The notes under the pieces are model-generated. The model saw only the letters and a list, made by a program, of their open reading frames with translations. It did no database searches and was not told the DNA's origin. The translations under genes were made by a program, and so were the position numbers. Shown here one piece after another: positions 1-64,000 of a stretch of 64,000 bases of DNA; the first letter of the stretch is position 1, and each line of letters starts with the position of its first letter. This stretch comes from Pirellulales bacterium (GTDB lineage Bacteria > Planctomycetota > Planctomycetia > Pirellulales > PALSA-1355). Where the stretch lies: NCBI GenBank assembly GCA_022844125.1, contig JALHMI010000018.1, positions 1 to 64,000 on the forward strand. The letters run 5' to 3'.

Positions 1-852
1 GGTGGTGGTGCTGGTCGTCGTGCTGGTCGGCTCGTCGGTCGTGCTGACGACGCCGGTGAGACAGCCGTTATCAGCCAGCGACCAGGCCTGATCCGCTTCG
101 CTCCAGGTCCATTTGGCGGCGCCGGCGCAGATCGGCAGCGGCGAAGTGGTGGTGGGCGCTGCGGTGGTGGTGGTCGACGAGGGATCGCCAGTCGTCGCGT
201 TCGACGATCGTGGCGGCGGTTCGCACACCCACTGCCCCAGGCGATCCGGCTCGACGAGCACGTACTGCTGTCCAGGCGGCTCGAGCGGGGGCACCGCGTA
301 GTCACCGACATTGTAGATCGGCTCTCGCCACTGTTCGCCGTCTGAGGTAAGCACGGGCACAAGCTGATCGCTCACGATCTGGAACAGACAGCAATCGGTC
401 TTGCCTGGCGTCGCGCCCGAGCGCGCAGGAATCCCGATGCCGCAAGGTGGCACCGCGCAAAACACGCCCCCGGGCCGCCAGTCCGTCCACCACCGGCCGC
501 CCGCGTGCCAGACTTCGATGATCGTGCCCTTTGGCAAGTAGTGATAGCCGTCGACGTCATCCTCGACGGCCGTCACGGTATCCCGCGCGTCGCCTTGGCG
601 GTCTCGCCAGGTGACCGGCTGCGCGCCCGGGTTCGCGCTCGGCGTCTGCCCGTCCAGGAGAATGATCGGGTAAGTGTTCGGCCGGATCGCACGTGGCGGA
701 TAGCTGCTATCAAGGCTAACCGTGCGCGCCCACCACCGGCGCGGGGCGGCCAAGCGCGCGTCGCGCTGGCCACTACGGGCCTGCTCGGCGCGCAACCGGG
801 CTTGCTCGAGTTCGAGGTCGGCAACGCGGTTCATCAGCGGATCGCGCGGCAT
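1..852 (-). CDS. Thr-rich tail fibre-like protein, 3' part missing
   Basis: An open frame starts at an ATG (852) after AGAGG and continues without a stop to the window edge (284 codons seen). The N-terminus is a short helical, coiled-coil-like stretch (LELEQARLRAEQARS). The middle has Trp/Gly-rich and Cys-containing segments (VWHAGGRWWTDW, PPCGIGIP). Then comes a Thr/Ser linker (SSTTTTAAPTTTSP), a module with paired Cys and three Trp (starting CAGAAKWTWS and closing at NGC), and a second Thr run at the edge. This alternation suggests a surface-exposed fibre with repeated disulphide modules on Thr-rich linkers. It sits 24 bp after the hub-like gene, at the tail-tip end of the virion operon. 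The function is inferred from position; the family is not recognised. Confidence 0.6.
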   Translation of the reverse strand, partial: MPRDPLMNRVADLELEQARLRAEQARSGQRDARLAAPRRWWARTVSLDSSYPPRAIRPNTYPIILLDGQTPSANPGAQPVTWRDRQGDARDTVTAVEDDVDGYHYLPKGTIIEVWHAGGRWWTDWRPGGVFCAVPPCGIGIPARSGATPGKTDCCLFQIVSDQLVPVLTSDGEQWREPIYNVGDYAVPPLEPPGQQYVLVEPDRLGQWVCEPPPRSSNATTGDPSSTTTTAAPTTTSPLPICAGAAKWTWSEADQAWSLADNGCLTGVVSTTDEPTSTTTSTTT

Positions 853-876
853 CCATGCCTCTGGTGAAAGAACCCT

Positions 877-3108
877 TTAACCCAAACCGATGAACCGCCG
901 CGCGTCGAACTCGGCAAACTGCGTGGCCACGTGCGTGCGGGCCGCCGTGGGCGCTCCGGCTTCCGCTTCGCTGAACTCATACTTGACCATCGTCACCACG
1001 CTGTTGACCGTTTGCAGCGTGTCCCCAGCGCCGATCGTCGTCACGAGCTGCCCGACCTTGAGCCGCCCCGTGACGTAGCCCAGCACCAGCTCGAGGCTCG
1101 CCCGCTCCGTTCGGTACCACTCGAAGATCAACCTGGCAAGCGCTTCGAGACGCGGCGCATCGTCGCGGATGAAGCCGCCGCCGCTGGTGATCTTGGTCCC
1201 CGACTCGTCGACGCCCACGACCGTGTCCGGGGCGACGTAGTGCTGCTGGTACCGATCGCCCAGATCGACAATCAGCCGCCGCACGCATTCGCTGGAGGTG
1301 GGCGGCTTGGGCCACTGCCCCTCGACATGCCGGTCGACGTCCATCGCCACGGTCGCCCACATTCCGTCCTGCCACTCGAACTGCGACACGTCCTCGTCCA
1401 CCGGCAGCTTCTCGAAGTCACTTTTCGCCAGCACGTGCTGCGGCTGGCCACTCACGGTGAGCACGATGCCCGGCCAGTCGTCCTGCATCCGCACGCTGGC
1501 CGCCCACTTCACTCCGTCCTCGAGACCGAGCGCAGGCGCGGAGAGCGCCTCGACCGAGCTCGATAGCCGATCGACGAGCTGCCACCGCTCGGGCGAGCTG
1601 TGCGGGATCTTGATCCCGACCAGCGGCGGCAAGTACTCCCACTTCTGCCCGGGCGGGTTGTGATCGAGCACGGTCCCCATTTCGATTCTCACGCCGCTAT
1701 AGTCATAGTTTGTTTTCAGCGGCAGGTGGCTGCGGAACTTGAGCTGCGGCAGGTAGTGCGGGAGCGGGTTGACGTCGTCTGCCGAGGTCGGGAAATACGG
1801 GGTGTCCACGCCCACGTCGCCGACGGTCCCCTGCCAGAACGGATCGAGACCCCAGTACGCATACACGCGTTTCAGCTTGTCGACGGACCGGGCCGCGTCG
1901 TTGAGTTGCTGCTGGCGATAGATATCAAGCGATCCGTAGCCGGCCGTGCCAGAGGCGCCGGCGTTGTATTGCGTTTGCTGTTCGCTCGTCCAGCCGGGCA
2001 CGAGTGTGCCGGTGGGCGTGATCACGTCGCCGCCGGCCACCAGCGTGAAGCAGGCGATCGCCCGATCCCCCTGGCACACGACCTGGTCGACCTGCTCGAG
2101 ACTGGCTCGCCGCACAATCGCGCTTTCGAGCGCCGCTTCGCCGTCGAAGACCAGCGAGATCTGCTCGGCATTCGCGCCGATCATGTGCCCCTCGTATTCA
2201 ATCTCCTCCGGCGCGAACGTGAAGCACCTGAGCTGGATCGTCTCGTCCGGCACCAGTTCGGTTGGAGGCTGCACGTCGACCGTGTAGCCCAGCAGCCGGC
2301 GGCGATCGAGCAGCTCGTCAAGCAGTTGACGCATCGTACGCGCCTGCTGGGGCACGCGGGGTTTGTCGAAGCTGGGGATCGTGCCTCCCAGAAACGTCGT
2401 GCTATCGAGCTCCCAGGGGATCACGACCTCGTCGACCTGGTTGGGCGGGGGCTGGTAGGCGAGCAGGTACTCGACGATGTCCAGCGAGGACCAGAGCTGG
2501 GCGGTCGCCAATTCGTTGGCGAACAGGTACGCGAGTTTCTCGCCCAGGTCAGGCGAACGATTGCCCACTTCTTCCTGATCGGGCGTGCTGGAGTGCGTGA
2601 GCGGATTGAACTCGAGGCCGCGGCCCACTTCGCCTTCGATCCCGTTGCCGTAGTCGACGGTGCTCTTGCGCAGGACGTGCCGCGCGAGCATCAGGTCGAG
2701 GCCGTAAGCGACAAGCCGCTGTGTGCCGGCCTTGTGCTGCTGGCCCGCCGGCGCGGCGAGGATCCCCTTCTGCTGCCCGCTGTCCTGCTCGAGGATCCCG
2801 TACCACAGGATCGGCGGCCGCTCTTCTTCCGGATCATCGGCGTCCGGGTCTTCGATTTCGACCTTCACGAAATCCCGCAGGCCGTCGTACGGTTCGGCCG
2901 TCGTCCAGGTCGACTCGCCCGGCTGCAGCAAGCGGCCGTAGCGCCAGGTGAAGTGCGCGGTGGCCATGTCGGGGTTGGCGGTGAACACGACGGAGTCGCA
3001 GTACAGCCGCGGTTCAAGCTCCCACTCGTCGTTCCAGCCGGCTTTCGTATAGACCTTCACCGCGGGTACGCGGCGGCGGCGGGCGCTAAACACAAGTTCG
3101 GTGGCCAT
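877..3108 (-). CDS. Large tail-tip/baseplate hub-like protein
   Basis: A 743-residue protein directly after the sialidase-like tail gene and before the fibre-like gene. Its size and place match the tail hub/central tip proteins of siphoviruses (role of lambda gpJ or of baseplate hub proteins). No signal peptide or membrane segment is seen. The N-terminal 150 residues look beta-rich (VYTKAGWNDEWELEP); the centre contains a helical stretch with LLDELLDRRRLLGY; and the C-terminal part (TGRLKVGQLVTTIG, then VVTMVKYEF) resembles a beta domain. The assignment rests on position and size; no catalytic motif is visible. Confidence 0.55.
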   Translation of the reverse strand: MATELVFSARRRRVPAVKVYTKAGWNDEWELEPRLYCDSVVFTANPDMATAHFTWRYGRLLQPGESTWTTAEPYDGLRDFVKVEIEDPDADDPEEERPPILWYGILEQDSGQQKGILAAPAGQQHKAGTQRLVAYGLDLMLARHVLRKSTVDYGNGIEGEVGRGLEFNPLTHSSTPDQEEVGNRSPDLGEKLAYLFANELATAQLWSSLDIVEYLLAYQPPPNQVDEVVIPWELDSTTFLGGTIPSFDKPRVPQQARTMRQLLDELLDRRRLLGYTVDVQPPTELVPDETIQLRCFTFAPEEIEYEGHMIGANAEQISLVFDGEAALESAIVRRASLEQVDQVVCQGDRAIACFTLVAGGDVITPTGTLVPGWTSEQQTQYNAGASGTAGYGSLDIYRQQQLNDAARSVDKLKRVYAYWGLDPFWQGTVGDVGVDTPYFPTSADDVNPLPHYLPQLKFRSHLPLKTNYDYSGVRIEMGTVLDHNPPGQKWEYLPPLVGIKIPHSSPERWQLVDRLSSSVEALSAPALGLEDGVKWAASVRMQDDWPGIVLTVSGQPQHVLAKSDFEKLPVDEDVSQFEWQDGMWATVAMDVDRHVEGQWPKPPTSSECVRRLIVDLGDRYQQHYVAPDTVVGVDESGTKITSGGGFIRDDAPRLEALARLIFEWYRTERASLELVLGYVTGRLKVGQLVTTIGAGDTLQTVNSVVTMVKYEFSEAEAGAPTAARTHVATQFAEFDARRFIGLG

Positions 3109-3124
3109 CGGTCGCAGTCCCCTA

Positions 3125-5980
3125 CTAAATCAATCCGGCCCACTGCAGCGCCGCCAGGCCCGAGCCGTCGTCGCCAGCTTGCAGCGACACCCCATCGATG
3201 ACCGCCAGTTTCGCCCACGCCAAGTGCTCCGCAGCGCCGAGCGGAGCGTTAAACATCATGAGATTCTTGGTCCCGAAGTGTGGGCCGAAGGTGCCGCTAA
3301 CCCGAGCCCCAAGATGGACAGCATTGGTCGAGTTCCCCGATCCCGACAGCGACAGGCTGTTGGTGCTGACCTGCTTGGTGAGGCTAGAGGGCGGGGTGAG
3401 CGTGCCGGTGTACTGACCAATGTAGGCGGTCAGTTTACTGGCACCGTTTCCTTCAAAGTTGTTGGCGCCGTCTGCGTCGATACCAATGTAGTAGGGTGTG
3501 TTGAGATTCAGCACGAGCGAGCTGAAGCTCTGGTCGATGATGTTCGCTCCAGAGCGGCGCAGTAGCACGCGGAGTTGACTGTTGCTCTGGTTGCGAATGA
3601 AGATCCAGTACCAATCCCCGGAATGCCCAGTGGCGATGATGGTCCCGTCGACACTGGTCGAGGAATGAAACATCAGCACGGCAGAGAAGCCGAAAACTCC
3701 CGTCAGAGGAGCATCGTAGTTGGCGTCGACTTGCGCTGAGCCATCTGAATCGGCCGAGCGACGAAGAAAGAAAGGCACGCTTCCATCGGCACCCGGAAAA
3801 TTGAAGCGCAGATACCAGCCGCAGCGTGCATCGTAGGCCCAGTTATTACACCGCGTGAGCGACGAGCTGCGGAACAACTTCCCGTCGACCCGATTGACCA
3901 AGGCCATCACACCCTGGCCGTCGAATTGAGGAGGGGCTGGAGTGCGTTGCGAAGCCCAGTAGTCCCCGCGAAAGTCCTGACCGCCATCCCAGGTGCAGGC
4001 CAGCGCGAGGCGCGCATTGGCGAAGCTGGTCGGCAGCACGGGGGAAGTGTGGCGGTATCCCCAAAGGCTGGTCTCTGTTTTTTTTGCCGCGGCCAAGCTG
4101 TCGAGTGTGAACAACTCGCCATCGGTAAAGGCCTTGCCGACGTAGATTCGCAGAAACCGGCAGTAGGCGTTGACGGGCGACGTCCCGCCAGCATATGAGA
4201 ACAATCGCGTTGGGCCGGACCCGACAATCAGGCCCTTCGTGTCGGCCGTGGCCGTGCTCCCCTGAAAGGCCCCGCCGTTTGAAGCCCGCAGCCGAACGTG
4301 ACCATTCGCAGTGTCGCGGATCGTCCAAATAGACCAGGGGTTGCCGTCGCAAACATTCACCCCGGTCAGCGTGTGAACCAGGTCGCTTCCGGTCGTGTTG
4401 TTCCAGCGGATCGACAGGGTTCCCACGTTACTAACGACCGTGAGGATGATCGTCACGCCGCGCTGATCGTTCGCGGTGCGGTTGGAATAGACCACGTAGC
4501 TTCCGTTGGCCAGATTGTTTGGAAACACGAACAAGCCCGCCATGCTCCAGGGGTCGGATCGCCAGTCGATCCCGCCCCCTGAAATCTCGCTGTTGTCTCC
4601 GAAGGCCCCTTGCAGCATCAAGCCGCCACCGGAACCGCTGGAGACAATCCCATTTGCATCCCAACTTATTCCACTTGCACCGCGGCCCTGCGCGTGCATC
4701 CCGAATTTGCCGTGGTCTTTGATTGGGGTTCCGATGTTGGGGATGGCCCCGCTCGACTTCTCGTTGAACTGCCACTCATAGATGTCGGGGTCCGTCGCAA
4801 GGCTGGTGCTCAACCACTCATCGTTGAACCGCGTGAGTTTCAAGAACTCGATGGGCACCCCCGCGCCAACCGTAAGCGCTTCGTCTTCGGCCGAGACCAC
4901 GGTCTCACTGATGAGTACCAGGTTTCCGGGAGACAGCCCGGCGAGTGAGTTGTAGCGCCCGTGCGGATCCACCGTGCGGCCGATTGGAAAAGTGGGGTTG
5001 TCCGAAGCGATCGCGTCGGTCGATCTCCAGCACTTCAAGTTCGAGCGAAAGCCTACGCTGGTCATGGAGCTGACGGCGACATAGAGACGGCCTGTAGCCG
5101 GATCGCACCAGCAATCTCCTTGTGACTGGCTGTGTTCGACGGCCGTGGCTCCGTCCTTTGTCATAATGGAGGGGACCGGCAGATTGGCGGCAGTGGGGTC
5201 GGAAAATACATAGTGCTTACGCACCGCCGAGCCGATCACGCGGCAGTTGACGTAAAGGCGTCCCGAGCTCTGGATTTCGCACAGCGAGGTTTCGTTTAGG
5301 TTGTCGTAGGCCGAGTTGGCGATGTTGGCCTGGGCTCCCATTTGCCAGGTGGCTCCGTCGTCGCTGCTGTAGTTGCAGCGGTGCCAAGGGATGCCGGTGA
5401 AACTTTGGCGGAAGTAGCTCATCATCACGAGCTTTCCGGCGTGAGCTCCGCCACGCACGCGCACCCCCTGGCCAATTCCAAAGACCAAGAATTTGTCGGC
5501 TGGATGCTTGAGTGAGGCCGACATGTCGATGCGAGAGGCAGACCAGCCAGAACTCAAATCGAGGTTGTCGGTGTAGATCATGACCGGCGTGTGCGAGCCG
5601 GTCGCGTCGTTGGGCGAGCCGTTGGCGGTAGGGTCTTGGGAGTAGGTGAAGAACACGAACACCCGCCCTGATGCCGCTTGCAGCGCGCATCCGGCATTGA
5701 TCCATTTGGTGCCGCTGGTCCAGTCGGGCATCTGGTAAATCAGCAGCGGAGGGCCGAAGTTGACCCAGTCGGACGAAATTTGCACGTAGATCCGCTCGCC
5801 GCGGAAGTCCTGAAAACCGTTGAGGCCGAAATAGAACAGAGCCAAGCGGCCGTCGTCGAGAATCAGCCTGAAGGGCGTGCGGAAGTAGGGGAGGCCGATG
5901 GCCGTCGGGTCGGAATGGCGCATGCCGTGCGAGGTGAGCATCGCCTGACGGTAGTACTCGAGTCCAGTTTCAAATGCCAT
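3125..5980 (-). CDS. Tail protein with exo-sialidase (GH33/BNR) domain and LamG-like domains
   Basis: 951 residues. Residues 1 to about 390 carry sialidase hallmarks: an FRTP motif at 33-36 (the Arg of the FRIP-type triad), GIGQGVRVRGGAHAGKL near 168-183 (the conserved sialidase loop), an Asp box SSDDGATW at 205-212, and NETSLCEIQSSGRLYVNCR, which matches the Glu and second Arg region. From about 400 on there are two beta-sandwich stretches of LamG/concanavalin type (EWQFNEKSSG; later YYIGIDADGANNFEG). Lying among tail-tip genes, it is probably a virion-bound receptor-binding or glycan-cleaving protein. Whether the substrate is really sialic acid or another nonulosonic acid cannot be told. 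No signal peptide is seen, as expected for a virion part. Confidence 0.8.
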   Translation of the reverse strand: MAFETGLEYYRQAMLTSHGMRHSDPTAIGLPYFRTPFRLILDDGRLALFYFGLNGFQDFRGERIYVQISSDWVNFGPPLLIYQMPDWTSGTKWINAGCALQAASGRVFVFFTYSQDPTANGSPNDATGSHTPVMIYTDNLDLSSGWSASRIDMSASLKHPADKFLVFGIGQGVRVRGGAHAGKLVMMSYFRQSFTGIPWHRCNYSSDDGATWQMGAQANIANSAYDNLNETSLCEIQSSGRLYVNCRVIGSAVRKHYVFSDPTAANLPVPSIMTKDGATAVEHSQSQGDCWCDPATGRLYVAVSSMTSVGFRSNLKCWRSTDAIASDNPTFPIGRTVDPHGRYNSLAGLSPGNLVLISETVVSAEDEALTVGAGVPIEFLKLTRFNDEWLSTSLATDPDIYEWQFNEKSSGAIPNIGTPIKDHGKFGMHAQGRGASGISWDANGIVSSGSGGGLMLQGAFGDNSEISGGGIDWRSDPWSMAGLFVFPNNLANGSYVVYSNRTANDQRGVTIILTVVSNVGTLSIRWNNTTGSDLVHTLTGVNVCDGNPWSIWTIRDTANGHVRLRASNGGAFQGSTATADTKGLIVGSGPTRLFSYAGGTSPVNAYCRFLRIYVGKAFTDGELFTLDSLAAAKKTETSLWGYRHTSPVLPTSFANARLALACTWDGGQDFRGDYWASQRTPAPPQFDGQGVMALVNRVDGKLFRSSSLTRCNNWAYDARCGWYLRFNFPGADGSVPFFLRRSADSDGSAQVDANYDAPLTGVFGFSAVLMFHSSTSVDGTIIATGHSGDWYWIFIRNQSNSQLRVLLRRSGANIIDQSFSSLVLNLNTPYYIGIDADGANNFEGNGASKLTAYIGQYTGTLTPPSSLTKQVSTNSLSLSGSGNSTNAVHLGARVSGTFGPHFGTKNLMMFNAPLGAAEHLAWAKLAVIDGVSLQAGDDGSGLAALQWAGLI

Positions 5981-5997
5981 GCTGGGCGAACCTCGGT

Positions 5998-6489
5998 TTA
6001 GGCCGGCGGTGGGCCGAAGATCAGTGTCATGTCCGCTTCATCGTCCGCGTCGAACGTGTAATCGAGCGTCTTGTGCGTGCCGTCGCTCGTGGTGAGCGCG
6101 TCGCCTACCCACTGCTGGTGGACACCGCCGGGCGGTACCGTGATCGACACGCCGCCCATGAGTGCGTAGCCATTCGAGGCACCGGCGCTGAGCACGAAGT
6201 TCACGTTGCCGCGGTTGTTGATCCGAATGAACTTCAGTCGCTTGCCGACGACGTTCTCCGGACCCTGCGTGGTCGGAAGCGCCGAGAAGTCGATCGTGCC
6301 CGAGGCATCGCCTAGCGTCTGCTCGGAAATCACCGAGACGGCCGGCGTGGTGTTGCCGTCGATCGTCTTGCTGACGTTGAACGCCGTGTGGGTTAGCTTG
6401 CGTTCGGTGATCCCCGGCGTCTCTGCCGCATCGAGCGTCTCGATCGTGCTGGCGATGAACGAGAGTGTGGTCTTGATCGTCGTGGCCAT
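5998..6489 (-). CDS. Small tail-associated beta-rich protein
   Basis: 163 residues between the sialidase-type tail gene and a 137-residue tail gene. The sequence is Thr/Gly/Val-rich and probably all-beta (SVISEQTLGDASGTIDFSAL; VSITVPPGGVHQQW), with no membrane segment or cysteine. Such proteins in tail-tip operons are often minor tail or fibre-attachment subunits; that role is inferred only from place and composition. I do not recognise the family. Confidence 0.6.
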   Translation of the reverse strand: MATTIKTTLSFIASTIETLDAAETPGITERKLTHTAFNVSKTIDGNTTPAVSVISEQTLGDASGTIDFSALPTTQGPENVVGKRLKFIRINNRGNVNFVLSAGASNGYALMGGVSITVPPGGVHQQWVGDALTTSDGTHKTLDYTFDADDEADMTLIFGPPPA

Positions 6490-6508
6490 GTGACTTGTCC
6501 TTTCACGT

Positions 6509-6922
6509 TCAGGTGGTTTCGGTCGCGACCGCCAGCAACGTCCATTCGCACTCCAGCCACGCCAGGCTCGGCGGGTGCAAGCCGCCGGCGGAGCCCCAGG
6601 CCAGCGCGTGCAGGTTGCGCTGCACGACGTTCAGCACGGCGACCTGGAATGACTCGAGCGTCATGTCGAGGTCCTGCCACACCAGCTCGACCGGCTCGCT
6701 GCCGATCAGCTCGCAGTAGGAGCGATACGTCGCGCGGCCGTGCTCGAGGTGCTGCTGGTCGACGCGGCTGATGAGCGGAAATGGCGTGCCGCGGCTCCCT
6801 TCGTCGATGAGCGTGTGGCCGTCGACGCCGGCCCGCGCGAGCGCGACAATCTGCCGCTTCACCTGCTCGGGGTTACCGACCAGGTCGAGGAACTCGAATT
6901 GTCCGATCCGCTGCTGCAGCAT
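6509..6922 (-). CDS. Minor tail protein downstream of the tape measure
   Basis: 137 residues, starting 5 bp after the tape-measure stop. The N-terminal half (FEFLDLVGNPEQVKRQIVAL, GTPFPLISRVDQQH) looks like a compact alpha/beta tail component, comparable in place to the distal tail or lambda gpM/gpL-type proteins that follow the tape measure. No known motif is seen. The tight spacing supports translation in the same operon. Confidence 0.6.
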   Translation of the reverse strand: MLQQRIGQFEFLDLVGNPEQVKRQIVALARAGVDGHTLIDEGSRGTPFPLISRVDQQHLEHGRATYRSYCELIGSEPVELVWQDLDMTLESFQVAVLNVVQRNLHALAWGSAGGLHPPSLAWLECEWTLLAVATETT

Positions 6923-6927
6923 CGCCC

Positions 6928-8394
6928 TTACTCGTTGAGGTTTCTAACCGGCGCGGGAGCGCCGCGTAGCGCTTCCATCGCGTCGGCCAGCCTTTTGGTT
7001 TGCCGCGTGAGCTCAGCCTGCGCCTCGGCATCGCGTCGCTTGGCCTCGTCGGTGTACATGCCGCCCTCGGTGAATCGCTTGTAGCCGGCTTCCCGATTGC
7101 GCTGTTCGACATAGCTCGGCAAAAGGTTGCCGATGTCGGTGAGCTCTTCGCCCGGCGTGGCCATGCCGAAGGAGCCCCATCGATTCAGCTGGCGCATGCG
7201 CTCATTCCACCAGCCCCCGGCCCATCCAGCGCTCATCTGCTGCCCTTCGAACAGCTCTTCCGCTTTTGCGTAGTCCTTCGCGATTTCTGCGATGGCATTC
7301 TTTTGGGCCGATGCTAAGAGTTCATTCTCGCGGGTGGCCAGGACTGTCTTCCCAGCGGGACTCGCCGCCAGGGCTCGCCGGCGTTCCTCGCCGCCGGCGT
7401 AGGAGCCTTTCATGATGGTCAGCCCGGCCTCGCTCGCGGCGTCCTGCTTGAGCCTGCCGAGGACATCGCTTTCGCCTGGCATGATTGCCTGCGCGACGGC
7501 AGGATCACTGAGCAGCAGTGCGAATCGCTCTTCTCCAGCCCGCGCGGCGGCAAACTTCAACTTAGCCGCTTCCTCAGGGGTGAGCCGGGTGCGCCCTTTG
7601 GTATCAGGAGCCTCGTAGGGGCCCGTGGAGGCAGCGGCAAGCTTGGTGATCAGCTGTGGCGAGTCCAGGCTGGCCGCTTCGATCGCCAGCCCCCAGACGT
7701 AGTCCTCGGGGATGTTGTGCGCGACCAGTTGGCGAATCCCCTGGCCAACTTTCGCGCTCCGCAATTTCTCAAAGTGGCGACCCGCTTGGGCCTGAATCTG
7801 CATCGCCTTTTCCGCGCTCCTCTGAGGCGATGCCTGCGGATTGATGGTGGCGAGTTGACCGGCGAACTCTCCGAGCGATTCTAGGTCGGCCTCGGAGAGG
7901 CCGAACGCTCCTTCTGGGGCGATGGCGCGAACGAGAGCCACTTGCCGTTCGGGACTGACCTTGTAATCCGTTCCTGCGGTGACGCCCCGATAGGCGGCCA
8001 AAGCTTCCGCGCCCGTCGCCCCGGGAATGTTCTTGAGCTGCTGGGCGACCAGCCCGGCGGAGGCGGCGTGTCCGGCCAGGTTGATCTGACGCACGAGCTC
8101 ATGGTTTCCCTCCTTGGCCTTAGCCGCAATGTCGGCCAGCCGCTGCCGCCACTCGTCGTACGCCTTCGTGACGGTCCCGACGGCCGAGCTGACGGTAAGG
8201 TAGCTGGCCCCCAGCGCAGTCACGCCGCGGATCTCGCCAGCGATGTGACTGGAGATCTCATCTCGATCGCGGCGCGACTGGCGGGCAGTGTTCGCGTTCT
8301 GTTCCTGCAGCTTGACGTTCGCCGCATAGAGCTGCTGGTACGCCTGCAAGAGCTGCTGCGGATCGCCCGTGAATTTTGTCGAGACCTGGCCCAT
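6928..8394 (-). CDS. Tail tape measure protein (short)
   Basis: 488 residues, mostly helical and Ala/Gln/Glu-rich, beginning with a coiled-coil-like stretch (LLQAYQQLYAANVKLQEQ) and a small hydrophobic segment (TALGASYLTVSSAVGTV) as in tape measure proteins. It follows the frameshift gene and tail tube gene in the usual order. It is short for a tape measure; at about 1.5 Angstrom per residue it would set a tail of roughly 70 nm. It starts 3 bp after the stop of the -1 frame extension of the gene before it. Confidence 0.75.
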   Translation of the reverse strand: MGQVSTKFTGDPQQLLQAYQQLYAANVKLQEQNANTARQSRRDRDEISSHIAGEIRGVTALGASYLTVSSAVGTVTKAYDEWRQRLADIAAKAKEGNHELVRQINLAGHAASAGLVAQQLKNIPGATGAEALAAYRGVTAGTDYKVSPERQVALVRAIAPEGAFGLSEADLESLGEFAGQLATINPQASPQRSAEKAMQIQAQAGRHFEKLRSAKVGQGIRQLVAHNIPEDYVWGLAIEAASLDSPQLITKLAAASTGPYEAPDTKGRTRLTPEEAAKLKFAAARAGEERFALLLSDPAVAQAIMPGESDVLGRLKQDAASEAGLTIMKGSYAGGEERRRALAASPAGKTVLATRENELLASAQKNAIAEIAKDYAKAEELFEGQQMSAGWAGGWWNERMRQLNRWGSFGMATPGEELTDIGNLLPSYVEQRNREAGYKRFTEGGMYTDEAKRRDAEAQAELTRQTKRLADAMEALRGAPAPVRNLNE

Positions 8395-8397
8395 CGC

Positions 8398-8554
8398 TCA
8401 CCGCACGAAATAGTAGTGATTGCTAACCGCCGTCGCCTTACGTGATTCGCTGGCCGCGATGGCCAGCTCGGCCCGGCTCGGCCGATGCCCGGGCGTCAGC
8501 CCGCGGCACCAGGCGAGGCACTCGGCGAGGGGGGCGACGAGCCCGTTTTTTTTT
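8398..8554 (-). other. Candidate -1 ribosomal frameshift site and C-terminal extension
   Basis: On the minus strand the 0 frame reads CAA AAA AAA ACG across A9 (8546-8554), which contains the canonical slippery heptamer A AAA AAA. A -1 slip yields AAC GGG CTC..., opening 49 codons (LAECLAWCRGLTPGHRPSRA and on to NHYYFVR) that stop at 8398. Just after the A run lies a short stem GGGC-TCGTC-GCCC, and further on CGGGC-TGAC-GCCCG. Slippage by RNA polymerase on A9 is an alternative mechanism giving the same family of products. A plain frameshift mutation or sequencing error in the homopolymer cannot be excluded. Confidence 0.6.
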
Positions 8555-9257
8555 GTGAGTACTCCTCCAAGAGCGGCACGTCCAACAGCAGCTCGAGGAG
8601 CCGCGACCAGTTGCCGCCGGTCACCAGCCGCAGCAGGTTCTGCTCGATCTTTCCGACCCGGTAATTGAGCGCGAGCGCCCCGAGGCACAGCTCCACCAAG
8701 ATTTCGGCCGAAATCGTCGGGTGTTTTTCGCGGTCGAACCAGTGATTCCAACCCTCGGCCGAGAGCTCCCACAGGCGACTCTCGGCGCGGCGCGTTGCGA
8801 CTTGCCCGTCGTCGCCGTACACGAAGTCGTAGGGGAGTTGCGAGCGCTCCTCGCGGATGCTGCGCACGATCGGGATCTTCCACGTCCGGCCGTCCCCCAG
8901 CTCGCACGCGTAGCCGCGCGGCGCACCGATCGCCAGATCCTCGGGCGTCGGCGGGAACTCCGTGTCGAGCCCGACCCAGCAGTCGCAGCCGGCGGGCCGC
9001 TCGTGCCACCGCTGATGGTCGGCGCTGTAGCCGATCCGCACCGGCGCGGGATTGCCGACGACCTGCAGCACCAGTCCCGAGTGGCCGCCCGGTCCGCGGC
9101 CGGGCAACTCGTAGCAACTCGTCTGCGCTTGCACGTCGCTGATGCCGGCGAAGGCGGCGGCCACGCCGCGCTCCGCGAGGAAGCTCATCCGCAGCCGATT
9201 GCGTTCGACCACGGCCGAACTGCGAACGCGCGGGAAGAAATACACCGGGGAGGCCAT
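8496..9257 (-). CDS. Tail gene ending in a -1 frameshift site (0-frame product)
   Basis: 253 residues in the 0 frame, ATG at 9257 with AGGA eight bases upstream. Residues 236-237 are two AAA lysine codons in an A9 run; the 0 frame then gives only a 16-residue Ser/Pro tail. In the -1 frame, translation continues 49 residues to 8398, directly before the tape measure, giving about 286 residues. The position between tail tube and tape measure corresponds to lambda G/GT, the tail-assembly chaperones known for a -1 frameshift. The body (VYFFPRV, CDCWVGLDTEFPPTPEDL) is not obviously homologous to gpG and is larger, so the chaperone role is inference. Confidence 0.65.
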   Translation of the reverse strand: MASPVYFFPRVRSSAVVERNRLRMSFLAERGVAAAFAGISDVQAQTSCYELPGRGPGGHSGLVLQVVGNPAPVRIGYSADHQRWHERPAGCDCWVGLDTEFPPTPEDLAIGAPRGYACELGDGRTWKIPIVRSIREERSQLPYDFVYGDDGQVATRRAESRLWELSAEGWNHWFDREKHPTISAEILVELCLGALALNYRVGKIEQNLLRLVTGGNWSRLLELLLDVPLLEEYSQKKTGSSPPSPSASPGAAG

Positions 9258-9281
9258 CGATCAGGTTCCTGGGCAAACTTT

Positions 9282-9316
9282 ACCGGTGGGCGGTGACGAC
9301 CGCACCGCCCACCGGT
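9282..9316 (-). other. Intercistronic hairpin, 14-bp perfect stem
   Basis: Perfect inverted repeat ACCGGTGGGCGGTG / CACCGCCCACCGGT with a 7-base loop, in the 93-bp gap before the frameshift gene. No U-tract follows on the minus strand (AAAGTTTGCC), so it looks more like an mRNA stability or attenuation element than an intrinsic terminator. Confidence 0.6.
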
Positions 9317-9350
9317 TGAACGACACACAGCGCGACCAAACGGTGTAACC

Positions 9351-10079
9351 TTAGCCCGATAACGTCGGCCGCTTCGGCGGCTTGCTCGGGGCAGGCTGAG
9401 GCGGGGCCTCGACCGGCGGAACGATTGCGGCCGGCTCGGCCGCGGGCGTCGTTTCGCTCACGACCGGCGCATCGGTCTGCGGGCCTGCCGAAGCGGGTTC
9501 GCTCGCCGTCGCTTGTTGCGGCTCGGCCTCAGGCGACGGCGCTGGCGGCGTGGCCGCTGGGGCGGGCGGGCTCGCTGGAACCGTTTCGCGCGGCGGCGCT
9601 TGAACTGCGGCCGGCGCGACGGGCGGCGGCGCAACCGGTGCGGGGTGGGGGGCGGCGGCTTCGGCCGTAGCGATCGCTGCCCTCTCCGCCTGGTCCTGAG
9701 CTGCCAGCGCCGCCTTCACGGCCTCGCGCGCGTCAAACGCGGCGTCGAGCGCTTTGCTCGCCAACTCGCAAGCCTGGTTGACGTGTTCGGCCGGACGGCC
9801 GTCGACGGAGTGCTCGGCCGCCAGGCGGCCGACACCCATGCCGGCCAGGGCCGCGATCTGCAATGCCTGGCAGGCCGCGATCTCGGCGACCGCCACGAGC
9901 ACCAGCGCCCGCGTCTGTTCCTGGTTGCGGCCGCTGCGAGCCGCCGTCACGAGCGCCTCGAAGTTGCGGGGCTCGAGCGTCGTGAGGAACTTCGTCGCCG
10001 CGGCGGGCGTCGTCGGGCAGTAGAACACCAGCGCTTCGCGCGTGGCATCGAAACCCGGAGTGTCTTGGGACGTGTTCAT
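9351..10079 (-). CDS. Tail-operon protein with Ala/Pro-rich C-terminus
   Basis: 242 residues from ATG 10079 (GGAG nine bases upstream); longer upstream starts have no better ribosome site. The N-terminal 60 residues (ATREAL, AAATKFLTTLEPRNFEALV) resemble the N-terminus of the preceding gene product (TRDAV, AAASYLCTLTATQFERLV), so the two are probable paralogues. From about residue 140 the chain is a low-complexity Ala/Pro/Glu tail ending PKRPTLSG, likely disordered. It lies between the tail tube gene and the tape measure, where tail-assembly chaperones are encoded, but no firm family is recognised. Confidence 0.6.
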   Translation of the reverse strand: MNTSQDTPGFDATREALVFYCPTTPAAATKFLTTLEPRNFEALVTAARSGRNQEQTRALVLVAVAEIAACQALQIAALAGMGVGRLAAEHSVDGRPAEHVNQACELASKALDAAFDAREAVKAALAAQDQAERAAIATAEAAAPHPAPVAPPPVAPAAVQAPPRETVPASPPAPAATPPAPSPEAEPQQATASEPASAGPQTDAPVVSETTPAAEPAAIVPPVEAPPQPAPSKPPKRPTLSG

Positions 10080-10122
10080 GCGTAAAGACTCCATCCAGAA
10101 AGGGGAACGAGGAAAACCCGGA

Positions 10123-10587
10123 TCACTTCGCCGGCGTGGCCTCCGCCGGCACGGGAGACTCAATGTCGCTCGCGGCTTCGGCCACGATCGGCGGATCCGC
10201 CGGGGCGACAGCGTGAGCGTCTTGCTCAGATGGGCTGTCCATAGCACCCGCTGCCGCCACTGGGGCGGATTCCGTTGTGAGACTCGCGATCGTTTCACGC
10301 GCCTCGCCGGCCAGTTCGTTCACTTGGGCGGCGAGCTGCTCGGCAATCGCCGGCGGCGCGGCGGTCGCCTGCTCGGCCAAGTTCTCCGCGATTGCGAGCC
10401 GCAGCAGCAAGGGACGGACGTCGGCGGAGATCTCCGCCGTGGCGGCGCTGACCAGCCGCTCGAACTGCGTGGCGGTGAGCGTGCACAGGTAACTCGCGGC
10501 CGCGGCCTGCGTAATCGACCGCACCTGCGCCACGGCGTCGCGCGTCACGGCGAACTCCGGCCGCTCCGGTTGGATCTGCATTTGCAT
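10123..10587 (-). CDS. Tail-operon protein, paralogue of the next gene
   Basis: 154 residues, directly after the tail tube gene. The N-terminal half (TRDAVAQVRSITQAAAASYL) is helical and matches the product of 9351-10079; the C-terminal half is an Ala/Pro/Glu-rich tail (PAEATPAK at the end). A role in tail assembly is suggested only by position. Duplicated small genes at this point, both with disordered tails, may be chaperones or cap proteins. Confidence 0.6.
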   Translation of the reverse strand: MQMQIQPERPEFAVTRDAVAQVRSITQAAAASYLCTLTATQFERLVSAATAEISADVRPLLLRLAIAENLAEQATAAPPAIAEQLAAQVNELAGEARETIASLTTESAPVAAAGAMDSPSEQDAHAVAPADPPIVAEAASDIESPVPAEATPAK

Positions 10588-10602
10588 GATCGGAACTCCT
10601 GT

Positions 10603-11526
10603 TTAGGGGATCGTGGTGGCCGTGGCGATCGCCAGCGGCGGATCGGTCGCGTTGGGCGATCGCAACAGCACGCGATGCGTCGTCTGCGCGGGAGTCTCGC
10701 CGCCGCCGCCACTGGTGGAGCTGGGGACGATCTTGCCCGTCGTGCCCGTGATCGCGATGTGCTGGTTCTGGTTGTTGGCGTAGATGCCTCCGTCCGGATC
10801 GTGACGGCGGAGGTAGACCGCCCACGAGCTGAGCGCGGTTCCCAGCAGGCCGTACGTCGCCCAGAGATCCGTTTTGAGCGAGGTCAGGTTCAGCATCGGC
10901 TGCCGCCTGGCGACGCCGCAGAAGGTCGAGTACACGTCGCCCGAAGCGCCGAGCTCGAAGGCCTGCAGGTTGAGCGGCAGGCTCATGCTTTGCAGACCGC
11001 CGATCTGCGTGCCATTGATGTACACCGGGCCGAGCGTGTACCACTCAGCAGCAGTCGGTGTTCCCACGAGCGCAACGCTGCCCGCGGGGACCATCGGCGG
11101 ATTGCTGCCGTTGAACAGCGGCAGGATGCGCCCGGAGATCGTCGCGTCCTGTCCCTGGCTGGCCGACAGTTCGGTCCAGTAAGCCACGCCGCTGGCCATC
11201 CGCATGCGCAAGTGCACGGTCGACGCCGCCGACTCGCGCACGCCGAGGTTCTTGGCTTTCTTGTAGTAAAGGTCCGTGTTGCCGCTCGACAGGTCGGCCG
11301 CGAACTGCGCGCCGCACAGATCGAGAATCGTCTTGAGCTGCGGCGTGGTGAACGGTTGATCGAACTTGCTCTCGCGCGTGCCGACGAACTGCGGATCGGC
11401 CTGGCCGGCCGCGAAGCCGATCACGTCGGTGAGGTTGGCCTGCGGAGTCGCGTCCGTCAGTTGCGCGAGAAACGCGCCGCTGGGGAAGTTGACACCGTGC
11501 AGCAGATGAACGCCGTCGACACTCAT
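10603..11526 (-). CDS. Major tail tube protein (probable)
   Basis: 307 residues, Ser/Thr/Gly/Ala-rich and predicted beta, with long soluble stretches (GVHLLHGVNFPSGAFLAQL; VALVGTPTAAEWYTLGPVYI) and no membrane segment. Its ATG overlaps the stop of the gp10/Z-like gene by 4 bp (ATGA), giving translational coupling. It follows the head-tail connector genes and precedes the tape-measure region, the place of the major tail protein. The assignment is by synteny. Confidence 0.6.
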   Translation of the reverse strand: MSVDGVHLLHGVNFPSGAFLAQLTDATPQANLTDVIGFAAGQADPQFVGTRESKFDQPFTTPQLKTILDLCGAQFAADLSSGNTDLYYKKAKNLGVRESAASTVHLRMRMASGVAYWTELSASQGQDATISGRILPLFNGSNPPMVPAGSVALVGTPTAAEWYTLGPVYINGTQIGGLQSMSLPLNLQAFELGASGDVYSTFCGVARRQPMLNLTSLKTDLWATYGLLGTALSSWAVYLRRHDPDGGIYANNQNQHIAITGTTGKIVPSSTSGGGGETPAQTTHRVLLRSPNATDPPLAIATATTIP

Positions 11527-12041
11527 GCCTGACCTCCAAAGCGAGTGGTTTTCTTGTCGTCGATCTCCGCCTGCCTGGCGTGGTACACCTTGTCCAGCTC
11601 GGCCGCCACCTCGCGTTCTTCCTCGGCAATGACGGTCGAGATCTCACGGGCCTTTTGGGGATGGCCACGACGCTTGTCGTACTGAAACAGGTACCTCGGT
11701 CCAAAGATCAGGATCTCCACGCCGCCCGGGCGGGCCTTGATTCGCTGGGCCCCGAGCACGGCCCGCATCATCAAGCCCGTGAACACGTTGTCCACGCGGC
11801 CGCCCAGGATCGCCGCGCCGACGCGGGCCGCGGCCAGCTTGCGTTTCTTCGTCCGTTCCTTACGCGGCTGGTGGCCATACCGGCGTGCAGAACCTTCCTC
11901 GAAGTGCCGTGGCAGGATGTCCTGGGCCCACAGCACGCCGCCCGCCTCGAATGCCGTGCGCATCGCCTCGGGATGCTCCCGCATCCGCGCTTCGATCGGC
12001 GGCTTCTCGGTTACCTCAATGAAAATCAGTGGTCCGGCCAC
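11523..12041 (-). CDS. Minor tail / head-tail protein (HK97 gp10 or lambda gpZ-like)
   Basis: 172 residues, GTG start at 12041 with GGAG eight bases upstream. Basic, helical and beta mixed, with a long charged region (RYGHQPRKERTKKRKLAAAR) and a C-terminal helix (STVIAEEEREVAAELDKVYH). This pattern is typical of the gp10/gpZ-type virion morphogenesis proteins that act on the connector side of the tail. It ends overlapping the tail tube gene. Family assignment is moderate. Confidence 0.6.
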   Translation of the reverse strand: MAGPLIFIEVTEKPPIEARMREHPEAMRTAFEAGGVLWAQDILPRHFEEGSARRYGHQPRKERTKKRKLAAARVGAAILGGRVDNVFTGLMMRAVLGAQRIKARPGGVEILIFGPRYLFQYDKRRGHPQKAREISTVIAEEEREVAAELDKVYHARQAEIDDKKTTRFGGQA

Positions 12042-12045
12042 GGCT

Positions 12046-13092
12046 TCAGCTCCAGCTCACGAGGTAACTGGCAAGGAAGTACAAACCGAACGTGTCCTCG
12101 TGCTCCCTGGAGCACATACTGGCGCGCAGCTCCTGGTCGATCGCCCGGATCGACAGTTTCGCGTCGACGCCGGCCTGCTCGGCCAGCTCGCGGAGCGTGA
12201 CGCCTACCCAATTCGAGAAGTCGCGCCGGCCGGCGCGCAGGTCGCCCGGATAGCGCGTTCCGGCGGCGAACACAACCATCGCCGTTCCCGCCGGCCGCAG
12301 GTAGTTCTGCGACCCGCCGGCGTGCTGCTTGTAGCTCCACTCGTCGCTGTCTGAGACGATGATCACCGGCAGCCGCGCCGGAATTTCTTGCTCTTCGAGC
12401 ACCGGGAAATAGATCCGCTCGCGAGTGCGGGCGTGCGCGTCGTCGCCCGTCGTTCCGAACCGTTCTTGCGTGGCCGGCGTGGCGGCGAGCATGTCAGTCA
12501 GCTTGTCGAGCGGCACCATCAGCGGCCCGGCGGCAGGCGGAGTGGGCACGTAGTACTCGATCTCCAGCCGCGGGCGGTCGGCCAGCAGCGCGGCGGAGCG
12601 GCCGTGCAGATTGATGTAACTGCTCGCGCCGACTTCCGGCCCCGCCAGGCGCACCAGGCATTGCCCGCCGCGGGACACCAGCGCGTCCGTCGCCAGGAGC
12701 GGCGCGCTCACCGTGATCGTGGTGTCGCCCGGGTGCACCGTGACGCGAACAACGATTTCGCCCGAAATGTCGCCGCCAGGCGTGGCCCAGGGCAGCGCGC
12801 CATCGCGCGTGTTCCAGGTTACGCCGAGTTCTGTCCAGCTGAGCGTGACTCGCTGGACGACGAGCTCGATAGGCGCGGCGACGACGTCGCCGGCGTCACG
12901 CCGAAAAATGAAGTCCGCCCGGGTGATCACGGCCTGGGGCGGAATCTCCGCCAGGTTGAAGGCCAGCACGCCCCGGTTGTGGACGGTGGCCACCGTGCCG
13001 ACCTGCAGCGCGGGTGCGCCGCCGAAGTTCGTCCCGGCGTAAGGGCCGCCCGAGAGCGTGGCGTCGGCGATCGAGTAGAGCGTGCGTTTCAC
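12046..13092 (-). CDS. DNRLRE-type beta domain fused to a tail-terminator-like domain
   Basis: 348 residues, GTG start at 13092. Residues 1 to about 180 fit the DNRLRE/disaggregatase-related beta-sandwich found in secreted carbohydrate-binding proteins (start SIADATLSG, GVLAFNLAEIPP, VTLSWTELGVTWNTRDGA, close RPRLEIEYYVP). After a Pro-rich joint the C-terminal 160 residues (DMLAATPATQERFGTTGD; LPVIIVSDSDEWSYKQHAGG) look like a phage head-tail/tail-terminator protein in the lambda gpU position. A virion-exposed glycan-binding domain on a neck protein is unusual. The C-terminal call is by position only. Confidence 0.6.
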   Translation of the reverse strand: MKRTLYSIADATLSGGPYAGTNFGGAPALQVGTVATVHNRGVLAFNLAEIPPQAVITRADFIFRRDAGDVVAAPIELVVQRVTLSWTELGVTWNTRDGALPWATPGGDISGEIVVRVTVHPGDTTITVSAPLLATDALVSRGGQCLVRLAGPEVGASSYINLHGRSAALLADRPRLEIEYYVPTPPAAGPLMVPLDKLTDMLAATPATQERFGTTGDDAHARTRERIYFPVLEEQEIPARLPVIIVSDSDEWSYKQHAGGSQNYLRPAGTAMVVFAAGTRYPGDLRAGRRDFSNWVGVTLRELAEQAGVDAKLSIRAIDQELRASMCSREHEDTFGLYFLASYLVSWS

Positions 13093-13105
13093 AACTCATC
13101 ATTCC

Positions 13106-13477
13106 TTAGCGGCGGCCGAGGGTGGTAAGTCGGGGCCTGCTGAACTGGAGCACAAAGCTGTACTCCGTCTCCTCAATCACGGTGCCTTCAAACGCGTAGA
13201 GCTCCGTCTCGTCCGGTCGCATCAGCTTCAGGCCGCGTCGCGCTGCGGCGATCCCGCCCTTCGCATGCGACTCGTCACGTCCGACCGTTACGGCGAGCGA
13301 GTCGACGTTGGCGTCGGTGAGTCCTTCTTCGCGGTCCGCAGCCGTTCGCCGGCACACCGCCAGAATCGTGCGGTCGGGCCTGCCGTCCTCCGTGATCGTG
13401 ACCGGCTTCGCCCAGTGCTGATCGTTTAGCACCACGCGATAGAAGGTCTCTTTTCTGATCTCCGGAAACGACGGCAT
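13106..13477 (-). CDS. Head-tail connector/stopper protein (lambda gpFII position)
   Basis: 123 residues, ATG 13477 with GAGG six bases upstream. Small beta-rich protein (VVLNDQHWAKPVTITEDGRP; EYSFVLQFSRPRLTTLGRR) in the slot of gpFII-like head-closure proteins between capsid and tail genes. No specific motif is visible, so the function is by synteny. Confidence 0.55.
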   Translation of the reverse strand: MPSFPEIRKETFYRVVLNDQHWAKPVTITEDGRPDRTILAVCRRTAADREEGLTDANVDSLAVTVGRDESHAKGGIAAARRGLKLMRPDETELYAFEGTVIEETEYSFVLQFSRPRLTTLGRR

Positions 13478-13495
13478 GCCCGACCTCGCGCGCGA

Positions 13496-14197
13496 CTAAC
13501 CCTGCCGATAGTTGATCAGCACGCGCTCGATCGACAGCGTGCCCACGGCAGTGCCAACGGTTTTTTGGATCTGGAAGAACGGCTGCAGGCCGCCGCTGTA
13601 GGCCGACAGGTTCACCAGCGTGTTGGGGAACACGGGTCGCAGCAGTCCCTGCGAGTTTTCCATCGCCAGCTTCACGTTGGCCTTGCCGCCCTTGGAGAGC
13701 GCCGGCGGAGCCTGCGTGAGCACGCCCGATCCGAAGTCCATCGAGAACCGGCGGATCGTCGTCGTGAGCGTGTGACCCACGGCGGTCGCAGCCAGCGTGT
13801 TGGTGCCGTCCGACGACTGCACCTTCACGTTGTTGTCGCCGGCGAGTTGCCACAGCAAGCGATTCGTGATCGAACCAGGCGCATCATTGCGAGCGCTCGC
13901 CAGGCCGAAGCTCGCGGTCACCGCGGCCGCCAGGCTCGCCGTGATCGACGCCCAGATGTCGATCGAGATCAGCTTGTCGATCGACAGGCCGAGTTCGTCG
14001 CCCCAGGAGAAACACGCGTTCTGCACTTCGTTGGTGGCAGTGAGCGCGAGTTCCATCTTGCCAGCATTGCTCTGCACAGTGGGAGGCGCGGCACCCGTGA
14101 TCGTCTTGACCCACGGGCCGTTGGCCGAGGCACCATCAGTGGCCGGGCGGTGCTTGCCCACGAAACGGTAATCGACAGTGAGGACGTCTTTCGACAC
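13496..14197 (-). CDS. Capsid-associated (decoration-like) protein
   Basis: 233 residues from a GTG at 14197 preceded by AAGGAG; the longer frame start lacks a ribosome site. It is predicted beta-rich with Ala/Thr repeats (SITASLAAAVTASFGLASAR; HTLTTTIRRFSMDFGSGVLT) and has no signal or membrane segment. It follows the capsid fusion gene, so a head decoration or accessory head protein is the likeliest role; a second major structural protein is possible. The family is not recognised. Confidence 0.5.
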   Translation of the reverse strand: MSKDVLTVDYRFVGKHRPATDGASANGPWVKTITGAAPPTVQSNAGKMELALTATNEVQNACFSWGDELGLSIDKLISIDIWASITASLAAAVTASFGLASARNDAPGSITNRLLWQLAGDNNVKVQSSDGTNTLAATAVGHTLTTTIRRFSMDFGSGVLTQAPPALSKGGKANVKLAMENSQGLLRPVFPNTLVNLSAYSGGLQPFFQIQKTVGTAVGTLSIERVLINYRQG

Positions 14198-14217
14198 GGC
14201 AATGCTCCTTCGGTAGT

Positions 14218-14251
14218 GCCCGCCCTCGCACGTGCACATGCGAGGGCGGGC
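14218..14251 (-). other. Intercistronic hairpin, 13-bp perfect stem
   Basis: Inverted repeat GCCCGCCCTCGCA / TGCGAGGGCGGGC with an 8-base loop, in the gap between the capsid fusion gene and the next gene. No U-tract follows. It could protect the capsid mRNA 3' end or lower read-through. Confidence 0.6.
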
Positions 14252-14302
14252 GTTCGGGGGTTAGTTCCACAAAGCAACTGCCACACTCTGGCGGCGATCT
14301 GA

Positions 14303-17020
14303 TTAGGTGCCGGGGTTGCGAACGGCGCCTCGGAAGTTCCTCACGGCCACGCCCATCCGGCCTTCGATCTGGAAGACCTGGCAGCCGTTCTCGTTCTTGT
14401 AATAGGTGCGGCGCTGGCCACCGTTCTGGTAGCCCTGCTGAAACGCGTGGATGAGCGTCCGCACGCGTCGCGGATCGGCGATGCCGTACCAGGGGTCCTC
14501 GGCCGCGTCGTCGAGCATCGGCTCCACGACCGGCGCGACCTTGCCGCGGAACGTGTTGATCGTCGCGTCGGTGACCGGCACCATGTTGTACGGCAGGAAC
14601 GTTTGCTCCGCAGCCGTCTCGTGCTTGGTGCCGACGAGGGCGATGGCCATGGAGATCCGGGCGCGGCGCTTGCCACCCACGGACATTTGCGATCGCATCA
14701 GCCGGCGCATCGCCGAGGCCTGAGTCGAACTCGGCGCGGCGCCCGTGGGAGTGATCACGTTGCCATGCTGCGCATCGAACAACGGGATGTTGTCCGGCAA
14801 CACCGGATTACCCGTGAGCAGGTTCACCGCGAGCCGGTTCATTGTCAGCTCATGGGCAATCTGCTTGTCCTCCGCCAGGTCGGTGAAGGCTTGCAGGTTG
14901 TTGTTGACGATCATCATCGGCGTGAGCTTGAACTCGTCGCCGTAGCTTTCCACCGAGATCCAAGCCGCGTCTTCCGCGCGGTCACTTTGCTCGAAGTCCG
15001 AGCCGTCGCGATGCCACGGCAACTCGCCCGACGCACCGACGCTGACGAACGTCTGTGGCTTGAAGTCCGGCACCGGAGCGATGCCATACGTCCAGAGTCG
15101 ATAGGTGCTCTCGGCATATTCAACCGCGTCGTCCATGACCTTGTTGGCCAGCACGCTCATCAGGTTCGGGTACATGCCGGGCGTGTTGTAACTCGCATCC
15201 GACACGAACGGGACCATCTGGGGACCGACGCTCTGCAGGAACACCGTGGCGATCTCCTCCGGCTGCATGAGGTGCGGCCGAGCCCCGCGAGCGGAGATCG
15301 TCGCCGCGGCGATCTGCAGCAGCGCCATGTGCTGGAACGGGCGCGCTTCGGGGCTGAGCTGCTGCCGTTCAGGCAGCGCCGTTCCCATCATGCGGGCGTT
15401 GTGACGCGCCACGGCATCGGCATAGTTCCGGCTGCCCGATTGAGCCCGCGCTGCCAACGCCTCCGATGCACCGGCGATCAGCCGATCGACGGGTGCACCA
15501 TGCACCGTCGGCATCCCCGAAAGCGCGGTACCGCCGCCGAACGTTTGCACTGGCTGGAAACTCGGCGACATTGCGGCCGTGAAGCGAGTGAGCGAGGCAC
15601 CGAGCGACAAGCCGCCGTCGATCGCCGCCTGGATCTGCTCGTCGTCGACGCCGAGCATCTGGCCGCGGGCACGAATGTCCGCGATCCGCTGCCGCTCGCG
15701 TAGCATGACCGACTGCTCGTCGACAACCTGGCGTTGACGACGCGGAGTGGCCACGGCCGCGCGTTGCCGGCGCGGCGGCGTGCGCGGCGCAACCATCTGA
15801 GGTTCGTCGTCATCATCGTCATCGTCCGGATCGACCACGACGGTCGGATCGTCATCATCATCGTCGTCGTTGCCGTCATTCAGCTGCGGCGCGGTGACCT
15901 GCGGAGGTTGCGTAACGACTTGCCCGCCGGGGAGCGTGTTGAGAAACTCCACGATCCCGGCGTCGGCGGTTTCGGCGGAGAGGCTGTGCGCTGCCAGGAA
16001 CATTCCGGCAACACGTCGGACGGTTGCCTCGTTCGCATCCGCAGCACATAGGCCACGCGCCGCCAAAGAAGCACGAATTTGTTTCCACACAGGTGGGGAC
16101 TCCCTTCTCTGCGGGCCTGCGTGTACGGTCGCGCGCCCCGCATTGCGGCGCGATCCGGGGTTTGGATTGGAAAGGTCGCGGAGCACGCTCTCGAGCGTGC
16201 CAAGCCCGTCTGCCATTCCGAGCTGAATCGCTTCGGGGGCGTAAAAGTACCGGCCGCGGCCGAACTCACTTTTGACGGTCGCCATGCTGACGCCGCGGTT
16301 GCGGGCGACGGCGGCCACAAACTTGTCGTACATCTGTGCGTTGAGCTTCTCGAAGTGCGCTCGCGCTTCTTCGGTGAGCGGCTCGTGAGAGTTGGCTTCT
16401 TGCTTGAACTCGGGGATCCGCAGTACGGTGACCGTGCGACCCTCCTTCTCGTTGGCCTTCGACGATTCCGAGTGGATCCGCACCACGCCAATCGATCCGA
16501 GCTCCGCACTCGGTGCAGCAATCACGCGATGAGCGGCGCTTGCCAACCAGTAGCCGCCAGAACACGCCATGTACCCAACGACGGCCGTAACCTGCTTCTT
16601 CGCTCGCGCAGCGTAGATCAGTTCGCCCAGCTCCTCGACGCCGCTTGCCTGGCCTCCCGGTGAGTCGACGTCGAGCACGATCTCGCGTACTGAGACATCG
16701 TTCATCGCGGCGCGCATCCAGCCAGAGAACTGTTCGCAGCTCGTGCCGCCGGAGTACTCCGTCATCAGGTTCATCCGCGGTGCGATCAACCCATGCAGCG
16801 GTAGCACCGCGATGCCGTTCATCACGAGCGGCTCATCGAACCCACCTTGATCGCCGAAGCTGGCCTCGATCTCTGCGCGGCTGAGCACGTGGCCGGCCTC
16901 ACGCAACGACAGGAACTCGCAGATCGCGTCGGCCTTGTCGGACCTCACGACCCACGGACCGCGCGTGACCTGAGTCACGACGTGCCGGATTCGGTGTTTT
17001 CTTGCACTACGCTTGGCCAT
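14303..17020 (-). CDS. Fused prohead protease (S49/SppA-like), linker and major capsid protein
   Basis: 905 residues from ATG 17020 (GGAGG nine bases upstream; overlaps the portal stop). Residues about 60-290 are an S49/SppA-type serine protease: VLDVDSPGGQASG, nucleophile region MACSGGYW (Ser154) and probable base Lys206 in IPEFKQE. Residues 310-480 form a scaffold-like region with two runs of Asp (NDGNDDDDDDDP; DPDDDDDDDEP) and a basic Arg-rich stretch. Residues about 480-905 look like an HK97-type capsid protein (AESTYRLWTYGIAPVPDFKP; SVESYGDEFKLTPMMIVNNN; IEGRMGVAVRNFRGAVRNPG). There is no frameshift or stop between the parts, so protease, scaffold and coat are made as one chain, presumably cut during maturation. 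Confidence 0.8.
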   Translation of the reverse strand: MAKRSARKHRIRHVVTQVTRGPWVVRSDKADAICEFLSLREAGHVLSRAEIEASFGDQGGFDEPLVMNGIAVLPLHGLIAPRMNLMTEYSGGTSCEQFSGWMRAAMNDVSVREIVLDVDSPGGQASGVEELGELIYAARAKKQVTAVVGYMACSGGYWLASAAHRVIAAPSAELGSIGVVRIHSESSKANEKEGRTVTVLRIPEFKQEANSHEPLTEEARAHFEKLNAQMYDKFVAAVARNRGVSMATVKSEFGRGRYFYAPEAIQLGMADGLGTLESVLRDLSNPNPGSRRNAGRATVHAGPQRRESPPVWKQIRASLAARGLCAADANEATVRRVAGMFLAAHSLSAETADAGIVEFLNTLPGGQVVTQPPQVTAPQLNDGNDDDDDDDPTVVVDPDDDDDDDEPQMVAPRTPPRRQRAAVATPRRQRQVVDEQSVMLRERQRIADIRARGQMLGVDDEQIQAAIDGGLSLGASLTRFTAAMSPSFQPVQTFGGGTALSGMPTVHGAPVDRLIAGASEALAARAQSGSRNYADAVARHNARMMGTALPERQQLSPEARPFQHMALLQIAAATISARGARPHLMQPEEIATVFLQSVGPQMVPFVSDASYNTPGMYPNLMSVLANKVMDDAVEYAESTYRLWTYGIAPVPDFKPQTFVSVGASGELPWHRDGSDFEQSDRAEDAAWISVESYGDEFKLTPMMIVNNNLQAFTDLAEDKQIAHELTMNRLAVNLLTGNPVLPDNIPLFDAQHGNVITPTGAAPSSTQASAMRRLMRSQMSVGGKRRARISMAIALVGTKHETAAEQTFLPYNMVPVTDATINTFRGKVAPVVEPMLDDAAEDPWYGIADPRRVRTLIHAFQQGYQNGGQRRTYYKNENGCQVFQIEGRMGVAVRNFRGAVRNPGT

Positions 17021-18587
17021 CGTCGACTGCCTCCGTCGCACTGGTTGCGTCAAGCTCGCGCGCATCGCGATTGTCGGCCGTCGACGGCTCACCGCCGCCC
17101 TTCGACCAATCGACGCTCGTGCCGAGGCGGCGCGCCTCACGTTCGATGCGGGCCTTCATCCGCAGGGTCTGCCGCCAGTTGCGACCTGTGGCGCCGCACT
17201 CATCGGCGAGCGTTGTTTGACCGCCCCGCATGCGCGAGTTGGCGGCTTCCGTCTGATCGAGCGGGTTGAGCATGTCGCGGCCAGGTGGCTGGGCGAGCAC
17301 GCGACTCCACTTGCTCGGGTCCTGGCGGTACTGCGTCGCGCTCAGCGAACGGATCCGGCCATGGGCCACGGCATAGACCAGGTGCTCGCGCCGCACCGGC
17401 TTGACCAGGGACCGCGAGCAGCGGCGCTGCAGCGGGCGGAAGTAAGCGTTCTCCTCGTTCATTGCACCGTGCGCGCTCGTGAACGACGTCGCGGCGAAGT
17501 CTCCGGTGAGCGTGGTGTACGCGAGGTTTGCGCCCATCGCCTGCTCTTGGCGCATGAGCTGCATCGTCGGCTTCATCTGCGGACCGGGCCGCTTGCTCTC
17601 GACGAGCTCGAACGTCTCGCCCTTGTTGATCCGGGCCACGCTGCCGCGGCCGAGCTTCATCAGCGAGTTGCCGAACTCGTCGACCGTAGCCTGTCCGTCC
17701 ACCAGGCCCGTTCCGATCCCGGTGGTGGTGCCGGCCACATCCGCCGTATGGATCGCGACGAGCAAGGCCTGCAGTGCGCCGGCGGTGAGCTCGTTGCCAA
17801 GCATCCAGTCAACGTCGCGCGTCACACGAACCAGCGCGTGAAACCAGCTGATCCCGCGCGTCGCGCTGGTCGGCATGGGGAGGAAGTGGTGGATCACTCG
17901 GTCGGCGGGAATGCGCGTCGACTCACTCGACCAGCCGCTGTATCGATCCCACGGGTGCGCGTCGAAGATCCAGTACGCGACAGCCCGGTTGCGTCGATCG
18001 AGCTCGACGCCGCGCACGATCCGATTGCGACCTTGCCCCAGCTCCTCGTTCTTGCCCTCGTCCAACTGCGCCGCCTCGAGCATCTGCAGACAGTAGGGGA
18101 TGCTGCGGCCGGGCGAGTCGTCGAGGCACTTGAGAAAGATCGCTTCACCGTGCTCAATCGTCTGAGCGTAGCCATCCGCCTGGAAATCTTGCCAGGCTCT
18201 GCGGCCTTCGACGTCGGCTTCCTCCTCACTCCACCGCTCGAAGCAATCATCCGCCTCGTCGTTAAAGTCGTCGAAGTACTCGCCGGCGTCGTCGACGACG
18301 TCTGCGAACGATTGGATGCCGACGCCAATGATGTGCTTCACCAGGTCGGCCTTGGCCTTCTTCAGCGACGGCTCATTGCGGATCAAGTCGCTGACGCGCG
18401 CCGTCAGCAGGTTCCAATCTTGCAGCAGCATCGCATCGCCGGAGCGATGCTGGGGCAGCCAGGTCCGCGTGAGCTTGTCGATCGCCGCGCCGCGGAAGGA
18501 GTTATTCCCGTCGTAGGCCTGGACCTTGGCCACGCTCTCGAGCTGGCCGAGAAACTCATACACGGAGGCGTCGCTGGTGCGAATCAT
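17007..18587 (-). CDS. Portal protein (lambda gpB family)
   Basis: 526 residues, ATG 18587 with GGAGG six bases upstream; the upstream extension of the frame overlaps gpW and is rejected. Lambda-type portal features: LIRNEPSLKKAKADLVKHIIGVGIQ near the N-terminus, FERWSEEEADVEGRRAW, QMLEAAQLDEG, NRIVRGVELDRRNRAVAYWI, RIPADRVIHHFLPMPTSATR, and the GDFAATSFTSAHGAMNEENA region. It forms the dodecameric ring at the capsid vertex through which DNA is packaged. It lies between gpW and the protease/capsid gene and overlaps the latter. Confidence 0.85.
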   Translation of the reverse strand: MIRTSDASVYEFLGQLESVAKVQAYDGNNSFRGAAIDKLTRTWLPQHRSGDAMLLQDWNLLTARVSDLIRNEPSLKKAKADLVKHIIGVGIQSFADVVDDAGEYFDDFNDEADDCFERWSEEEADVEGRRAWQDFQADGYAQTIEHGEAIFLKCLDDSPGRSIPYCLQMLEAAQLDEGKNEELGQGRNRIVRGVELDRRNRAVAYWIFDAHPWDRYSGWSSESTRIPADRVIHHFLPMPTSATRGISWFHALVRVTRDVDWMLGNELTAGALQALLVAIHTADVAGTTTGIGTGLVDGQATVDEFGNSLMKLGRGSVARINKGETFELVESKRPGPQMKPTMQLMRQEQAMGANLAYTTLTGDFAATSFTSAHGAMNEENAYFRPLQRRCSRSLVKPVRREHLVYAVAHGRIRSLSATQYRQDPSKWSRVLAQPPGRDMLNPLDQTEAANSRMRGGQTTLADECGATGRNWRQTLRMKARIEREARRLGTSVDWSKGGGEPSTADNRDARELDATSATEAVDDGQA

Positions 18588-18589
18588 GC

Positions 18590-18805
18590 TCAGCCTCCGT
18601 CCGCCGGAACGATGGAACCGAACGTGATGCCGCCGCCACCCGCCGCAGCGACTTCGCGCTGCAGCCGCTCGCGCCAAGACAAGAGCTTGTCGAGATTGAG
18701 GCCCCGGAACCGATGGTTGCCCTCGGCCCATTCCTCAAAGCGGCCGTCGAGAGTTGCCTCGATCGCCTCTTCCAGTTTGATCAGGATGGACTGTGCGTCG
18801 GCCAT
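18590..18805 (-). CDS. Head-to-tail joining protein gpW-like
   Basis: 71 residues, the size of lambda gpW, directly upstream of portal. Helical N-terminus (LIKLEEAIEATLDG) followed by LDKLLSWRERLQREVA and a Gly-rich beta end (GGGGITFGSIVPADGG) fit the gpW fold. In lambda, gpW joins heads to the connector. Its gene begins just after the terminator of an inserted two-gene cassette. Confidence 0.7.
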   Translation of the reverse strand: MADAQSILIKLEEAIEATLDGRFEEWAEGNHRFRGLNLDKLLSWRERLQREVAAAGGGGITFGSIVPADGG

Positions 18806-18863
18806 GACGCACGCCGGTAGCCTGGGGAATCAAACCAGGAAACCCCAAACTTCCAAGGGCAAC

Positions 18864-18903
18864 AAAAAACAAACGCCCCTGGATGCAACTAGCACCCAAG
18901 GGC
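18864..18903 (-). terminator. Rho-independent terminator after the inserted two-gene cassette
   Basis: On the minus strand GCCCTTGGGTGC-TAGTT-GCATCCAGGGGC forms a 12-bp stem (with G-U pairs), followed by GTTTGTTTTTTG. It lies 36 bp after the stop of the gene at 18939 and before gpW, so it splits the virion operon. Confidence 0.8.
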
Positions 18904-18938
18904 CTTTGTTTTATCGATCCGCTATCGCAAGACGGCAA

Positions 18939-19409
18939 TCAGACGCCGCACAGCGGGACTTCCAGATTCTTTTGCTCAGCAACGTCCCGAAGTTGCTTGA
19001 GATACACGTGAATCGTGTCGTCGGAGCCTTCGTGGCCTGCCCAAAGCTTCGCCGTGAATAAATGCTCTAACCTCATCCGACCATCCTGAACCTCGACTTT
19101 GAAGCCGGGGAACTGTGCCAAGATTCCTTTGACAATGGAATGCACGCCCTTAATGTACGAGCCCACGAGCTCGTTACTTTCCCGGCCAATGTAAACGGTT
19201 AGCATTGGGCTAACGCGCTCTGCGAAAAAGTCTTCATTGCGGATCAAAAACTCGATGCAATCGCCGTCGCGATCGTATACCACCTGAGGGAGTTCTAATT
19301 CGGGGGCATGTAATGCCTCCGAAAGCAGCATCCCGGCCAGGCTTTCAGCCGGAACAGATTCCTTTCCCTCATGCTGGACCACCGCAGCTGGTCGTCCCTC
19401 GTCATTCAT
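18939..19409 (-). CDS. Hypothetical cassette protein (second gene)
   Basis: 156 residues, ATG overlapping the stop of the preceding gene by 4 bp. The centre (YDRDGDCIEFLIRNEDFFAE; LTVYIGRESNELVGSYIKGV) has the pattern of small beta-alpha domains in which a charged 'YD..GD' strand is followed by a strand describing hydrophobic packing, seen in several DUF families. No signal peptide is present. Base composition is lower in GC than the flanking virion genes. It and its partner form a self-contained cassette with promoter and terminator, so it is a likely moron rather than a virion gene. Antitoxin or immunity function is possible but not shown. Confidence 0.65.
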   Translation of the reverse strand: MNDEGRPAAVVQHEGKESVPAESLAGMLLSEALHAPELELPQVVYDRDGDCIEFLIRNEDFFAERVSPMLTVYIGRESNELVGSYIKGVHSIVKGILAQFPGFKVEVQDGRMRLEHLFTAKLWAGHEGSDDTIHVYLKQLRDVAEQKNLEVPLCGV

Positions 19410-19906
19410 AACAGCCTCCTGTGGAATCGGTCTTCGTGCCCGATGGGAAGATAGATCGAACGCGGATCACACTTGTACCATCGTCCTCCGTATGCCACTC
19501 GATCAGCATTCACGAAGACAGCGTAAACTTCGCCTGGATATGGTGGTCGCCTGCTTCCGGAGCGATGAAAGGCATATTTGGGGACATTGCAATAACAAAG
19601 CCACTCACATTCCCCTTCGTCTCGAATGCCTTGAAATATCGCACGCGGGTTAAGCAGGATGTCTGTTTCTAAGTACGCAAGCTCTTTGGCCGGTCCCATT
19701 CCACGTTGCGCAACCGTCGACATTCGTTGGGCCGAAAGTCGAATCTGCCAAGTCCGCAGGTCGAATGGATCTCTGCCGTCAATCAGCTGATAGCCACGCC
19801 TCGGCGCGAGCACTTTTTCGGTGATGAGCGAACGCGGTGCCGGACGCGCCTCAAATCTTACATGTCGACCCTGATCATCCGGGTCATCAGAACGATCCGA
19901 ATCCAT
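19406..19906 (-). CDS. Hypothetical cassette protein (first gene), possible nuclease/toxin-like fold
   Basis: 166 residues, ATG 19906 with GGAGG nine bases upstream. The C-terminal 90 residues have a conserved-looking alpha/beta module (LNPRAIFQGIRDEGECEWLC; PPYPGEVYAVFVNADRVAYG; GRWYKCDP; DRFHRRLL). Similar arrangements occur in phage-associated RNase-like domains, but I cannot confirm catalytic residues, so this is speculative. Its coupling to the 156-residue gene suggests that the two proteins work together. Confidence 0.6.
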   Translation of the reverse strand: MDSDRSDDPDDQGRHVRFEARPAPRSLITEKVLAPRRGYQLIDGRDPFDLRTWQIRLSAQRMSTVAQRGMGPAKELAYLETDILLNPRAIFQGIRDEGECEWLCYCNVPKYAFHRSGSRRPPYPGEVYAVFVNADRVAYGGRWYKCDPRSIYLPIGHEDRFHRRLL

Positions 19907-20049
19907 GAATCTAAACCTCCGTGATCGGTTTGGTAGGAACCCACTCCCTCCACTTGACCGACGCGGAGCATAACCGGTATATTCCGGCCTTCCACTGAGA
20001 GGGAGTCTCCAAAACCCGTCAGTGTGTCAGCACTACATTCCGCGTCCAA

Positions 20050-20078
20050 GGCTCGTCGAACTTCCAATTCGGCGAGCC
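20050..20078. other. Inverted repeat in the leader of the inserted cassette
   Basis: GGCTCGTCGAA / TTCGGCGAGCC (one mismatch) around a 7-base loop, about 150 bp upstream of the first cassette gene and downstream of a promoter-like sequence. It could be an operator or an attenuator. Confidence 0.45.
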
Positions 20079-20132
20079 TTTCGTGCTTCGCGGGTGGGGC
20101 AGAGATTGCTCTGAGCCCTCCCACTCGAAACG

Positions 20133-20160
20133 ATTGTAGCTGGCGGGACCAATGCCGCAA
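20133..20160 (-). promoter_or_regulatory. Promoter-like sequence for the inserted cassette
   Basis: Minus strand TTGCGG - 16 bases - TACAAT, a reasonable housekeeping-type promoter, in the 295-bp gap after the methyltransferase gene and about 230 bp before the cassette start. Its place fits a moron promoter. Confidence 0.4.
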
Positions 20161-20201
20161 GCCTGCTGGCAGCTCGGCTGGCGACTTGGTCGGTTGGCGA
20201 G

Positions 20202-21542
20202 CTAGCCCCTCGGAGCATCATTTCGGCCGAAATTACGTCGGCGGGCCTTCTTCCCGGTGAATTGCTCCCAGCGCTGGACAATCACGTCGCAATACAGCGC
20301 GTCGATCTCGCACAAAAACGCCCGGCGGCCGAACTGTTCGCAGGCAATCAAGGTCGAACCACTGCCCCCAAACAGATCGAGTACATGCTCGCGGGGGCGC
20401 GACGAGTACTCGATCGCCCGCGCCGCGAGCTCCACCGGCTTCTCAGTTAGGTGGACCATCGATTGCGGGTTGACCTTTTGAATCTCCCAGACGTCGACCG
20501 CGTTGGCCGGCCCGAAGAACCGGTGAGCCGCACCCTCACGCCAGCCGTAGAAGCACCACTCGTGGTTGCCCAGAAAGTCCTTACGGGTCAACACGGGATG
20601 GCCTTTGACCCAGATGATCGCCTGCGAAAAGTACAACTCCGCGGCCTTCATCGCCGGCGGGTAATTCGCGCAGTTCGCATAGCCGCCCCAGATGTAAAAC
20701 GCACGGCCAGGGAGGAGCACCGCCGCGGCGTTGCCAAACCAATCCCGTAGCCGCGCGTCGAACTCCTGGTTCGACAGGTGGTCGTTTTCCAGGGGGCGGT
20801 CCTTGGGACGCAACCGCCTGGTGGTCCCCTTTGCCTTCTCGGGATGCCGCGTAAGGTCGGCTTGCTGCTGGTGTCTGGCGGTATTGCGTCCGCGCAGTCC
20901 CGCCGCGATCGCGTTGTTGCTGCGCGGTTCCAACTTCACGTTGTAGGGTGGGTCGGTGTTGAGTAGATGGACGGGCAAGCCCCCGAGCAGGCGTTTCACA
21001 TCCGCGAGCTTCGCGCTGTCTCCGCAAAGCAACCGATGGTCGCCGAGCGTCCACAGGTCGCCGGGTTTGGTCGTCGCCACGGTCGGCGGCTCCGGGATAT
21101 CGTCGGGGTCGACGAGCCCCGCCTCGGGCTCCAATGGCGGGGCGTCATCAATGATCTGCTGCAAGGCGTCTCGCAGGTTCGCATCCTCAATCTCGCACGA
21201 CGCCAGTAACTTGGCGAGCGCCGCGGCGTCAGTCTCAGCCATCGCACCGAGGGGATCAAACGTAGCGAGAACCTCGGCTGCTTCGGCATCCGAGAGATCG
21301 ACGATTAGCACTGGCACCTTGGCAGTCGGCGTGAGCTCGGCTCGCAGGTGCCCATCGAGCAGTTCGAGCTTGCCGCGCTTCGTTTCGCGGGCGATCAATG
21401 CGCCGACATAGCCGAGTCGTTCCAGCAGCCCGCGAAGTGCGGAACGCTGTGCCTCGCTATGCCTGCGCCAGTTGTTCGGATTGTTACGGAGTTGCCGGGC
21501 TTCTACCCGGCGAAAGGCTTTGATTCGATCACGGATCTGCAT
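20202..21542 (-). CDS. DNA methyltransferase with N-terminal ParB-like domain
   Basis: 446 residues from ATG 21542; the longer frame would need a TTG start. Residues 1 to about 110 resemble the ParB/Srx-type domain often fused to phage methylases (RNNPNNWRRHSEAQRSALRG; KLELLDGHLRAEL). The C-terminal part is a beta-class N4-cytosine/N6-adenine methyltransferase: catalytic motif IV TDPPYNV precedes the AdoMet motif I DLFGGSGSTLIACE, and LTEKPVELAARAIEYSSRPR lies before it. No restriction endonuclease is adjacent, so it is an orphan modifier, probably protecting phage DNA from host restriction. It lies in the packaging region beside a zinc-ribbon gene, which recalls com-mom pairs. Confidence 0.85.
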   Translation of the reverse strand: MQIRDRIKAFRRVEARQLRNNPNNWRRHSEAQRSALRGLLERLGYVGALIARETKRGKLELLDGHLRAELTPTAKVPVLIVDLSDAEAAEVLATFDPLGAMAETDAAALAKLLASCEIEDANLRDALQQIIDDAPPLEPEAGLVDPDDIPEPPTVATTKPGDLWTLGDHRLLCGDSAKLADVKRLLGGLPVHLLNTDPPYNVKLEPRSNNAIAAGLRGRNTARHQQQADLTRHPEKAKGTTRRLRPKDRPLENDHLSNQEFDARLRDWFGNAAAVLLPGRAFYIWGGYANCANYPPAMKAAELYFSQAIIWVKGHPVLTRKDFLGNHEWCFYGWREGAAHRFFGPANAVDVWEIQKVNPQSMVHLTEKPVELAARAIEYSSRPREHVLDLFGGSGSTLIACEQFGRRAFLCEIDALYCDVIVQRWEQFTGKKARRRNFGRNDAPRG

Positions 21543-21601
21543 GGGTCGCCAACCTAGGTTTGCGTAGGTGTGGCGACGTCCCAATCACGTCGTCGTGCTA
21601 A

Positions 21602-21636
21602 GGGCGGCCGTGCGAGTAAGCGCTCGCCGGCCGCCC
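21602..21636 (-). other. Intercistronic hairpin upstream of the methyltransferase gene
   Basis: GGGCGGCCG-t-GCGAG pairs with CTCGC-CGGCCGCCC (14 bp, one bulge) in the gap between the zinc-ribbon gene and the methyltransferase gene. It may control how far transcription or translation reaches the methylase. Confidence 0.55.
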
Positions 21637-21677
21637 GCCTGTTTGTCTAGATGTCAACGATATCCAGACATGGCCCG

Positions 21678-22193
21678 TTACCGGGCGATAAATCCTCCTT
21701 GCTCGGCCTGTCGATCACTGGCCAAGCGTTCTTGCATCCGCGGCCGCGGCACCTTCACGCTGTAGGTGCATCCTCGCTCAGGACAGTAGTAGCGCGTGAA
21801 GTATGGCTCCGATCGATTCGAGCGGCACGATACCTTGCAGTACGGGCACACGGGCTTGTCGCTCTGCGGCGCGAGCGGTTGCTGCTTAGGCTCCTCGTTC
21901 GCTAACGCCTTGGCCTGTTCGATGACTGGCGGGGCGGCAGGTGGCTGTTTCGCCGGCGGCGGATCGGGAGCTGTGATGCCCAGCGGGGCCGGCGGTGCCG
22001 AAGTCGAGATCTGCTCGACGGGTGGGTGGTTCGGATCCACGTGGCACTCTCCATCGCCCTCGGACTTGCAGTCCGGCTTGGGCGGGAGCTCCTCGTTCGC
22101 CATCGGATCGGCCGGCCTCTTGCCCGGCGACTTGGTCGTGTTGTTTCGTGTCATCTGAGATACTTCCCTGGGATCAACGTGCTGAAAAGTCAC
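21678..22193 (-). CDS. Zinc-ribbon protein with Pro-rich linker
   Basis: 171 residues; the start overlaps the large terminase stop (a second ATG 39 bases on is possible). The N-terminal 100 residues are Pro/Lys/Glu-rich and probably disordered. The C-terminus has a four-Cys zinc ribbon (CPYCKVSC ... YYCPERGCTYSVKVPRP) with some likeness to Ogr/Delta/Com-type phage regulators, which recognise DNA or mRNA. Placed just upstream of a methyltransferase gene, a Com-like translational role is conceivable, but this is inference. Confidence 0.6.
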   Translation of the reverse strand: MTFQHVDPREVSQMTRNNTTKSPGKRPADPMANEELPPKPDCKSEGDGECHVDPNHPPVEQISTSAPPAPLGITAPDPPPAKQPPAAPPVIEQAKALANEEPKQQPLAPQSDKPVCPYCKVSCRSNRSEPYFTRYYCPERGCTYSVKVPRPRMQERLASDRQAEQGGFIAR

Positions 22194-24231
22194 TAAAGTC
22201 TCGCGGTAGCGAAACGCCCGAGGCCTCGCGCGGCGTCTCGCTCCGTTTCGGCCTCGGCCATTTCGCGGCCTGCCAATCGCCGCCGGTCACCATCTCGGCA
22301 AGCGCGAGCTGGTTGACCTCGATGTCCCACGCGTGCTCGCCGACGACCGGATCGCGAGTCTTCCAACGCACGACCGATCTGCCGCCGGGCAGCACGTCGG
22401 TGACCGGCCCTTGGTTCACGAGTTGGCGCAAGTAGCTCTGCCCCAACACGACGACGTCGCTGGTGAGCAGCCATGCGCCGGGCTGGTCGACGTCGGCGCT
22501 GAACAGCGAGAGCAGTTGCTCGCGGAACGCGTTGACGAAGATACCCCACAGGGTCAGGCCACCCTCGTACGCTTTGCCGGTCCGCGCGTTGCGCTCCACA
22601 AGCGATGCGCGAAACAGATCTGTCGGATCGACCTTGTGATCGCCGCGCACGGCCCGAACGCGATCGCCATACCTGGCCTCGGCGTGCTTGACGAAATCAT
22701 GCACCTCAAAGGTCCGGTAGTTGGCGTCGATCCCCAATAACCGCACAGGCAACTGCTGGTGCCCGTGGGGATTCGTGCCGTTGATCGGATACCTGGCGGC
22801 GAGGATCTCCGTTTCGAGCCTGGCCAGGTCGCTGGCGATCGGCACCGAGGCCTCGTCGACCCGCTTGGGCGCTGGTTCGTCACGCTTGAAGGTCTCCCAT
22901 TCAACCAGCCAGCTCGACCGCTTGTCGCCCCAGGCACGCACGCCCACGTGCGTGTGGTCCTTCTGCACGTCAGCTTGCGCGGTGAGGAAGTAGGCTTCTG
23001 CCGGCACAGTGCCTCGGCGATGGTGCCAGGCCAGGCGTTGACCGAGAGTTTTCCAATTGGGCATGCGACTGGCAATGCGGTCAGGAAGCCCCAGCCAGTT
23101 GTTCCAGAACACGCGGAGCTGATTACTTTCCCGGTGCTCAAGGTACTGTTCGGCGATTTCTCCGAAGGTGATTTTAGGAGCGTACAGCGCCGACATCTGG
23201 AAGCCGGCGTTACGCGACGACCTGGCCGGGGTGCCTGTGACCTGACCGCGCTTGATCTCGCACCCGCGAGGTACCCAGAGCCCGGCGGAAACTATCGTCG
23301 TCTTGGCATCCGAATCAATGCGACAGCCGCACTCGCCGATATAGTACGCCGACACCCGGGCTTGCTCGGGCGTGAGCCAGGCGCCGTTCTTTTCCGTCAT
23401 TCCGCCCACGCCACCCTTGCCGGTGAACTTACCTTTCGCGTGCGGAAAGAATCGCAGCTCTTGCCAATGGTTGCACCGCGGGCACGGCACGTAGTATCTG
23501 CGGCGATCGCTCCGGTTGTAAAACGCGGCGATCGTCGACGCGTCATCCGTGGGCGTCGACTCATACACGATCTTGTGCTCAACGAATGCTTTCGCGCGTG
23601 CTTGAATCAGCTTCGCCGAGCTCCCGAGCCGCGAATCATCTTGCCACACGTCGACTTCGGTGCAGAGCACATACTTGGCAGGGCGGCCGCGCATGCGCTG
23701 CCGGCCTCCGGAATAGGCCAGCCACACGAGCATATTACCAAAGTCGAGCCACCGGTCGTTCCACTTTGACATGGGCGGGATCTTCCCGGCCATCGCCGGC
23801 GAGACCTCACACATGCCATAGATCTTGTCGCGACCTTCGCGCATCGCGTCCTGATCGGGATACACCAGCATGGCGGGCGCTGGGTCGCACGCCGCGCGAC
23901 TGAGGGCCATTGCGCATAGCAGTATGGTCTTACCACCCTGAGCATCGCCCATGATCGTGATCGTGCGTACGTCCGGATCGTCGAGCAGCGCGAGCGGCTC
24001 ACGCCAGTAGGGGCGTGACACAAAGTCGACTTTGCCCGGGGAGCCGGTGAGCTCGGGTGGCAAGTGCAGTTCGCGTTCGCACCATTCGACCGTGGGCGGC
24101 GGCGACATCCGATGCCAGGCCGTGGCACCGAGCGCGAGCACGCGCGCGATCGGCCGCTGGTACCGCCGCGCAATATGTGCCGGAAAGATGCTACGCTTTA
24201 TCAAGATCGAGATCCTCGGACTCGGCGGCAT
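22174..24231 (-). CDS. Terminase large subunit (lambda gpA/GpA family)
   Basis: 685 residues. The GpA pattern is clear: TVEWCERELHLPPELTGSPG, PYWREPLALLDDPDVRTITI, a deviant Walker A GDAQGGKT, the LCTEVDVWQDD Walker B-like region, and a zinc-binding-like CPRCNHW. The C-terminal nuclease part contains LGIDANYRTFEVHDFVKHAE and VRAVRGDHKVDP. It cuts concatemers and drives DNA into the prohead. The start is uncertain: 24231 overlaps the small terminase gene by 41 bp; a TTG near 24203 or the ATG at 24108 are alternatives. Next gene overlaps its 3' end. Confidence 0.9.
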   Translation of the reverse strand: MPPSPRISILIKRSIFPAHIARRYQRPIARVLALGATAWHRMSPPPTVEWCERELHLPPELTGSPGKVDFVSRPYWREPLALLDDPDVRTITIMGDAQGGKTILLCAMALSRAACDPAPAMLVYPDQDAMREGRDKIYGMCEVSPAMAGKIPPMSKWNDRWLDFGNMLVWLAYSGGRQRMRGRPAKYVLCTEVDVWQDDSRLGSSAKLIQARAKAFVEHKIVYESTPTDDASTIAAFYNRSDRRRYYVPCPRCNHWQELRFFPHAKGKFTGKGGVGGMTEKNGAWLTPEQARVSAYYIGECGCRIDSDAKTTIVSAGLWVPRGCEIKRGQVTGTPARSSRNAGFQMSALYAPKITFGEIAEQYLEHRESNQLRVFWNNWLGLPDRIASRMPNWKTLGQRLAWHHRRGTVPAEAYFLTAQADVQKDHTHVGVRAWGDKRSSWLVEWETFKRDEPAPKRVDEASVPIASDLARLETEILAARYPINGTNPHGHQQLPVRLLGIDANYRTFEVHDFVKHAEARYGDRVRAVRGDHKVDPTDLFRASLVERNARTGKAYEGGLTLWGIFVNAFREQLLSLFSADVDQPGAWLLTSDVVVLGQSYLRQLVNQGPVTDVLPGGRSVVRWKTRDPVVGEHAWDIEVNQLALAEMVTGGDWQAAKWPRPKRSETPREASGVSLPRDFSDFSAR

Positions 24232-24904
24232 CGGCTTCTGCCCGCAAGAACGATTCGAGCGCCTCGGCGCACTGGTCGACCAGGCGACTTGCGACGTGGC
24301 GGGCCTTCTTGCGAACCTTCGAGTCGAGCTCGGGCGGGAGCTGCTTGGCGATCAGGGCGGGCAACTGTGCGAGGACCGCACGGGCTTCGGTCGAGACGCG
24401 CATCCAACGCCTGGAGACTTCGTTCGCGTCGATCAGTTCGGCTCGCTTCTCGCGAAGATCGAGCTCGAGCATGTCGGCCTTGATCGTGCTGAGCCTCGCC
24501 TGCGCCTGGCTCTTCGTCTCCTCGCTGGTGCCGATGTGGGGCGACTTGCGGCCTTCGCGCCAGGCCTCGATCTCGAACAGCGGGAAAGCACCCTCTTGCG
24601 TGCCCGGCCGCCCGGCCTTGCCGGGCATTCCCTGCTTGATCCAGGTGTGTACCGTCCGCTCGCTGACCTCGAAGAACTCGGCCACCTGCGGAACCGTGTG
24701 AGCGATCGGCTGGTCGGTCGGCAACCGTGCCGCCGGCGCTTCGGCCAGCTTCTTCTCCAGTAGCCAATCGCGCACTCGCACGGGATCGAACGTGCGCGCT
24801 CTGCCGCGGCCGCTGGAAGGGATGCCGATGCGCACCCACGCGGCGAGCTGTTTCGCGTCGATCCCAAGTTTGTCGCATAGCTGTGGCCCGGTGAGGGCTG
24901 CCAT
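24191..24904 (-). CDS. Terminase small subunit (Nu1-like)
   Basis: 237 residues with two MerR/Nu1-like winged-helix motifs: QLCDKLGIDAKQLAAWVRIG near the start and VPQVAEFFEVSERTVHTWIK at about 70-90, with a small wing after each. A long helical C-terminal part (KADMLELDLREKRAELIDAN) matches Nu1/DUF1441 small terminases, which recognise the packaging site and assemble with the large subunit. It lies directly upstream of the large terminase. Confidence 0.8.
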   Translation of the reverse strand: MAALTGPQLCDKLGIDAKQLAAWVRIGIPSSGRGRARTFDPVRVRDWLLEKKLAEAPAARLPTDQPIAHTVPQVAEFFEVSERTVHTWIKQGMPGKAGRPGTQEGAFPLFEIEAWREGRKSPHIGTSEETKSQAQARLSTIKADMLELDLREKRAELIDANEVSRRWMRVSTEARAVLAQLPALIAKQLPPELDSKVRKKARHVASRLVDQCAEALESFLRAEADAAESEDLDLDKA

Positions 24905-24908
24905 CGAT

Positions 24909-25208
24909 TTAGCCTGCAGGGCGGAACACTTTCAATCCGGCCAGAGGATCCTCGTGCGGCCGCGCTGGCTGCTCACTCTGCTGATCGTCGCTGATCGTCT
25001 GAGCGCCTTTGTATTCGAGCCGCAGTTGATCGCTCACCATCCGGACGCCGGCGACGACGTCTTTCAGCGGAACTTCTTTGTCGTTGTCGAGCCGCTTCAG
25101 CTTCCGGGCGAGCACCGCCCGGAACGAACGCAGAAGCTGAATGCGTTTCTCGCGCTCGATGGCCTTTTCGGCCTCGTATTCCGCTTCGGTCAATTCCTGG
25201 GGGCACAT
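24909..25208 (-). CDS. Small helical protein upstream of terminase
   Basis: 99 residues, charged and helical (ELTEAEYEAEKAIEREKRIQ, ARKLKRLDNDKEVPLKDVVA), ending 4 bp before the small terminase. No ribosome site is obvious at the annotated ATG. The function is unknown; genes at this place are often packaging accessory proteins. Confidence 0.5.
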   Translation of the reverse strand: MCPQELTEAEYEAEKAIEREKRIQLLRSFRAVLARKLKRLDNDKEVPLKDVVAGVRMVSDQLRLEYKGAQTISDDQQSEQPARPHEDPLAGLKVFRPAG

Positions 25209-25264
25209 GGGGGACCGTGAAACATGATGATGATGAAGCGCGCTTTATCGCGCAACCTGCGGGT

Positions 25265-25654
25265 TTAACGGGCATGCCCCGCCCCGCGTTCCAGGCCGCC
25301 CGGGCCCGGAGGACCCGAAGGGGGGGGCTTTGGGGCAGCCAGCACGGCGCGCACGTCTGCGTGCAGTGCGTCGAGCTTCTTGTGCGTCGTCTCATGGCCC
25401 GCCTGATCGTTGGCCGCGATCCGTTCGAGCGCTGCTGCGTGCTTGGTGCCGTTGGCGGCGTGCTTAGTGTCGTTGGCCGCAAAGGTCCGCGTCATCCGCA
25501 CGTGCGCAACGATCACGCGGTCGGCACGCTTGCCCGACCACTTGACGACTTGCCACAGCGCCCACAGCGACGGCACCAGCACGAGCAGCAGCAGCGCTGG
25601 TGCCAACCCAATCCGCTCGACTGCGTTCACTGCTGATTGAAAGGACTCAGGCAC
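25265..25654 (-). CDS. Single-span membrane protein, holin-like candidate
   Basis: 129 residues with one hydrophobic segment near residues 16-37 (GLAPALLLLVLVPSLWALWQ), then a charged helical region containing an internal duplication (ANDTKHAANGTKHAAALERI) and a Pro/Gly tail. The layout (short N-terminus, one membrane span, coiled-coil tail) fits some holins or spanin-like lysis proteins. It overlaps the DRGH nuclease gene by 8 bp and lies in the lysis-type block. No family was recognised. Confidence 0.55.
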   Translation of the reverse strand: MPESFQSAVNAVERIGLAPALLLLVLVPSLWALWQVVKWSGKRADRVIVAHVRMTRTFAANDTKHAANGTKHAAALERIAANDQAGHETTHKKLDALHADVRAVLAAPKPPPSGPPGPGGLERGAGHAR

Positions 25655-26513
25655 CGTCGGCTGCCTCCAGCTTGGCCTCGACTTCGTCGGGCAGTCTCCA
25701 GAACAGATCGAAGCCCGCCGCGCGTTCGACCTCGTCGACGCTCGTGCGACACTTCGCCTCGTCCGCCTCGGCGCTATTGGGCATCAGCCAGCCCTGCATC
25801 ACCACGGGCTTGTCGCCGCTGAGCAGCAGCACCGCGGCCGCGTACCGCTCGGGCACCCAGACATTGCTCTTGCCGATCGTCCGTACAGTCACCGCCTGAT
25901 CGACGGCCTGGGCATAAACCGGCAGCACGACGATAGCCGCCGTCTTCCGCGAGCGTACCCATTCGCGCACGCCTTCCTCGACTTGCTTCCACGCGCCGCG
26001 ATTCAACTCGGGGTGCTGCGGGGCGATGTTCGAAAGCTTGAAGGTCGCATCGCGATCAGCCTGGCTACCGAAGTACGATGCCGCCAGCAGATGCCCGCGG
26101 TCGAAGCCGCTCCCTTCGTAGTCGGCCAGCGTGGCTCGCCAAGCGGCGTCCACGCGATGATCGGCCATGAAACGATCACGCCGCACCGCGCTCCCCTCGA
26201 GCACGGCGGGCGTGATCACGGCCATCGCCCACGCGGCATTGCGTGCGCGACCGTCGTATTCAAAAGCGATCGGCCCGTTCCACTGCACGGCCGCAGGCGA
26301 ACCGGGAATCGCCGCCGGAAAGCCTAGCGACTCGCAACTCGGTGCATGCTCGTCCGCCGCGCGGGCCGGCGCTTCGACGGTCGCCAGCCAGTAAAGCAGC
26401 CCACCGAGCGTGCCCAGCACGAGCATGACCGCAAACGCACGTCGCGCGACGATCTCCACGTCGCGCGAAAAACCGCCGGGCTCCGCCCAGCGTTGAACAA
26501 CATTAGCTCGCAT
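25647..26513 (-). CDS. Membrane-anchored DNA/RNA non-specific endonuclease (NUC1, DRGH motif)
   Basis: 288 residues. A transmembrane span at about 26-45 (AFAVMLVLGTLGGLLYWLAT) anchors the protein, leaving the rest outside the membrane. The catalytic core shows DRGH at 138-141, FKLSNIAPQHPELNRGAW with Asn162 and Asn171, and an early YDGRARNAAWA strand, all typical of the EndoG/Serratia-type beta-beta-alpha-metal nucleases. It lies between an unknown gene and the holin-like gene. Possible roles are degrading host or competing DNA during lysis or superinfection, both inferred. Confidence 0.85.
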   Translation of the reverse strand: MRANVVQRWAEPGGFSRDVEIVARRAFAVMLVLGTLGGLLYWLATVEAPARAADEHAPSCESLGFPAAIPGSPAAVQWNGPIAFEYDGRARNAAWAMAVITPAVLEGSAVRRDRFMADHRVDAAWRATLADYEGSGFDRGHLLAASYFGSQADRDATFKLSNIAPQHPELNRGAWKQVEEGVREWVRSRKTAAIVVLPVYAQAVDQAVTVRTIGKSNVWVPERYAAAVLLLSGDKPVVMQGWLMPNSAEADEAKCRTSVDEVERAAGFDLFWRLPDEVEAKLEAADGA

Positions 26514-26672
26514 CTGAAAGGTTCCTCACTTTTCCGAAGGGCCCCCGCGCGGTCCGTCGCATGCGCTCAGGCGATTGGGACTCTGGCTGATCGCGATGCG
26601 GGGTGACGCGCGGGGTGCCCCGCCCAGGAGTATTGAAACGACCGCCTCACTGAAAGTCGACTGGCTGAAGCG

Positions 26673-27566
26673 CTACACGACCGCCGGACCGATCAGCGTG
26701 GCACCCTTGCCGCCCACGCCGCCAGTCCCCGGAGTACTCGCCTTCGCGTCGAGCGTGTCCTCGCCGCTGATCCCGGTGCCGCCTGGCACCGGCCCGATCG
26801 GATATTGCCGCAGGTTCGGCAGGATCGCGTTGGCCGGAATGCCGTTGTAGAGCGGCCGCAGATCGACCTCGGTCGGAGCCGCAAAGATCGGACCCGGCCC
26901 GTCGAGCGCCTCCATGTTGACAACGCGTTCGTTGGGGAAGTAGGCGTCGTAATGCTCCTTCTTGAACTCGAATGTGTCGGCCTCCAGCGTAGCCCGCTCG
27001 ATGCCCAGCAGCTCGGTTCCCATCCGGATCTTGATCTGCCGAAAGTACTGGTAGATCTCCTGCGAAAACTTCACCGTGATCGTGAGCGGCTGGTTGTTGT
27101 CGGAATGCTGGTAGAAATTCGTCAGCGCCGTCATCACCAGCTCGTTGTACTCCTTCAGCCAGGGGTTTCGAACGAACGGGCCATCGAAGTAAGGCACCGG
27201 ATGAATCGTCCAGATCTTCGGCGCGGGGCGCTGATGGATCGGCTCGACGACGAGCTCGTTTGTGTCCACCATCCGCGCGCTGAGCACCGCCGAGACGCGA
27301 TTACAGAGCTTGCCAATCCGCTCGATCGTGTTGCGTGTTGGGGGCTGCATCCGGGCCGCGTCTGCATGCGTCATGATGAACAGCTGCAGCTTGGCAATCT
27401 GAGCTGCCAGCCCGTGCAGCGGCTGGTTGAGCGTGCCGATCGTTTGGATGTTATCGCCGCCCGTCTCGCTCTTCACGCCGAAGTTGGGGACGCCAAAGCC
27501 GAGCCGATTCCAGGGGTCGACGTTGTACAGCAGCACCGCGTCGGTGCCAAACAGAAACGTACTCAT
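26673..27566 (-). CDS. Hypothetical phage protein
   Basis: 297 residues, ATG 27566 with AAGGAG six bases upstream; the start overlaps the protease stop (TGATG). The first 240 residues are mixed alpha/beta (FGTDAVLLYNVDPWNRLGFG; IYQYFRQIKIRMGTELLGIE); the last 60 are Pro/Gly-rich (VPGGTGISGEDTLDA, TPGTGGVGGKG). No signal peptide or catalytic motif is seen. It lies between the trypsin-like protease and the nuclease, coupled to the protease, so it may be its partner or substrate. Confidence 0.6.
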   Translation of the reverse strand: MSTFLFGTDAVLLYNVDPWNRLGFGVPNFGVKSETGGDNIQTIGTLNQPLHGLAAQIAKLQLFIMTHADAARMQPPTRNTIERIGKLCNRVSAVLSARMVDTNELVVEPIHQRPAPKIWTIHPVPYFDGPFVRNPWLKEYNELVMTALTNFYQHSDNNQPLTITVKFSQEIYQYFRQIKIRMGTELLGIERATLEADTFEFKKEHYDAYFPNERVVNMEALDGPGPIFAAPTEVDLRPLYNGIPANAILPNLRQYPIGPVPGGTGISGEDTLDAKASTPGTGGVGGKGATLIGPAVV

Positions 27567-29167
27567 CACTCACTCCTTGGGTGGACCGGGTCCGTCCAGC
27601 CCAGCGTAGCGCCAGGTGGCAACGGTTCCCGGTAAGGTTGCTTTTCGCTCGCGCTGCTGGCGAACTGTTCATACAGCGACCAGACGCGCGAGATGATCGG
27701 GAGCGCGGGCGGATTCCACTGAGCTTCGCGGCGCAGCGCGGCGACGAGCCGGTTGAACGCGTGATCGGTTACAGGCACCCGAGCAATCTCCAGCCGCGTC
27801 CGTTCGACCGCCTCGACGGGCATGGCGGGGGTGAGCGCCTCCAGCCTCGTCTGGAGCTTCTTTTTCCCCCGCCGCATTACGAGCCAGACGGCCCCGCCGG
27901 CGGCGACTCCGGCTAGTCCGGCCGGCAAACCAAACGAGACTAGCGCCCCGGTGAGTGCCGCGGCCGCACCTTTGCTCAGGACCGATTCGAGCGCCGACGC
28001 TGGACCTTCGGCCGGAGGACCGGCTGCCGCAGGCGCTGCCACACCGGCGGGCGGTCCGGCAGGCGGCGTGATCGTCACCTGCCGCTTTAGCGCTTCGAGC
28101 TCGCTCGTTACTTGTTGCAGCCGGCCTTCGAGCGCGAGCCGCTCCTTGCCGCAGGCCTCGAGCTGCTTACGCGCGCCGTCGAGCTGCGGCAGGATCGCTT
28201 CCGCATCGGCCGTGCGGCGTTCGAGCGCGTCGCGGTCGGCTAGCAGCTTGTCGTGCCGCTGCTGCAGTCGTTGAAGCTCGGGCGACGGTTGCGGAAGGGA
28301 CGGTGCCGGCGGTTGCACGGCCGGAGGACCGGCGGGTGCTTGCGGGTGTGTCGCGTGAGCCGTGGTCCCATTGGCCGGAAGACCGGCTGCCGGAGGCGCA
28401 AACGTCGAAGGTAAACGCTGCGGCGACGAAGTCCCGGCCGGAGGACCGGCTGGCCGCCAGCCGCGACACCGGCCGAGGAATGCCCGCACGCGGCCGCAGT
28501 GCGTGGCACTCGTCAACCCGTCGGCCGTGCCGAACATCACGGCGACGAGCTGGCCGCGCTGGTTCAGAACCGGACCCCCCGAGTCACCGTCCCGCGCCGT
28601 TGCGCGAAACGCCACGAGCTCGTAGGGCGCCTGCTGGCTCGGCGCTTCGTAGCGTAGCATCTGGCCCGTCTGCTGCTCGAGCCGGCCGTTGTTGCCGTAG
28701 CCGGCGAGAGTGAGGAGCTCGCCTAGCTGCGGGGGTTGATCGGCGATCGCCACCGGCGCGACCGGCGGCGTAGCAATCGTGAGCGCCGCCAGATCCCACT
28801 CGGCATCGATGCATTCGACCCGGGCCGGCGAAACGAAACCGCCCGGGAAGCGCACCTCGACGTGCGTCACCGGCTGCTCGGTGGCGTCGGGCGTGACGAC
28901 GTGCCAGTTGGTCACCACCAGCGACTCACCTTGCTCGCCTGCGCCGGGGACAGCCACGAGCGTGCCGCTCCCCAGCGACTGTGTCGCGCCGGACGCGGAG
29001 GGATGTCCCATGAACGCGACCACGCGGCAAATCGGCGACGTGGCGCTGCGCTCTTCCAATGTGTTGTGCATGCGGGCAGGGAGCGCCTGCAGGCCCGGGT
29101 CGGGCTGATTGGCGTGCGAGGGAATCGCCGCCAGTAGTGAGAGCGCGAACAGTTTTAACGCGTTCAT
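27566..29167 (-). CDS. Secreted, membrane-anchored trypsin-like serine protease with coiled coil
   Basis: 533 residues. A signal peptide covers about 1-19. Residues 45-235 are a trypsin-like domain with His89 in VVTNWHVV, Asp125 in EWDLAALT and Ser196 in RDGDSGGPV. A Pro/Ala linker with AGPPAG-type repeats follows; then a coiled coil (DKLLADRDALERRTADAEAI), another AGPPAG-rich linker, a hydrophobic span (LPAGLAGVAAGGAVWLVMRR) and a C-terminal helical domain. The domain order suggests an extracytoplasmic protease tethered to the membrane. It overlaps both neighbours by translational coupling, in the lysis/host-interaction block. A role in lysis or envelope processing is inference. Confidence 0.85.
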   Translation of the reverse strand: MNALKLFALSLLAAIPSHANQPDPGLQALPARMHNTLEERSATSPICRVVAFMGHPSASGATQSLGSGTLVAVPGAGEQGESLVVTNWHVVTPDATEQPVTHVEVRFPGGFVSPARVECIDAEWDLAALTIATPPVAPVAIADQPPQLGELLTLAGYGNNGRLEQQTGQMLRYEAPSQQAPYELVAFRATARDGDSGGPVLNQRGQLVAVMFGTADGLTSATHCGRVRAFLGRCRGWRPAGPPAGTSSPQRLPSTFAPPAAGLPANGTTAHATHPQAPAGPPAVQPPAPSLPQPSPELQRLQQRHDKLLADRDALERRTADAEAILPQLDGARKQLEACGKERLALEGRLQQVTSELEALKRQVTITPPAGPPAGVAAPAAAGPPAEGPASALESVLSKGAAAALTGALVSFGLPAGLAGVAAGGAVWLVMRRGKKKLQTRLEALTPAMPVEAVERTRLEIARVPVTDHAFNRLVAALRREAQWNPPALPIISRVWSLYEQFASSASEKQPYREPLPPGATLGWTDPVHPRSE

Positions 29168-29847
29168 GCGGACACCTGCGGTGGCTCGAAGGGGAGAATC
29201 GTCTTCGGCAACGGCGTACTTGGCGCGGGTAACGCGTGCACCAGGCCGCGGTGCACCAGGTCGAGGCCCGCCGAGTGCTCGAGGTGCGTTGGCTCGACGG
29301 CCCAGTCGGCCAGTCCTGGCACCAGGTCGAACGTGTCACGGTGGCTGCGGGCCGCTTTGCGGAACGTCCAGCACACGCCTTGCGAGCAATGTTTCATTGC
29401 GTCCCACGGGCTCAGCGTCGTGTCGGCCACGTTCCACCAGCGGCTGGCCGCCCAGCGGATGCCCGGCGCATGCAGCGCCGCGCACTTGTAGATCGAGGGC
29501 CAGCCGTAAGCATGCCCGGCTTGCCGGACCATCAGCTCAGCCGCGAATGCGGCGATGTGTGGCGAGCATTTCGGCCGAAATACGTCGATCCGCCCCGGAT
29601 AGTCGCGGACCTGGCTGGAGAGCGTGACGATCCGCCCGCCCTTGAACTCGCGGAACTCGGCCAGCATCAGCACGCGCTGGTTCGAGTTGAGCGCTCCGTG
29701 CCAGAAGGCAATCGCCGCGTGGCTGTACTGCCCGCGGCCGAGGATCGCGATCGGGCTGGCCGGGCTCTTGAACAGCAGCACGTCGCCGTTGTAGATCAAC
29801 GGTCGCGCGGCGCGGTAGAGCGTGGGGCCGAGAACGGGGCCGAGCAT
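29164..29847 (-). CDS. Permuted NlpC/P60 (YiiX-like) cysteine peptidase/amidase, possible endolysin
   Basis: 227 residues. GDVLLFKS at 21-28 and GRGQYSHAAIAFWHG with His43 are hallmarks of the permuted papain-like YiiX/DUF830 group; a Glu lies in AEFREFKGG, and the candidate nucleophile is Cys154 or Cys159 in KHCSQGVCW. No signal peptide is present. It overlaps the start of the trypsin-like protease gene (ATGA). As the first gene of the lysis-type block it is the best endolysin candidate, although members of this family also cleave other amide or thioester bonds. Confidence 0.7.
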   Translation of the reverse strand: MLGPVLGPTLYRAARPLIYNGDVLLFKSPASPIAILGRGQYSHAAIAFWHGALNSNQRVLMLAEFREFKGGRIVTLSSQVRDYPGRIDVFRPKCSPHIAAFAAELMVRQAGHAYGWPSIYKCAALHAPGIRWAASRWWNVADTTLSPWDAMKHCSQGVCWTFRKAARSHRDTFDLVPGLADWAVEPTHLEHSAGLDLVHRGLVHALPAPSTPLPKTILPFEPPQVSA

Positions 29848-29928
29848 CGTGCCACTCCTGGCGGTTCGGCTGGGGTCGTCCGTGAACGACCAAGCCGGTA
29901 GCCCGGGGCGAGCGGCGAGTCAAGACTA

Positions 29929-29957
29929 TTGTTCATTGCCCCGCCTGACACTAGATT
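29929..29957 (+). promoter_or_regulatory. Promoter-like sequence for the plus-strand membrane protein gene
   Basis: TTGTTC - 17 bases - TAGATT, with the start codon about 50 bases further on. The -10 element is the same as in the promoter-like sequence at 42841. Confidence 0.5.
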
Positions 29958-30010
29958 GACCCGCAGCTGGGTCTTAGAAGCCCCGCCCAGAATCTGCCAG
30001 GGTCACACCT

Positions 30011-30754
30011 ATGATTGAGCGATCCAAGATGGTCACGTATTTCGTCGGGCTTGCTGCGGTAATCCTGGTCTATTCGCTTTTCATGGCCTGCTGGCTTGAT
30101 TCGAAAGCGAAGCCGTCAGCTACGGTGAATACTCGCCCGAGCACGGGAGATTCAACTCCCGCGAAAGGTAACATAATCACCACTGAGCGAGTCGTCGCAG
30201 CTAGCGCCGTAGTGGCCCTCTTCATCTACGCGACGCAAGCATGGTTTGCGTCGAGGCAGTGGGAGGCGACGAATCAGCAGGGCCGGTTCATGCTGCAACA
30301 AGAACGGGCATGGCTGGGATTTGAGGGTATCGCGTTTGATCCACTGAAAGCCGGCACAACGTTGGATGTAAACATCAAGGCGGTCAACACCGGACACACT
30401 CCGGCGGCAACCTACCACCGTTCCGTTGTCGCCGACTTCGTCGCTCCCTTCGTCGACTTTTCGAACGTCTTCTTTAATGATCACATGGCCGGCAGCGTCG
30501 ACAATACCGAAAGCCCGCAGGGCAAGATCCACGTCGCCCCCGGAGGGACCGCCTTCATCGGCCTCGACAATCCTAGACCGCTGACTCAGGAACTCCTCGA
30601 TGATATCACGCAGGGCAGGTTACGGTTGATCGTCACGGCTCGCGTGCTTTATCGCATCAATGACGGCACTACCGGCATAACGAGGCGAACGTTCATTTAT
30701 GATCCGAAAGCCGGCACGTTCATCGTCGATGCCAAGCACGACCAGATGGAATAG
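30011..30754 (+). CDS. Two-span membrane protein with periplasmic-type domain (moron)
   Basis: 247 residues, ATG after AGGG. Membrane spans at about 8-28 (VTYFVGLAAVILVYSLFMAC) and 58-75 (TERVVAASAVVALFIYATQA), followed by a helical QWEATNQQGRFMLQQERAW stretch and a beta domain (LDVNIKAVNTGHTPAATYHR). The same architecture is common in bacterial hypothetical membrane proteins without known function. It is one of two plus-strand genes in an otherwise minus-strand prophage, has its own promoter and is convergent with the sigma factor gene, so it is probably expressed from the prophage (moron), perhaps for superinfection exclusion; that is inference. Confidence 0.7.
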   Translation: MIERSKMVTYFVGLAAVILVYSLFMACWLDSKAKPSATVNTRPSTGDSTPAKGNIITTERVVAASAVVALFIYATQAWFASRQWEATNQQGRFMLQQERAWLGFEGIAFDPLKAGTTLDVNIKAVNTGHTPAATYHRSVVADFVAPFVDFSNVFFNDHMAGSVDNTESPQGKIHVAPGGTAFIGLDNPRPLTQELLDDITQGRLRLIVTARVLYRINDGTTGITRRTFIYDPKAGTFIVDAKHDQME

Positions 30755-30758
30755 GTGT

Positions 30759-31427
30759 TCACGCACTTCGTCGCCGCAACTGCGCGTAGATTCCCGCCAG
30801 CGCCTGGCTGATCCTCGATTCGCTCAGCCCGAGCTGCTCGGCGATCGCTCCCATCGAGAGATCTTCCCAGTAGTACAGCCAGAGGATTGCTTGGGAGCGG
30901 TCCGACAAGCCGCGTGTTAGCTCACGAAACCGCTGCTCGCCATCGTCGGGTTCCTCGACGGCGATCGTGTCCATCAACGATGTCTCGCGAGTGCCGTGGT
31001 CATTCTCGTACAACAGGTGCTGCAGGCTCAGCTCCCGCAACTGGTCCTCGTCGTGGCCGCTCAGGGCATACAGCGACAGGCCGGTCCGTTCGGCCAGCTC
31101 GTCCTGCGTCGGCTGGCGGCCAAGGGTCTGCGACAGAGTTCGTTTCAGCTCGGTCAGCCGCTTGGCACGCGTCCGTTTGAGCCGGCTGAGCGGATCGCCG
31201 GCGCGCAGCAAGTCGAGCATCCGGCCGCGGATCACGTGACCGGCGAAAGTTTCAAAAGTTAGACCCCGGCTGGGCTCAAATTTCTGTGCGGCCTGCCAAA
31301 GCCCTTCGAGCGCCGCGCTCTCCAGATCGTCGTATCTGACACTAGGCGGTGTGCGCCGATCCAGGTTGGCGGCCAGCCGTTTCGCGATTGGCATTCCAGA
31401 CGCAAGCAAAGATTCAACGGAATTCAT
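30759..31427 (-). CDS. Sigma-70 family factor, FliA/WhiG-like
   Basis: 222 residues from ATG 31427 (AAGGG seven bases upstream). Region 2 is seen as YDDLESAALEGLWQAAQKFE and TFETFAGHVIRGRMLDLLR; region 3 as RQPTQDELAERTGLSLYALS; region 4 as LSDRSQAILWLYYWEDLSMG and AIAEQLGLSESRISQALAGI. Region 1.1 is absent, as in the sigma-28 group. It lies between the early operon and the lysis/virion block, where a switch for late genes would be expected. It could direct host RNA polymerase to late promoters; target promoters were not identified. Confidence 0.9.
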   Translation of the reverse strand: MNSVESLLASGMPIAKRLAANLDRRTPPSVRYDDLESAALEGLWQAAQKFEPSRGLTFETFAGHVIRGRMLDLLRAGDPLSRLKRTRAKRLTELKRTLSQTLGRQPTQDELAERTGLSLYALSGHDEDQLRELSLQHLLYENDHGTRETSLMDTIAVEEPDDGEQRFRELTRGLSDRSQAILWLYYWEDLSMGAIAEQLGLSESRISQALAGIYAQLRRRSA

Positions 31428-31580
31428 GGACACGCCCTTTTCTGAGAATTCCGTGACAGCCTGCGTCCGGACATATCGAAAAGTTCGCCCATATACGTGG
31501 GAGCCCAGCGGGACGCATTATTCGGCAGCCCAGCAGGGCGGGCGTGCCTGAAGGGCAAGTTCTTACAATGGGAGTAGGCG

Positions 31581-32045
31581 ATGAACGACAACCAAGTTGA
31601 GAGTGTCAGCCGTCGAAAGGTCCTTATCTCGGGAGCAGCCGTTGCGGCAGCAGCGATCGCCGCACCTGCGGCGGTGGCGGCCGAAAAAAGTGAGGCACCG
31701 GAAAAAGGGGCAAACATCAAATTCGGCCTGGGCGTCGGGAAGAAGAAGAAAGAAGCGGCACCGGCCAGCCGGTTTCAGGTGTTCGTCGACATCAAGAATG
31801 AATCTTCATTGGCCATGGTCGAGGCTCGCTTCGGGTTATCAGACGATGACTGTTGCGAAGATCCCGTCGTGACGGAAATACGTTTCGGTCGAATAAACCC
31901 GGGAGCCCGCGAACGAAAAACCTCGACGCTACCGTCCGGCATCGAAAAAGTTCTGTACACCATGAAAATGGAAGATGGCCAGGAGTACTCGAATCTCGGG
32001 TTAGGGAACAACGCCCCCGGCGTTGAGTTGGTCATCACCGACTAG
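31581..32045 (+). CDS. Tat-signal exported protein
   Basis: 154 residues, ATG after GGGAG. The N-terminus has a twin-arginine motif SRRKVL followed by an Ala-rich hydrophobic stretch (ISGAAVAAAAIAAPAAVAAE), so it is exported folded. The mature part is charged and beta-like (FQVFVDIKNESSLAMVEARF; two Cys in DDDCCED). It is divergent from the sigma factor gene and convergent with the early operon. The function is unknown. A moron giving a lysogen a surface protein is plausible. Confidence 0.7.
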   Translation: MNDNQVESVSRRKVLISGAAVAAAAIAAPAAVAAEKSEAPEKGANIKFGLGVGKKKKEAAPASRFQVFVDIKNESSLAMVEARFGLSDDDCCEDPVVTEIRFGRINPGARERKTSTLPSGIEKVLYTMKMEDGQEYSNLGLGNNAPGVELVITD

Positions 32046-32059
32046 TTGTTGTTGGGTCA

Positions 32060-32087
32060 CAGTCGTCCTAGTGCACTAGGGCGACTG
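32060..32087. other. Inverted repeat between convergent genes
   Basis: CAGTCGTCCTAG-TGCA-CTAGGGCGACTG (12-bp arms, one G-U pair on the plus strand) fills the gap between the Tat-signal gene and the end of the early operon. It has no U-tract, so a two-way terminator is only possible, not proven. Confidence 0.4.
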
Positions 32088-32546
32088 CTATTCATCATGC
32101 AGGTCGAGCGCCGCCGAGATCCGTCGATCGTTGATCGCGGTGCCCACGTGCGGCGTGAGCGCGATCGTGAGCTCGCACGCCTCGATCGGGCAGCCGGCCG
32201 CCGCGTCGTTCATCAGCTTCCGCAACCGCAGCACGAACGGCAGAATCTCGCCGGCATAGCGCTCGCCCAGCTGAGCCTGGAGCGCCCCTCGCCGCTCGCG
32301 CCACTCGGCGAGCAGCTTCTGGCGCTGGGCCTCGCTCGGGCCGATCCCCTCGAGATGGGCGACCTCGCGAACCGCCAGGCCGCGGGCGACCCAGTACGCC
32401 GGCGAGCTCATGCCGCTTTCCTGGTGCAGGCGCAGGATTGCCTGGCGAATGTGCCGCGGCACCTTATACCAGTGCAGCTTGCACATCGACTCTGCCCGCT
32501 CACAGCGACGGCCGCACATGAGCGCTGTGCAACTATTCGACGGCAT
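32088..32546 (-). CDS. Cys/His zinc-binding protein, paralogue C
   Basis: 152 residues. The N-terminal module has Cys and His spaced as a zinc site (SCTALMCGRRCE then MCKLHWYKVP), a helical centre, and an end IEACELTIALTPHVGTAIND followed by SAALDLHDE. The same plan is found in the genes at 32982-33497 and 33545-34105, so they are probable paralogues. It overlaps the ribbon-helix-helix gene by 14 bp and closes the early operon. The function is unknown; DNA or RNA binding is inferred from the zinc module. Confidence 0.65.
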   Translation of the reverse strand: MPSNSCTALMCGRRCERAESMCKLHWYKVPRHIRQAILRLHQESGMSSPAYWVARGLAVREVAHLEGIGPSEAQRQKLLAEWRERRGALQAQLGERYAGEILPFVLRLRKLMNDAAAGCPIEACELTIALTPHVGTAINDRRISAALDLHDE

Positions 32547-32748
32547 CGTCGCTTTGCTCCGTGGGGACCGACAACGCGTGAGCGAGCGGCTCGCCCAGCT
32601 TCGCGATGCACAGGCGGTTCAGCGACACGCCCCGCTCGTGCGCTTCCGCTTTGAGGCTCTCGTGCAGGCTCTTGGGAATGCGGGGCGTGATCACCCGGAT
32701 CGGCTCGCGTAGCGTCGGCTCGGAGTAGTGACGGTAGTTCTGGGGCAT
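32533..32748 (-). CDS. Ribbon-helix-helix (Arc/HicB-like) protein
   Basis: 71 residues. The strand-helix-helix IRVITPRIPKSLHESLKAEA and HERGVSLNRLCIAKLGEPLA is a classic RHH fold: the strand contacts DNA and the protein acts as a dimer. Such proteins are phage repressors or antitoxins; no HicA-like toxin is adjacent. It is the better candidate for a phage transcription regulator in the window. AAGGAG lies ten bases upstream. Confidence 0.75.
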   Translation of the reverse strand: MPQNYRHYSEPTLREPIRVITPRIPKSLHESLKAEAHERGVSLNRLCIAKLGEPLAHALSVPTEQSDDAVE

Positions 32749-32764
32749 TGCTTTTTCGCTCCTT

Positions 32765-32989
32765 TCACCATTGCGGTCGCTTGAGGCGCCGGCGTTGCGA
32801 CCGCTTGCGCGGCCGGCGGGATTTCCAACTATGCCCTTTGCCGAAGCGGCCGATGTGCCACTGGCCGCACTGGCAGCGGTACACCTGGGCGTTGCCGAAG
32901 CCTTTCCTGCCGCGCAGGATGCCCAAGGCCTTCACGGCGAGGGCCCGTGTCGCGTACGACACCTTGTCGGCCCGCGGGCATTCAGACAT
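32765..32989 (-). CDS. Small CxC..H zinc-binding protein
   Basis: 74 residues, ATG 32989 with GGAGG five bases upstream, overlapping the previous stop by 8 bp. It has an N-terminal Cys (SECPRADKVSYATRALAVKA) and a YRCQCGQWHIGR motif, a pattern seen in many short phage proteins, and a very basic tail (KSRRPRKRSQRRRLKR) that could bind nucleic acid. The function is unknown. Confidence 0.65.
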   Translation of the reverse strand: MSECPRADKVSYATRALAVKALGILRGRKGFGNAQVYRCQCGQWHIGRFGKGHSWKSRRPRKRSQRRRLKRPQW

Positions 32990-33497
32990 GGGCACCTCCG
33001 GCCGGCGCGATTCCCAGGCGTTCGGCCGCCAACCTTGCGTCCAGGTCGACGGCCGCGGCGATTAAGTGGGGCACGTAGCCGTCGACGCCGCTCCGGCTGC
33101 GGACCATGGCGCAGGCGATTTCGACGTGCGACCATTTGCCGATCGAGTCGGGACCGCCGATCGCCCAGAACACGGCCTCGAGAAACTCGTGCCACGGCCG
33201 CACGGCTTCGAGGTAATCGATTTCCTGGCGGGCGAGCACGTCCGCCACGTTGGCCTGCACGGTTTGCCAGGTCCGGTTGCGCTCGAGGAACTGCGTGTTC
33301 ATGTCGCGGACCGGCAACTCGCTCACCAGTGCCGCCAGCACGCGGGCCGGCAGTTCGTGGCCAGCGTCGGCCAGCTCGCCGATCTGCCGCTTCTGGTCGG
33401 TGCTCAGGTTCCACCAGCAGCCGCGGTGGCACAGCGGGAGGTTCGCTTCGAGCTTCGAAGAACAGTTGATACCCACGCAGAATTGGATCGGCCTCAT
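32982..33497 (-). CDS. Cys-rich zinc-binding protein, paralogue B
   Basis: 171 residues, ATG 33497 after GAGG. The N-terminus has a Cys module (FCVGINCSSKLEANLPLCHR, then GCWWNL). The C-terminal half (HVEIACAMVRSRSGVDGYVP, then LIAAAVDLDAR) aligns with paralogues A and C. The middle is helical. It stands between paralogue A and the small CxC protein in the early operon. The function is unknown. Confidence 0.65.
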   Translation of the reverse strand: MRPIQFCVGINCSSKLEANLPLCHRGCWWNLSTDQKRQIGELADAGHELPARVLAALVSELPVRDMNTQFLERNRTWQTVQANVADVLARQEIDYLEAVRPWHEFLEAVFWAIGGPDSIGKWSHVEIACAMVRSRSGVDGYVPHLIAAAVDLDARLAAERLGIAPAGGAHV

Positions 33498-33544
33498 GCC
33501 TCGTCCCTCGTCTGCCGGTACTCCGGCCAGTGCACCTGCTGGCT

Positions 33545-34105
33545 TTACACACCCGCCGGCACTCGGGCCGACTTCGCTCGTTCCTCATCCATGTCGAGCG
33601 CCGCCGACACCAGCAGCGGGCAGAAGCCGTCGGTCCCATGCCCGCCCCGAATCATCGCCAGCGCCACCTCGAGCGCAGTCCGCTTGGCTCCCAGTAGTGG
33701 CAAGACCCTGCCGAGCAGCTCACGCCACGCGCTGGTCTGCTCGTCATACGTTTCCCAGAACCGCTTGCGGCTCAGGTCGCGCATCGCGGTGAGCGTTCGT
33801 CGCTGGGCGGCGAGCGTTCGCACGCGCCGCTGCTGCTTGCTCACTCGCTTCGCTGCCGGTCCTCCGGCCAGGCTCATGTTCTGGGCGCTCCAGCCGCGGC
33901 CCCAGGCCGGCGACTGTTCGCTAATCCACTCGGCCGCGAGCACCAGGCCCACGCCGAACGCGAGTGGGTCGCACTCCTCGAGCTCCAGCAGCAACCGCCG
34001 CTGGGAGCTCGCGAGTGCCATCCAGTGCTCGCGGCACATCGGTACACCGCGCTTGTGCCTCGTGCAACCCGCAACTGGGCAAGTTTTTCCGTCGCCTTCG
34101 ATCAT
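33545..34105 (-). CDS. Cys/His zinc-binding protein, paralogue A
   Basis: 186 residues from ATG 34105 (AAGGAGA upstream; overlaps the previous stop as ATGA), so the longer frame start is rejected. The zinc module is CPVAGCTRHKRGVPMCREHW; the C-terminal region (LEVALAMIRGGHGTDGFCPL, then LVSAALDMDEERA) matches paralogue B. Between them lies a basic Arg/Lys/Gln helix (KRVSKQQRRVRTLAAQRRTL). Three such genes within 2 kb point to duplication. The function is unknown. Confidence 0.65.
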   Translation of the reverse strand: MIEGDGKTCPVAGCTRHKRGVPMCREHWMALASSQRRLLLELEECDPLAFGVGLVLAAEWISEQSPAWGRGWSAQNMSLAGGPAAKRVSKQQRRVRTLAAQRRTLTAMRDLSRKRFWETYDEQTSAWRELLGRVLPLLGAKRTALEVALAMIRGGHGTDGFCPLLVSAALDMDEERAKSARVPAGV

Positions 34106-34323
34106 CTGACGTCTCCTTGGCTTTTGGTTCGCTCGACGGCCACCCACAACACATCGCCGGTCAGCGCCTGCCGGCCGGCCGCTTCGACGATTCCACATTC
34201 GGCCAGTTCGGCCAGCCGCTCGCCCACGTCGCGGGAGGGCAGGCCATAGTGCCGATCGCATTTCGATTCGACCGTTCGCCGCGAGCACGGTCCGCAGCAC
34301 ACGACGGCGCTAAGCACGTGCAT
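34102..34323 (-). CDS. Small Cys-containing winged-helix-like protein
   Basis: 73 residues from the ATG at 34323, coupled to the next gene by ATGA and overlapping the previous one by 14 bp, which supports this frame. It contains CCGPCSRRTVESKC followed by a helix-turn-helix-like stretch (LPSRDVGERLAELAECGIVE) and a short beta end (GDVLWVAVERT). DNA binding is plausible. No ribosome site is clear, fitting re-initiation after the upstream stop. Confidence 0.55.
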   Translation of the reverse strand: MHVLSAVVCCGPCSRRTVESKCDRHYGLPSRDVGERLAELAECGIVEAAGRQALTGDVLWVAVERTKSQGDVR

Positions 34324-34495
34324 GCGAGCGACACGCTCGGGGTTTTCGCTGGGGCTTGGCACTCGGCACCTCGCCGGTTTTCTCCAGGTCGCGATAACCC
34401 AGGAACTTGCCACACGCGCACGTCGTGCGGACGAAGCTCGGCCGCTCGGGATCGGCCGCGTCGCGCCAGTTCCTGGGATCCAGGTGGTTGCACAT
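34310..34495 (-). CDS. Short Cys/His zinc-binding phage protein
   Basis: 61 residues, ATG 34495. It starts MCNHLDPRNW and has TTCACGKFLGYR, a CxH...CxC pattern common in very short phage proteins of unknown function. The Lys/Arg-rich tail may contact nucleic acid. Support comes from the overlap with the next coupled gene; the ribosome site is weak. Confidence 0.5.
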   Translation of the reverse strand: MCNHLDPRNWRDAADPERPSFVRTTCACGKFLGYRDLEKTGEVPSAKPQRKPRACRSHARA

Positions 34496-34517
34496 CAGGT
34501 CACCGTGCCTTCGCGTG

Positions 34518-34979
34518 TCACCGTGGCTTCCAGATGTTGCCGGGCTTGCACACGAACGCGTCGCCTCGGTCCTGCAAAGTTGCGGCGACAATCGCCGGCG
34601 TGAGACCGGTCTCGCGAGCAATGGCCGGAATTCCCGCGGCCCCGATCTTGTCGAGAAACCGCTTGATGCGCACCACCGGTTGGATACTCTCGCCGCCCGC
34701 CGCGCCGTTCTGCGAACTTGGGCGAGGGGGGGGCGCTGGTGAATCCGCTTCGGGCTCTCTCGGTGCGGCGGCGGTTTTCTTCGGCTTTCGCACCTTCCGC
34801 TCGGGTCGACCGTTCTTGAACGCCTCGACACTGCGCCGCACCAGCTCCAGCGAGTAGATCTCGCCATCGAGCTTCTTGATCACTTCCCGTCGATCGGCGA
34901 TTTGCTTGTCGAGCTCGTCGAGGTCGGTGCTCGCCAGCAGGCCGGCGACGTCGGTCGTCTTGTTCGTGTCCTTGGCCAT
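34518..34979 (-). CDS. Coiled-coil and helix-turn-helix regulator-like protein
   Basis: 153 residues from ATG 34979 (AAGGG upstream). Residues 18-60 are a coiled coil (DELDKQIADRREVIKKLDGE), then a Lys/Pro-rich linker, then a C-terminal winged-helix-like module (IKRFLDKIGAAGIPAIARET and LTPAIVAATLQDRGD ending NIWKPR). This suggests a DNA-binding oligomer. It lies mid-operon after a 62-bp gap. Confidence 0.6.
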   Translation of the reverse strand: MAKDTNKTTDVAGLLASTDLDELDKQIADRREVIKKLDGEIYSLELVRRSVEAFKNGRPERKVRKPKKTAAAPREPEADSPAPPPRPSSQNGAAGGESIQPVVRIKRFLDKIGAAGIPAIARETGLTPAIVAATLQDRGDAFVCKPGNIWKPR

Positions 34980-35040
34980 GGGTGTTCCCTTTCGCTCTGT
35001 CAGTGGACGTAACGGGTGAACAAATGAAAAAACGCCGGCG

Positions 35041-35418
35041 CTACAACCGCTCGCCCGGCTGGATTTCGTGAGGGTTTGACTCGGCGACTTGCTCGGGCCC
35101 CACGCCCATGAACTGGCTGAGCAGATCACGCAGCGCCTCGTGGAACTGCGGGCCTGCCCCCTGGGGCACTTCGGCATTGATGTAGAGCACGCGCACCAAG
35201 CCGCGAGACTCCAAGTGGCCGACTTCGTAGTCGTCGGCCTGAAGTGGGCCTGCCGCCTCGACCACCAGGTCGGCGCGTTTTAGCAACTCGTCGCGCCACC
35301 CGCCGTCGCTCGCGTGGTCACAGGTCCGGGCAAACGCGGCCAGTTGCTTGGCCCGTTTGCGGAGCTCCTCGAATTCAACAACCCCAGTCGTCCCGGGTCG
35401 AACTTCTGCTGTACTCAC
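35041..35418 (-). CDS. Hypothetical early protein
   Basis: 125 residues from a GTG (35418) with AGGAGG seven bases upstream, overlapping the previous stop as GTGA; the longer frame start is rejected. The sequence is acidic, helical and beta mixed (EELRKRAKQLAAFARTCDHA; GLVRVLYINAEVPQGAGPQF). No known motif. Its place in the operon suggests an early replication or regulation role. Confidence 0.65.
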   Translation of the reverse strand: MSTAEVRPGTTGVVEFEELRKRAKQLAAFARTCDHASDGGWRDELLKRADLVVEAAGPLQADDYEVGHLESRGLVRVLYINAEVPQGAGPQFHEALRDLLSQFMGVGPEQVAESNPHEIQPGERL

Positions 35419-35642
35419 AACCAGTCCTCCTGTTGCGAGCCGCGCGGCGCTTCGTCGCCAGCCTGGCTCTCGGTTTCGATTTCGCTGGGCCGCAAGCTCT
35501 GGCTTCGCCGCCAGCACTTCCGCCCCATGTGCCTTTGCATGCTCGCCTCGCTGGTGAGCAGCCGATTGCAGCCTGTGCACTTAACGGGTGCCCACGGCAT
35601 CAGCCGTTGCCCGTCGACATCGGTTCGCGCGTCATCAGTCAC
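35415..35642 (-). CDS. Small C2HC-type zinc-finger protein
   Basis: 75 residues from a GTG (35642) that overlaps the CsrA stop as GTGA, and ending in a GTGA overlap with the next gene. A zinc finger is seen in KCTGCNRLLTSEASMQRHMG with the last Cys in RKC, i.e. CxxC-Hx4C. The C-terminus is acidic/Gln-rich (EIETESQAGDEAPRG). Because it is read with the CsrA homologue at one-to-one coupling, it may belong to the same regulatory unit. The function is unknown. Confidence 0.65.
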   Translation of the reverse strand: MTDDARTDVDGQRLMPWAPVKCTGCNRLLTSEASMQRHMGRKCWRRSQSLRPSEIETESQAGDEAPRGSQQEDWL

Positions 35643-35854
35643 GCCGCGCTCCGGTGCCTCTCGACGAACGCCGGCGGCGCGATCTCTTCGCGCCACACGT
35701 CGACGTCGCCCGGCGCTTGCACCTGCAGCCAGGTCTTGCCGTGCCTCGAACGCACGATCTGCACCGTGATCCCGCCCGTGATCAGCAACCGCTCGCCCTC
35801 GTGTCGGGCCAGCACCAGGTTGCCTCGCCGCCCGCGTTCTGGAATTCGCACCAT
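35639..35854 (-). CDS. csrA: CsrA-family RNA-binding translational regulator
   Basis: 71 residues, ATG 35854 with GGAGG nine bases upstream. After a 10-residue extension the protein follows the CsrA/RsmA pattern: NLVLARHEGERLLITG (host CsrA: MLVLSRKxGE), GITVQIVRSRHGKTWLQVQA and PGDVDVWREEI, with the conserved Arg of the REEI RNA-binding end. CsrA dimers bind GGA motifs in 5' leaders and block or stabilise mRNAs. In this prophage it lies in the middle of the early operon and could hijack host mRNA regulation or control phage translation; which is not known. Confidence 0.85.
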   Translation of the reverse strand: MVRIPERGRRGNLVLARHEGERLLITGGITVQIVRSRHGKTWLQVQAPGDVDVWREEIAPPAFVERHRSAA

Positions 35855-35890
35855 CGCACCTGTCCCTCCCTATTAAAAGGTCACGCGGCC

Positions 35891-36124
35891 TCACAGCCGC
35901 TGTTCGTTGAACTCCCGCTGGCGGCGCTTGGGGCGCTCGGCACACTTGCTGCACAGCCGCGACTTGCGAACGGGCTCGGCGAGCTTTGCCGCGATGAGCT
36001 GGTTGAGCGTGACGCGATGCTCGGCGGCTTCGGCGTGCAGTGCGGTTCGCAGATCGCGCGAGATGCTCGCGCTGACCGCCACCAGCACGAGATCGAGTTC
36101 GGTTTGGCACTCGGGGCATTTCAT
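35891..36124 (-). CDS. Zinc-ribbon plus ribbon-helix-helix protein
   Basis: 77 residues from ATG 36124, overlapping the HD nucleotidase stop as ATGA. It starts MKCPECQTELDLVLVAVSAS, then has an RHH-like segment (ISRDLRTALHAEAAEHRVTL, then NQLIAAKLAEP), then a CSKCAERPKRR zinc pair and a basic tail. CxxC at each end could form one zinc site bridging the RHH. It resembles the RHH protein at 32533-32748, so the early operon has two candidate DNA-binding regulators. Confidence 0.65.
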   Translation of the reverse strand: MKCPECQTELDLVLVAVSASISRDLRTALHAEAAEHRVTLNQLIAAKLAEPVRKSRLCSKCAERPKRRQREFNEQRL

Positions 36125-36723
36125 GCCGCGCCTCGCTTTCGCAGAAACCGCCATTGCTTGCGGCGCAGCGGCAGCCGGCGAAATTCAACCTCGTCACGGC
36201 TGAGCTCGGCGTATCGCTCCAGGAACGCCACCATCGCGAACCACGGCTTGGTGGGGAGTAGCGAATCCGCGCGGAACGGCGACACCACCCAAGGCCATCG
36301 CGGGTCGTTCGACGCTTGGCGGTGAATCAGTTCGCGCCGCTCCTGGGCAAGCAGCGCGTCGTCGTACAGGCTGACTTCCTGGTCCCAGGGATACGCGAGG
36401 TTGAACCGGCGAGCGACCGCCCGCTCGAAGCGTTCTTCGGTTTCGCGCCACACGTCGCCCAGCAGCAGCTTGAGCGGGCGCGAGACGTCGCCCAGGTAGG
36501 CCTCGGCAGCATCGTGCAGCAGTGCCGCGAGCGCGTTGTCTGCGGACACCAGGTGGCTCGCGGCCAGCGAATGCTCGGCGACCGTGTATGCCAGTTCGGT
36601 GTGACCGTTCCAGCGCGGCTTGCGGGCCAGCGAGACGGCGATGTCGATCGGGTCGATCGAGTGCGCGTCGGGATCGCGAAGGTCGATCAGCTTGCCGGTG
36701 AACGTGGGAATCCAAAAACTCAT
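36121..36723 (-). CDS. HD-domain 5'-nucleotidase (YfbR-like)
   Basis: 200 residues from ATG 36723, coupled to the replication gene by ATGA. An early DLRDPDAHSIDPIDIAVSLA is followed by RWNGHTELAYTVAEHSLAAS (His51), then ALLHDAAEAYLGDVSRPLK with the His70-Asp71 pair and Asp79, the HD-superfamily pattern of YfbR-type 5'-deoxynucleotidases. Phage members of this family adjust the dNTP pool for phage DNA synthesis. Its coupling to a replication gene fits that role. Confidence 0.8.
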   Translation of the reverse strand: MSFWIPTFTGKLIDLRDPDAHSIDPIDIAVSLARKPRWNGHTELAYTVAEHSLAASHLVSADNALAALLHDAAEAYLGDVSRPLKLLLGDVWRETEERFERAVARRFNLAYPWDQEVSLYDDALLAQERRELIHRQASNDPRWPWVVSPFRADSLLPTKPWFAMVAFLERYAELSRDEVEFRRLPLRRKQWRFLRKRGAA

Positions 36724-37976
36724 CGTGGGTGTCCCTTCCGTGGGTGATTGGCTCCGCGCTCCCAGGAGCATTTCCAGATGATGCCCATGGCGCGGAGGCG
36801 ACTCTTGAGCGCGCCTTGCTTGGGCCACGCCCGCCGCGACTGGGCAAGTTTTTTGAGCTCCGCCCCGAAGTCGTCGCGATGCTCGGCGATGAGCCCGTCG
36901 ATCTCGGCGGGCGTGATCTTGCCGTCGAGCTCGAGCAGCACCGCGGCGATCGCGACCCACTTCCACAGCGACGTGTCGCCAATCCGCTGGTAGAGCTCGT
37001 AAGCGGCGACCAGCAACGGGTGCGCTGGCCCGTCGCTCGGCGCAAGCTCCTCTGCCTTCGCTCGCGCAGCGCTCGGTTGGTTGGTTGGTTGGTTAGAAAC
37101 CCTGGAAGGGTTTCTAACCAAACCAACCGGTTGTTGTTGCGGGGTAATGTCGGGGTGAGCGTTGCTACCCCGACATTTCTCGGTGAGCGCCTCGTCGATG
37201 CGCAGCGTCAGGCCGCACGCCAGATCAAGACCCGCGGCCTCGAACGCGCTGGCGATATCCGGCAAGTGGTTCCGCTGCACGTAGTCCCGTAAGAATTGGC
37301 CGGCCAAGTAGATGCGGTGTGGATCGTCCGAGCTTTCGGAAAGCTCGAAGCGGGCTTGGCCGCGCCCCAGGTACACCTCGGCATTGCGGCCGAGGTGTAC
37401 CGTCAGGGCCGTCCAAAGCGACAGGGGAACGTCCGGACGTTCCGGCAGGGTCGCGTCCGCGAAGCCCTGTGCCGCTTGTTCGGTCGGGGGGGAAATGTCG
37501 GGGTAGCTTTGGTCACCCCGACATTTCTCCGGCGGTGTGAATTGTACGACGGCGGCCGCTGCCGGCTCGTCGTCGATCCCATCGAGTTCCAGTTGAGGAT
37601 CGGCCGCACGGGTTTCCAGTTCGCCCCGTGCGAGCACCTCCTCCACATCGTACATCCGCAGCCGCGTGTAGCCGAACATGCCCCGTTCGGTCTCCACGTC
37701 GCCCACGAGGCCCACGCTCTCAAACACCTTGAGCCAGTCGAGCGCCGAGGTATGGCTACTGCGCTCGAAGTACTGGGCCAAGTCCGCGGCCTTGAATTCG
37801 ACCCGGCAGGGCAGCGGTTTCCCTTCGGTGCGCTGCATCAGCCAGCACCACGCCCAGACGTGCATGCCGTCGAGCGGCGCGCCGCCGGCTCTGCGGATCC
37901 TCCAGATTGCTCGCGGGGCAAGCGCGGCGATGGGATCGCCCGCGCCGCCCTGCATCCTCCATGCGACGTCCTTCAT
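36720..37976 (-). CDS. Replication initiator-like winged-helix protein (DnaD/lambda O-like)
   Basis: 418 residues from ATG 37976, six bases after AGGAGAG. Residues about 25-95 are a winged-helix module (MHVWAWCWLMQRTEGKPL; DLAQYFERSSHTSALDWLKV), as in phage DnaD/O/Rep proteins. The middle has long Pro/Gln-rich linkers; the C-terminus has LYQRIGDTSLWKWVAIAAVL and a basic end. Three inverted repeats lie inside the coding sequence and encode the repeated EKCRG...PDI peptides and the NQPTNQP stretch. In lambda the origin lies inside gene O, so an internal origin is plausible here. It is coupled to the HD nucleotidase gene. Confidence 0.7.
   Translation of the reverse strand: MKDVAWRMQGGAGDPIAALAPRAIWRIRRAGGAPLDGMHVWAWCWLMQRTEGKPLPCRVEFKAADLAQYFERSSHTSALDWLKVFESVGLVGDVETERGMFGYTRLRMYDVEEVLARGELETRAADPQLELDGIDDEPAAAAVVQFTPPEKCRGDQSYPDISPPTEQAAQGFADATLPERPDVPLSLWTALTVHLGRNAEVYLGRGQARFELSESSDDPHRIYLAGQFLRDYVQRNHLPDIASAFEAAGLDLACGLTLRIDEALTEKCRGSNAHPDITPQQQPVGLVRNPSRVSNQPTNQPSAARAKAEELAPSDGPAHPLLVAAYELYQRIGDTSLWKWVAIAAVLLELDGKITPAEIDGLIAEHRDDFGAELKKLAQSRRAWPKQGALKSRLRAMGIIWKCSWERGANHPRKGHPR
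37083..37128. repeat. Long palindrome inside the replication gene
   Basis: GGTTGGTTGGTTAGAAACCC pairs with GGGTTTCTAACCAAACCAACC around TGGAA, with one bulged base: a stem of about 20 bp. It encodes the NQPTNQP stretch. It is the strongest hairpin in the early operon and a candidate part of the phage origin. Confidence 0.6.
37146..37177. repeat. Inverted repeat copy 1 inside the replication gene
   Basis: AATGTCGGGGT - 10 bases - ACCCCGACATT. The same 11-base arms with the same 10-base spacer recur at 37493-37528. The coding effect is a repeated EKCRG-x4-HPDI peptide. Iteron-like arrangement. Confidence 0.65.
37493..37528. repeat. Inverted repeat copy 2 inside the replication gene
   Basis: GAAATGTCGGGGT - 10 bases - ACCCCGACATTTC: 13-bp perfect arms, containing the 11-base arms of copy 1. 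Two identical palindromic sites 340 bp apart inside a replication gene resemble binding sites for the encoded initiator. Confidence 0.65.
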
Positions 37977-38048
37977 GGACCGTCTCTCCTGGCTTGACTG
38001 TTTTGAACCAGGCGAACGCGCCGCTTCCATCGCGGAGCGTTGGCCTGG

Positions 38049-38285
38049 CTACGCTCCTGGTGGCCCTCCCGGCCCCGGCCCGCACTCGGTTCCATCCCGG
38101 ACCGGCCCTCCCTCCTTGATCGCTCGATCGATCGCCGCTCCGAACCGCGTGACGACCTCCGCGAAATATGTGGCATATGGCCGCGGATCGCGGCCGCGCT
38201 CGCGCGAGACCGTCTCGCAAAAGCTGCGCAGCTCAAACGCATCGTGAGCGCGCACCTCGATCGCAATCAGTGGTTCATCGATCAT
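38049..38285 (-). CDS. Small hypothetical protein next to the integrase
   Basis: 78 residues, ATG 38285, starting 31 bp after the integrase stop. Charged, helical core (DAFELRSFCETVSRERGRD) and a Pro/Gly tail (GTECGPGPGGPPGA). Small genes beside integrases are sometimes excisionases, but no winged-helix or basic Xis-like pattern is clear, so no function is assigned. Confidence 0.5.
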   Translation of the reverse strand: MIDEPLIAIEVRAHDAFELRSFCETVSRERGRDPRPYATYFAEVVTRFGAAIDRAIKEGGPVRDGTECGPGPGGPPGA

Positions 38286-38315
38286 GCGATGTCTCCGGAA
38301 AATCAGGGGCTTCCG

Positions 38316-39410
38316 TTAGAAGAGCACCCGTTGGCGCGGGTCGTCGCCCGAGCAGTCGATGTCGGCCAGCTGCGCGATTAACTCCGCTTCGATGTCCACG
38401 TAGAACGTGCTGGTGGTCGCCTCGTCCTCGTGATCGAGTGTCCGCTGGGCAATCTTGCGGCCATACATCGCGCCGAGCTTGGCCATCTCGGTGCCGTGCG
38501 TCCGCCGCCAGGCATGCGGGCTGAGCCACTGTTCGCACGTGAAGCCGGCCAGCTTCTGTAGCCGATCGTGTTGCCGCAGCAAGTAACGCGGCGAGTAGGG
38601 CCAGGCGAAGATCAGATCGCCGTGCCCCAGCGCCGCGATCGCCCGTTCGGCGACGGGGTGCAGGAACTTGTCGATCGGCTTGCCCGTCTTGTTGTCGGCG
38701 GGCGCTTTGATCCACGTGTGGCCATCGCGAGACTCGAGCATCGAGCGCCGTAGCGTGAGCACCGTGCCGGTTCGCAGGCCAGTGTAGAACAGCGTAAGCA
38801 GGAAGGCTCGCCACCAGGCGCGTGTGCGGAAGCTGCGTTTGTCGACGGTCCGCGCGGCCGGCAACTGCTGCGTCGCGGCCACGACCCGCCGCGCCTGGCT
38901 CGGAGAGAAGCAACGCTTCGGCCCGCCCTTGTACGGCTTCTCGACGCGCAGGTGCGGCACCTCGTCGATCAGCCGCTTGCCCGGCCGTTCGGGATTGACG
39001 GTGGGGCCGACGCGCACGAGCACCGTTCGCACCTGGCGCAGATGCTTGGAGATCGTGAAGGCGGAAAGGGGATACTTGCGCCCCGTCTTCCCGCGTGTGA
39101 ACGTCGCCTCGCGCAGCCCCTTCTTGAAGCTTGCGATGGTGAACTCGTCGATCGCGAGCAGCGGCGGATCGCCAGTGATGCGTTGCCACCAGGCCATCGA
39201 CTCGCGATAGCTGCGAATTGTCGCGGCGTCGCGCCCTTCGCCTTCGAGCACGATCGGCAGAAACCACTGCTCGAAGAACTCGGTGAGCGTCATCTGGGGC
39301 GAGAGCCCGCCCGTAGACAAATCGCCCGACGTCTGGCCCGGCAGGTTGGAAGTATCGAACAAGCGCAGCGCGGGCCGAGAGGGCTGACCCTGAGGGGGAC
39401 TTGGGAGCAT
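38316..39410 (-). CDS. int: Tyrosine recombinase (phage integrase)
   Basis: 364 residues. The N-terminal core-binding domain (TLTEFFEQWFLPIVLEGEGR, SYRESMAWWQRITGDP) precedes a catalytic domain with Arg213 in FYTGLRTG, His299 and Arg302 in SPHAWRRTHG, His327 in TLDHEDEATT and nucleophile Tyr337 in STFYVDI: a complete R-H-R-H/Y set. It should insert and excise the prophage. It reads away from the tRNA-Arg gene that lies 1.2 kb beyond its start. Confidence 0.9.
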   Translation of the reverse strand: MLPSPPQGQPSRPALRLFDTSNLPGQTSGDLSTGGLSPQMTLTEFFEQWFLPIVLEGEGRDAATIRSYRESMAWWQRITGDPPLLAIDEFTIASFKKGLREATFTRGKTGRKYPLSAFTISKHLRQVRTVLVRVGPTVNPERPGKRLIDEVPHLRVEKPYKGGPKRCFSPSQARRVVAATQQLPAARTVDKRSFRTRAWWRAFLLTLFYTGLRTGTVLTLRRSMLESRDGHTWIKAPADNKTGKPIDKFLHPVAERAIAALGHGDLIFAWPYSPRYLLRQHDRLQKLAGFTCEQWLSPHAWRRTHGTEMAKLGAMYGRKIAQRTLDHEDEATTSTFYVDIEAELIAQLADIDCSGDDPRQRVLF

Positions 39411-40072
39411 GGTCGTGGATCCGGAGGGCTAGCGCGCGACAATTCAGTGTCCGTACGCGAATCCATTCGAGCGCCTGCCGCGCCCTGGAAGGTTTTGCCC
39501 GCGCCCCGATCCTCGACGTCCTCGGCGCACCTGCGAACATAAAGCCGCCCTCTCGAGGGCCGCACCCCTTGACGCGGACAGGGTGACAACAGGTTGTCAC
39601 CCCTCCCAGCGTGGTGACCGCGCGCCGGATTTGCTCCGGCGCGCGATCGACCGACGGTGTGCCCTCGAAGCTGTGAAGCTCGGAATGCCAAAGGCCGCAG
39701 TCCGCCCGAACAACTGGCGGAAATCAGACGGCGCTTACGATCGAAACATTTGCCGAGGCAAAGTCGATCGCAGCAGCCTCAGGCCCGAAGGGCGCGAGAT
39801 GGTTTCCCGCGCCGTGTGGCGGGGGGAACCGTGGATGCAGTGAAAGAGCTTTGCCAGTTGTTGTCTTGCTGCGAACGGCGAGGTTTCTCAGGCCTCGCGC
39901 ACGTCACGTCAAGATGACCAGCACTATACCGGCCGTTCGCGGGGCGTCAACTAGCCGCCCGCGAAAAAAAATTGCCCGCCCGGGTGAGAGGCCGGGCGGG
40001 CTTCATCGGGTTTCCTTGCCCTTCGACTCCCCCAACAACTGGCAAAAGGGGAGTCTCACACGGCCGGCCAAC
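39411..40072. other. Integrase upstream region with two palindromes, no gene recognised
   Basis: About 660 bp with no convincing coding region. It holds a 22-bp palindrome GGGTGACAAC-AG-GTTGTCACCC at 39581-39602 and a hairpin GCGCGCCGGA-TTTGC-TCCGGCGCGC at 39620-39644. The first has the size and symmetry of a repressor operator; both may be integrase or excision arm sites or control int. The far end holds a terminator for the plus-adjacent small gene. Confidence 0.5.
39964..40001 (-). terminator. Rho-independent terminator, copy A
   Basis: On the minus strand GCCCGCCCGG-CCTCTCAC-CCGGGCGGGC is followed by AATTTTTTTTCGC. It ends the gene at 40073-40375 and lies inside a 107-bp direct repeat. 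Confidence 0.8.
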
Positions 40073-40079
40073 TTATTCT
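39973..40079. repeat. Direct repeat copy A (about 107 bp)
   Basis: Starts TGCCCGCCCGGGTGAGAGGC and ends ACTTATTCT; over 90 percent identical to 40397-40504. It includes the terminator and the last codons of the gene at 40073. Confidence 0.8.
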
Positions 40080-40375
40080 ATCCTCACTCCGTGCAGGTCG
40101 GCCCCGATCTCCTTGTGATTCATGCGGAGCCAGTAATGCGCTTGTGTGGTCGAAACGCGGCCAGCCCAGAGTACATTATGGTCTGGTGGGCGGGACGCCA
40201 TCACGACCAACGCATACTCGCCATCAGCAATCTTGTGCAGCAACTCAAAGCCGACCGGTCGCTCGGGCAAAGGATCGGGCGCAAAGCTCACTGGCCGATC
40301 CTCGTGTTGCTGCCACCAGTTAAATATGCCGGGACGGAAGTCCAGCATCGTGCCGTCTTTCAGTCGAATGATCAC
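40073..40375 (-). CDS. Small hypothetical protein between direct repeats
   Basis: 100 residues, GTG 40375 with AGGAG six bases upstream, and a terminator right after its stop. The sequence is compact and soluble (IIRLKDGTMLDFRPG, WLRMNHKEIGADLHGVRIE). Function unknown. It is flanked by a direct repeat, and its C-terminus resembles the coding remnant beside the tRNA, so it may be the survivor of a small-gene duplication. Confidence 0.6.
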   Translation of the reverse strand: MIIRLKDGTMLDFRPGIFNWWQQHEDRPVSFAPDPLPERPVGFELLHKIADGEYALVVMASRPPDHNVLWAGRVSTTQAHYWLRMNHKEIGADLHGVRIE

Positions 40376-40391
40376 GGCTGACTCCTAATTG

Positions 40392-40426
40392 AAAAATGCC
40401 CGCCCGGGTGAGAGGCCCGGGCGGGG
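40392..40426 (-). terminator. Rho-independent terminator, copy B
   Basis: GCCCCGCCCGGG-CCTCTCA-CCCGGGCGGGC followed by ATTTTTCAATT on the minus strand; duplicate of copy A. It probably ends transcripts of the tRNA-Arg gene. Confidence 0.75.
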
Positions 40427-40504
40427 CTTCATCGGTCTCCGTGCCCTTCGGCTCCCCCAACAACTGGCAAAAGGGGAGCCTCACACGGCCGGCCAACTTA
40501 TTCT
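40397..40504. repeat. Direct repeat copy B (about 108 bp)
   Basis: Duplicate of 39973-40079 with a few substitutions, lying just downstream (minus strand) of tRNA-Arg. The pair brackets the small gene at 40073-40375. Confidence 0.8.
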
Positions 40505-40569
40505 CGTTTCAAGTGCAGATCGCCCAGCTTCTGGCCTTCGGTCTGGTCCACCGATGAACTCTCGCCGTC
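40498..40569 (-). pseudogene. Remnant of a small gene (C-terminal fragment)
   Basis: An open stretch between TAG at 40570-40572 and TAA at 40498 encodes 23 residues ending GDLHLKRE, similar to the end of the neighbouring protein (GADLHGVRIE). No start codon or ribosome site. It looks like the truncated second copy of the duplicated gene. Confidence 0.35.
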
Positions 40570-40601
40570 CTAAGCTGTTTGGGCTGTACGCACTTCGGAA
40601 G

Positions 40602-40675
<74 letters not shown>

Positions 40676-40747
40676 CTGGGCAAAACACTATTCTTGCGCT
40701 TTGGCCGCCGCCGTCAAGCGTAAATTCAACTCGCGTAAGTCCTGTTG

Positions 40748-40936
40748 TCAGAACGGGTAAATGAACGGCGCCAAGCCTGATCCGCTGAGCACGACCAGCC
40801 CGCCCAGCACCAGTAGTGCCGCCAGAATCGGCAGCAGCCACCACTTCTTATTGTGCCGCAGGAAAGCCCAAAACTCCTCGGCCAGCGTCGGCTGCCGGGT
40901 GTCGAGCTGTCGCTGGAAATCATCGTCCTCCGGCAC
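40748..40936 (-). CDS. DUF5989-like small membrane protein
   Basis: 62 residues from a GTG at 40936 (a TTG at 41002 is the alternative). The end of the protein is FWAFLRHNKKWWLLPILAAL followed by a hydrophobic stretch and a short tail (GLAPFIYPF), matching the DUF5989 pattern. Such genes often sit with SGNH-type hydrolase genes, as here (divergent neighbour). The function is unknown; a partner role in the envelope is suggested by co-occurrence. Confidence 0.75.
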   Translation of the reverse strand: MPEDDDFQRQLDTRQPTLAEEFWAFLRHNKKWWLLPILAALLVLGGLVVLSGSGLAPFIYPF

Positions 40937-41031
40937 GGCGCTTCTTGCTCCAAAAATGGTCCAATGATGAACCACTCCACGACTATCGCCCGTTGAGCAC
41001 AACGGACCTTCCCGCGATTAGAATCGATGGG

Positions 41032-42609
41032 ATGGAAGCACCGCAAGCGATCGCCGACACGCCCTTGCCGTCTGCCGGCCGGCCGCTCTCGCGCCGCCGT
41101 CGCTGGACCTTTCGCCTGGCGGCGGTCGCTCTCGGTCTGCTGCCGTTCATTCTGTTCGAGTTGGCCTTCCTTGCACTTGGCTGGGGGCGACCCGAACTGC
41201 ACGACGACCCGCTCGTTGGTTTCAGCAGCGTCCGGCCGCTGTTCGTGCCCACCAGTGACGGTCTCGGCCGCGAGATTCCCCCATCGCGTCTCCCCTGGTT
41301 CTGTCACGATTCGTTCGCCGTGCCCAAGCCCGCGAAAGAGTTCCGCGCGTTCGTGCTCGGCGGCTCGACCGTGCAGGGGCATCCCTTTGCTCGTCAGACG
41401 TCGTTCACCACCTGGCTGGAGATCAGCCTTGCCGCGGCCGATCCCTCGCGCACTTGGAGGTTCGTCAACTGCGGCGGCGTCTCCTATGCGACGTATCGGC
41501 TGGTCCCCATCCTGGAGGAAATTCTCGCGTACCAGCCCGACCTGGTTGTTTTCTACACGGGCCATAACGAATTTCTCGAAGCCCGCTCGTTCGAACATCT
41601 CCAGCGCGGCGGTCTGATCACCGGCGCGGTCGATGCCGCCTCGCGACTGCGAACCTTCACGCTCTTGCGCGAAGGCTACCTTCGCTGGCAAGGGCGCTCG
41701 TCCCCTGAGCCGGCCGCGGGCCGCACGATTCTGCCGACCGAAGTTGAGGCGCTGCTCGACTATCGTGGTGGTCTCGAGCGGTATCATCGCGACGATGCCT
41801 GGCGGCAGGGCGTCATCGACCAGTATCGCTTCAATCTGCGGCGCATGGTCCGCATGTGCCGCGCGCGCGGTGTCGACGTGCTGCTCGTCAACCCTGTGAG
41901 CAAGCTGCGCGATTGCCCGCCGTTCAAGAGCGAGCATTCCGCGGACCTCTCGGCCGATCAACTCCAGCGCTGGCAGGACCTCACCGAGGCGGCCGCCGCT
42001 CAGCTCCGCCGCGGCAGCCTGGGCTATCCGCGCGCCCTCGAACTGTATCAGCAAGCGGTCGAGATCGACCCGCTGCACGCCGGCGGGCTGTACAACCTCG
42101 CCGAGGTGTGCGATCTGCTCGACGAGAGTTCCATGGCGAAGGCCGCTTACATCGCCGCCAAAGATGCCGACGTCTGCCCCTTGCGCATCTTACGGCCGAT
42201 GAACGATGCCGTGCTCGAAATCGCCAAACAGGAAAACGTTCTCGTCTACGACGCCCAGAAGCTGTTTGCCAAGCACAGCAACAACGGCATTCCCGGGGGC
42301 GATTGGCTGATCGATCACGTGCACCCGACGATCGCCGGGCATCAACTGCTGGCCGATGAAATTTCCTCGCTACTGGTCGCTCGAGGTGTTGTCTCCGCAC
42401 CTTCGGACGACTGGCAGAGCGTTCGCAAAGCACGCTACCAGGAGCACTTCGACGCGCTCGATCCGCTGTACTTTGAGAAAGGGATGCAGCGCCTGAAAGG
42501 CCTGACCGATTGGGCTGCCGGCCGCGCGAAGCAGCTTCGTCCGGGCGAAGCCGAAACGGGTGCCGCGGATTCCAAGTCTGACGCTCTCGAGCGTTCAATT
42601 GCCCCCTAA
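41032..42609 (+). CDS. Membrane-anchored SGNH-hydrolase-like protein with TPR
   Basis: 525 residues from ATG 41032. An N-terminal membrane span (AAVALGLLPFILFELAFLAL) is followed by an SGNH/GDSL-like domain: VLGGSTVQGHPFARQTSF, VNCGGVSYATYRLVPILEEI, VVFYTGHNEFLEARSF, and a catalytic-like DHVHPTIAGHQLLADEI. A TPR stretch lies at about 325-380 (ALELYQQAVEIDPLHAGGLY). Such proteins are esterases or acyltransferases of envelope glycans; the substrate is unknown. Divergent from the DUF5989-like gene. Confidence 0.8.
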   Translation: MEAPQAIADTPLPSAGRPLSRRRRWTFRLAAVALGLLPFILFELAFLALGWGRPELHDDPLVGFSSVRPLFVPTSDGLGREIPPSRLPWFCHDSFAVPKPAKEFRAFVLGGSTVQGHPFARQTSFTTWLEISLAAADPSRTWRFVNCGGVSYATYRLVPILEEILAYQPDLVVFYTGHNEFLEARSFEHLQRGGLITGAVDAASRLRTFTLLREGYLRWQGRSSPEPAAGRTILPTEVEALLDYRGGLERYHRDDAWRQGVIDQYRFNLRRMVRMCRARGVDVLLVNPVSKLRDCPPFKSEHSADLSADQLQRWQDLTEAAAAQLRRGSLGYPRALELYQQAVEIDPLHAGGLYNLAEVCDLLDESSMAKAAYIAAKDADVCPLRILRPMNDAVLEIAKQENVLVYDAQKLFAKHSNNGIPGGDWLIDHVHPTIAGHQLLADEISSLLVARGVVSAPSDDWQSVRKARYQEHFDALDPLYFEKGMQRLKGLTDWAAGRAKQLRPGEAETGAADSKSDALERSIAP

Positions 42610-42840
42610 GCTCCCCCACCAGCGGACAATGATCGGCCGCCTCGGCGACGAATGCCGAGCACTTGAGGCCAAATTGGTCCGCGGTTTGCAATTCTCTTTC
42701 TACCGTTCCGGAGGGAGCGCAACTGCGGGATTTGGCACTTAACCGGCCCCGATAGCACCCGACTGACCGCCCGAGTTTCGCGCACTGGGCGCGGTTTGCC
42801 CAGGGCGAACAGTTTGCCTGACAGTTATTGTCGAGGAAAT

Positions 42841-42868
42841 TTGACTTTCCGCACCTCGCGGTTAGATT
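42841..42868 (+). promoter_or_regulatory. Promoter-like sequence in the 471-bp gap upstream of the DUF1573 gene
   Basis: TTGACT - 16 bases - TAGATT. It precedes a short leader-like ORF and a terminator-like hairpin. The rest of the gap 42610-43080 shows nothing else recognisable. Confidence 0.5.
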
Positions 42869-42873
42869 CGAGT

Positions 42874-42930
42874 ATGAAAACGAGCAAAATCACGTTCGCG
42901 CGACATTCGCAGGGACTCACCGTGCACTAA
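42874..42930 (+). CDS. Possible 18-residue leader peptide
   Basis: ATG to TAA encoding MKTSKITFARHSQGLTVH. It has no strong ribosome site. Its stop lies inside a hairpin followed by T7, an arrangement known from transcription attenuators. It may be accidental. Confidence 0.3.
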   Translation: MKTSKITFARHSQGLTVH

Positions 42931-42951
42931 GTCACGGCTGGGTCTTTTTTT
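42920..42951 (+). terminator. Terminator-like hairpin with an alternative pairing
   Basis: CCGTG-CACTAAGT-CACGG, then CTGGGTC and T7. The same CCGTGCA can instead pair with TGCACGG at 42953-42959, giving two exclusive structures. The main stem is only 5 bp, so strength is uncertain. Confidence 0.4.
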
Positions 42952-43080
42952 ATGCACGGGGCTATTTTTAAACCAAGACTTTAACCAGCTCGCTGCCGTG
43001 AGCGCCAAGAGATTCTGGCGCCCGCAGCTTCCACCGAGCGCCACACCACACACTCCCTCCTAATGCTTTTGGGGTCAGCC

Positions 43081-44082
43081 ATGCTTCGCTTCGCTGGTAC
43101 CATCGCCGCTCTCACCGTCGCCGCCTGCGCGACGACTGCTTCGGCCGATCAATGGGCCGACAAGATGTTCAAGGAGCGCACGGTCGACTTCGGCGCCGTC
43201 CCACGTGCCGCCAAGATCGAACACGAGTTCCTGATCACCAACCCGTATAAAGAAGACATCCACATCGCCAGCGTCCGCTCGAGCTGCGGTTGTACCCAAC
43301 CCCGCGTGCTGACGGAAGTCATCAAGCCCGGCGAAACCGGCAAGATCCTGGCGGCCTTCAATACGCGCGCCTTCACTGGCCAACGTGGCGCCACGGTCAC
43401 CGTGACCATCGATCGTCCGCAATGGGCCGAAGTGCAACTTCAAGTACGCGGCTACATCCGCACCGACGTTGTCCTCACTCCGAACTACGTCAACTTCGGT
43501 TCGATCAGCGAAGGCGCCACGGGCGACAAGAAGATCTTCATCAACTACGCCGGCCGCAGCGACTGGAAGATCACAGGCGTCCAGAGCAACTCGCCCTATG
43601 TCACGGCCGACGTCAAAGAGATTAAGCGCGAAGGCGGTCGGGTCTCATACGAACTCGACGTGAAGCTGGCCGACAACGCTCCCAAGGGCTACCTGAACGA
43701 CGAACTCACGCTACTCACCAACGATCGCCGGGCGACGAAGTTTCCCGTCAAGGTCGAAGGGCGGATTGTGCCCGAATTGGCGGTCAGTCCTGCCGCACTG
43801 CTGCTCGGCAGCGTGCAGCCAGGCCAGGAAGTCACCAAGCAGATCGTGGTTCGGGCGGCCGAGCCGTTCAAGATCGTCGACATCCGCTGCTCGGAGCAGG
43901 GCTTCACTTGCCAACCTTCCGACGAGGCCAAGGCCGTGCATCTCGTGCCGGTAAAGTTCACCGTGCCGAACAAGCCCGGCAAGGTGGAGTGCAAGATCGA
44001 GATCATCACCGATCGCGACGGTCAGCAGTCGACGACCGTTCCGCTGACCTGCGAAATCAGCGCTCCCCTCGCCGGCACCTGA
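43081..44082 (+). CDS. Secreted DUF1573-family protein
   Basis: 333 residues from ATG 43081 (a nearby upstream ATG at 43063 is possible). A signal peptide (MLRFAGTIAALTVAACATTA) is followed by DUF1573/ASPM-like beta domains; the family motif SSCGCTQPRV is at about 70. Repeated beta stretches follow (VVLTPNYVNFGSISEGATGD; ELAVSPAALLLGSVQPGQEV). These proteins are common in planctomycetes, are exported, and are of unknown function. A strong terminator follows. Confidence 0.85.
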   Translation: MLRFAGTIAALTVAACATTASADQWADKMFKERTVDFGAVPRAAKIEHEFLITNPYKEDIHIASVRSSCGCTQPRVLTEVIKPGETGKILAAFNTRAFTGQRGATVTVTIDRPQWAEVQLQVRGYIRTDVVLTPNYVNFGSISEGATGDKKIFINYAGRSDWKITGVQSNSPYVTADVKEIKREGGRVSYELDVKLADNAPKGYLNDELTLLTNDRRATKFPVKVEGRIVPELAVSPAALLLGSVQPGQEVTKQIVVRAAEPFKIVDIRCSEQGFTCQPSDEAKAVHLVPVKFTVPNKPGKVECKIEIITDRDGQQSTTVPLTCEISAPLAGT

Positions 44083-44118
44083 TTCAACCGTCCGTAATCA
44101 ATGAGTACAGTTCCGGGC

Positions 44119-44159
44119 AACCGGGCCGCTGGCCAATGAGCTGGTGGCCCGGTTTTTTT
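44119..44159 (+). terminator. Rho-independent terminator after the DUF1573 gene
   Basis: AACCGGGCC ... GGCCCGGTT with a 18-base loop and T7 (GGTTTTTTT), 37 bp after the stop. Confidence 0.85.
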
Positions 44160-44183
44160 ATTGCCGCAACGGTTCAGACACGA

Positions 44184-45476
44184 TTAACAACACCGCATTG
44201 CGATCAGCGTTTGATCGTCCACCGGTGGTGCGTTCTCAGTATACTCCGTCAGCGCCTGCCGAATACTCTCCAAGCAGCGTTCGGGCTCGCAGCCGCGAGT
44301 CGCTAGCAAAATGTCATCCAATCGCCGGGTGCCAAACTGTGCTCCACTGTGTGGTCCGGATTCCGGCGCGGTCGCCTCGACCACTCCGTCGGTGAATAGC
44401 AGCAGCAGATCGCCCGACGCCAGCTCAATCGTGGCCTCGTCGTACGTCTGGCCATCTTCAATTCCCAGCGGCAAGGAGCCGATCCCATTCAGCGGAATTA
44501 CCGCCTCTCCGCGTGCCAGCCGGGGCGGATTGTGCCCCGCACGCGAATAGGTCAGTATCCGCCGCTCTGGATCAAGCACGGCGTAAAACGCCGTGACGAA
44601 CGTCCCTTCGCGAGTGTAAGCCGTCGACAGCTGATGATTCAGATACCGCAGTAGCGCGGCGGGCGGAGTGTGGGTTCCCGGCTGCGCATGTGCGATCGCG
44701 TGCGTGATCGCCATCAACACGGCTGCGGGCGTGCCGTGTCCCGAGACGTCGCCAATAAAAATGCCCCAGCGGCCATCAGTCAGCGGAAAGAAGTCGTAGT
44801 AGTCGCCGCCGGCGCGAGCGCTCGTCTCATAGTGCGCGGCCAGTTTGAATCCGCGTATCACCGGCAGTTCGCTGGGGAGCAACGATCGCTGAATCGCTCC
44901 GACCACTTGCAACTCGCGATCGAGCGCTCCGAGCAGTCCGCTCAATTGATTCCGCAGTACGAGGTTTTGCGTTCCGCGCCCGAACAGGCTGTTCTGCCAG
45001 TGCATCGTCGGGATTATCGCATGGTCGATCTCTTCGCCCGGCGGCAAGAGCATCATCGTGATGTTCAGCGCTTCGCCGCCGTCGTACTGCGGCAGCGCAA
45101 CCAAGGACTGAAACCCCTCCAGATAGAATCGCGCCGGATCGTCGTGGGACAATAGTTCCGGCAGGTTATCGATCACGCGCGGCCGGCCTTCGTAGACGAT
45201 CTCGCCCAGGATGCCGCCAGACAGCTTCGGAAGCTGGTCACGCTGCGTCCAGGGATTGAAACTCTCTGTGAATCGCGACGAGCGTGTAATGTGGTACTCG
45301 GGCAGTTCGGTATGCCGCCGCGAAACCGCAACGAAATGGTCGATGCTGACCAGATCGCTGATACCAGTCCAATAGGCGTCGACGATTTCCTCGGGATCGG
45401 AAATGCCGGAGATCGCTCGCATCGTGCGATCGATGATTTCGAGTTCGTCCTGCCAGAAGAGTCGCGGTCGAGGCAT
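44184..45476 (-). CDS. GAF-like sensor plus SpoIIE-type PP2C phosphatase
   Basis: 430 residues. Residues 1-180 look like a GAF sensor (SGISDPEEIVDAYWTGISDL; EALNITMMLLPPGEEIDHAI). The catalytic part has the SpoIIE/RsbU metal motifs: AGGDYYDFF, IFIGDVSGHGTPAAV, TYSRAGHNPPRL, LLLLFTDGVVEA and PPVDDQTLIAMR. Such enzymes dephosphorylate anti-anti-sigma factors in partner-switching stress responses. No anti-sigma partner is adjacent. Confidence 0.9.
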   Translation of the reverse strand: MPRPRLFWQDELEIIDRTMRAISGISDPEEIVDAYWTGISDLVSIDHFVAVSRRHTELPEYHITRSSRFTESFNPWTQRDQLPKLSGGILGEIVYEGRPRVIDNLPELLSHDDPARFYLEGFQSLVALPQYDGGEALNITMMLLPPGEEIDHAIIPTMHWQNSLFGRGTQNLVLRNQLSGLLGALDRELQVVGAIQRSLLPSELPVIRGFKLAAHYETSARAGGDYYDFFPLTDGRWGIFIGDVSGHGTPAAVLMAITHAIAHAQPGTHTPPAALLRYLNHQLSTAYTREGTFVTAFYAVLDPERRILTYSRAGHNPPRLARGEAVIPLNGIGSLPLGIEDGQTYDEATIELASGDLLLLFTDGVVEATAPESGPHSGAQFGTRRLDDILLATRGCEPERCLESIRQALTEYTENAPPVDDQTLIAMRCC

Positions 45477-45636
45477 GACTTTTGGACACTCCCGAGAGGC
45501 TGCGTTTCGCCTTGCGCGTTTGGTCTTTCGCGAATTGTAGGGATTGCCGAGTTCGGGAAATAGGGTTTAATCGAGACCGCCCTCTCTAGCATCCATTGCC
45601 GCGGCGGCGGCGAGCACCCTCACAGGAAAGCGTCTT

Positions 45637-46101
45637 ATGGACATCTATGTGCTCGCGCTGCTAACAGGCGTCATCGCCGGGCTGCGCACCGTCACCGCCC
45701 CCACGATGATCAGCTGGGCAGCTTTTCTCGGCCGACTCAACCTGGCCGGCACCTGGCTCTCGATCCTGGGCAGCATCTGGACGGCGATCATCCTGACCGT
45801 CTTCGCCCTGGTCGAGTTCGTCACCGATCAACTTCCGACCACGCCCAGCCGGACGGTCCCGGTGCAATTCGGGGCACGATTGGCGTCGGCGGCACTCTGC
45901 GGCGCGGCGCTCGGCCTCGCGCACGATCGGCTCATTGGCTCGATTCTGGCCGGCCTGGTCGGCGCCGTGATCGGTGCCCTCGGGGGCCGGGCGGCCCGTG
46001 GCAAACTCGCCGCGATGTTCGGTCGCGACATGCCGGCCGCGTTCATTGAAGATGCCGTCGCCGTGATCGGCGCCATTCTGATCGGAGTCAGCCTCCCCTA
46101 A
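45637..46101 (+). CDS. DUF4126-like membrane protein
   Basis: 154 residues with four hydrophobic segments, beginning YVLALLTGVIAGLRTVTAPT and ending IEDAVAVIGAILIGVSLP, and with GARLASAALCGAALG in the middle; the pattern fits DUF4126. The role is unknown. ATG follows a GGAAAG-like site. Confidence 0.75.
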   Translation: MDIYVLALLTGVIAGLRTVTAPTMISWAAFLGRLNLAGTWLSILGSIWTAIILTVFALVEFVTDQLPTTPSRTVPVQFGARLASAALCGAALGLAHDRLIGSILAGLVGAVIGALGGRAARGKLAAMFGRDMPAAFIEDAVAVIGAILIGVSLP

Positions 46102-46234
46102 GCGAAGCCAGCCTACTGGAGTTCGACGCCCTCATCTACCGGGGAGGGCAGGCCGGTCCTTCGCTCGCCGGGCGTCTGACCGCCGCGAGCTAGTCGGCCA
46201 TAATCCCCAGGGCCAGAAGGGACCGGGTCGGCCG

Positions 46235-46828
46235 TTACCGCGAGAACATCATCGCGAACGAGATCACGTTGCTGACGAGCGTCGCCATGCCGCAGACGAA
46301 GAAGCTCAGGATCACGCCGAGCACGCTGGTGCCGCCGCGGCGAGCCGCTTGGATCAACAGCTCGTTTCCTTTGTAGCCGTGATTTTTCAGCCGGGTGATC
46401 TGGCTCGTCGCATGCTGCAGGTACCACGCGTTGGCATACAGCATGCAGACCACCTGGATCAGTACCGTGGCAACGAAGACCGCCAGGATCGGAGCATGCG
46501 GCTGATTCAAACCATAGATGAACAGCGCATGCAGGCCCAGCATGGCCGCGCTCGAGGCGATCAAATAGATCACCATCTGCCCGTACATCTTGCGATAGCC
46601 CATCCACCAGGCGGTGATGAACAGCGCGACCCAGCTGATTCCCACGTCGCCATTCTGCGGGTCTTCGAGCCGGGGATGCCACTTCCGCAAGTAGTGCTCA
46701 AACTTGGGGCCGACGAACGCCCGCAACTCGATGAGCTCATCCGTGGCGCTGCTGATCGCGGCGGCCTCGGCCAGCGTGGCCGTCGATTGGTAAGGGTTTT
46801 CGAACTCGAGTTGTGCCGAGGGAGCCAT
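46235..46828 (-). CDS. DUF2628-like membrane protein
   Basis: 197 residues. A soluble N-terminus (ENPYQSTATLAEAAAI, FVGPKFEHYLRKWHPRLED) precedes a block WVALFITAWWMGYRKMYGQM typical of DUF2628, then two further spans and a short tail (GMATLVSNVISFAMMFSR). Function unknown. Confidence 0.7.
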   Translation of the reverse strand: MAPSAQLEFENPYQSTATLAEAAAISSATDELIELRAFVGPKFEHYLRKWHPRLEDPQNGDVGISWVALFITAWWMGYRKMYGQMVIYLIASSAAMLGLHALFIYGLNQPHAPILAVFVATVLIQVVCMLYANAWYLQHATSQITRLKNHGYKGNELLIQAARRGGTSVLGVILSFFVCGMATLVSNVISFAMMFSR

Positions 46829-47086
46829 GCGGGAGCGAGCCTCGCCGGAAGTTTAAGATTTGGAATTCCCCGTGCGATTCGGGGTACACAAGCCTAGAAT
46901 CGCGCTGCAAGCCGCGCCGCACGGGGCACGCCCTGAGTGCCGAAAACGCGCTTCGGTCAAGGGCCATCGCAAGCGGTTGTAGCGGTTCTGCGGGGGCAGC
47001 TTTCGCCCCTGCGCAGCAGTTACTAGAATGACGCCGTTCCGCTGCCCTCCCCACGTTGCGTTTTCCCCTGCGAGGAGTTTCTGCTG

Positions 47087-48364
47087 ATGCCCACGCCCAC
47101 CCAGGATTCCAGTCACCCCGCCAGCGAATTCACCAGCCGGGCCGGTGAAGTGGGCATCGTACCGCTCGATCCGGGCGTCCGCGTGAAGCTCTCGATCATG
47201 ATGTTCCTCCAGTACTTTACCTGGGGAGCATTCTTCGTGACGCTGGGAACATACCTCGGCGGACTCGGCTTCTCGGGGCAGAGGATCGGGCTGGCTTATG
47301 GCACGAGTGCGCTGGGCGCGATCATCGCTCCGTTCTTTGTCGGCATGATTGCCGATCGCTTCTTCGCCACGCAGAAGATCCTCACCGTGCTGCATTTGGC
47401 GGGCGCCGTGCTGCTGTACGCAGTCTCGCAGGTGACCGAGTTTTCGGCGGTCTATCCGCTCTTGCTCTTGTACTTCATCTGCTACATGCCGACGCTCGCG
47501 CTCACGAACTCGCTGTCATTCGCCGCGATGACCAGCCCCGAAAAGCAGTTTCCCGGCATTCGCGTGTTGGGGACAATCGGCTGGATCGCCGCCGGATTGT
47601 TCATTGGCTGGATGCAATGGGAGAACGTGAACACGGCCCTGCAAGTCGCCGCGATCTCTTCCGTTGTGCTCGGACTCTTTTGCCTTGCTCTACCCAACAC
47701 TCCGCCGCCAAACGCTGGCAAGAAGATTTCGGCCGCCGACGTGCTGGGGCTTGACGCTCTCAGCCTGCTCAAGAAGTGGCCGTTTTTCGTTTTTGTGATT
47801 GGCTCATTCCTGATCTGCATTCCGCTGCAGTTCTACTACGGCTTCACGAACCTGTTCTTGAACGATATCGGCGTTGAGAACGCGGCCGGCAAGATGACCA
47901 TCGGCCAGATGTCCGAAATCTTCTTCATGCTCATCATGCCGGTGTTCTTTGTCCGGCTGGGCGTGAAGTGGATGCTGCTGGTCGGCATGGCCTGCTGGGC
48001 GATTCGCTACGTGCTGTTCGCCTATGGCGAGCCGAACCCCGACAAAATGTGGATGCTCTATATCGGCATTGCTCTGCACGGCATCTGCTATGACTTCTTC
48101 TTCGTCACCGGCTACATCTACGTCGACAAGAAGGCTCCGCAAGCGATCCGGGCTTCGGCCCAGGGCTTCATCACCCTGGTCACGCTCGGCATCGGCGGCT
48201 TCATCGGAACCTGGCTGGCCGGAGTTACTGCCGACTATTTCACCGTTGACGGCAAAGTCGACTGGCAGCAGTTCTGGCTCGTTCCGGCCGCGGCCGCCGC
48301 CGTTGTGATGGTTCTCTTCGCTCTGACGTTCTTCGACCGCGTCGACGAAGAGCAGTCGGCATAA
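47087..48364 (+). CDS. MFS nucleoside:H+ symporter-like transporter
   Basis: 425 residues, about 12 hydrophobic segments. The start [20 protein letters not shown] followed by [20 protein letters not shown] is characteristic of the NHS (NupG/XapB-like) MFS group, and FRVLG-like [20 protein letters not shown] follows. It probably takes up nucleosides or similar compounds in symport with protons; the actual substrate is unknown. Confidence 0.85.
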
Positions 48365-48428
48365 CACCGATTTCCGGTCGTAACAGTCGCGCCGGAATTG
48401 CCGCTCGATTTCCATTCATGACCTAAAG

Positions 48429-48492
48429 CCGGGGGAATACCTTCCCCCGGAACTGCGGCGTTCTTGCATTCACCCCCCGGCAAAGCCGGGGG
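48429..48492. repeat. Pair of REP-like GC hairpins
   Basis: CCGGGGGAA / TTCCCCCGG at 48429-48450 and CCCCCGGC-AAA-GCCGGGGG at 48474-48492 share the AAAGCCGGGGG core. They lie after the transporter gene and may act as terminator or REP-type elements. Confidence 0.65.
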
Positions 48493-48572
48493 CTTTACGC
48501 CCTGAATCGATCGCGGCAAAAGCTACCCTTGCGCGTTCAATTATCGTGCAATTCTCCTCGTAGCTCCCGCCG

Positions 48573-49664
48573 ATGGCCACTGCCGCCCTCACGCATCCCG
48601 AACCGCGCTCCTCGCGCCCCGAGGCGATCGTTACGCTTGCGCTGTTCCTGTTCACCGCCGCATTCTTCGTCGCGATCTCGCTCTCGCCACTGGCCGAGGG
48701 TTTCGCCGACGCTGCCAATCGCGGTCCGGGCGACTTGGACCTGTACTCCGCCGAAGTCACCCGGATTCATGCCGGCGAGACCTACTACGATGCCGCTGCC
48801 GCCGAACTTGCCGCGCGCGGCTATCCGATGCGCAGCGTCTTCAACTGGCGCACGCCGCTGCCGGTCCGACTGATCGCGGCCCTCCCCGAACCGCTTGTGG
48901 CGAACCTTCTCCTTGTCGCGGTTTCGCTCGCACTGGTAGTGCTCAGTTTCGCGCTGCTGGCCGACGAAGGGGGCGTCATGCAAGGCTTCGCCAGCGTGTT
49001 GCTACTCAGCGGCGCGCTCCTGCCGTGCTTTCTCGGCGAGCCGGTCTTGCTTTCCGAACTTTGGGCCGGCGTCCTGATTGCGCTCTCGGCCGTGTGTTTT
49101 GCCCGCGACCATCGCCAGACCGGTCAGGCCATCGGCCTTGCCGCGCTATTCTTTCGCGAGCTTGCCGCGCCATTTGCGTTGGTCTGCCTGGCAATGGCCG
49201 CGCATGAACGCCGTTACCGTGAACTCGGGCTCTGGGCGCTCGGGCTCACCGCGTATGCGGCGTTCTATGCTTGGCACATCACGCAGGTTCTCCCGCGAAT
49301 TCCTACCGATGCTCATGCCCATACGGACGGATGGCTGCGGCTTGGCGGCGCGGGCTTCTTGATCGCCACGACTCAGATGAACGCCTACCTGCTGCTGTTG
49401 CCCCAATGGGTCACTGCAATCTTCCTGGCCGCGGCTTTGCTCGGCGCCGCGACCTGGAACACGCCGGGCGGCAGGCTGATCGGCTTCACGATCGCGGCGT
49501 ACACAGTGTCCTTTGCCCTGGTTGGTCAGGACTTCAACCAGTACTGGGGATGCCTCACGGCGCCGCTGTTGTGCCTAGCCGCGGCCCGAGCTCCGTTGGT
49601 CCTCCACGACTGCTGGCGGCTCGCCACCTACTCCGCCGTGTGCGAAACCTCGCCTGCGGCCTAG
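48573..49664 (+). CDS. Polytopic membrane protein, GT-C-like
   Basis: 363 residues with about 9-10 hydrophobic segments and a short soluble start. GDLDLYSAEVTRIHAGETYY with the early Asp and the loop RSVFNWRTPLPVRL resemble the luminal loop of GT-C glycosyltransferases that use polyprenyl-phosphate sugars, but the DE-type catalytic pair is not clear. Likely an envelope glycan enzyme or flippase; moderate confidence. Confidence 0.6.
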   Translation: MATAALTHPEPRSSRPEAIVTLALFLFTAAFFVAISLSPLAEGFADAANRGPGDLDLYSAEVTRIHAGETYYDAAAAELAARGYPMRSVFNWRTPLPVRLIAALPEPLVANLLLVAVSLALVVLSFALLADEGGVMQGFASVLLLSGALLPCFLGEPVLLSELWAGVLIALSAVCFARDHRQTGQAIGLAALFFRELAAPFALVCLAMAAHERRYRELGLWALGLTAYAAFYAWHITQVLPRIPTDAHAHTDGWLRLGGAGFLIATTQMNAYLLLLPQWVTAIFLAAALLGAATWNTPGGRLIGFTIAAYTVSFALVGQDFNQYWGCLTAPLLCLAAARAPLVLHDCWRLATYSAVCETSPAA

Positions 49665-49686
49665 CAGTGCAACTTCCTAAGCCGGC

Positions 49687-50790
49687 TCAACCCTCCGCTC
49701 CGCGCTCCGGTTCCTCTGTCGCGGGTTGTCCATCCGCGTGCACGGCCGGCTCGGTCATTTCAACCAGCTCTTCCGCATCGCGGAGCAGCTGCTCGTAGCA
49801 CTCGTCCCTCTCGGCCAACGTCAGGCCTCTTCGCTCGCAACGCTCACCGCGAAGGTTCACGGCTCGATCCACCAGATACAACGGCCTGCCACGTACCTGG
49901 TCATAGATCCGCACCACGTATTCCCCCAGCATGCTGATCCCCAGCGCGTTGATGGCACCAAAGAAGCTGGCCGTGAGGACCTCGGACGTCCAGCCCGGGA
50001 TGGCCAGGCTGGTGAACAGCTTGCAGAACAGCGTGAAGCAGGCCAGTCCCGCGAACACGCCCAGAGCCGCATATCCAATCAGCGTGAACACAAACAGCGG
50101 AAACGTCGAGAAAGAAAAGATCGCCGTCTTCGCCAGCCGCCACAGTCCGCGGATCGAGACGCGTGGCTTCTGGTCGTAGCGCGGCAACCGCCGCACGTTG
50201 ATTCCAATCTGCTTGAAGCCGACCCAGGCCCGCAATCCCGGCAGGTAGCGATCGCGATCGCCCAGCCGCAGAATCTCGTCGACCACGCGCGCGTCGATCA
50301 GGCTGAAGTTCCCCGCGTCGGTCGGCACGGGCGTGTCCGAAATCGCCCCCAGAAAACGGTGAAACCCCGCGAACAGGATTCGCTTCCAAAGCTGCTCCGG
50401 CCGCTCACGCCGCACGGCATACACCACGTCGTAGCCGGCTTGCCATTGCAACAACATCCGCTCCAGCGCCTCGGGCGCGTCCTGCATGTCGCTGTCGAGC
50501 AGGAACGTCACGTCGCCCGTCGCATGCGCGAGTCCCGCATGAACTGCCGCCTGATGGCCAAAGTTGCGTGAGAGGTGAATCACGCGGACGAAATCATGGT
50601 CGGCGGCCAGTTCATCGAGCAACTCGCCGCTGCCATCGTTCGAGCCATCATCGACAAACACGATCTCCTGTTGTGCGCCGCTGTTCTGAATGGCTCCCGA
50701 CACGCGGCGAAACAGCTCGGGAATCACCGCCGCTTCGTTGTAAACGGGTAGCACCGCCGTAATCAGCACGTCATTCAATTGGGGACGCAC
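49687..50790 (-). CDS. GT2 glycosyltransferase, polyprenyl-phosphate (DPM1/GtrB/ArnC-like)
   Basis: 367 residues from a GTG 50790 with GGAGG six bases upstream, overlapping the preceding stop. The GT2 core has ITAVLPVYNEAAVIPELFRR, EIVFVDDGSNDGSGELLDEL, LSRNFGHQAAVHAGLAHATG and LLDSDMQDAPEALERM; two C-terminal hydrophobic spans (FSTFPLFVFTLIGYAALGVF and the next) match the DPM1/GtrB group. It would load a sugar onto undecaprenyl phosphate for the operon's envelope genes. Confidence 0.85.
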   Translation of the reverse strand: MRPQLNDVLITAVLPVYNEAAVIPELFRRVSGAIQNSGAQQEIVFVDDGSNDGSGELLDELAADHDFVRVIHLSRNFGHQAAVHAGLAHATGDVTFLLDSDMQDAPEALERMLLQWQAGYDVVYAVRRERPEQLWKRILFAGFHRFLGAISDTPVPTDAGNFSLIDARVVDEILRLGDRDRYLPGLRAWVGFKQIGINVRRLPRYDQKPRVSIRGLWRLAKTAIFSFSTFPLFVFTLIGYAALGVFAGLACFTLFCKLFTSLAIPGWTSEVLTASFFGAINALGISMLGEYVVRIYDQVRGRPLYLVDRAVNLRGERCERRGLTLAERDECYEQLLRDAEELVEMTEPAVHADGQPATEEPERGAEG

Positions 50791-53027
50791 GTCACACCTC
50801 CAGCCGCGCGAGAGCGGCACGAGTTTGCCGCGGTCAAGCTGACCGCGACGGTTAAGAACCCCAGCCCAAGCATCGCCAGCCAACCGCCCACGCGCCGGGC
50901 GCGCGGACGGAACTCCAGCCGAACTAGATGCTTTCCAGGCTCGATCGCACAACCCAGGAAGTCGCCGTTCACACGCACGATCGGCGCCCGTTGCCCGCCG
51001 GCCACGGCCGTCCAGCCTGAGTCGAAACTTTCGGTCGTCGCCAGCACTTGCCGCGCAGGTGCGGTGACTTCGATCTCGATCACGCCCGGCCCGTCGCTGA
51101 CCACGACTGCCGTGCCCGGCTCTGATGGTGGCAACTGCTGCTCCGGCGCACACACGGCTGCGTGCCAGTCGAGACTCCCAACGCGGGGCAGTTCGCTTGC
51201 GGGCAGCGCTTGTGTAACGAGTCGCACCCTCGGCGCGCTCGGCGCGATGCGTTTCCACTCGTGAGGTGTAGCTGCTCCGTCGCCGGCGCGTTCAAGCTGC
51301 CAGGCCACGCCGGCCATGGCCAGCACACCGGGCTCCGCATAGTCAAGCTGCTTCGCCGGTTCGAGGCCCGCGTAGCCGTCCACACGCTGGATACCGGCCA
51401 GCAGCATCCGGTCGCCAGTGCGGAGTCTATTCGGCGCGTCCGGCGCGGCCACACGCTCGCCTGCAAACTCCGGCGGACGTGGAATTGCGGCGACATACGT
51501 GTGCAGGTCCGCAGTGCGCCCCACGATCGAGTAGCTCAGGCCATAGGCGCCCAGGTCCGCGGCCATGAACAGCGCCAAGATCGCCACGCCGCCGCGCGAT
51601 CCTCGTTCGACGAGCATCACGCTCAGCACGCCCATCGCAATCAGTGCGGGCCCGCTCCACACGAGCAATGGGCTGGCCACGTGGTCCGTCCACAAAAGTG
51701 GGCCCACCAGCGCCACTGCCGTGGATACCAGCAGCAAGATCAACAGCGGCCTGGTTGAGCGATGGCTACCCGCAGTTTCATTTGATTCTTGTTGGGCAAA
51801 CAGCATCGCCGCGCCTACTGCCGCCAGCGCCGCCAGGCACAACTGCACCAGCACGATCGCCCGGCAGGGGAAGCGGAATCGACTCACCAGCGGCAGCCAG
51901 GCTTGCAGCCGATAGAGCCCGCCGAACTCACCCGCCGCCAGCAGCAGCGACACAATCACGCCGACCAGCAGCGCCCGCACGAGCGGCCGAAAATTGCCCC
52001 ACTCTGAGCGCCGCGTGAAGAGCCACACAACGAGCACCAGCGGCACGGCCCCGAGATACAAACCCAGTTCATGCGTGTTCTGTCCCACCACGCGTTTCTC
52101 AAACAGATAGGGCGCGACCAGTTGCACCAGGTTCAATGGGTGCAGCGAGCCCGTGTTGGCGAACTCACTGCTGGCCGTCTGCCGGACCGACTCGCTCAGC
52201 AAATGCCAGGTCGGAATCCACTGCACCGCGCCGATCAGAATGCCCGCCACTATGGCCAAGGCAACGTTCGCCAACTGCGCGATATGCACGCCGCGGGTGA
52301 TCACCAGGTACAACATGAACCCCGCCTCGGCCAACAGCGAAAACCACACGTACTGCGGGTATCCGAGCAACAGCTGCGACGCCGTCAGCAAACCAATCGC
52401 AACGACCGCGAGCGGCCGTGCACTAGCCCGAAGCGCGATAGTAGCCCGAAGCGCGAGCGAGGGTACCCCGCCGCCAGGCTCCCCACTGGCCGCTTCGCCA
52501 GTTGTCTTGTCCAGCGCGATTTCCATCGCCCACAGTAACCACGGCAAGTGCGCCACCACCGCAATCGCGTTGGGATGAATGAAATGCAACAGCGCGAACC
52601 CGCCGAATGTGAATGCTGTTGCTCCCACCAGCGCCGCGTCCCGCCGGCCAATCAGCCGCCGCAACAGTAGGTACATACCCGCAAAGAGTAACGGGTAGCT
52701 CGACAGTACCTCGATGTTGAAAGCCGCTCCCAGCGGCAATATGCGATACAAGATCCAGTGCCAGGGGTGATAGCCACCAAGCTGCCCTTCTCCTGCGAGA
52801 TAGAACCCGCCGTACAGGCTGGGCATCCAGTCGAACGATTCGCCTGCGGCAAGCTGCCGGGCGTAGAAGTCGCGTACGGGCAGATGGAATTCGCCAAGGT
52901 CGTCAGCCACGTAGACCTGCCGCGCAAAAAACGGCGTCGCGAGCGCTGCCAACAGCAGTGTCGCCGCCAGCAGCAACCAGCCGCTTGTCGTTCGCTCGCG
53001 CGAAGCGTTTTTAGTCAGCAGGTTCAT
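50775..53027 (-). CDS. YfhO-like polytopic membrane protein (probable GT-C glycosyltransferase)
   Basis: 750 residues from ATG 53027, overlapping the DUF362 stop (ATGA). About 11-12 hydrophobic segments, with an extracytoplasmic loop after the first span (ARQVYVADDLGEFHLPVRDF, GESFDWMPSLYGGFYLAGEG) and a large C-terminal soluble part (EPGKHLVRLEFRPRARRVGG), as in the YfhO family, which adds sugars to envelope polymers in other bacteria. It precedes the GT2 gene, so the GT2 probably makes its sugar donor. Confidence 0.75.
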   Translation of the reverse strand: MNLLTKNASRERTTSGWLLLAATLLLAALATPFFARQVYVADDLGEFHLPVRDFYARQLAAGESFDWMPSLYGGFYLAGEGQLGGYHPWHWILYRILPLGAAFNIEVLSSYPLLFAGMYLLLRRLIGRRDAALVGATAFTFGGFALLHFIHPNAIAVVAHLPWLLWAMEIALDKTTGEAASGEPGGGVPSLALRATIALRASARPLAVVAIGLLTASQLLLGYPQYVWFSLLAEAGFMLYLVITRGVHIAQLANVALAIVAGILIGAVQWIPTWHLLSESVRQTASSEFANTGSLHPLNLVQLVAPYLFEKRVVGQNTHELGLYLGAVPLVLVVWLFTRRSEWGNFRPLVRALLVGVIVSLLLAAGEFGGLYRLQAWLPLVSRFRFPCRAIVLVQLCLAALAAVGAAMLFAQQESNETAGSHRSTRPLLILLLVSTAVALVGPLLWTDHVASPLLVWSGPALIAMGVLSVMLVERGSRGGVAILALFMAADLGAYGLSYSIVGRTADLHTYVAAIPRPPEFAGERVAAPDAPNRLRTGDRMLLAGIQRVDGYAGLEPAKQLDYAEPGVLAMAGVAWQLERAGDGAATPHEWKRIAPSAPRVRLVTQALPASELPRVGSLDWHAAVCAPEQQLPPSEPGTAVVVSDGPGVIEIEVTAPARQVLATTESFDSGWTAVAGGQRAPIVRVNGDFLGCAIEPGKHLVRLEFRPRARRVGGWLAMLGLGFLTVAVSLTAANSCRSRAAGGVTCVPN

Positions 53028-54064
53028 GTCACCAGCACGCCGCGCCGCCGCAGTCCGCGTAACTGCGGGGCGTCGATCAATGTGAAAGGGTTCTCGACGT
53101 CGCGCCACCGCTCGCCGCGCTGGCCGATCAGACCATCGCCAATCGGTCCCAGACGTCCGCCAGCCAGGTTCAAATACTCGATCTTCGAGGGTTCAAAGCC
53201 CATGATTCGGCCCAGTGTGGCATCCACCGCCGTGTTGTTCGTGCCAACCAGGATCAAGCCCATCGGCTTGGCGCTCCCCATGATTGGGCCATCCCCCTCC
53301 ATGGCCAGGATGCCGTCGACCACACTGATCGTCTTGGGGAGCGTCGCGTTGATGTCGTAGATCGACTGCGGGATGCCGGCGTAGTGCAGCACGTTCTTGG
53401 GCCAGCCGTACTTGATGCCAGGAATCACGCCGTACAGGTTCTTGAGCGCGCCGGTATAGCCGACCCAGTGATGTGTCTTCATCTTGGGAAGCGAGACGAT
53501 CAGATCGGCTTCCAGCACTTCGCGCGGAAAATGAAACCCGTCGAGCACGGTTGCCCGGCCGGCATTCTTGATCCAGCCGGTCTGGCTGTAGTTCAGGTCG
53601 ACGAACCGCAGGCCCGCCTCATCGAGTGCGTCCTGCATGCCCGATTCGACCAGGGCCATCTCGGTGTCGCGCATGTGGCCGGGCCCTTCGCCCACCACGA
53701 CCTCTGCGCCAAAGTTGCGAAACACGTTTGCCACCGCCACCACGACGGCCGGGTGCGTCGTCATCTGCGGACACTTTTTTGTCGGCTCGACCAGGTTCGG
53801 CTTCAGCAGCACTTTGCGGCCGCGAATCAGCGCGTGGTCGAAGCCAGTGGCCGTGAGCCCGTCGCGAATTGTCTGTTCGAGCGGGCCGTCGTACCGCTGG
53901 TTGCGCGCGATGAACACACTGGCCTTGTCGGCCCAGGCTCGTCGCAACAGCGGCACGCCCACCGCGGCTGCTGCTGCAGCGCCCACGCCCACCAATAATG
54001 CCCGGCGATCGAACTGACCATCCTGTTGCGTTTCGGGTTTCCTTTCCGGGGCGAGCGTGCTCAT
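53024..54064 (-). CDS. DUF362 protein with Tat-like signal
   Basis: 346 residues from ATG 54064, overlapping the previous stop. An RR-type signal (FDRRALLVGVGAAAAAAVGV) precedes a DUF362 domain: VLLKPNLVEPTKKCPQMTTH, VVVGEGPGHMRDTEMALVES, SLPKMKTHHWVGYTGALKNL and YGVIPGIKYGWPKNVLHY. DUF362 proteins often lie with iron-sulphur domains; no ferredoxin motif is seen here. The role is unknown, possibly redox or envelope-related. Confidence 0.8.
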   Translation of the reverse strand: MSTLAPERKPETQQDGQFDRRALLVGVGAAAAAAVGVPLLRRAWADKASVFIARNQRYDGPLEQTIRDGLTATGFDHALIRGRKVLLKPNLVEPTKKCPQMTTHPAVVVAVANVFRNFGAEVVVGEGPGHMRDTEMALVESGMQDALDEAGLRFVDLNYSQTGWIKNAGRATVLDGFHFPREVLEADLIVSLPKMKTHHWVGYTGALKNLYGVIPGIKYGWPKNVLHYAGIPQSIYDINATLPKTISVVDGILAMEGDGPIMGSAKPMGLILVGTNNTAVDATLGRIMGFEPSKIEYLNLAGGRLGPIGDGLIGQRGERWRDVENPFTLIDAPQLRGLRRRGVLVT

Positions 54065-54972
54065 ACGCCGACCTCCACTGCCGATGTCGGCGCCGCATCC
54101 CAATTGCCGGATACCAGCGGACAGTCCGGCCCCAGTGCCGCCAGCGCAATCAATCCCAGCTTGTAGCTCGACGCATCGCGCGCGAGCGTGCGATCGGCCG
54201 CCGCTCGCAGCCACGCGTTCGCTTTGTCGGGATACGCCCCGCGAGCCGCCAGTCCCAGCAGGCCGTAGCTCAGGGAAGCCGTCGTCGTGCGATCATTCAG
54301 TTCTCGCTGCAAGTACTCCGCCGAGCGGCCGATCCGGTCCGTCGTGTCCGCTTGATTGCCAAGCGCGAGCAGTGCGAGACCGGTCGGTTGCAGATGCGGC
54401 CGCAGCGCCTGGCCAAACACGATCGTGTTGCCATAGTTGCAGCCGCCGTCGGGCAGCAGCCGATTCTCCAGCATGGCTGTGGCTTCGCGTGCTCGCGGGG
54501 AGTCGCCTCGGCCGGTGAGTCGCAGCGCGAGCAGCGCCAGCGACGTCGGCTCGACCCAAGAATGCGTCCCCACAACCCAGGGCCAGCCGCGCAAGTGAAC
54601 GTCGTGTCCTTCCCACTGAACAATGTCGCCCGAGTCGCCCGCAACGCCGAGTAGCCAGTCGCGGCCGCGCTCGTATGCCAGCACGTAGGCGGGATCGAAA
54701 CCCTGGCTCGACTGCGCCGCGCGCCAGGCCAGGATTGCCCAGGCCGTTGGCCAGCCGGGCAGGGCATGCACCCGATCAATGCCTAAACTGCCGTCTTTGC
54801 GCTGCATCTCCAGCAGTCGTTCGGTGAGGCGCCGCGCTCGCTCGATTCGCCCGTGTGCCAGGAGCGCGAGCGCCGCAACGGCCGTGGGCTCGGTGGCTGC
54901 GGGCGCGCCTGCCTGATAGCCGCAAACGTCGCTCGCGGCGAGCCGATCCAGGACGACTTCGAGGTAACTCAT
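54061..54972 (-). CDS. Terpene-cyclase/prenyltransferase-repeat protein
   Basis: 303 residues from ATG 54972. It has repeated alpha-hairpin motifs of the squalene-hopene cyclase/prenyltransferase type with a Gly-rich turn: LEMQRKDGSLGIDRVHALPG, AWRAAQSSQ...AYERGRDWLL, MLENRLLPDGGCNYGNTIVF and LQRELNDRTTTASLSYGLLG. The DxDD catalytic motif of hopene cyclases is absent, so it may only use the toroid fold as a binding scaffold. First gene of a four-gene operon with DUF362, YfhO-like and GT2 genes. Confidence 0.65.
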   Translation of the reverse strand: MSYLEVVLDRLAASDVCGYQAGAPAATEPTAVAALALLAHGRIERARRLTERLLEMQRKDGSLGIDRVHALPGWPTAWAILAWRAAQSSQGFDPAYVLAYERGRDWLLGVAGDSGDIVQWEGHDVHLRGWPWVVGTHSWVEPTSLALLALRLTGRGDSPRAREATAMLENRLLPDGGCNYGNTIVFGQALRPHLQPTGLALLALGNQADTTDRIGRSAEYLQRELNDRTTTASLSYGLLGLAARGAYPDKANAWLRAAADRTLARDASSYKLGLIALAALGPDCPLVSGNWDAAPTSAVEVGV

Positions 54973-55258
54973 GCGATCGGTCCGATCGTCGCAAGCGGTG
55001 CAGGCGGGGGAGGCGAGGCGGGCAGGCACGAGCAAGCGCTCGTGCGGGTCATCGAAAAGATACCACCGGCAGGCAGCCCACTGGCCGCGCATGCTTTGCC
55101 ATTCCGCAGAGTTTCACAAGCAGCGGTCAGCCTGTAGCGGTTGTAACGGTGCCATGCTGCGCGCGCTAGCGCGCGAATCTGTGCGGCACTCGCGGGCCCT
55201 TTTGGCCTACGCTTATTAACCGCCATCTGAATCCCCGCGCACACCGTTCGCAACTGCC

Positions 55259-56929
55259 ATGACCGCTGTGGCCGAGACCCCCGCCGCCGTCCTCCATCCA
55301 ACGCGTTGCCGGGCAGGGGCCCGCTTGCCGTTGCTGGCCGCCATTGCTTTTCTGCTCGGCGTAGCGGTATTTTTTCGGGTCTGGCAGCTACCAAATGTGC
55401 CGGGCGTCAACGGTGATGAGGCCTGGAGCGGCGTGCAAGCCGCGCGACTCGTCAGCGGCGAGCCGATTGCCTGGCGCACGCCGAGCGGCAATCCGGTGAA
55501 CGTGCTGTTCCTGCTGCCGCTGGCGGCGCTGCACACGGTATGTTCGCCGTCGTTCGCGTTGTTGCGGTCAGTGGCTGTGATCAGCGGACTGGGGGCGATT
55601 GCCGTGAACTGCTGGCTCTGCCGCCGCGCCTACGATAAGCCAACGGCCGTGGTCTCGACGCTACTTGTGGCGCTGCTGCCGATCAATCTTGCTTACAGCC
55701 GTTTTGCCTGGGATTCCAGCCAGACGCTGCTGTTCACGCTGCCGGTCATGTACCTGCCGCTGATCTGGATTCGGCGCTGGCCCAGTTCGCGCGGTTGGCT
55801 GGTGGGCGGAGCCGTCGGGTTCGCCGCGGCCGCGGTCGTGCACCCCACGAACATCTTCACAGCGCCGCTGGTGGCCGTGCCGATCGTTTACGCCCGCCGC
55901 CGCTGGATCATAGCCCGTCTGCGTGGCACCGCGATTTCTAACCGACCCATCGCATTGATCGGACTCGTCCTGGCTAGTGCGCTGCTGACTTACTTGGGCT
56001 GGATTCTGGTGACGCAGTTTGCCGCACGAATCCCGCAGCCTGGGCAGCTTTTTGACTTTCTGGGGCGGTACTTGCGGCTCCTCTCCGGCGCCACAACTTA
56101 CGAATACATCACCGCCGCGGCCGCGGCGGGCGGTCTTATCGGCTCGATTCCGCAGTTCGTCAACCTGCTAATGTTGCTCCTCGCCACGCTCGCCTTCGCT
56201 GGTTGGTTCCAGAGACTCAGTCACGTGGAGGACGACGTCGACGTGTGCCTCGTCGCGGGTTGGTTGTTGGTCACGTTCGGCTTCGCGCTCGTCGCAGGCC
56301 CGCAGGCGCTGGCACCGCATTTGGAACGCTATGGCATCTGCCTCGTCGCGCCCGCGGTGCTTGTGCTCGCCCGCGGACTCTGCTGGTGGATCGAGCCGGC
56401 GCGCAGTCACCATCGACTCGCGAGGCTCGCGCTCTTGTCGGTCGCCTACTGCTTCGCGGTCTCGTTCGCGCTGGCCTACTTTCATGCGATGCATGTCACC
56501 GGCGGTCTGTCACACCGCGCGTTTCGCACGGCAGCCACAGAACCCAAGCAAGCCGCTCTGGCGCGAATCCTGGCGCAGCAAGCACCTGGCACACACACCG
56601 AGATCATTGCCCGCGAGTGGTGGCTGTACTGGCCGCTGGCGTATTTGGCCTGTGGCGAAGGCCACGTCCGCGTGAGCGGCCTCGACGGGCCTTGGGATGC
56701 AGGCGCACTCGCCAGGCAGGAACCGCATGACGTAGACACCGCCACCTGGCACGTGGAGTTTGCCAACACCTGGGCCGAAGCGATGCTCGTTTATCGGCTG
56801 CAACAACGCGGCGAATTTCAGGGGCGGCAGTTCATCACCGACTACGCCGGAAACCCGCTGATTTCGCTGGTTCGCGTGGGCTCCGCCGGAGAGAAAAAAA
56901 TTTCGGCCAGACAATTTGACAAGCGCTGA
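55259..56929 (+). CDS. GT-C glycosyltransferase (ArnT/PMT-like)
   Basis: 556 residues, about 11 hydrophobic segments. An acidic motif in the first external loop (NVPGVNGDEAWSGVQAARLV) is the DE-type catalytic motif of the GT39/GT83 families, which transfer sugars from polyprenyl phosphates. The rest includes PLIWIRRWPSSRGWLVGGAV and a soluble C-terminus. It is divergent from the terpene-cyclase-repeat operon and probably belongs to the same envelope pathway. Confidence 0.75.
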   Translation: MTAVAETPAAVLHPTRCRAGARLPLLAAIAFLLGVAVFFRVWQLPNVPGVNGDEAWSGVQAARLVSGEPIAWRTPSGNPVNVLFLLPLAALHTVCSPSFALLRSVAVISGLGAIAVNCWLCRRAYDKPTAVVSTLLVALLPINLAYSRFAWDSSQTLLFTLPVMYLPLIWIRRWPSSRGWLVGGAVGFAAAAVVHPTNIFTAPLVAVPIVYARRRWIIARLRGTAISNRPIALIGLVLASALLTYLGWILVTQFAARIPQPGQLFDFLGRYLRLLSGATTYEYITAAAAAGGLIGSIPQFVNLLMLLLATLAFAGWFQRLSHVEDDVDVCLVAGWLLVTFGFALVAGPQALAPHLERYGICLVAPAVLVLARGLCWWIEPARSHHRLARLALLSVAYCFAVSFALAYFHAMHVTGGLSHRAFRTAATEPKQAALARILAQQAPGTHTEIIAREWWLYWPLAYLACGEGHVRVSGLDGPWDAGALARQEPHDVDTATWHVEFANTWAEAMLVYRLQQRGEFQGRQFITDYAGNPLISLVRVGSAGEKKISARQFDKR

Positions 56930-57474
56930 AGTCGACCTAGTTTTCAGTACAGACGGGCGAAGCGAGTGCGGAGCCCGTCGAGATGTCCCTCGTGGACGTC
57001 GAAACGCAAGTACCCGTCAAACATCGGCCGGATTCCCGGCAGCAAAATTCGTTGCTCGTGAATCTGGCAGGTATTGCCGGTGCTTACGTGGGAGGCCTGC
57101 ACAGCCTCTTCATCCTCGAGAAGGGCAAACCGGTCGCGAGGCCGGGACGCAAAGCCGTGGACCACGATCGCCCAATTAAGCGACGTGGCAGCCTGGTTAC
57201 CGAAGGGATGACTGTTTGTCACGCGCGCCACAAGCGTTCACGGTGACGTGCACCGTGCTCGGTTGAGACGTGCGTGACAGTAACAATCACCTCGGCTTGT
57301 TTCGCCTTCGGGCGCACTCAAGCCGGTTTATGTCTCGCTTGGGGAGGCAGTTCGTTTACACGTTGGGGAACCGTCGATCGAGAGTTGCAGGCGTGATCGA
57401 CTAACACCCCGCTGACAATTTTCGGCCGTACCTACTCGCTTGTTAGGGGCGAGCGGCCGCAACCGGAGGATTCC
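56930..57474. other. Intergenic region upstream of the Flp pilin gene
   Basis: About 545 bp. Open frames exist on both strands (for example 56944-57231 minus, ending DGLRTRFARLY) but none has a ribosome site or recognisable motif. The last part probably holds the pilin promoter, which I cannot define. Confidence 0.4.
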
Positions 57475-57651
57475 ATGAAGAACCTTGCTAAGAAGTTGCA
57501 ACGTTTCCTCGTTTCGGAAGATGGCCCCACGGCTGTCGAATACGCCGTGATGCTCGCGCTGATCATCGTCGTCTGTTTGACCGCGATTAACTCGCTCGGT
57601 TCGAACGCCAGGACGACCTTCAGCAACGTTTCGCAGTCGATCGGCAGCTAG
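57475..57651 (+). CDS. flp: Flp/Fap-type pilin (Tad pilus)
   Basis: 58 residues, ATG with GGAGG five bases upstream. After a short basic leader, the processing site G|PTAVEYAVMLALIIVV shows the Gly (17), the Glu at +5 (residue 22) and the following hydrophobic helix of Flp pilins. It is the structural subunit of the tight-adherence pilus, cleaved by the prepilin peptidase encoded next. It is followed by its own terminator, suggesting higher expression than the machinery genes. Confidence 0.9.
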   Translation: MKNLAKKLQRFLVSEDGPTAVEYAVMLALIIVVCLTAINSLGSNARTTFSNVSQSIGS

Positions 57652-57685
57652 CGCCCTCGGCGGCAAACGTCCCACCAGAACCTCG

Positions 57686-57722
57686 CCCTCGGCTTGCCCC
57701 CCGTGCAAGCCGAGGGTTTTTT
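57686..57722 (+). terminator. Rho-independent terminator after flp
   Basis: CCCTCGGCTTGC / GCAAGCCGAGGG with a 7-base loop and T6, 34 bp after the pilin stop. Confidence 0.85.
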
Positions 57723-57862
57723 GTTTCGCGCCGTCTTGCTGCCCGTTTCCCCGCCAGAAACAAGCTAGTGTTTAAGTAGCTGAGGCCACGGCGCAAGCTT
57801 TGGCCCCCACCAACTTCCCGAGTGACCCCCTCGCTTAATTCCGCTGCGAAAGGATTGGAGAC

Positions 57863-58426
57863 ATGTTCGACAGCACCGCCCTTGGTGAACACTTGCAAGA
57901 CAACTGGCGCTTCTGGTTTGTCACGATCACCCTGATCGTCGCCGCCGTGATTGACGGCTACAAACTCAAGGTGCCCAACTGGCTCACCTTCCCGTTCATC
58001 CTCAGCGGGCTTGTCGTCGGACTGCTCACCGGCGGCTGGGCCGGCCTGGGCTATGCCTTCCTCGGCATGCTCGTCGGTCTCGCGTTGCTGCTCCCCGCCT
58101 ATGCCATCGGAGGCATGGGCGCTGGCGACGTCAAACTGCTGGCCGGCGTTGGCGCCTGGATCGGCACCATGGACACGCTCTACGCCTTCTGCGTCTCGGC
58201 CGTTGTGGGCGGCGTCATTGCCATCCTGATGGTCCTCTACCGCCGCGACTGGAAGAAGCACTACTACCAATTCCTCGCAATCTGGACCGAAGTGGTCACG
58301 ATTCGCGATCCTGAACAACTTTCGACAATCGCCGCCGAACGCAAGAGCACGATGTTGCTCCTGCCGTACGGAATTCCGATCGCTATCGGCACCATCGCCT
58401 ACTTTGCGTTCGCGGGCTTGCTGTAA
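57863..58426 (+). CDS. cpaA: Prepilin peptidase CpaA/TadV
   Basis: 187 residues. Catalytic Asp31 in AAVIDGYKLKVPNWLT and Asp89 in the GxGD motif GGMGAGDVKLLAG show the type-IV leader peptidase fold with six membrane segments. It processes the Flp pilin precursor. The C-terminal 60 residues are a longer soluble loop than in short CpaA proteins. Confidence 0.9.
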   Translation: MFDSTALGEHLQDNWRFWFVTITLIVAAVIDGYKLKVPNWLTFPFILSGLVVGLLTGGWAGLGYAFLGMLVGLALLLPAYAIGGMGAGDVKLLAGVGAWIGTMDTLYAFCVSAVVGGVIAILMVLYRRDWKKHYYQFLAIWTEVVTIRDPEQLSTIAAERKSTMLLLPYGIPIAIGTIAYFAFAGLL

Positions 58427-58750
58427 CAGATTTGTCGGTTTCGATGCGCGCGACTGCCAGCATCGCTGGCCGCCCACCTGTGCGCAGGGGGCGTGCAAGA
58501 TTGCGATGCGCGGCACGCGCTCGCGTCGAAAACCGTTACAGCCAAACGAGATGATGGTCGCCGCGCCGCTTGAAAGCCCCGACGCGGATGAGACTTTACG
58601 CGGCTTTTTCTGAAGTTTACGCCCCGCGGACGCCAATCTTCCATATGAAACGATGAAGCGGGCTGATTCGGTTGCGCGCGCCTTTGCCGGCACGCACTGC
58701 AATCGCCCAGTCTGCTAGCGGTTTCTGCGGCCGGACGTCTGGAGAGGTTC
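58427..58750. other. Gap between cpaA and cpaB
   Basis: About 324 bp. No gene or clear regulatory motif seen; a GGAGAGG ribosome site for cpaB lies at its end, and the region may hold a second promoter for the pilus genes. Confidence 0.4.
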
Positions 58751-59860
58751 ATGCGCACCAGATCAATACTGTTGTTGGCGTTGGCACTAGGCTGCGGGCT
58801 CGTGGCCTCGATTGGCATCAGCCAATTCATGGACGCGCGCTCCAAGGGAGGCGAAGGCGAGGAGAAACAACCCGTCTTCGTGGCGATGGCCGACATCCGC
58901 CCCAACGAGGAACTCACCGCCCAGAACGTCAAGCTCGAGGAGTGGCCCAAGAAGATCATTCCCCAGGGCGCGCTCACCCGGCTCGAAGACGTCGAAGGCA
59001 AACGCACCCGCCTGAAACTCTTCGCCGGCGAACCGATCCTGGCCTCGAAGATCCTCAGCGCCGATGACCTCACCGGCGCAGCTCGCGACATTCCGCCCGG
59101 CTACCGCGTGGCTTACGTGCGCGTCGATCCCGTCAGTGGCTCGAGCAACCTGATTCTGCCCGGCGATCGGGTGGACGTGCTCGTATATCGCAATCCCAAC
59201 AGCAACGACGACCAGGCCACCGCGGCCAAGATCGTGATCCAAGACCTGAAGGTCTTTGCCGTCGATACGCAAACCGAAAGCAAGTTCACCGCCACTCGCG
59301 ACGAAACGACCGAGCCGATTACCGCCAAGACCATCGGGTTGCTAGTCACGCCACAACAGGCCGTAATCCTGCACGCTGCCCAGGAGATCGCCGGCACGCT
59401 GCGGCTCGTGCTGCGGAATCCCGAGGACGACGTCCAGGTCGTCGATCACGAGGCGTCGCTCAGCGACATCTTCGGCGGTGAACAGAAAAAGGGCGATCGG
59501 GTGGCCGAAAAGGAAATGCCCCAGAAGGAAACTGCGGACCTTACCAGCTTCCTCGACCAGCAACATACTGGCGCCGCTGGCAGCGCCCCCGTGCCACCCA
59601 CGCCGCCGCTTCCGGGCCACGGCCAGTCGATGCTTGTGATGATGGGTTCCGAACTGGTGAGAATCGACATCCCCGGCTTCGGCCAACTCCCGATCATTCA
59701 AACGGAACAAGGCCCGTCCAACCTGGGCGGAGACCAGCCGTCGATTGATTTCGACGGTGGAAGTGAAAGTGACTTCAGCCCCACACCGCCTGCGGAGGAT
59801 GGGGAGTCGCTCGACGAGTCGGGTCAGGATGAGTCCGGCTCTTCGAACGAAGCGAACTGA
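58751..59860 (+). CDS. cpaB: Pilus assembly protein CpaB/RcpC
   Basis: 369 residues. An N-terminal membrane span (ILLLALALGCGLVASIGI) is followed by a SAF-type domain (FVAMADIRPNEELTAQNVKL) and the CpaB pattern YRVAYVRVDPVSGSSNLILP, GDRVDVLVYR. The C-terminus carries an acidic, Pro/Ser-rich tail (DGESLDESGQDESGSSNEAN). CpaB/RcpC sits in the periplasm between inner-membrane and secretin parts. Confidence 0.85.
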   Translation: MRTRSILLLALALGCGLVASIGISQFMDARSKGGEGEEKQPVFVAMADIRPNEELTAQNVKLEEWPKKIIPQGALTRLEDVEGKRTRLKLFAGEPILASKILSADDLTGAARDIPPGYRVAYVRVDPVSGSSNLILPGDRVDVLVYRNPNSNDDQATAAKIVIQDLKVFAVDTQTESKFTATRDETTEPITAKTIGLLVTPQQAVILHAAQEIAGTLRLVLRNPEDDVQVVDHEASLSDIFGGEQKKGDRVAEKEMPQKETADLTSFLDQQHTGAAGSAPVPPTPPLPGHGQSMLVMMGSELVRIDIPGFGQLPIIQTEQGPSNLGGDQPSIDFDGGSESDFSPTPPAEDGESLDESGQDESGSSNEAN

Positions 59861-60015
59861 GAGAAGTGAGAGCGGCCCGCCAGCAGGCGAGTCATTCGCA
59901 AAGACGGATCCAGCTTAAGGTAACACCACGCGGCAAAAGGATTTGCCGTGGCAGAACGTGATCCCAGGTTGGCGGCAATCACGCCACCGGTCGCGCTACT
60001 ACAAGGATTCCAAGG

Positions 60016-61818
60016 ATGGTACTGCTTCGATTTGGCCGGGCCGGCCGTACGGCTCTGGTGGCGGCGCTCCTGCTCTCGGTAACGCTTTCTGCCCGTGGGC
60101 AGCAACAGCCGTCGCAGCCCCAACCCGACTACCCGGCCGTCACGCAGAAGATCGAGGCCGCCAACACCAAAGTCGAGTTGCGCGTTCACGACAGCCGCAT
60201 CTTGACAATGGACTCCGACATTCCCCGGGCCCAGGTCGGCAATCCCGAACTCCTGGCCTTCACCGTCATCTCGGCCAATGAGGTGCAGATCCACGCCAAG
60301 AAGGCGGGCATCACTTCGGTCAACCTCTGGGACAAAAACAACCAGGCCCACACCGTCGATGTTGTCATCGTCGGCGACGTCCGCGAGCTGGAAGGACTGC
60401 TCAAGTCGCAGTTCCCGGCCGCCTCGATCAAGCTTTTCTCCACCCAGGCGTCGACCCTGGTCCTCTCCGGGTATGTCGACCGCGCCGACCACGTCAATAC
60501 CATCATGCGGATTGCCGAGGACTACTACCCCAAGGTGATCAACAACATGGTCGTGGGCGGCACCCAGCAGGTGCTCCTGCACGTCAAGGTGATGGAAGTC
60601 TCCCGCACGCAACTTAAGAACCTTGGCTTCGACTGGGCCTACTTTTCCGAAAGCGGTTTCGTTACGTCCACGGCCGCCGGCGTGATCTCGCAGAACCCTG
60701 CGGCCGCCTTGTTTCGCGGCCCAGCTTCGTTTGGCACCAGCGCCCTCAATCAACCCACGATGCAGTTTGGCATCGTCAACGATGGCAGCGGCTTCGTCGG
60801 CTTTCTCGAAGCGCTCAAACGCGAAAACCTCGTGAAGATCATGGCCGAGCCAAATCTGGTAACCGTCAGTGGGCGACCGGCCAGCTACCAGGTCGGTGGC
60901 GAAGTCCCGTACCCGCAGCCCACCGGCTTCGGTAACATCGCCATCGACTTCAAACCGTTTGGTACGATGATCGACTTCGTGCCCATCGTGCTGGGCCAGA
61001 ACTCCGTGCGGCTGGAAGTCCGTCCGCAGGTACTCGAACTCGACGAAAGCCTCGGTATCCTCGTGGCCGGCACCTCCGTGCCCGGTTTCACCAGCCGCTA
61101 CGTCGACACCGGCGTCGAAATGAAGTTTGGCCAGACGCTGGCAATCGCCGGTTTGCTCCAGCAGAAGCAGCGCATGGAACGGCGCGGCGTGCCGGGGCTC
61201 ATGGACCTGCCCTACGTTGGCGCCGCTTTCCGTCGGACCTCTCAGGAAGTCGAAGAAGTCGAACTTCTGATCCTGGTCCGGCCGGAGCTTGTCGAAGCCA
61301 TGGACCCCGACCAGGTGCCCAATTGCGGTCCCGGTTTGAACTCTCAGGTTCCGGACGATTGCGGTCTGTACTGGAAGGGCTACATCGAAACGCCGGTTCA
61401 GCCCTACGGCCCCGAAGGCCACGGTCCCGGCCAGATGCAGCCGGGCGGTCCGCTGGATGGCCCGGGCATGGAAGGCGGCTTCGGTCCGGAGCAGGTTCCC
61501 GTGCCGCCCGCCGACGGACGACCCGTGCCGATGCCGCCTGGCGAGCGGCAACCGGTGCCCGATCCGCAGGCGGCAAATCGTGGTCCTGCCGTCCGGCCCG
61601 GCGAGGTCGTGATCAGCGATCGGCCCGTGGGGCAGCCGGTGGGACAGTCGCAGATGGCTCCCAGTTCTCGGCGAATTCCCGCCGGGCAGCCCGCCACCGC
61701 GCGGACTCGTCCCTACAATCCGTCCCCCGGGCAAAGTCCACCCAGCCCGCGCTCCGCAAACGCCAATTCCTCGCCACCCGGCTTCATCGGCCCTCTGGGC
61801 TATGAGGTAAAGAAGTAA
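60016..61818 (+). CDS. cpaC: Tad secretin CpaC/RcpA
   Basis: 600 residues. A signal peptide (about 1-28) precedes a BON/N0-type region and repeated secretin blocks (VELRVHDSRILTMDSDIPRA, TLVLSGYVDRADHVNTIMRI), then the secretin channel (AEPNLVTVSGRPASYQVGGE, TSRYVDTGVEMKFGQTLAIA, and GLLQQKQRMERRGVPGLMDL). The last about 150 residues are Pro/Gly-rich, far beyond ordinary RcpA proteins, and probably exposed. It forms the outer-membrane pilus channel. Confidence 0.9.
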   Translation: MVLLRFGRAGRTALVAALLLSVTLSARGQQQPSQPQPDYPAVTQKIEAANTKVELRVHDSRILTMDSDIPRAQVGNPELLAFTVISANEVQIHAKKAGITSVNLWDKNNQAHTVDVVIVGDVRELEGLLKSQFPAASIKLFSTQASTLVLSGYVDRADHVNTIMRIAEDYYPKVINNMVVGGTQQVLLHVKVMEVSRTQLKNLGFDWAYFSESGFVTSTAAGVISQNPAAALFRGPASFGTSALNQPTMQFGIVNDGSGFVGFLEALKRENLVKIMAEPNLVTVSGRPASYQVGGEVPYPQPTGFGNIAIDFKPFGTMIDFVPIVLGQNSVRLEVRPQVLELDESLGILVAGTSVPGFTSRYVDTGVEMKFGQTLAIAGLLQQKQRMERRGVPGLMDLPYVGAAFRRTSQEVEEVELLILVRPELVEAMDPDQVPNCGPGLNSQVPDDCGLYWKGYIETPVQPYGPEGHGPGQMQPGGPLDGPGMEGGFGPEQVPVPPADGRPVPMPPGERQPVPDPQAANRGPAVRPGEVVISDRPVGQPVGQSQMAPSSRRIPAGQPATARTRPYNPSPGQSPPSPRSANANSSPPGFIGPLGYEVKK

Positions 61819-61917
61819 GGGTCGCGGGCTTCCCGTGATCATTACGGCGACAACAGGCTGGCGGTCCAAGGGGCTCAACCGCCAGCCAGGAATCTGCTTG
61901 GACGAGACGGAACATTC

Positions 61918-63144
61918 ATGAGCAACGTCCTGCGCTTGGCTATCGTTGACCCGGTCGACAGTTCCCGCGAGGCCCTCAAGGGCACGCTGCTGGGAATGAA
62001 CACCGTCTGGCTCGAGGCTGAATGCTCGCGCTATGAGTTTTTCTCCGACGTTGTGGCCCAGACCCATCCCGACGTGGGCATCGTCTCGCTCAATCAGAAT
62101 CCCGAGAAAGCCCTCGAGCTGGTCAACCAGCTTCACGAGACCTCGCCCGAGTGCGCGATCGTCGTGATCAGCTCGTCGACCGACGGCAACCTGATCCTCC
62201 GAGCGATGCGCAGCGGCGTCAAGGAATTTCTGCCGCAGCCGGTTCGCCTGGAAGACCTGGTCGCGGCGCTCGAGCGCATCGGCGCGCAGCGCTTCGGCCG
62301 CGGCGATCGCACCCGGGGCAGTTCGGTCATCGCGGTCGCCGGCGCCACTGGCGGTGTGGGCTCCACGAGCCTGGCCGTGAACCTGGGCTGCGTGCTCGCC
62401 GCTAACCCGCGAAACACCGTCGCGCTTGTCGACGTGGATCTCTGCCTGGGCGACGCCGACGTGTTCCTCGACACGATCCCCGACTACACGCTGGTCGACG
62501 TCGCGCAGAATGTTACGCGACTCGACTTCACGTTGCTCAAGCGCTCGCTCACGAAACATTCCTCGGGCCTGTACTTGCTGCCGCGACCGGTGCAGCTTGA
62601 AGACGCGGTCCTGGTCACGCCCGACGACATGCGGCGCGTGATCGGTCTGCTCAAGGCCACGTTTACGCACCTGATTATCGACCTCTCGAAGAGTTACACG
62701 CCCATCGACCTGGTGGCGATGGAGATGTCGAATCAGGTGCTGCTCGTGACACAGCTCGACCTGCCGTGCCTGCGCAACATCGTGCGGCTGATGATGTCGT
62801 TCGGCCAGATGGAGTCGATCAAGGATAAGGTCAAGGTCATCGTCAATCGCGTGGGTCTCGACAGCCACATTGGCCTGAAGAAAGCCCAGGAAACAATCGG
62901 CCGCGAGATCTACTGGCAGATTCCCAACGACTATCGGACGATGGTCGAAGTTCGCAACAACGGCGTGCCACTGATGGAGCACGCCCCTAGGGCCGCGATC
63001 ACGCAGGCCATCATCCAACTCGCCGAAGCGCTCAACGGCGATCGCGACGCCCAGCAGGATCCCAAGGATCTTTCGACCCGCGCCCGCGCCGTCGAGAAGC
63101 TGCTCAGCCTCTGGCCCAGCCGCAAGGTCGCCGCCGAGAAGTAG
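61918..63144 (+). CDS. cpaE: CpaE/TadZ: receiver-like plus ParA/MinD-type ATPase
   Basis: 408 residues. Residues 5-125 resemble a response-regulator receiver (LAIVDPVDSSREALKGTL) lacking a clear phospho-Asp context. Residues 137-370 form a MinD/ParA-type ATPase with an altered Walker A GATGGVGST (Ser in place of the usual Lys), then VALVDVDLCLGDADVFLDTI and DLVAMEMSNQVLLVTQLDLP. TadZ/CpaE positions the pilus machinery at the cell pole. Confidence 0.85.
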   Translation: MSNVLRLAIVDPVDSSREALKGTLLGMNTVWLEAECSRYEFFSDVVAQTHPDVGIVSLNQNPEKALELVNQLHETSPECAIVVISSSTDGNLILRAMRSGVKEFLPQPVRLEDLVAALERIGAQRFGRGDRTRGSSVIAVAGATGGVGSTSLAVNLGCVLAANPRNTVALVDVDLCLGDADVFLDTIPDYTLVDVAQNVTRLDFTLLKRSLTKHSSGLYLLPRPVQLEDAVLVTPDDMRRVIGLLKATFTHLIIDLSKSYTPIDLVAMEMSNQVLLVTQLDLPCLRNIVRLMMSFGQMESIKDKVKVIVNRVGLDSHIGLKKAQETIGREIYWQIPNDYRTMVEVRNNGVPLMEHAPRAAITQAIIQLAEALNGDRDAQQDPKDLSTRARAVEKLLSLWPSRKVAAEK

Positions 63145-63482
63145 ATTCGCCCGACTCGGGCACCACGGCCGTGAGCGCGGCTCACCCGTGTTCTCCGTGC
63201 CACGCGGTCTGGCACTGAATCGACACGCGCCCCCCTCGCATCCCGCATAACCCGCACCTTGCGTCGGCGCATTCGCCGACTCTCGTGATCGTTCCTGCCC
63301 TGCGGATTCCGGGGAAAGGATGCAACTGCGAGCTATATTTCGATCGGGTAGAGACTGCGCGTGTCGGATGGCTCACGACGAGCACGATGCGTTTGAGCAT
63401 CAGACGCCGCGTTTCACCCGCGACAAAACATGCCCCGTTGTCTTTTGTCACGAAGGCAAACCAGCCAGGATTACCAGCCGCA
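63145..63482. other. Gap between cpaE and cpaF
   Basis: About 340 bp; short open frames only, no motif or terminator recognised. Confidence 0.3.
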
Positions 63483-64000
63483 ATGAAGCCGACCACTCTC
63501 CGTTCCGAAGATTCGAAGTCCGCCGAGTTCGACAATCTCAAGCGCAAGATCCACGGCAAGCTGGTCGACAAGCTTGACCTGACGCGCGTGGGTGAGCTCG
63601 AAGGCGACGTTCTGCGCCGCGAGATACGCCTGGTTGTCGAGCATCTGTGCGACACCGAAGACACGCTGCTCAATCGCAATGAACGCGAGCGACTCGTCGA
63701 CGAAGTGCTCGACGAAACCTTCGGCCTCGGTCCGCTTGAGTTGCTGCTGAAGGACCCGACGATCAGCGATATCCTGATCAACGGTCCCAAGAACATCTAC
63801 GTGGAACGTCGCGGCAAGATGGAAAAGACCGCCGTCACGTTCCGCGACAACAACCACCTGATGCAGATCATCGATCGCATCGTGTCGAAAGTCGGCCGGC
63901 GCGTCGACGAAGTCTGCCCGATGGTGGACGCCCGACTCACGGACGGCTCCCGCGTGAACGCGATCATTCCGCCCTTGGCCCTCGACGGGGCCGCGGTTTC
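63483..64000 (+). CDS. cpaF: Tad secretion ATPase CpaF/TadA, 3' part missing
   Basis: 172 codons seen before the window edge. ATG 63483; no strong ribosome site. The N-terminal domain of CpaF is clear: LIRLVVEHLCDTEDTLLN-like DVLRREIRLVVEHLCDTEDT, VLDETFGLGPLELLLKDPTI, SDILINGPKNIYVERRGKME, IIDRIVSKVGRRVDEVCPMV and DARLTDGSRVNAIIPPLALD. The Walker region lies beyond the edge. The enzyme powers pilus extension. Confidence 0.9.
   Translation, partial: MKPTTLRSEDSKSAEFDNLKRKIHGKLVDKLDLTRVGELEGDVLRREIRLVVEHLCDTEDTLLNRNERERLVDEVLDETFGLGPLELLLKDPTISDILINGPKNIYVERRGKMEKTAVTFRDNNHLMQIIDRIVSKVGRRVDEVCPMVDARLTDGSRVNAIIPPLALDGAAV

Follow-up and report, generated by a model that had tools for sequence, protein, structure and literature searches.

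A probable -1 frameshift gene ahead of the tape-measure gene in prophages of Planctomycetota

The tail module and its neighbours

The minus strand of the 64-kb stretch of DNA analysed here, hereafter the window, carries the tailed-phage module of a virus resident in a planctomycete. The host is assigned to Planctomycetota by the domain PSD1, to which its genome has 43 matches and 14 control genomes have none. Its genes follow the order GpA-type terminase, lambda-type portal, S49 protease-capsid fusion, p307, two small ORFs, the frameshift gene that is our main subject, and tape measure. The S49 head-maturation protease and the capsid protein are fused in a single 945-aa ORF (17140-14303, minus strand). 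Four further minus-strand ORFs near the terminase gene (20202-21584, 25647-26513, 27566-29167 and 29164-29847) were annotated as DNA methylase, DNA/RNA non-specific endonuclease, trypsin-like protease and C92-like amidase, the latter just under the cut-off.

By its predicted structure, the 307-aa product of p307 (11526-10603, minus strand) is the major tail protein, a tail tube of the double-domain type known from T5 (pb6) and P74-26. The AlphaFold2 model (pLDDT 89.8) aligned with the major tail protein of SH-Ab15497 at a VIA Z-score of 18.0 (rmsd 3.2, 270 aligned residues), and scored 17.9 against the P74-26 tube and 17.4 against the T5 tube. By sequence, p307 matched nothing in PHROGs or in the phage records. 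Since no gene for a sheath was noticed between those for capsid and tube, the tail seems to be non-contractile. At the other end of the segment considered here, the tape-measure protein (488 aa, 8394-6928, minus strand) has a homologous ORF in related loci, and the ORFs at this position in loci L056, L060 and L067 match the PHROG "tail length tape measure protein".

Between tube and frameshift gene, also on the minus strand, lie a 154-aa ORF (10587-10123) and an Ala/Pro-rich ORF of 242 aa (10079-9351). Neither had a Pfam or PHROG match, nor a phmmer homologue in related loci, and both are lineage-specific as far as seen. A tube homologue is found upstream of the frameshift gene in related loci too, and the tape-measure gene is next downstream in every locus where this could be read, in most of them no more than about 30 nt past the -1 stop. 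Across loci, no gene other than the frameshift gene was found to be conserved in the interval from tube to tape measure. The position before the tape measure that the first-pass annotation had assigned to it is thereby confirmed, with the tube upstream and the tape measure downstream.

Reading frames at the A9 run

The frame-0 ORF (9257-8496, minus strand) begins with ATG, comprises 253 codons and would encode the short, G-like product. Near its 3' end lies a run of nine A residues (8554-8546, minus strand), across which frame 0 reads TCA CAA AAA AAA ACG, such that the run contains an in-frame slippery heptamer, A AAA AAA, at 8553-8547. Frame 0 terminates 16 codons past the heptamer. The -1 frame (8547-8398) continues for 49 codons and a stop, with the translation NGLVAPLAECLAWCRGLTPGHRPSRAELAIAASESRKATAVSNHYYFVR, and would form the T-like part of a long product with a predicted total of 286 aa; a tryptic peptide of the predicted -1 tail is, for example, NGLVAPLAECLAWCR. 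The -1 frame closes with TGA (8400-8398), which is followed by GCG and then by the tape-measure ATG at 8394, so that 3 nt separate the two. The site, the two reading-frame ends and the gap had been described exactly at first pass, and lie on the minus strand.

The openness of the -1 frame is in itself weak evidence, since open -1 frames are frequent by chance at 64% GC. The A9 run is the sole homopolymer of at least nine residues within the window. A second in-frame A AAA AAA was noted in a 951-aa ORF downstream (5980-3125, minus strand), within an A8 run (4085-4078) behind which the -1 frame is open for 77 codons; this site may be a chance occurrence in GC-rich DNA.

A family of homologues across Planctomycetota

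Whole-genome searches of Planctomycetota with the frame-0 protein or its profile as query yielded 40 homologues, and thus 41 genes with the window's own, at identities to the window protein of mostly about 20-37%. Of these 41 genes, 32 combine a slippery heptamer in frame 0, close to the 3' end, with an extension that is always in the -1 frame; 27 of the 32 have an A run (A7-A10). Both the frames and the site noticed in the window are therefore retained in most of the family, and this extends to homologues found once the hypothesis was fixed (n=11), seven of which have site and extension and four neither. The site is also constant in its position within the protein, with mostly about 215-265 residues before it and 34-46 residues (mostly 37-42) between it and an NY/NF motif. 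Large size relative to usual tail-assembly chaperones, remarked on from the window alone, hence holds for the family.

The extensions (29-63 residues) share in most of the 32 genes a W..G....P[ST] motif. Its W, G and P were invariant in the first 15 aligned extensions, and the W is absent from a few found later (L037, L040). In the closest pair of homologues, L038 and L039, the extensions are 85% identical, and their differences fall 4, 3 and 12 times at the first, second and third codon positions of the -1 frame, respectively. The -1 extension is hence protein-coding and conserved, as in pre-tape-measure frameshift genes of the lambda G/GT type.

Chance expectation was estimated from 78 control genes in related loci, which in 28,825 codons contained a single in-frame A AAA AAA and seven in-frame GGGAAA; in the family genes themselves, the 7,812 codons that precede the site contained neither. 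The presence of A AAA AAA or G GGA AAN at one place in 32 of 41 homologues is thus beyond chance.

Homopolymers are error-prone and the window comes from a draft genome of 27 contigs (6.4 Mb), so that the apparent shift could be a sequencing or assembly error, the true gene having one A more and a single ORF, or else the mark of a broken prophage gene. One homologue has the look of such a broken prophage gene: L005 (G012:C7) has an A8 run, is N-terminally truncated and carries the extension motif in the +1/-2 frame, out of register. No other copy showed a +1 or -2 shift. For the family, sequencing error is refuted by a -1 offset that recurs in 32 genes behind A7, A8, A9, A10 and GGGAAAC/A alike. 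These genes lie in different genomes, several of which consist of a single contig; the frame-0 protein is moreover intact and its neighbours are collinear. The 31 homologues that share place and direction of the shift with the window gene come from many families across the phylum, so that the site is not a mutation of a single strain, and in none of the 40 homologues are the two parts joined in one frame. Error or decay at the window's site is accordingly a scarcely credible explanation.

Eight of the 41 genes have neither slippery site nor extension (L007, L023, L026, L041, L071, L084, L087, L088). Some of these cluster on the tree, and they are apparent losses of the long product, which suggests that this product is dispensable in some lineages.

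Slippery sites, stimulators and the mode of slippage

Transcriptional slippage, reviewed in PMC5009743, had been put forward at first pass as a second mechanism. RNA polymerase slipping on the A9 run would produce some mRNAs that have gained one A or lost two, and the long product would then arise by ordinary translation. The run lengths on which bacterial polymerases slip include A9, and runs of A9 or longer are found at 23 of the 32 sites. The A9 members, the window's included, also lack significant downstream structure. Against this, the same -1 extension stands behind GGGAAAC or GGGAAAA in five homologues (L018, L020, L022, L025 and L031) and behind A7 in one, and the slippery types interchange inside one clade (L018-L022 and L025), which mixes GGGAAAC, A7 and A8. 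On the tree as a whole A-run sites occur throughout, and GGGAAA requires three changes. All 32 sites, finally, are in the ribosomal register. Since the polymerase would not be expected to slip on GGGAAAC, the conserved property is the frame-0 ribosomal heptamer X XXY YYZ, and since slippery types exchange on the tree, ribosomal -1 frameshifting is indicated as the general mechanism and is favoured by these sequence patterns over polymerase slippage. The latter is quite improbable as the explanation of the gene, but a share of it at the window's own A9 run is possible.

Ribosomal frameshifting might be stimulated differently at the two kinds of site. In four of the five GGGAAA members the 40 nt downstream are more structured than expected (z -2.4 to -5.1), and in L018 a 50-nt window is needed for a comparable signal (z -3.5 to -4.4). 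The mean z in the A9 members is 0.4 (GGGAAA versus A9, p=0.003). The link between GGGAAA and structure is suggestive, with window sizes picked post hoc and five members. In the window gene, a downstream stem-loop folds, but not beyond shuffled sequences, and was rejected as the stimulator. A candidate stimulator of the kind known from dnaX is instead a Shine-Dalgarno-like GGAGGAG (8568-8562, minus strand), 7 nt upstream of the A run, which gives the best anti-Shine-Dalgarno pairing among all in-frame positions of the gene. Such pairing is enriched upstream of the sites family-wide (p=3e-5, uncorrected for relatedness or for codon use, the codons being Glu-rich).

Products and probable role of the frameshift gene

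The frame-0 protein was modelled by AlphaFold2 with high confidence (pLDDT 90.7) as a mixed alpha/beta N-terminal part (residues ~1-158) followed by C-terminal helices (~160-238). Profile searches of Pfam and PHROGs with 18 frame-0 proteins and 15 extensions gave no credible match. A sequence search of the PDB found nothing, and a Foldseek search of PDB and BFVD with the whole frame-0 model yielded no significant match. The best VIA Z-score of the whole model was 2.8; known chaperone folds were not listed in that comparison, which excludes nothing. Pattern-based scans, whose reach is that of close relatives, found no homologue among isolated phages (50,697 phage records), in IMG/VR or in genome_contigs, and the family and its host range were not found in the databases and open-access papers searched. 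No sequence or fold link to a known tail-assembly chaperone family was thus found in these searches.

The gene could conceivably undergo genuine frameshifting and yet encode something other than chaperones, for instance a structural component of the tail made in two lengths, such as a subunit of the tail tip or a tube initiator. The size of the frame-0 protein, larger than lambda gpG, its confident model without known-fold match and the eight members without extension would agree with such a component. The gene sits, however, where the -1 frameshift tail-assembly chaperones lie in long-tailed phages (PMC5009743), and rare slippage giving two lengths suits a catalytic or chaperone role, so that we consider a structural component unlikely.

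In our opinion the gene is very probably a pre-tape-measure -1 frameshift gene whose two products, made by ribosomal slippage, serve as chaperones of the G/GT type. It likely works like G/GT, given that it shares their position and design and that no other gene was found to be conserved between tube and tape measure; the chaperone function proposed by the first-pass annotation is deduced by analogy from these same features. Two proteins would arise from one start. Most ribosomes would stay in frame 0 and release the 253-aa product, and a minority would slip back by one base where the A9 run presents two successive Lys codons (AAA AAA), perhaps aided by the GGAGGAG sequence, read the 49 additional codons and finish the 286-aa product shortly before the tape-measure gene begins. 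If lambda gpG and gpGT are a guide, the part shared by both products would attach to the tape measure. The rare -1 tail would recruit the T5/P74-26-type tube protein p307, which would then polymerise along the tape, and neither product would stay in the virion. The frames, the site and its conservation, the exchange of slippery types and the neighbouring genes can be read directly from the genomes; that slippage occurs, with what efficiency, that it is ribosomal in the window member and that the products are chaperones are what we infer from them.

As a kind of system, the lambda-type -1 frameshift is well known; none of the databases searched describes the protein family. These findings add prophages of Planctomycetota to the range of the lambda-type frameshift ahead of the tape measure. 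Gene callers restricted to one frame would miss the extension. The family offers a natural series of A7, A8, A9, A10, GGGAAAC with hairpin, and no site at all, in which the strength of slippery sites can be tested against that of stimulators, and also when the long chaperone becomes dispensable. We may speculate, with considerable doubt, that these chaperones form a family that spans the phylum, arose independently and converged on the lambda-type frameshift, its extra N-terminal domain matching no known fold. The shift signal would alternate between a bare A9 run (ribosomal slippage, perhaps with polymerase slippage in addition) and GGGAAAC with a hairpin, and several lineages would have lost the long product, their tail assembly no longer needing it.

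Comparison with known systems

The E. coli dnaX gene has an A-rich tandem-Lys slippery site with a Shine-Dalgarno-like stimulator upstream and a hairpin downstream, and there the shift yields a shorter product. The window gene resembles it in its A-rich tandem-Lys site and in the Shine-Dalgarno-like sequence upstream; it differs in that its shift would yield a longer product and in having no significant hairpin. The dnaX case is discussed in PMC5009743.

Thermus phage P74-26 gp94 and T5.143/T5.142 occupy the same position between tube and tape measure, next to a tube of the same type as p307. As relatives, gp94 and T5.143 were rejected for want of a profile match to the family, and none of gp94, T5.143 and T5.142 showed a slippery heptamer with a long -1 extension behind it. 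Phage P2 E/E+E', the other pre-tape-measure frameshift genes of Xu, Hendrix and Duda, and the annotated frameshifted chaperones of actinobacterial phages show the same layout as the window gene, one that tailed phages retain without sequence similarity (PMC5009743, PMC10885494). The planctomycete family is separate from these, being unmatched in the 50,697 phage records or PHROGs.

Lambda gpG has about 140 aa, and the slippery heptamer of lambda is GGGAAAG. The window protein differs from gpG in its length of 253 aa with an extra alpha/beta part at the N-terminus, and no sequence similarity to G/GT was found; further differences are the extension of 29-63 aa in the planctomycete family and the lack of a downstream hairpin at its A-run sites. 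Both lambda gpG and gpGT, the rarer of the two, bind to the tape measure; it is the T part that binds to the tube protein, and the virion contains neither product (PMC5009743). Low sequence similarity notwithstanding, long-tailed phages widely retain this frameshift (PMC5009743), and the likeness of the window gene to G/GT is one of arrangement: the gene lies between major tail protein and tape measure, the -1 shift falls close to its 3' end, where the canonical heptamer is A AAA AAA or G GGA AAC in the planctomycete family, and the long product ends beside the start of the tape measure.
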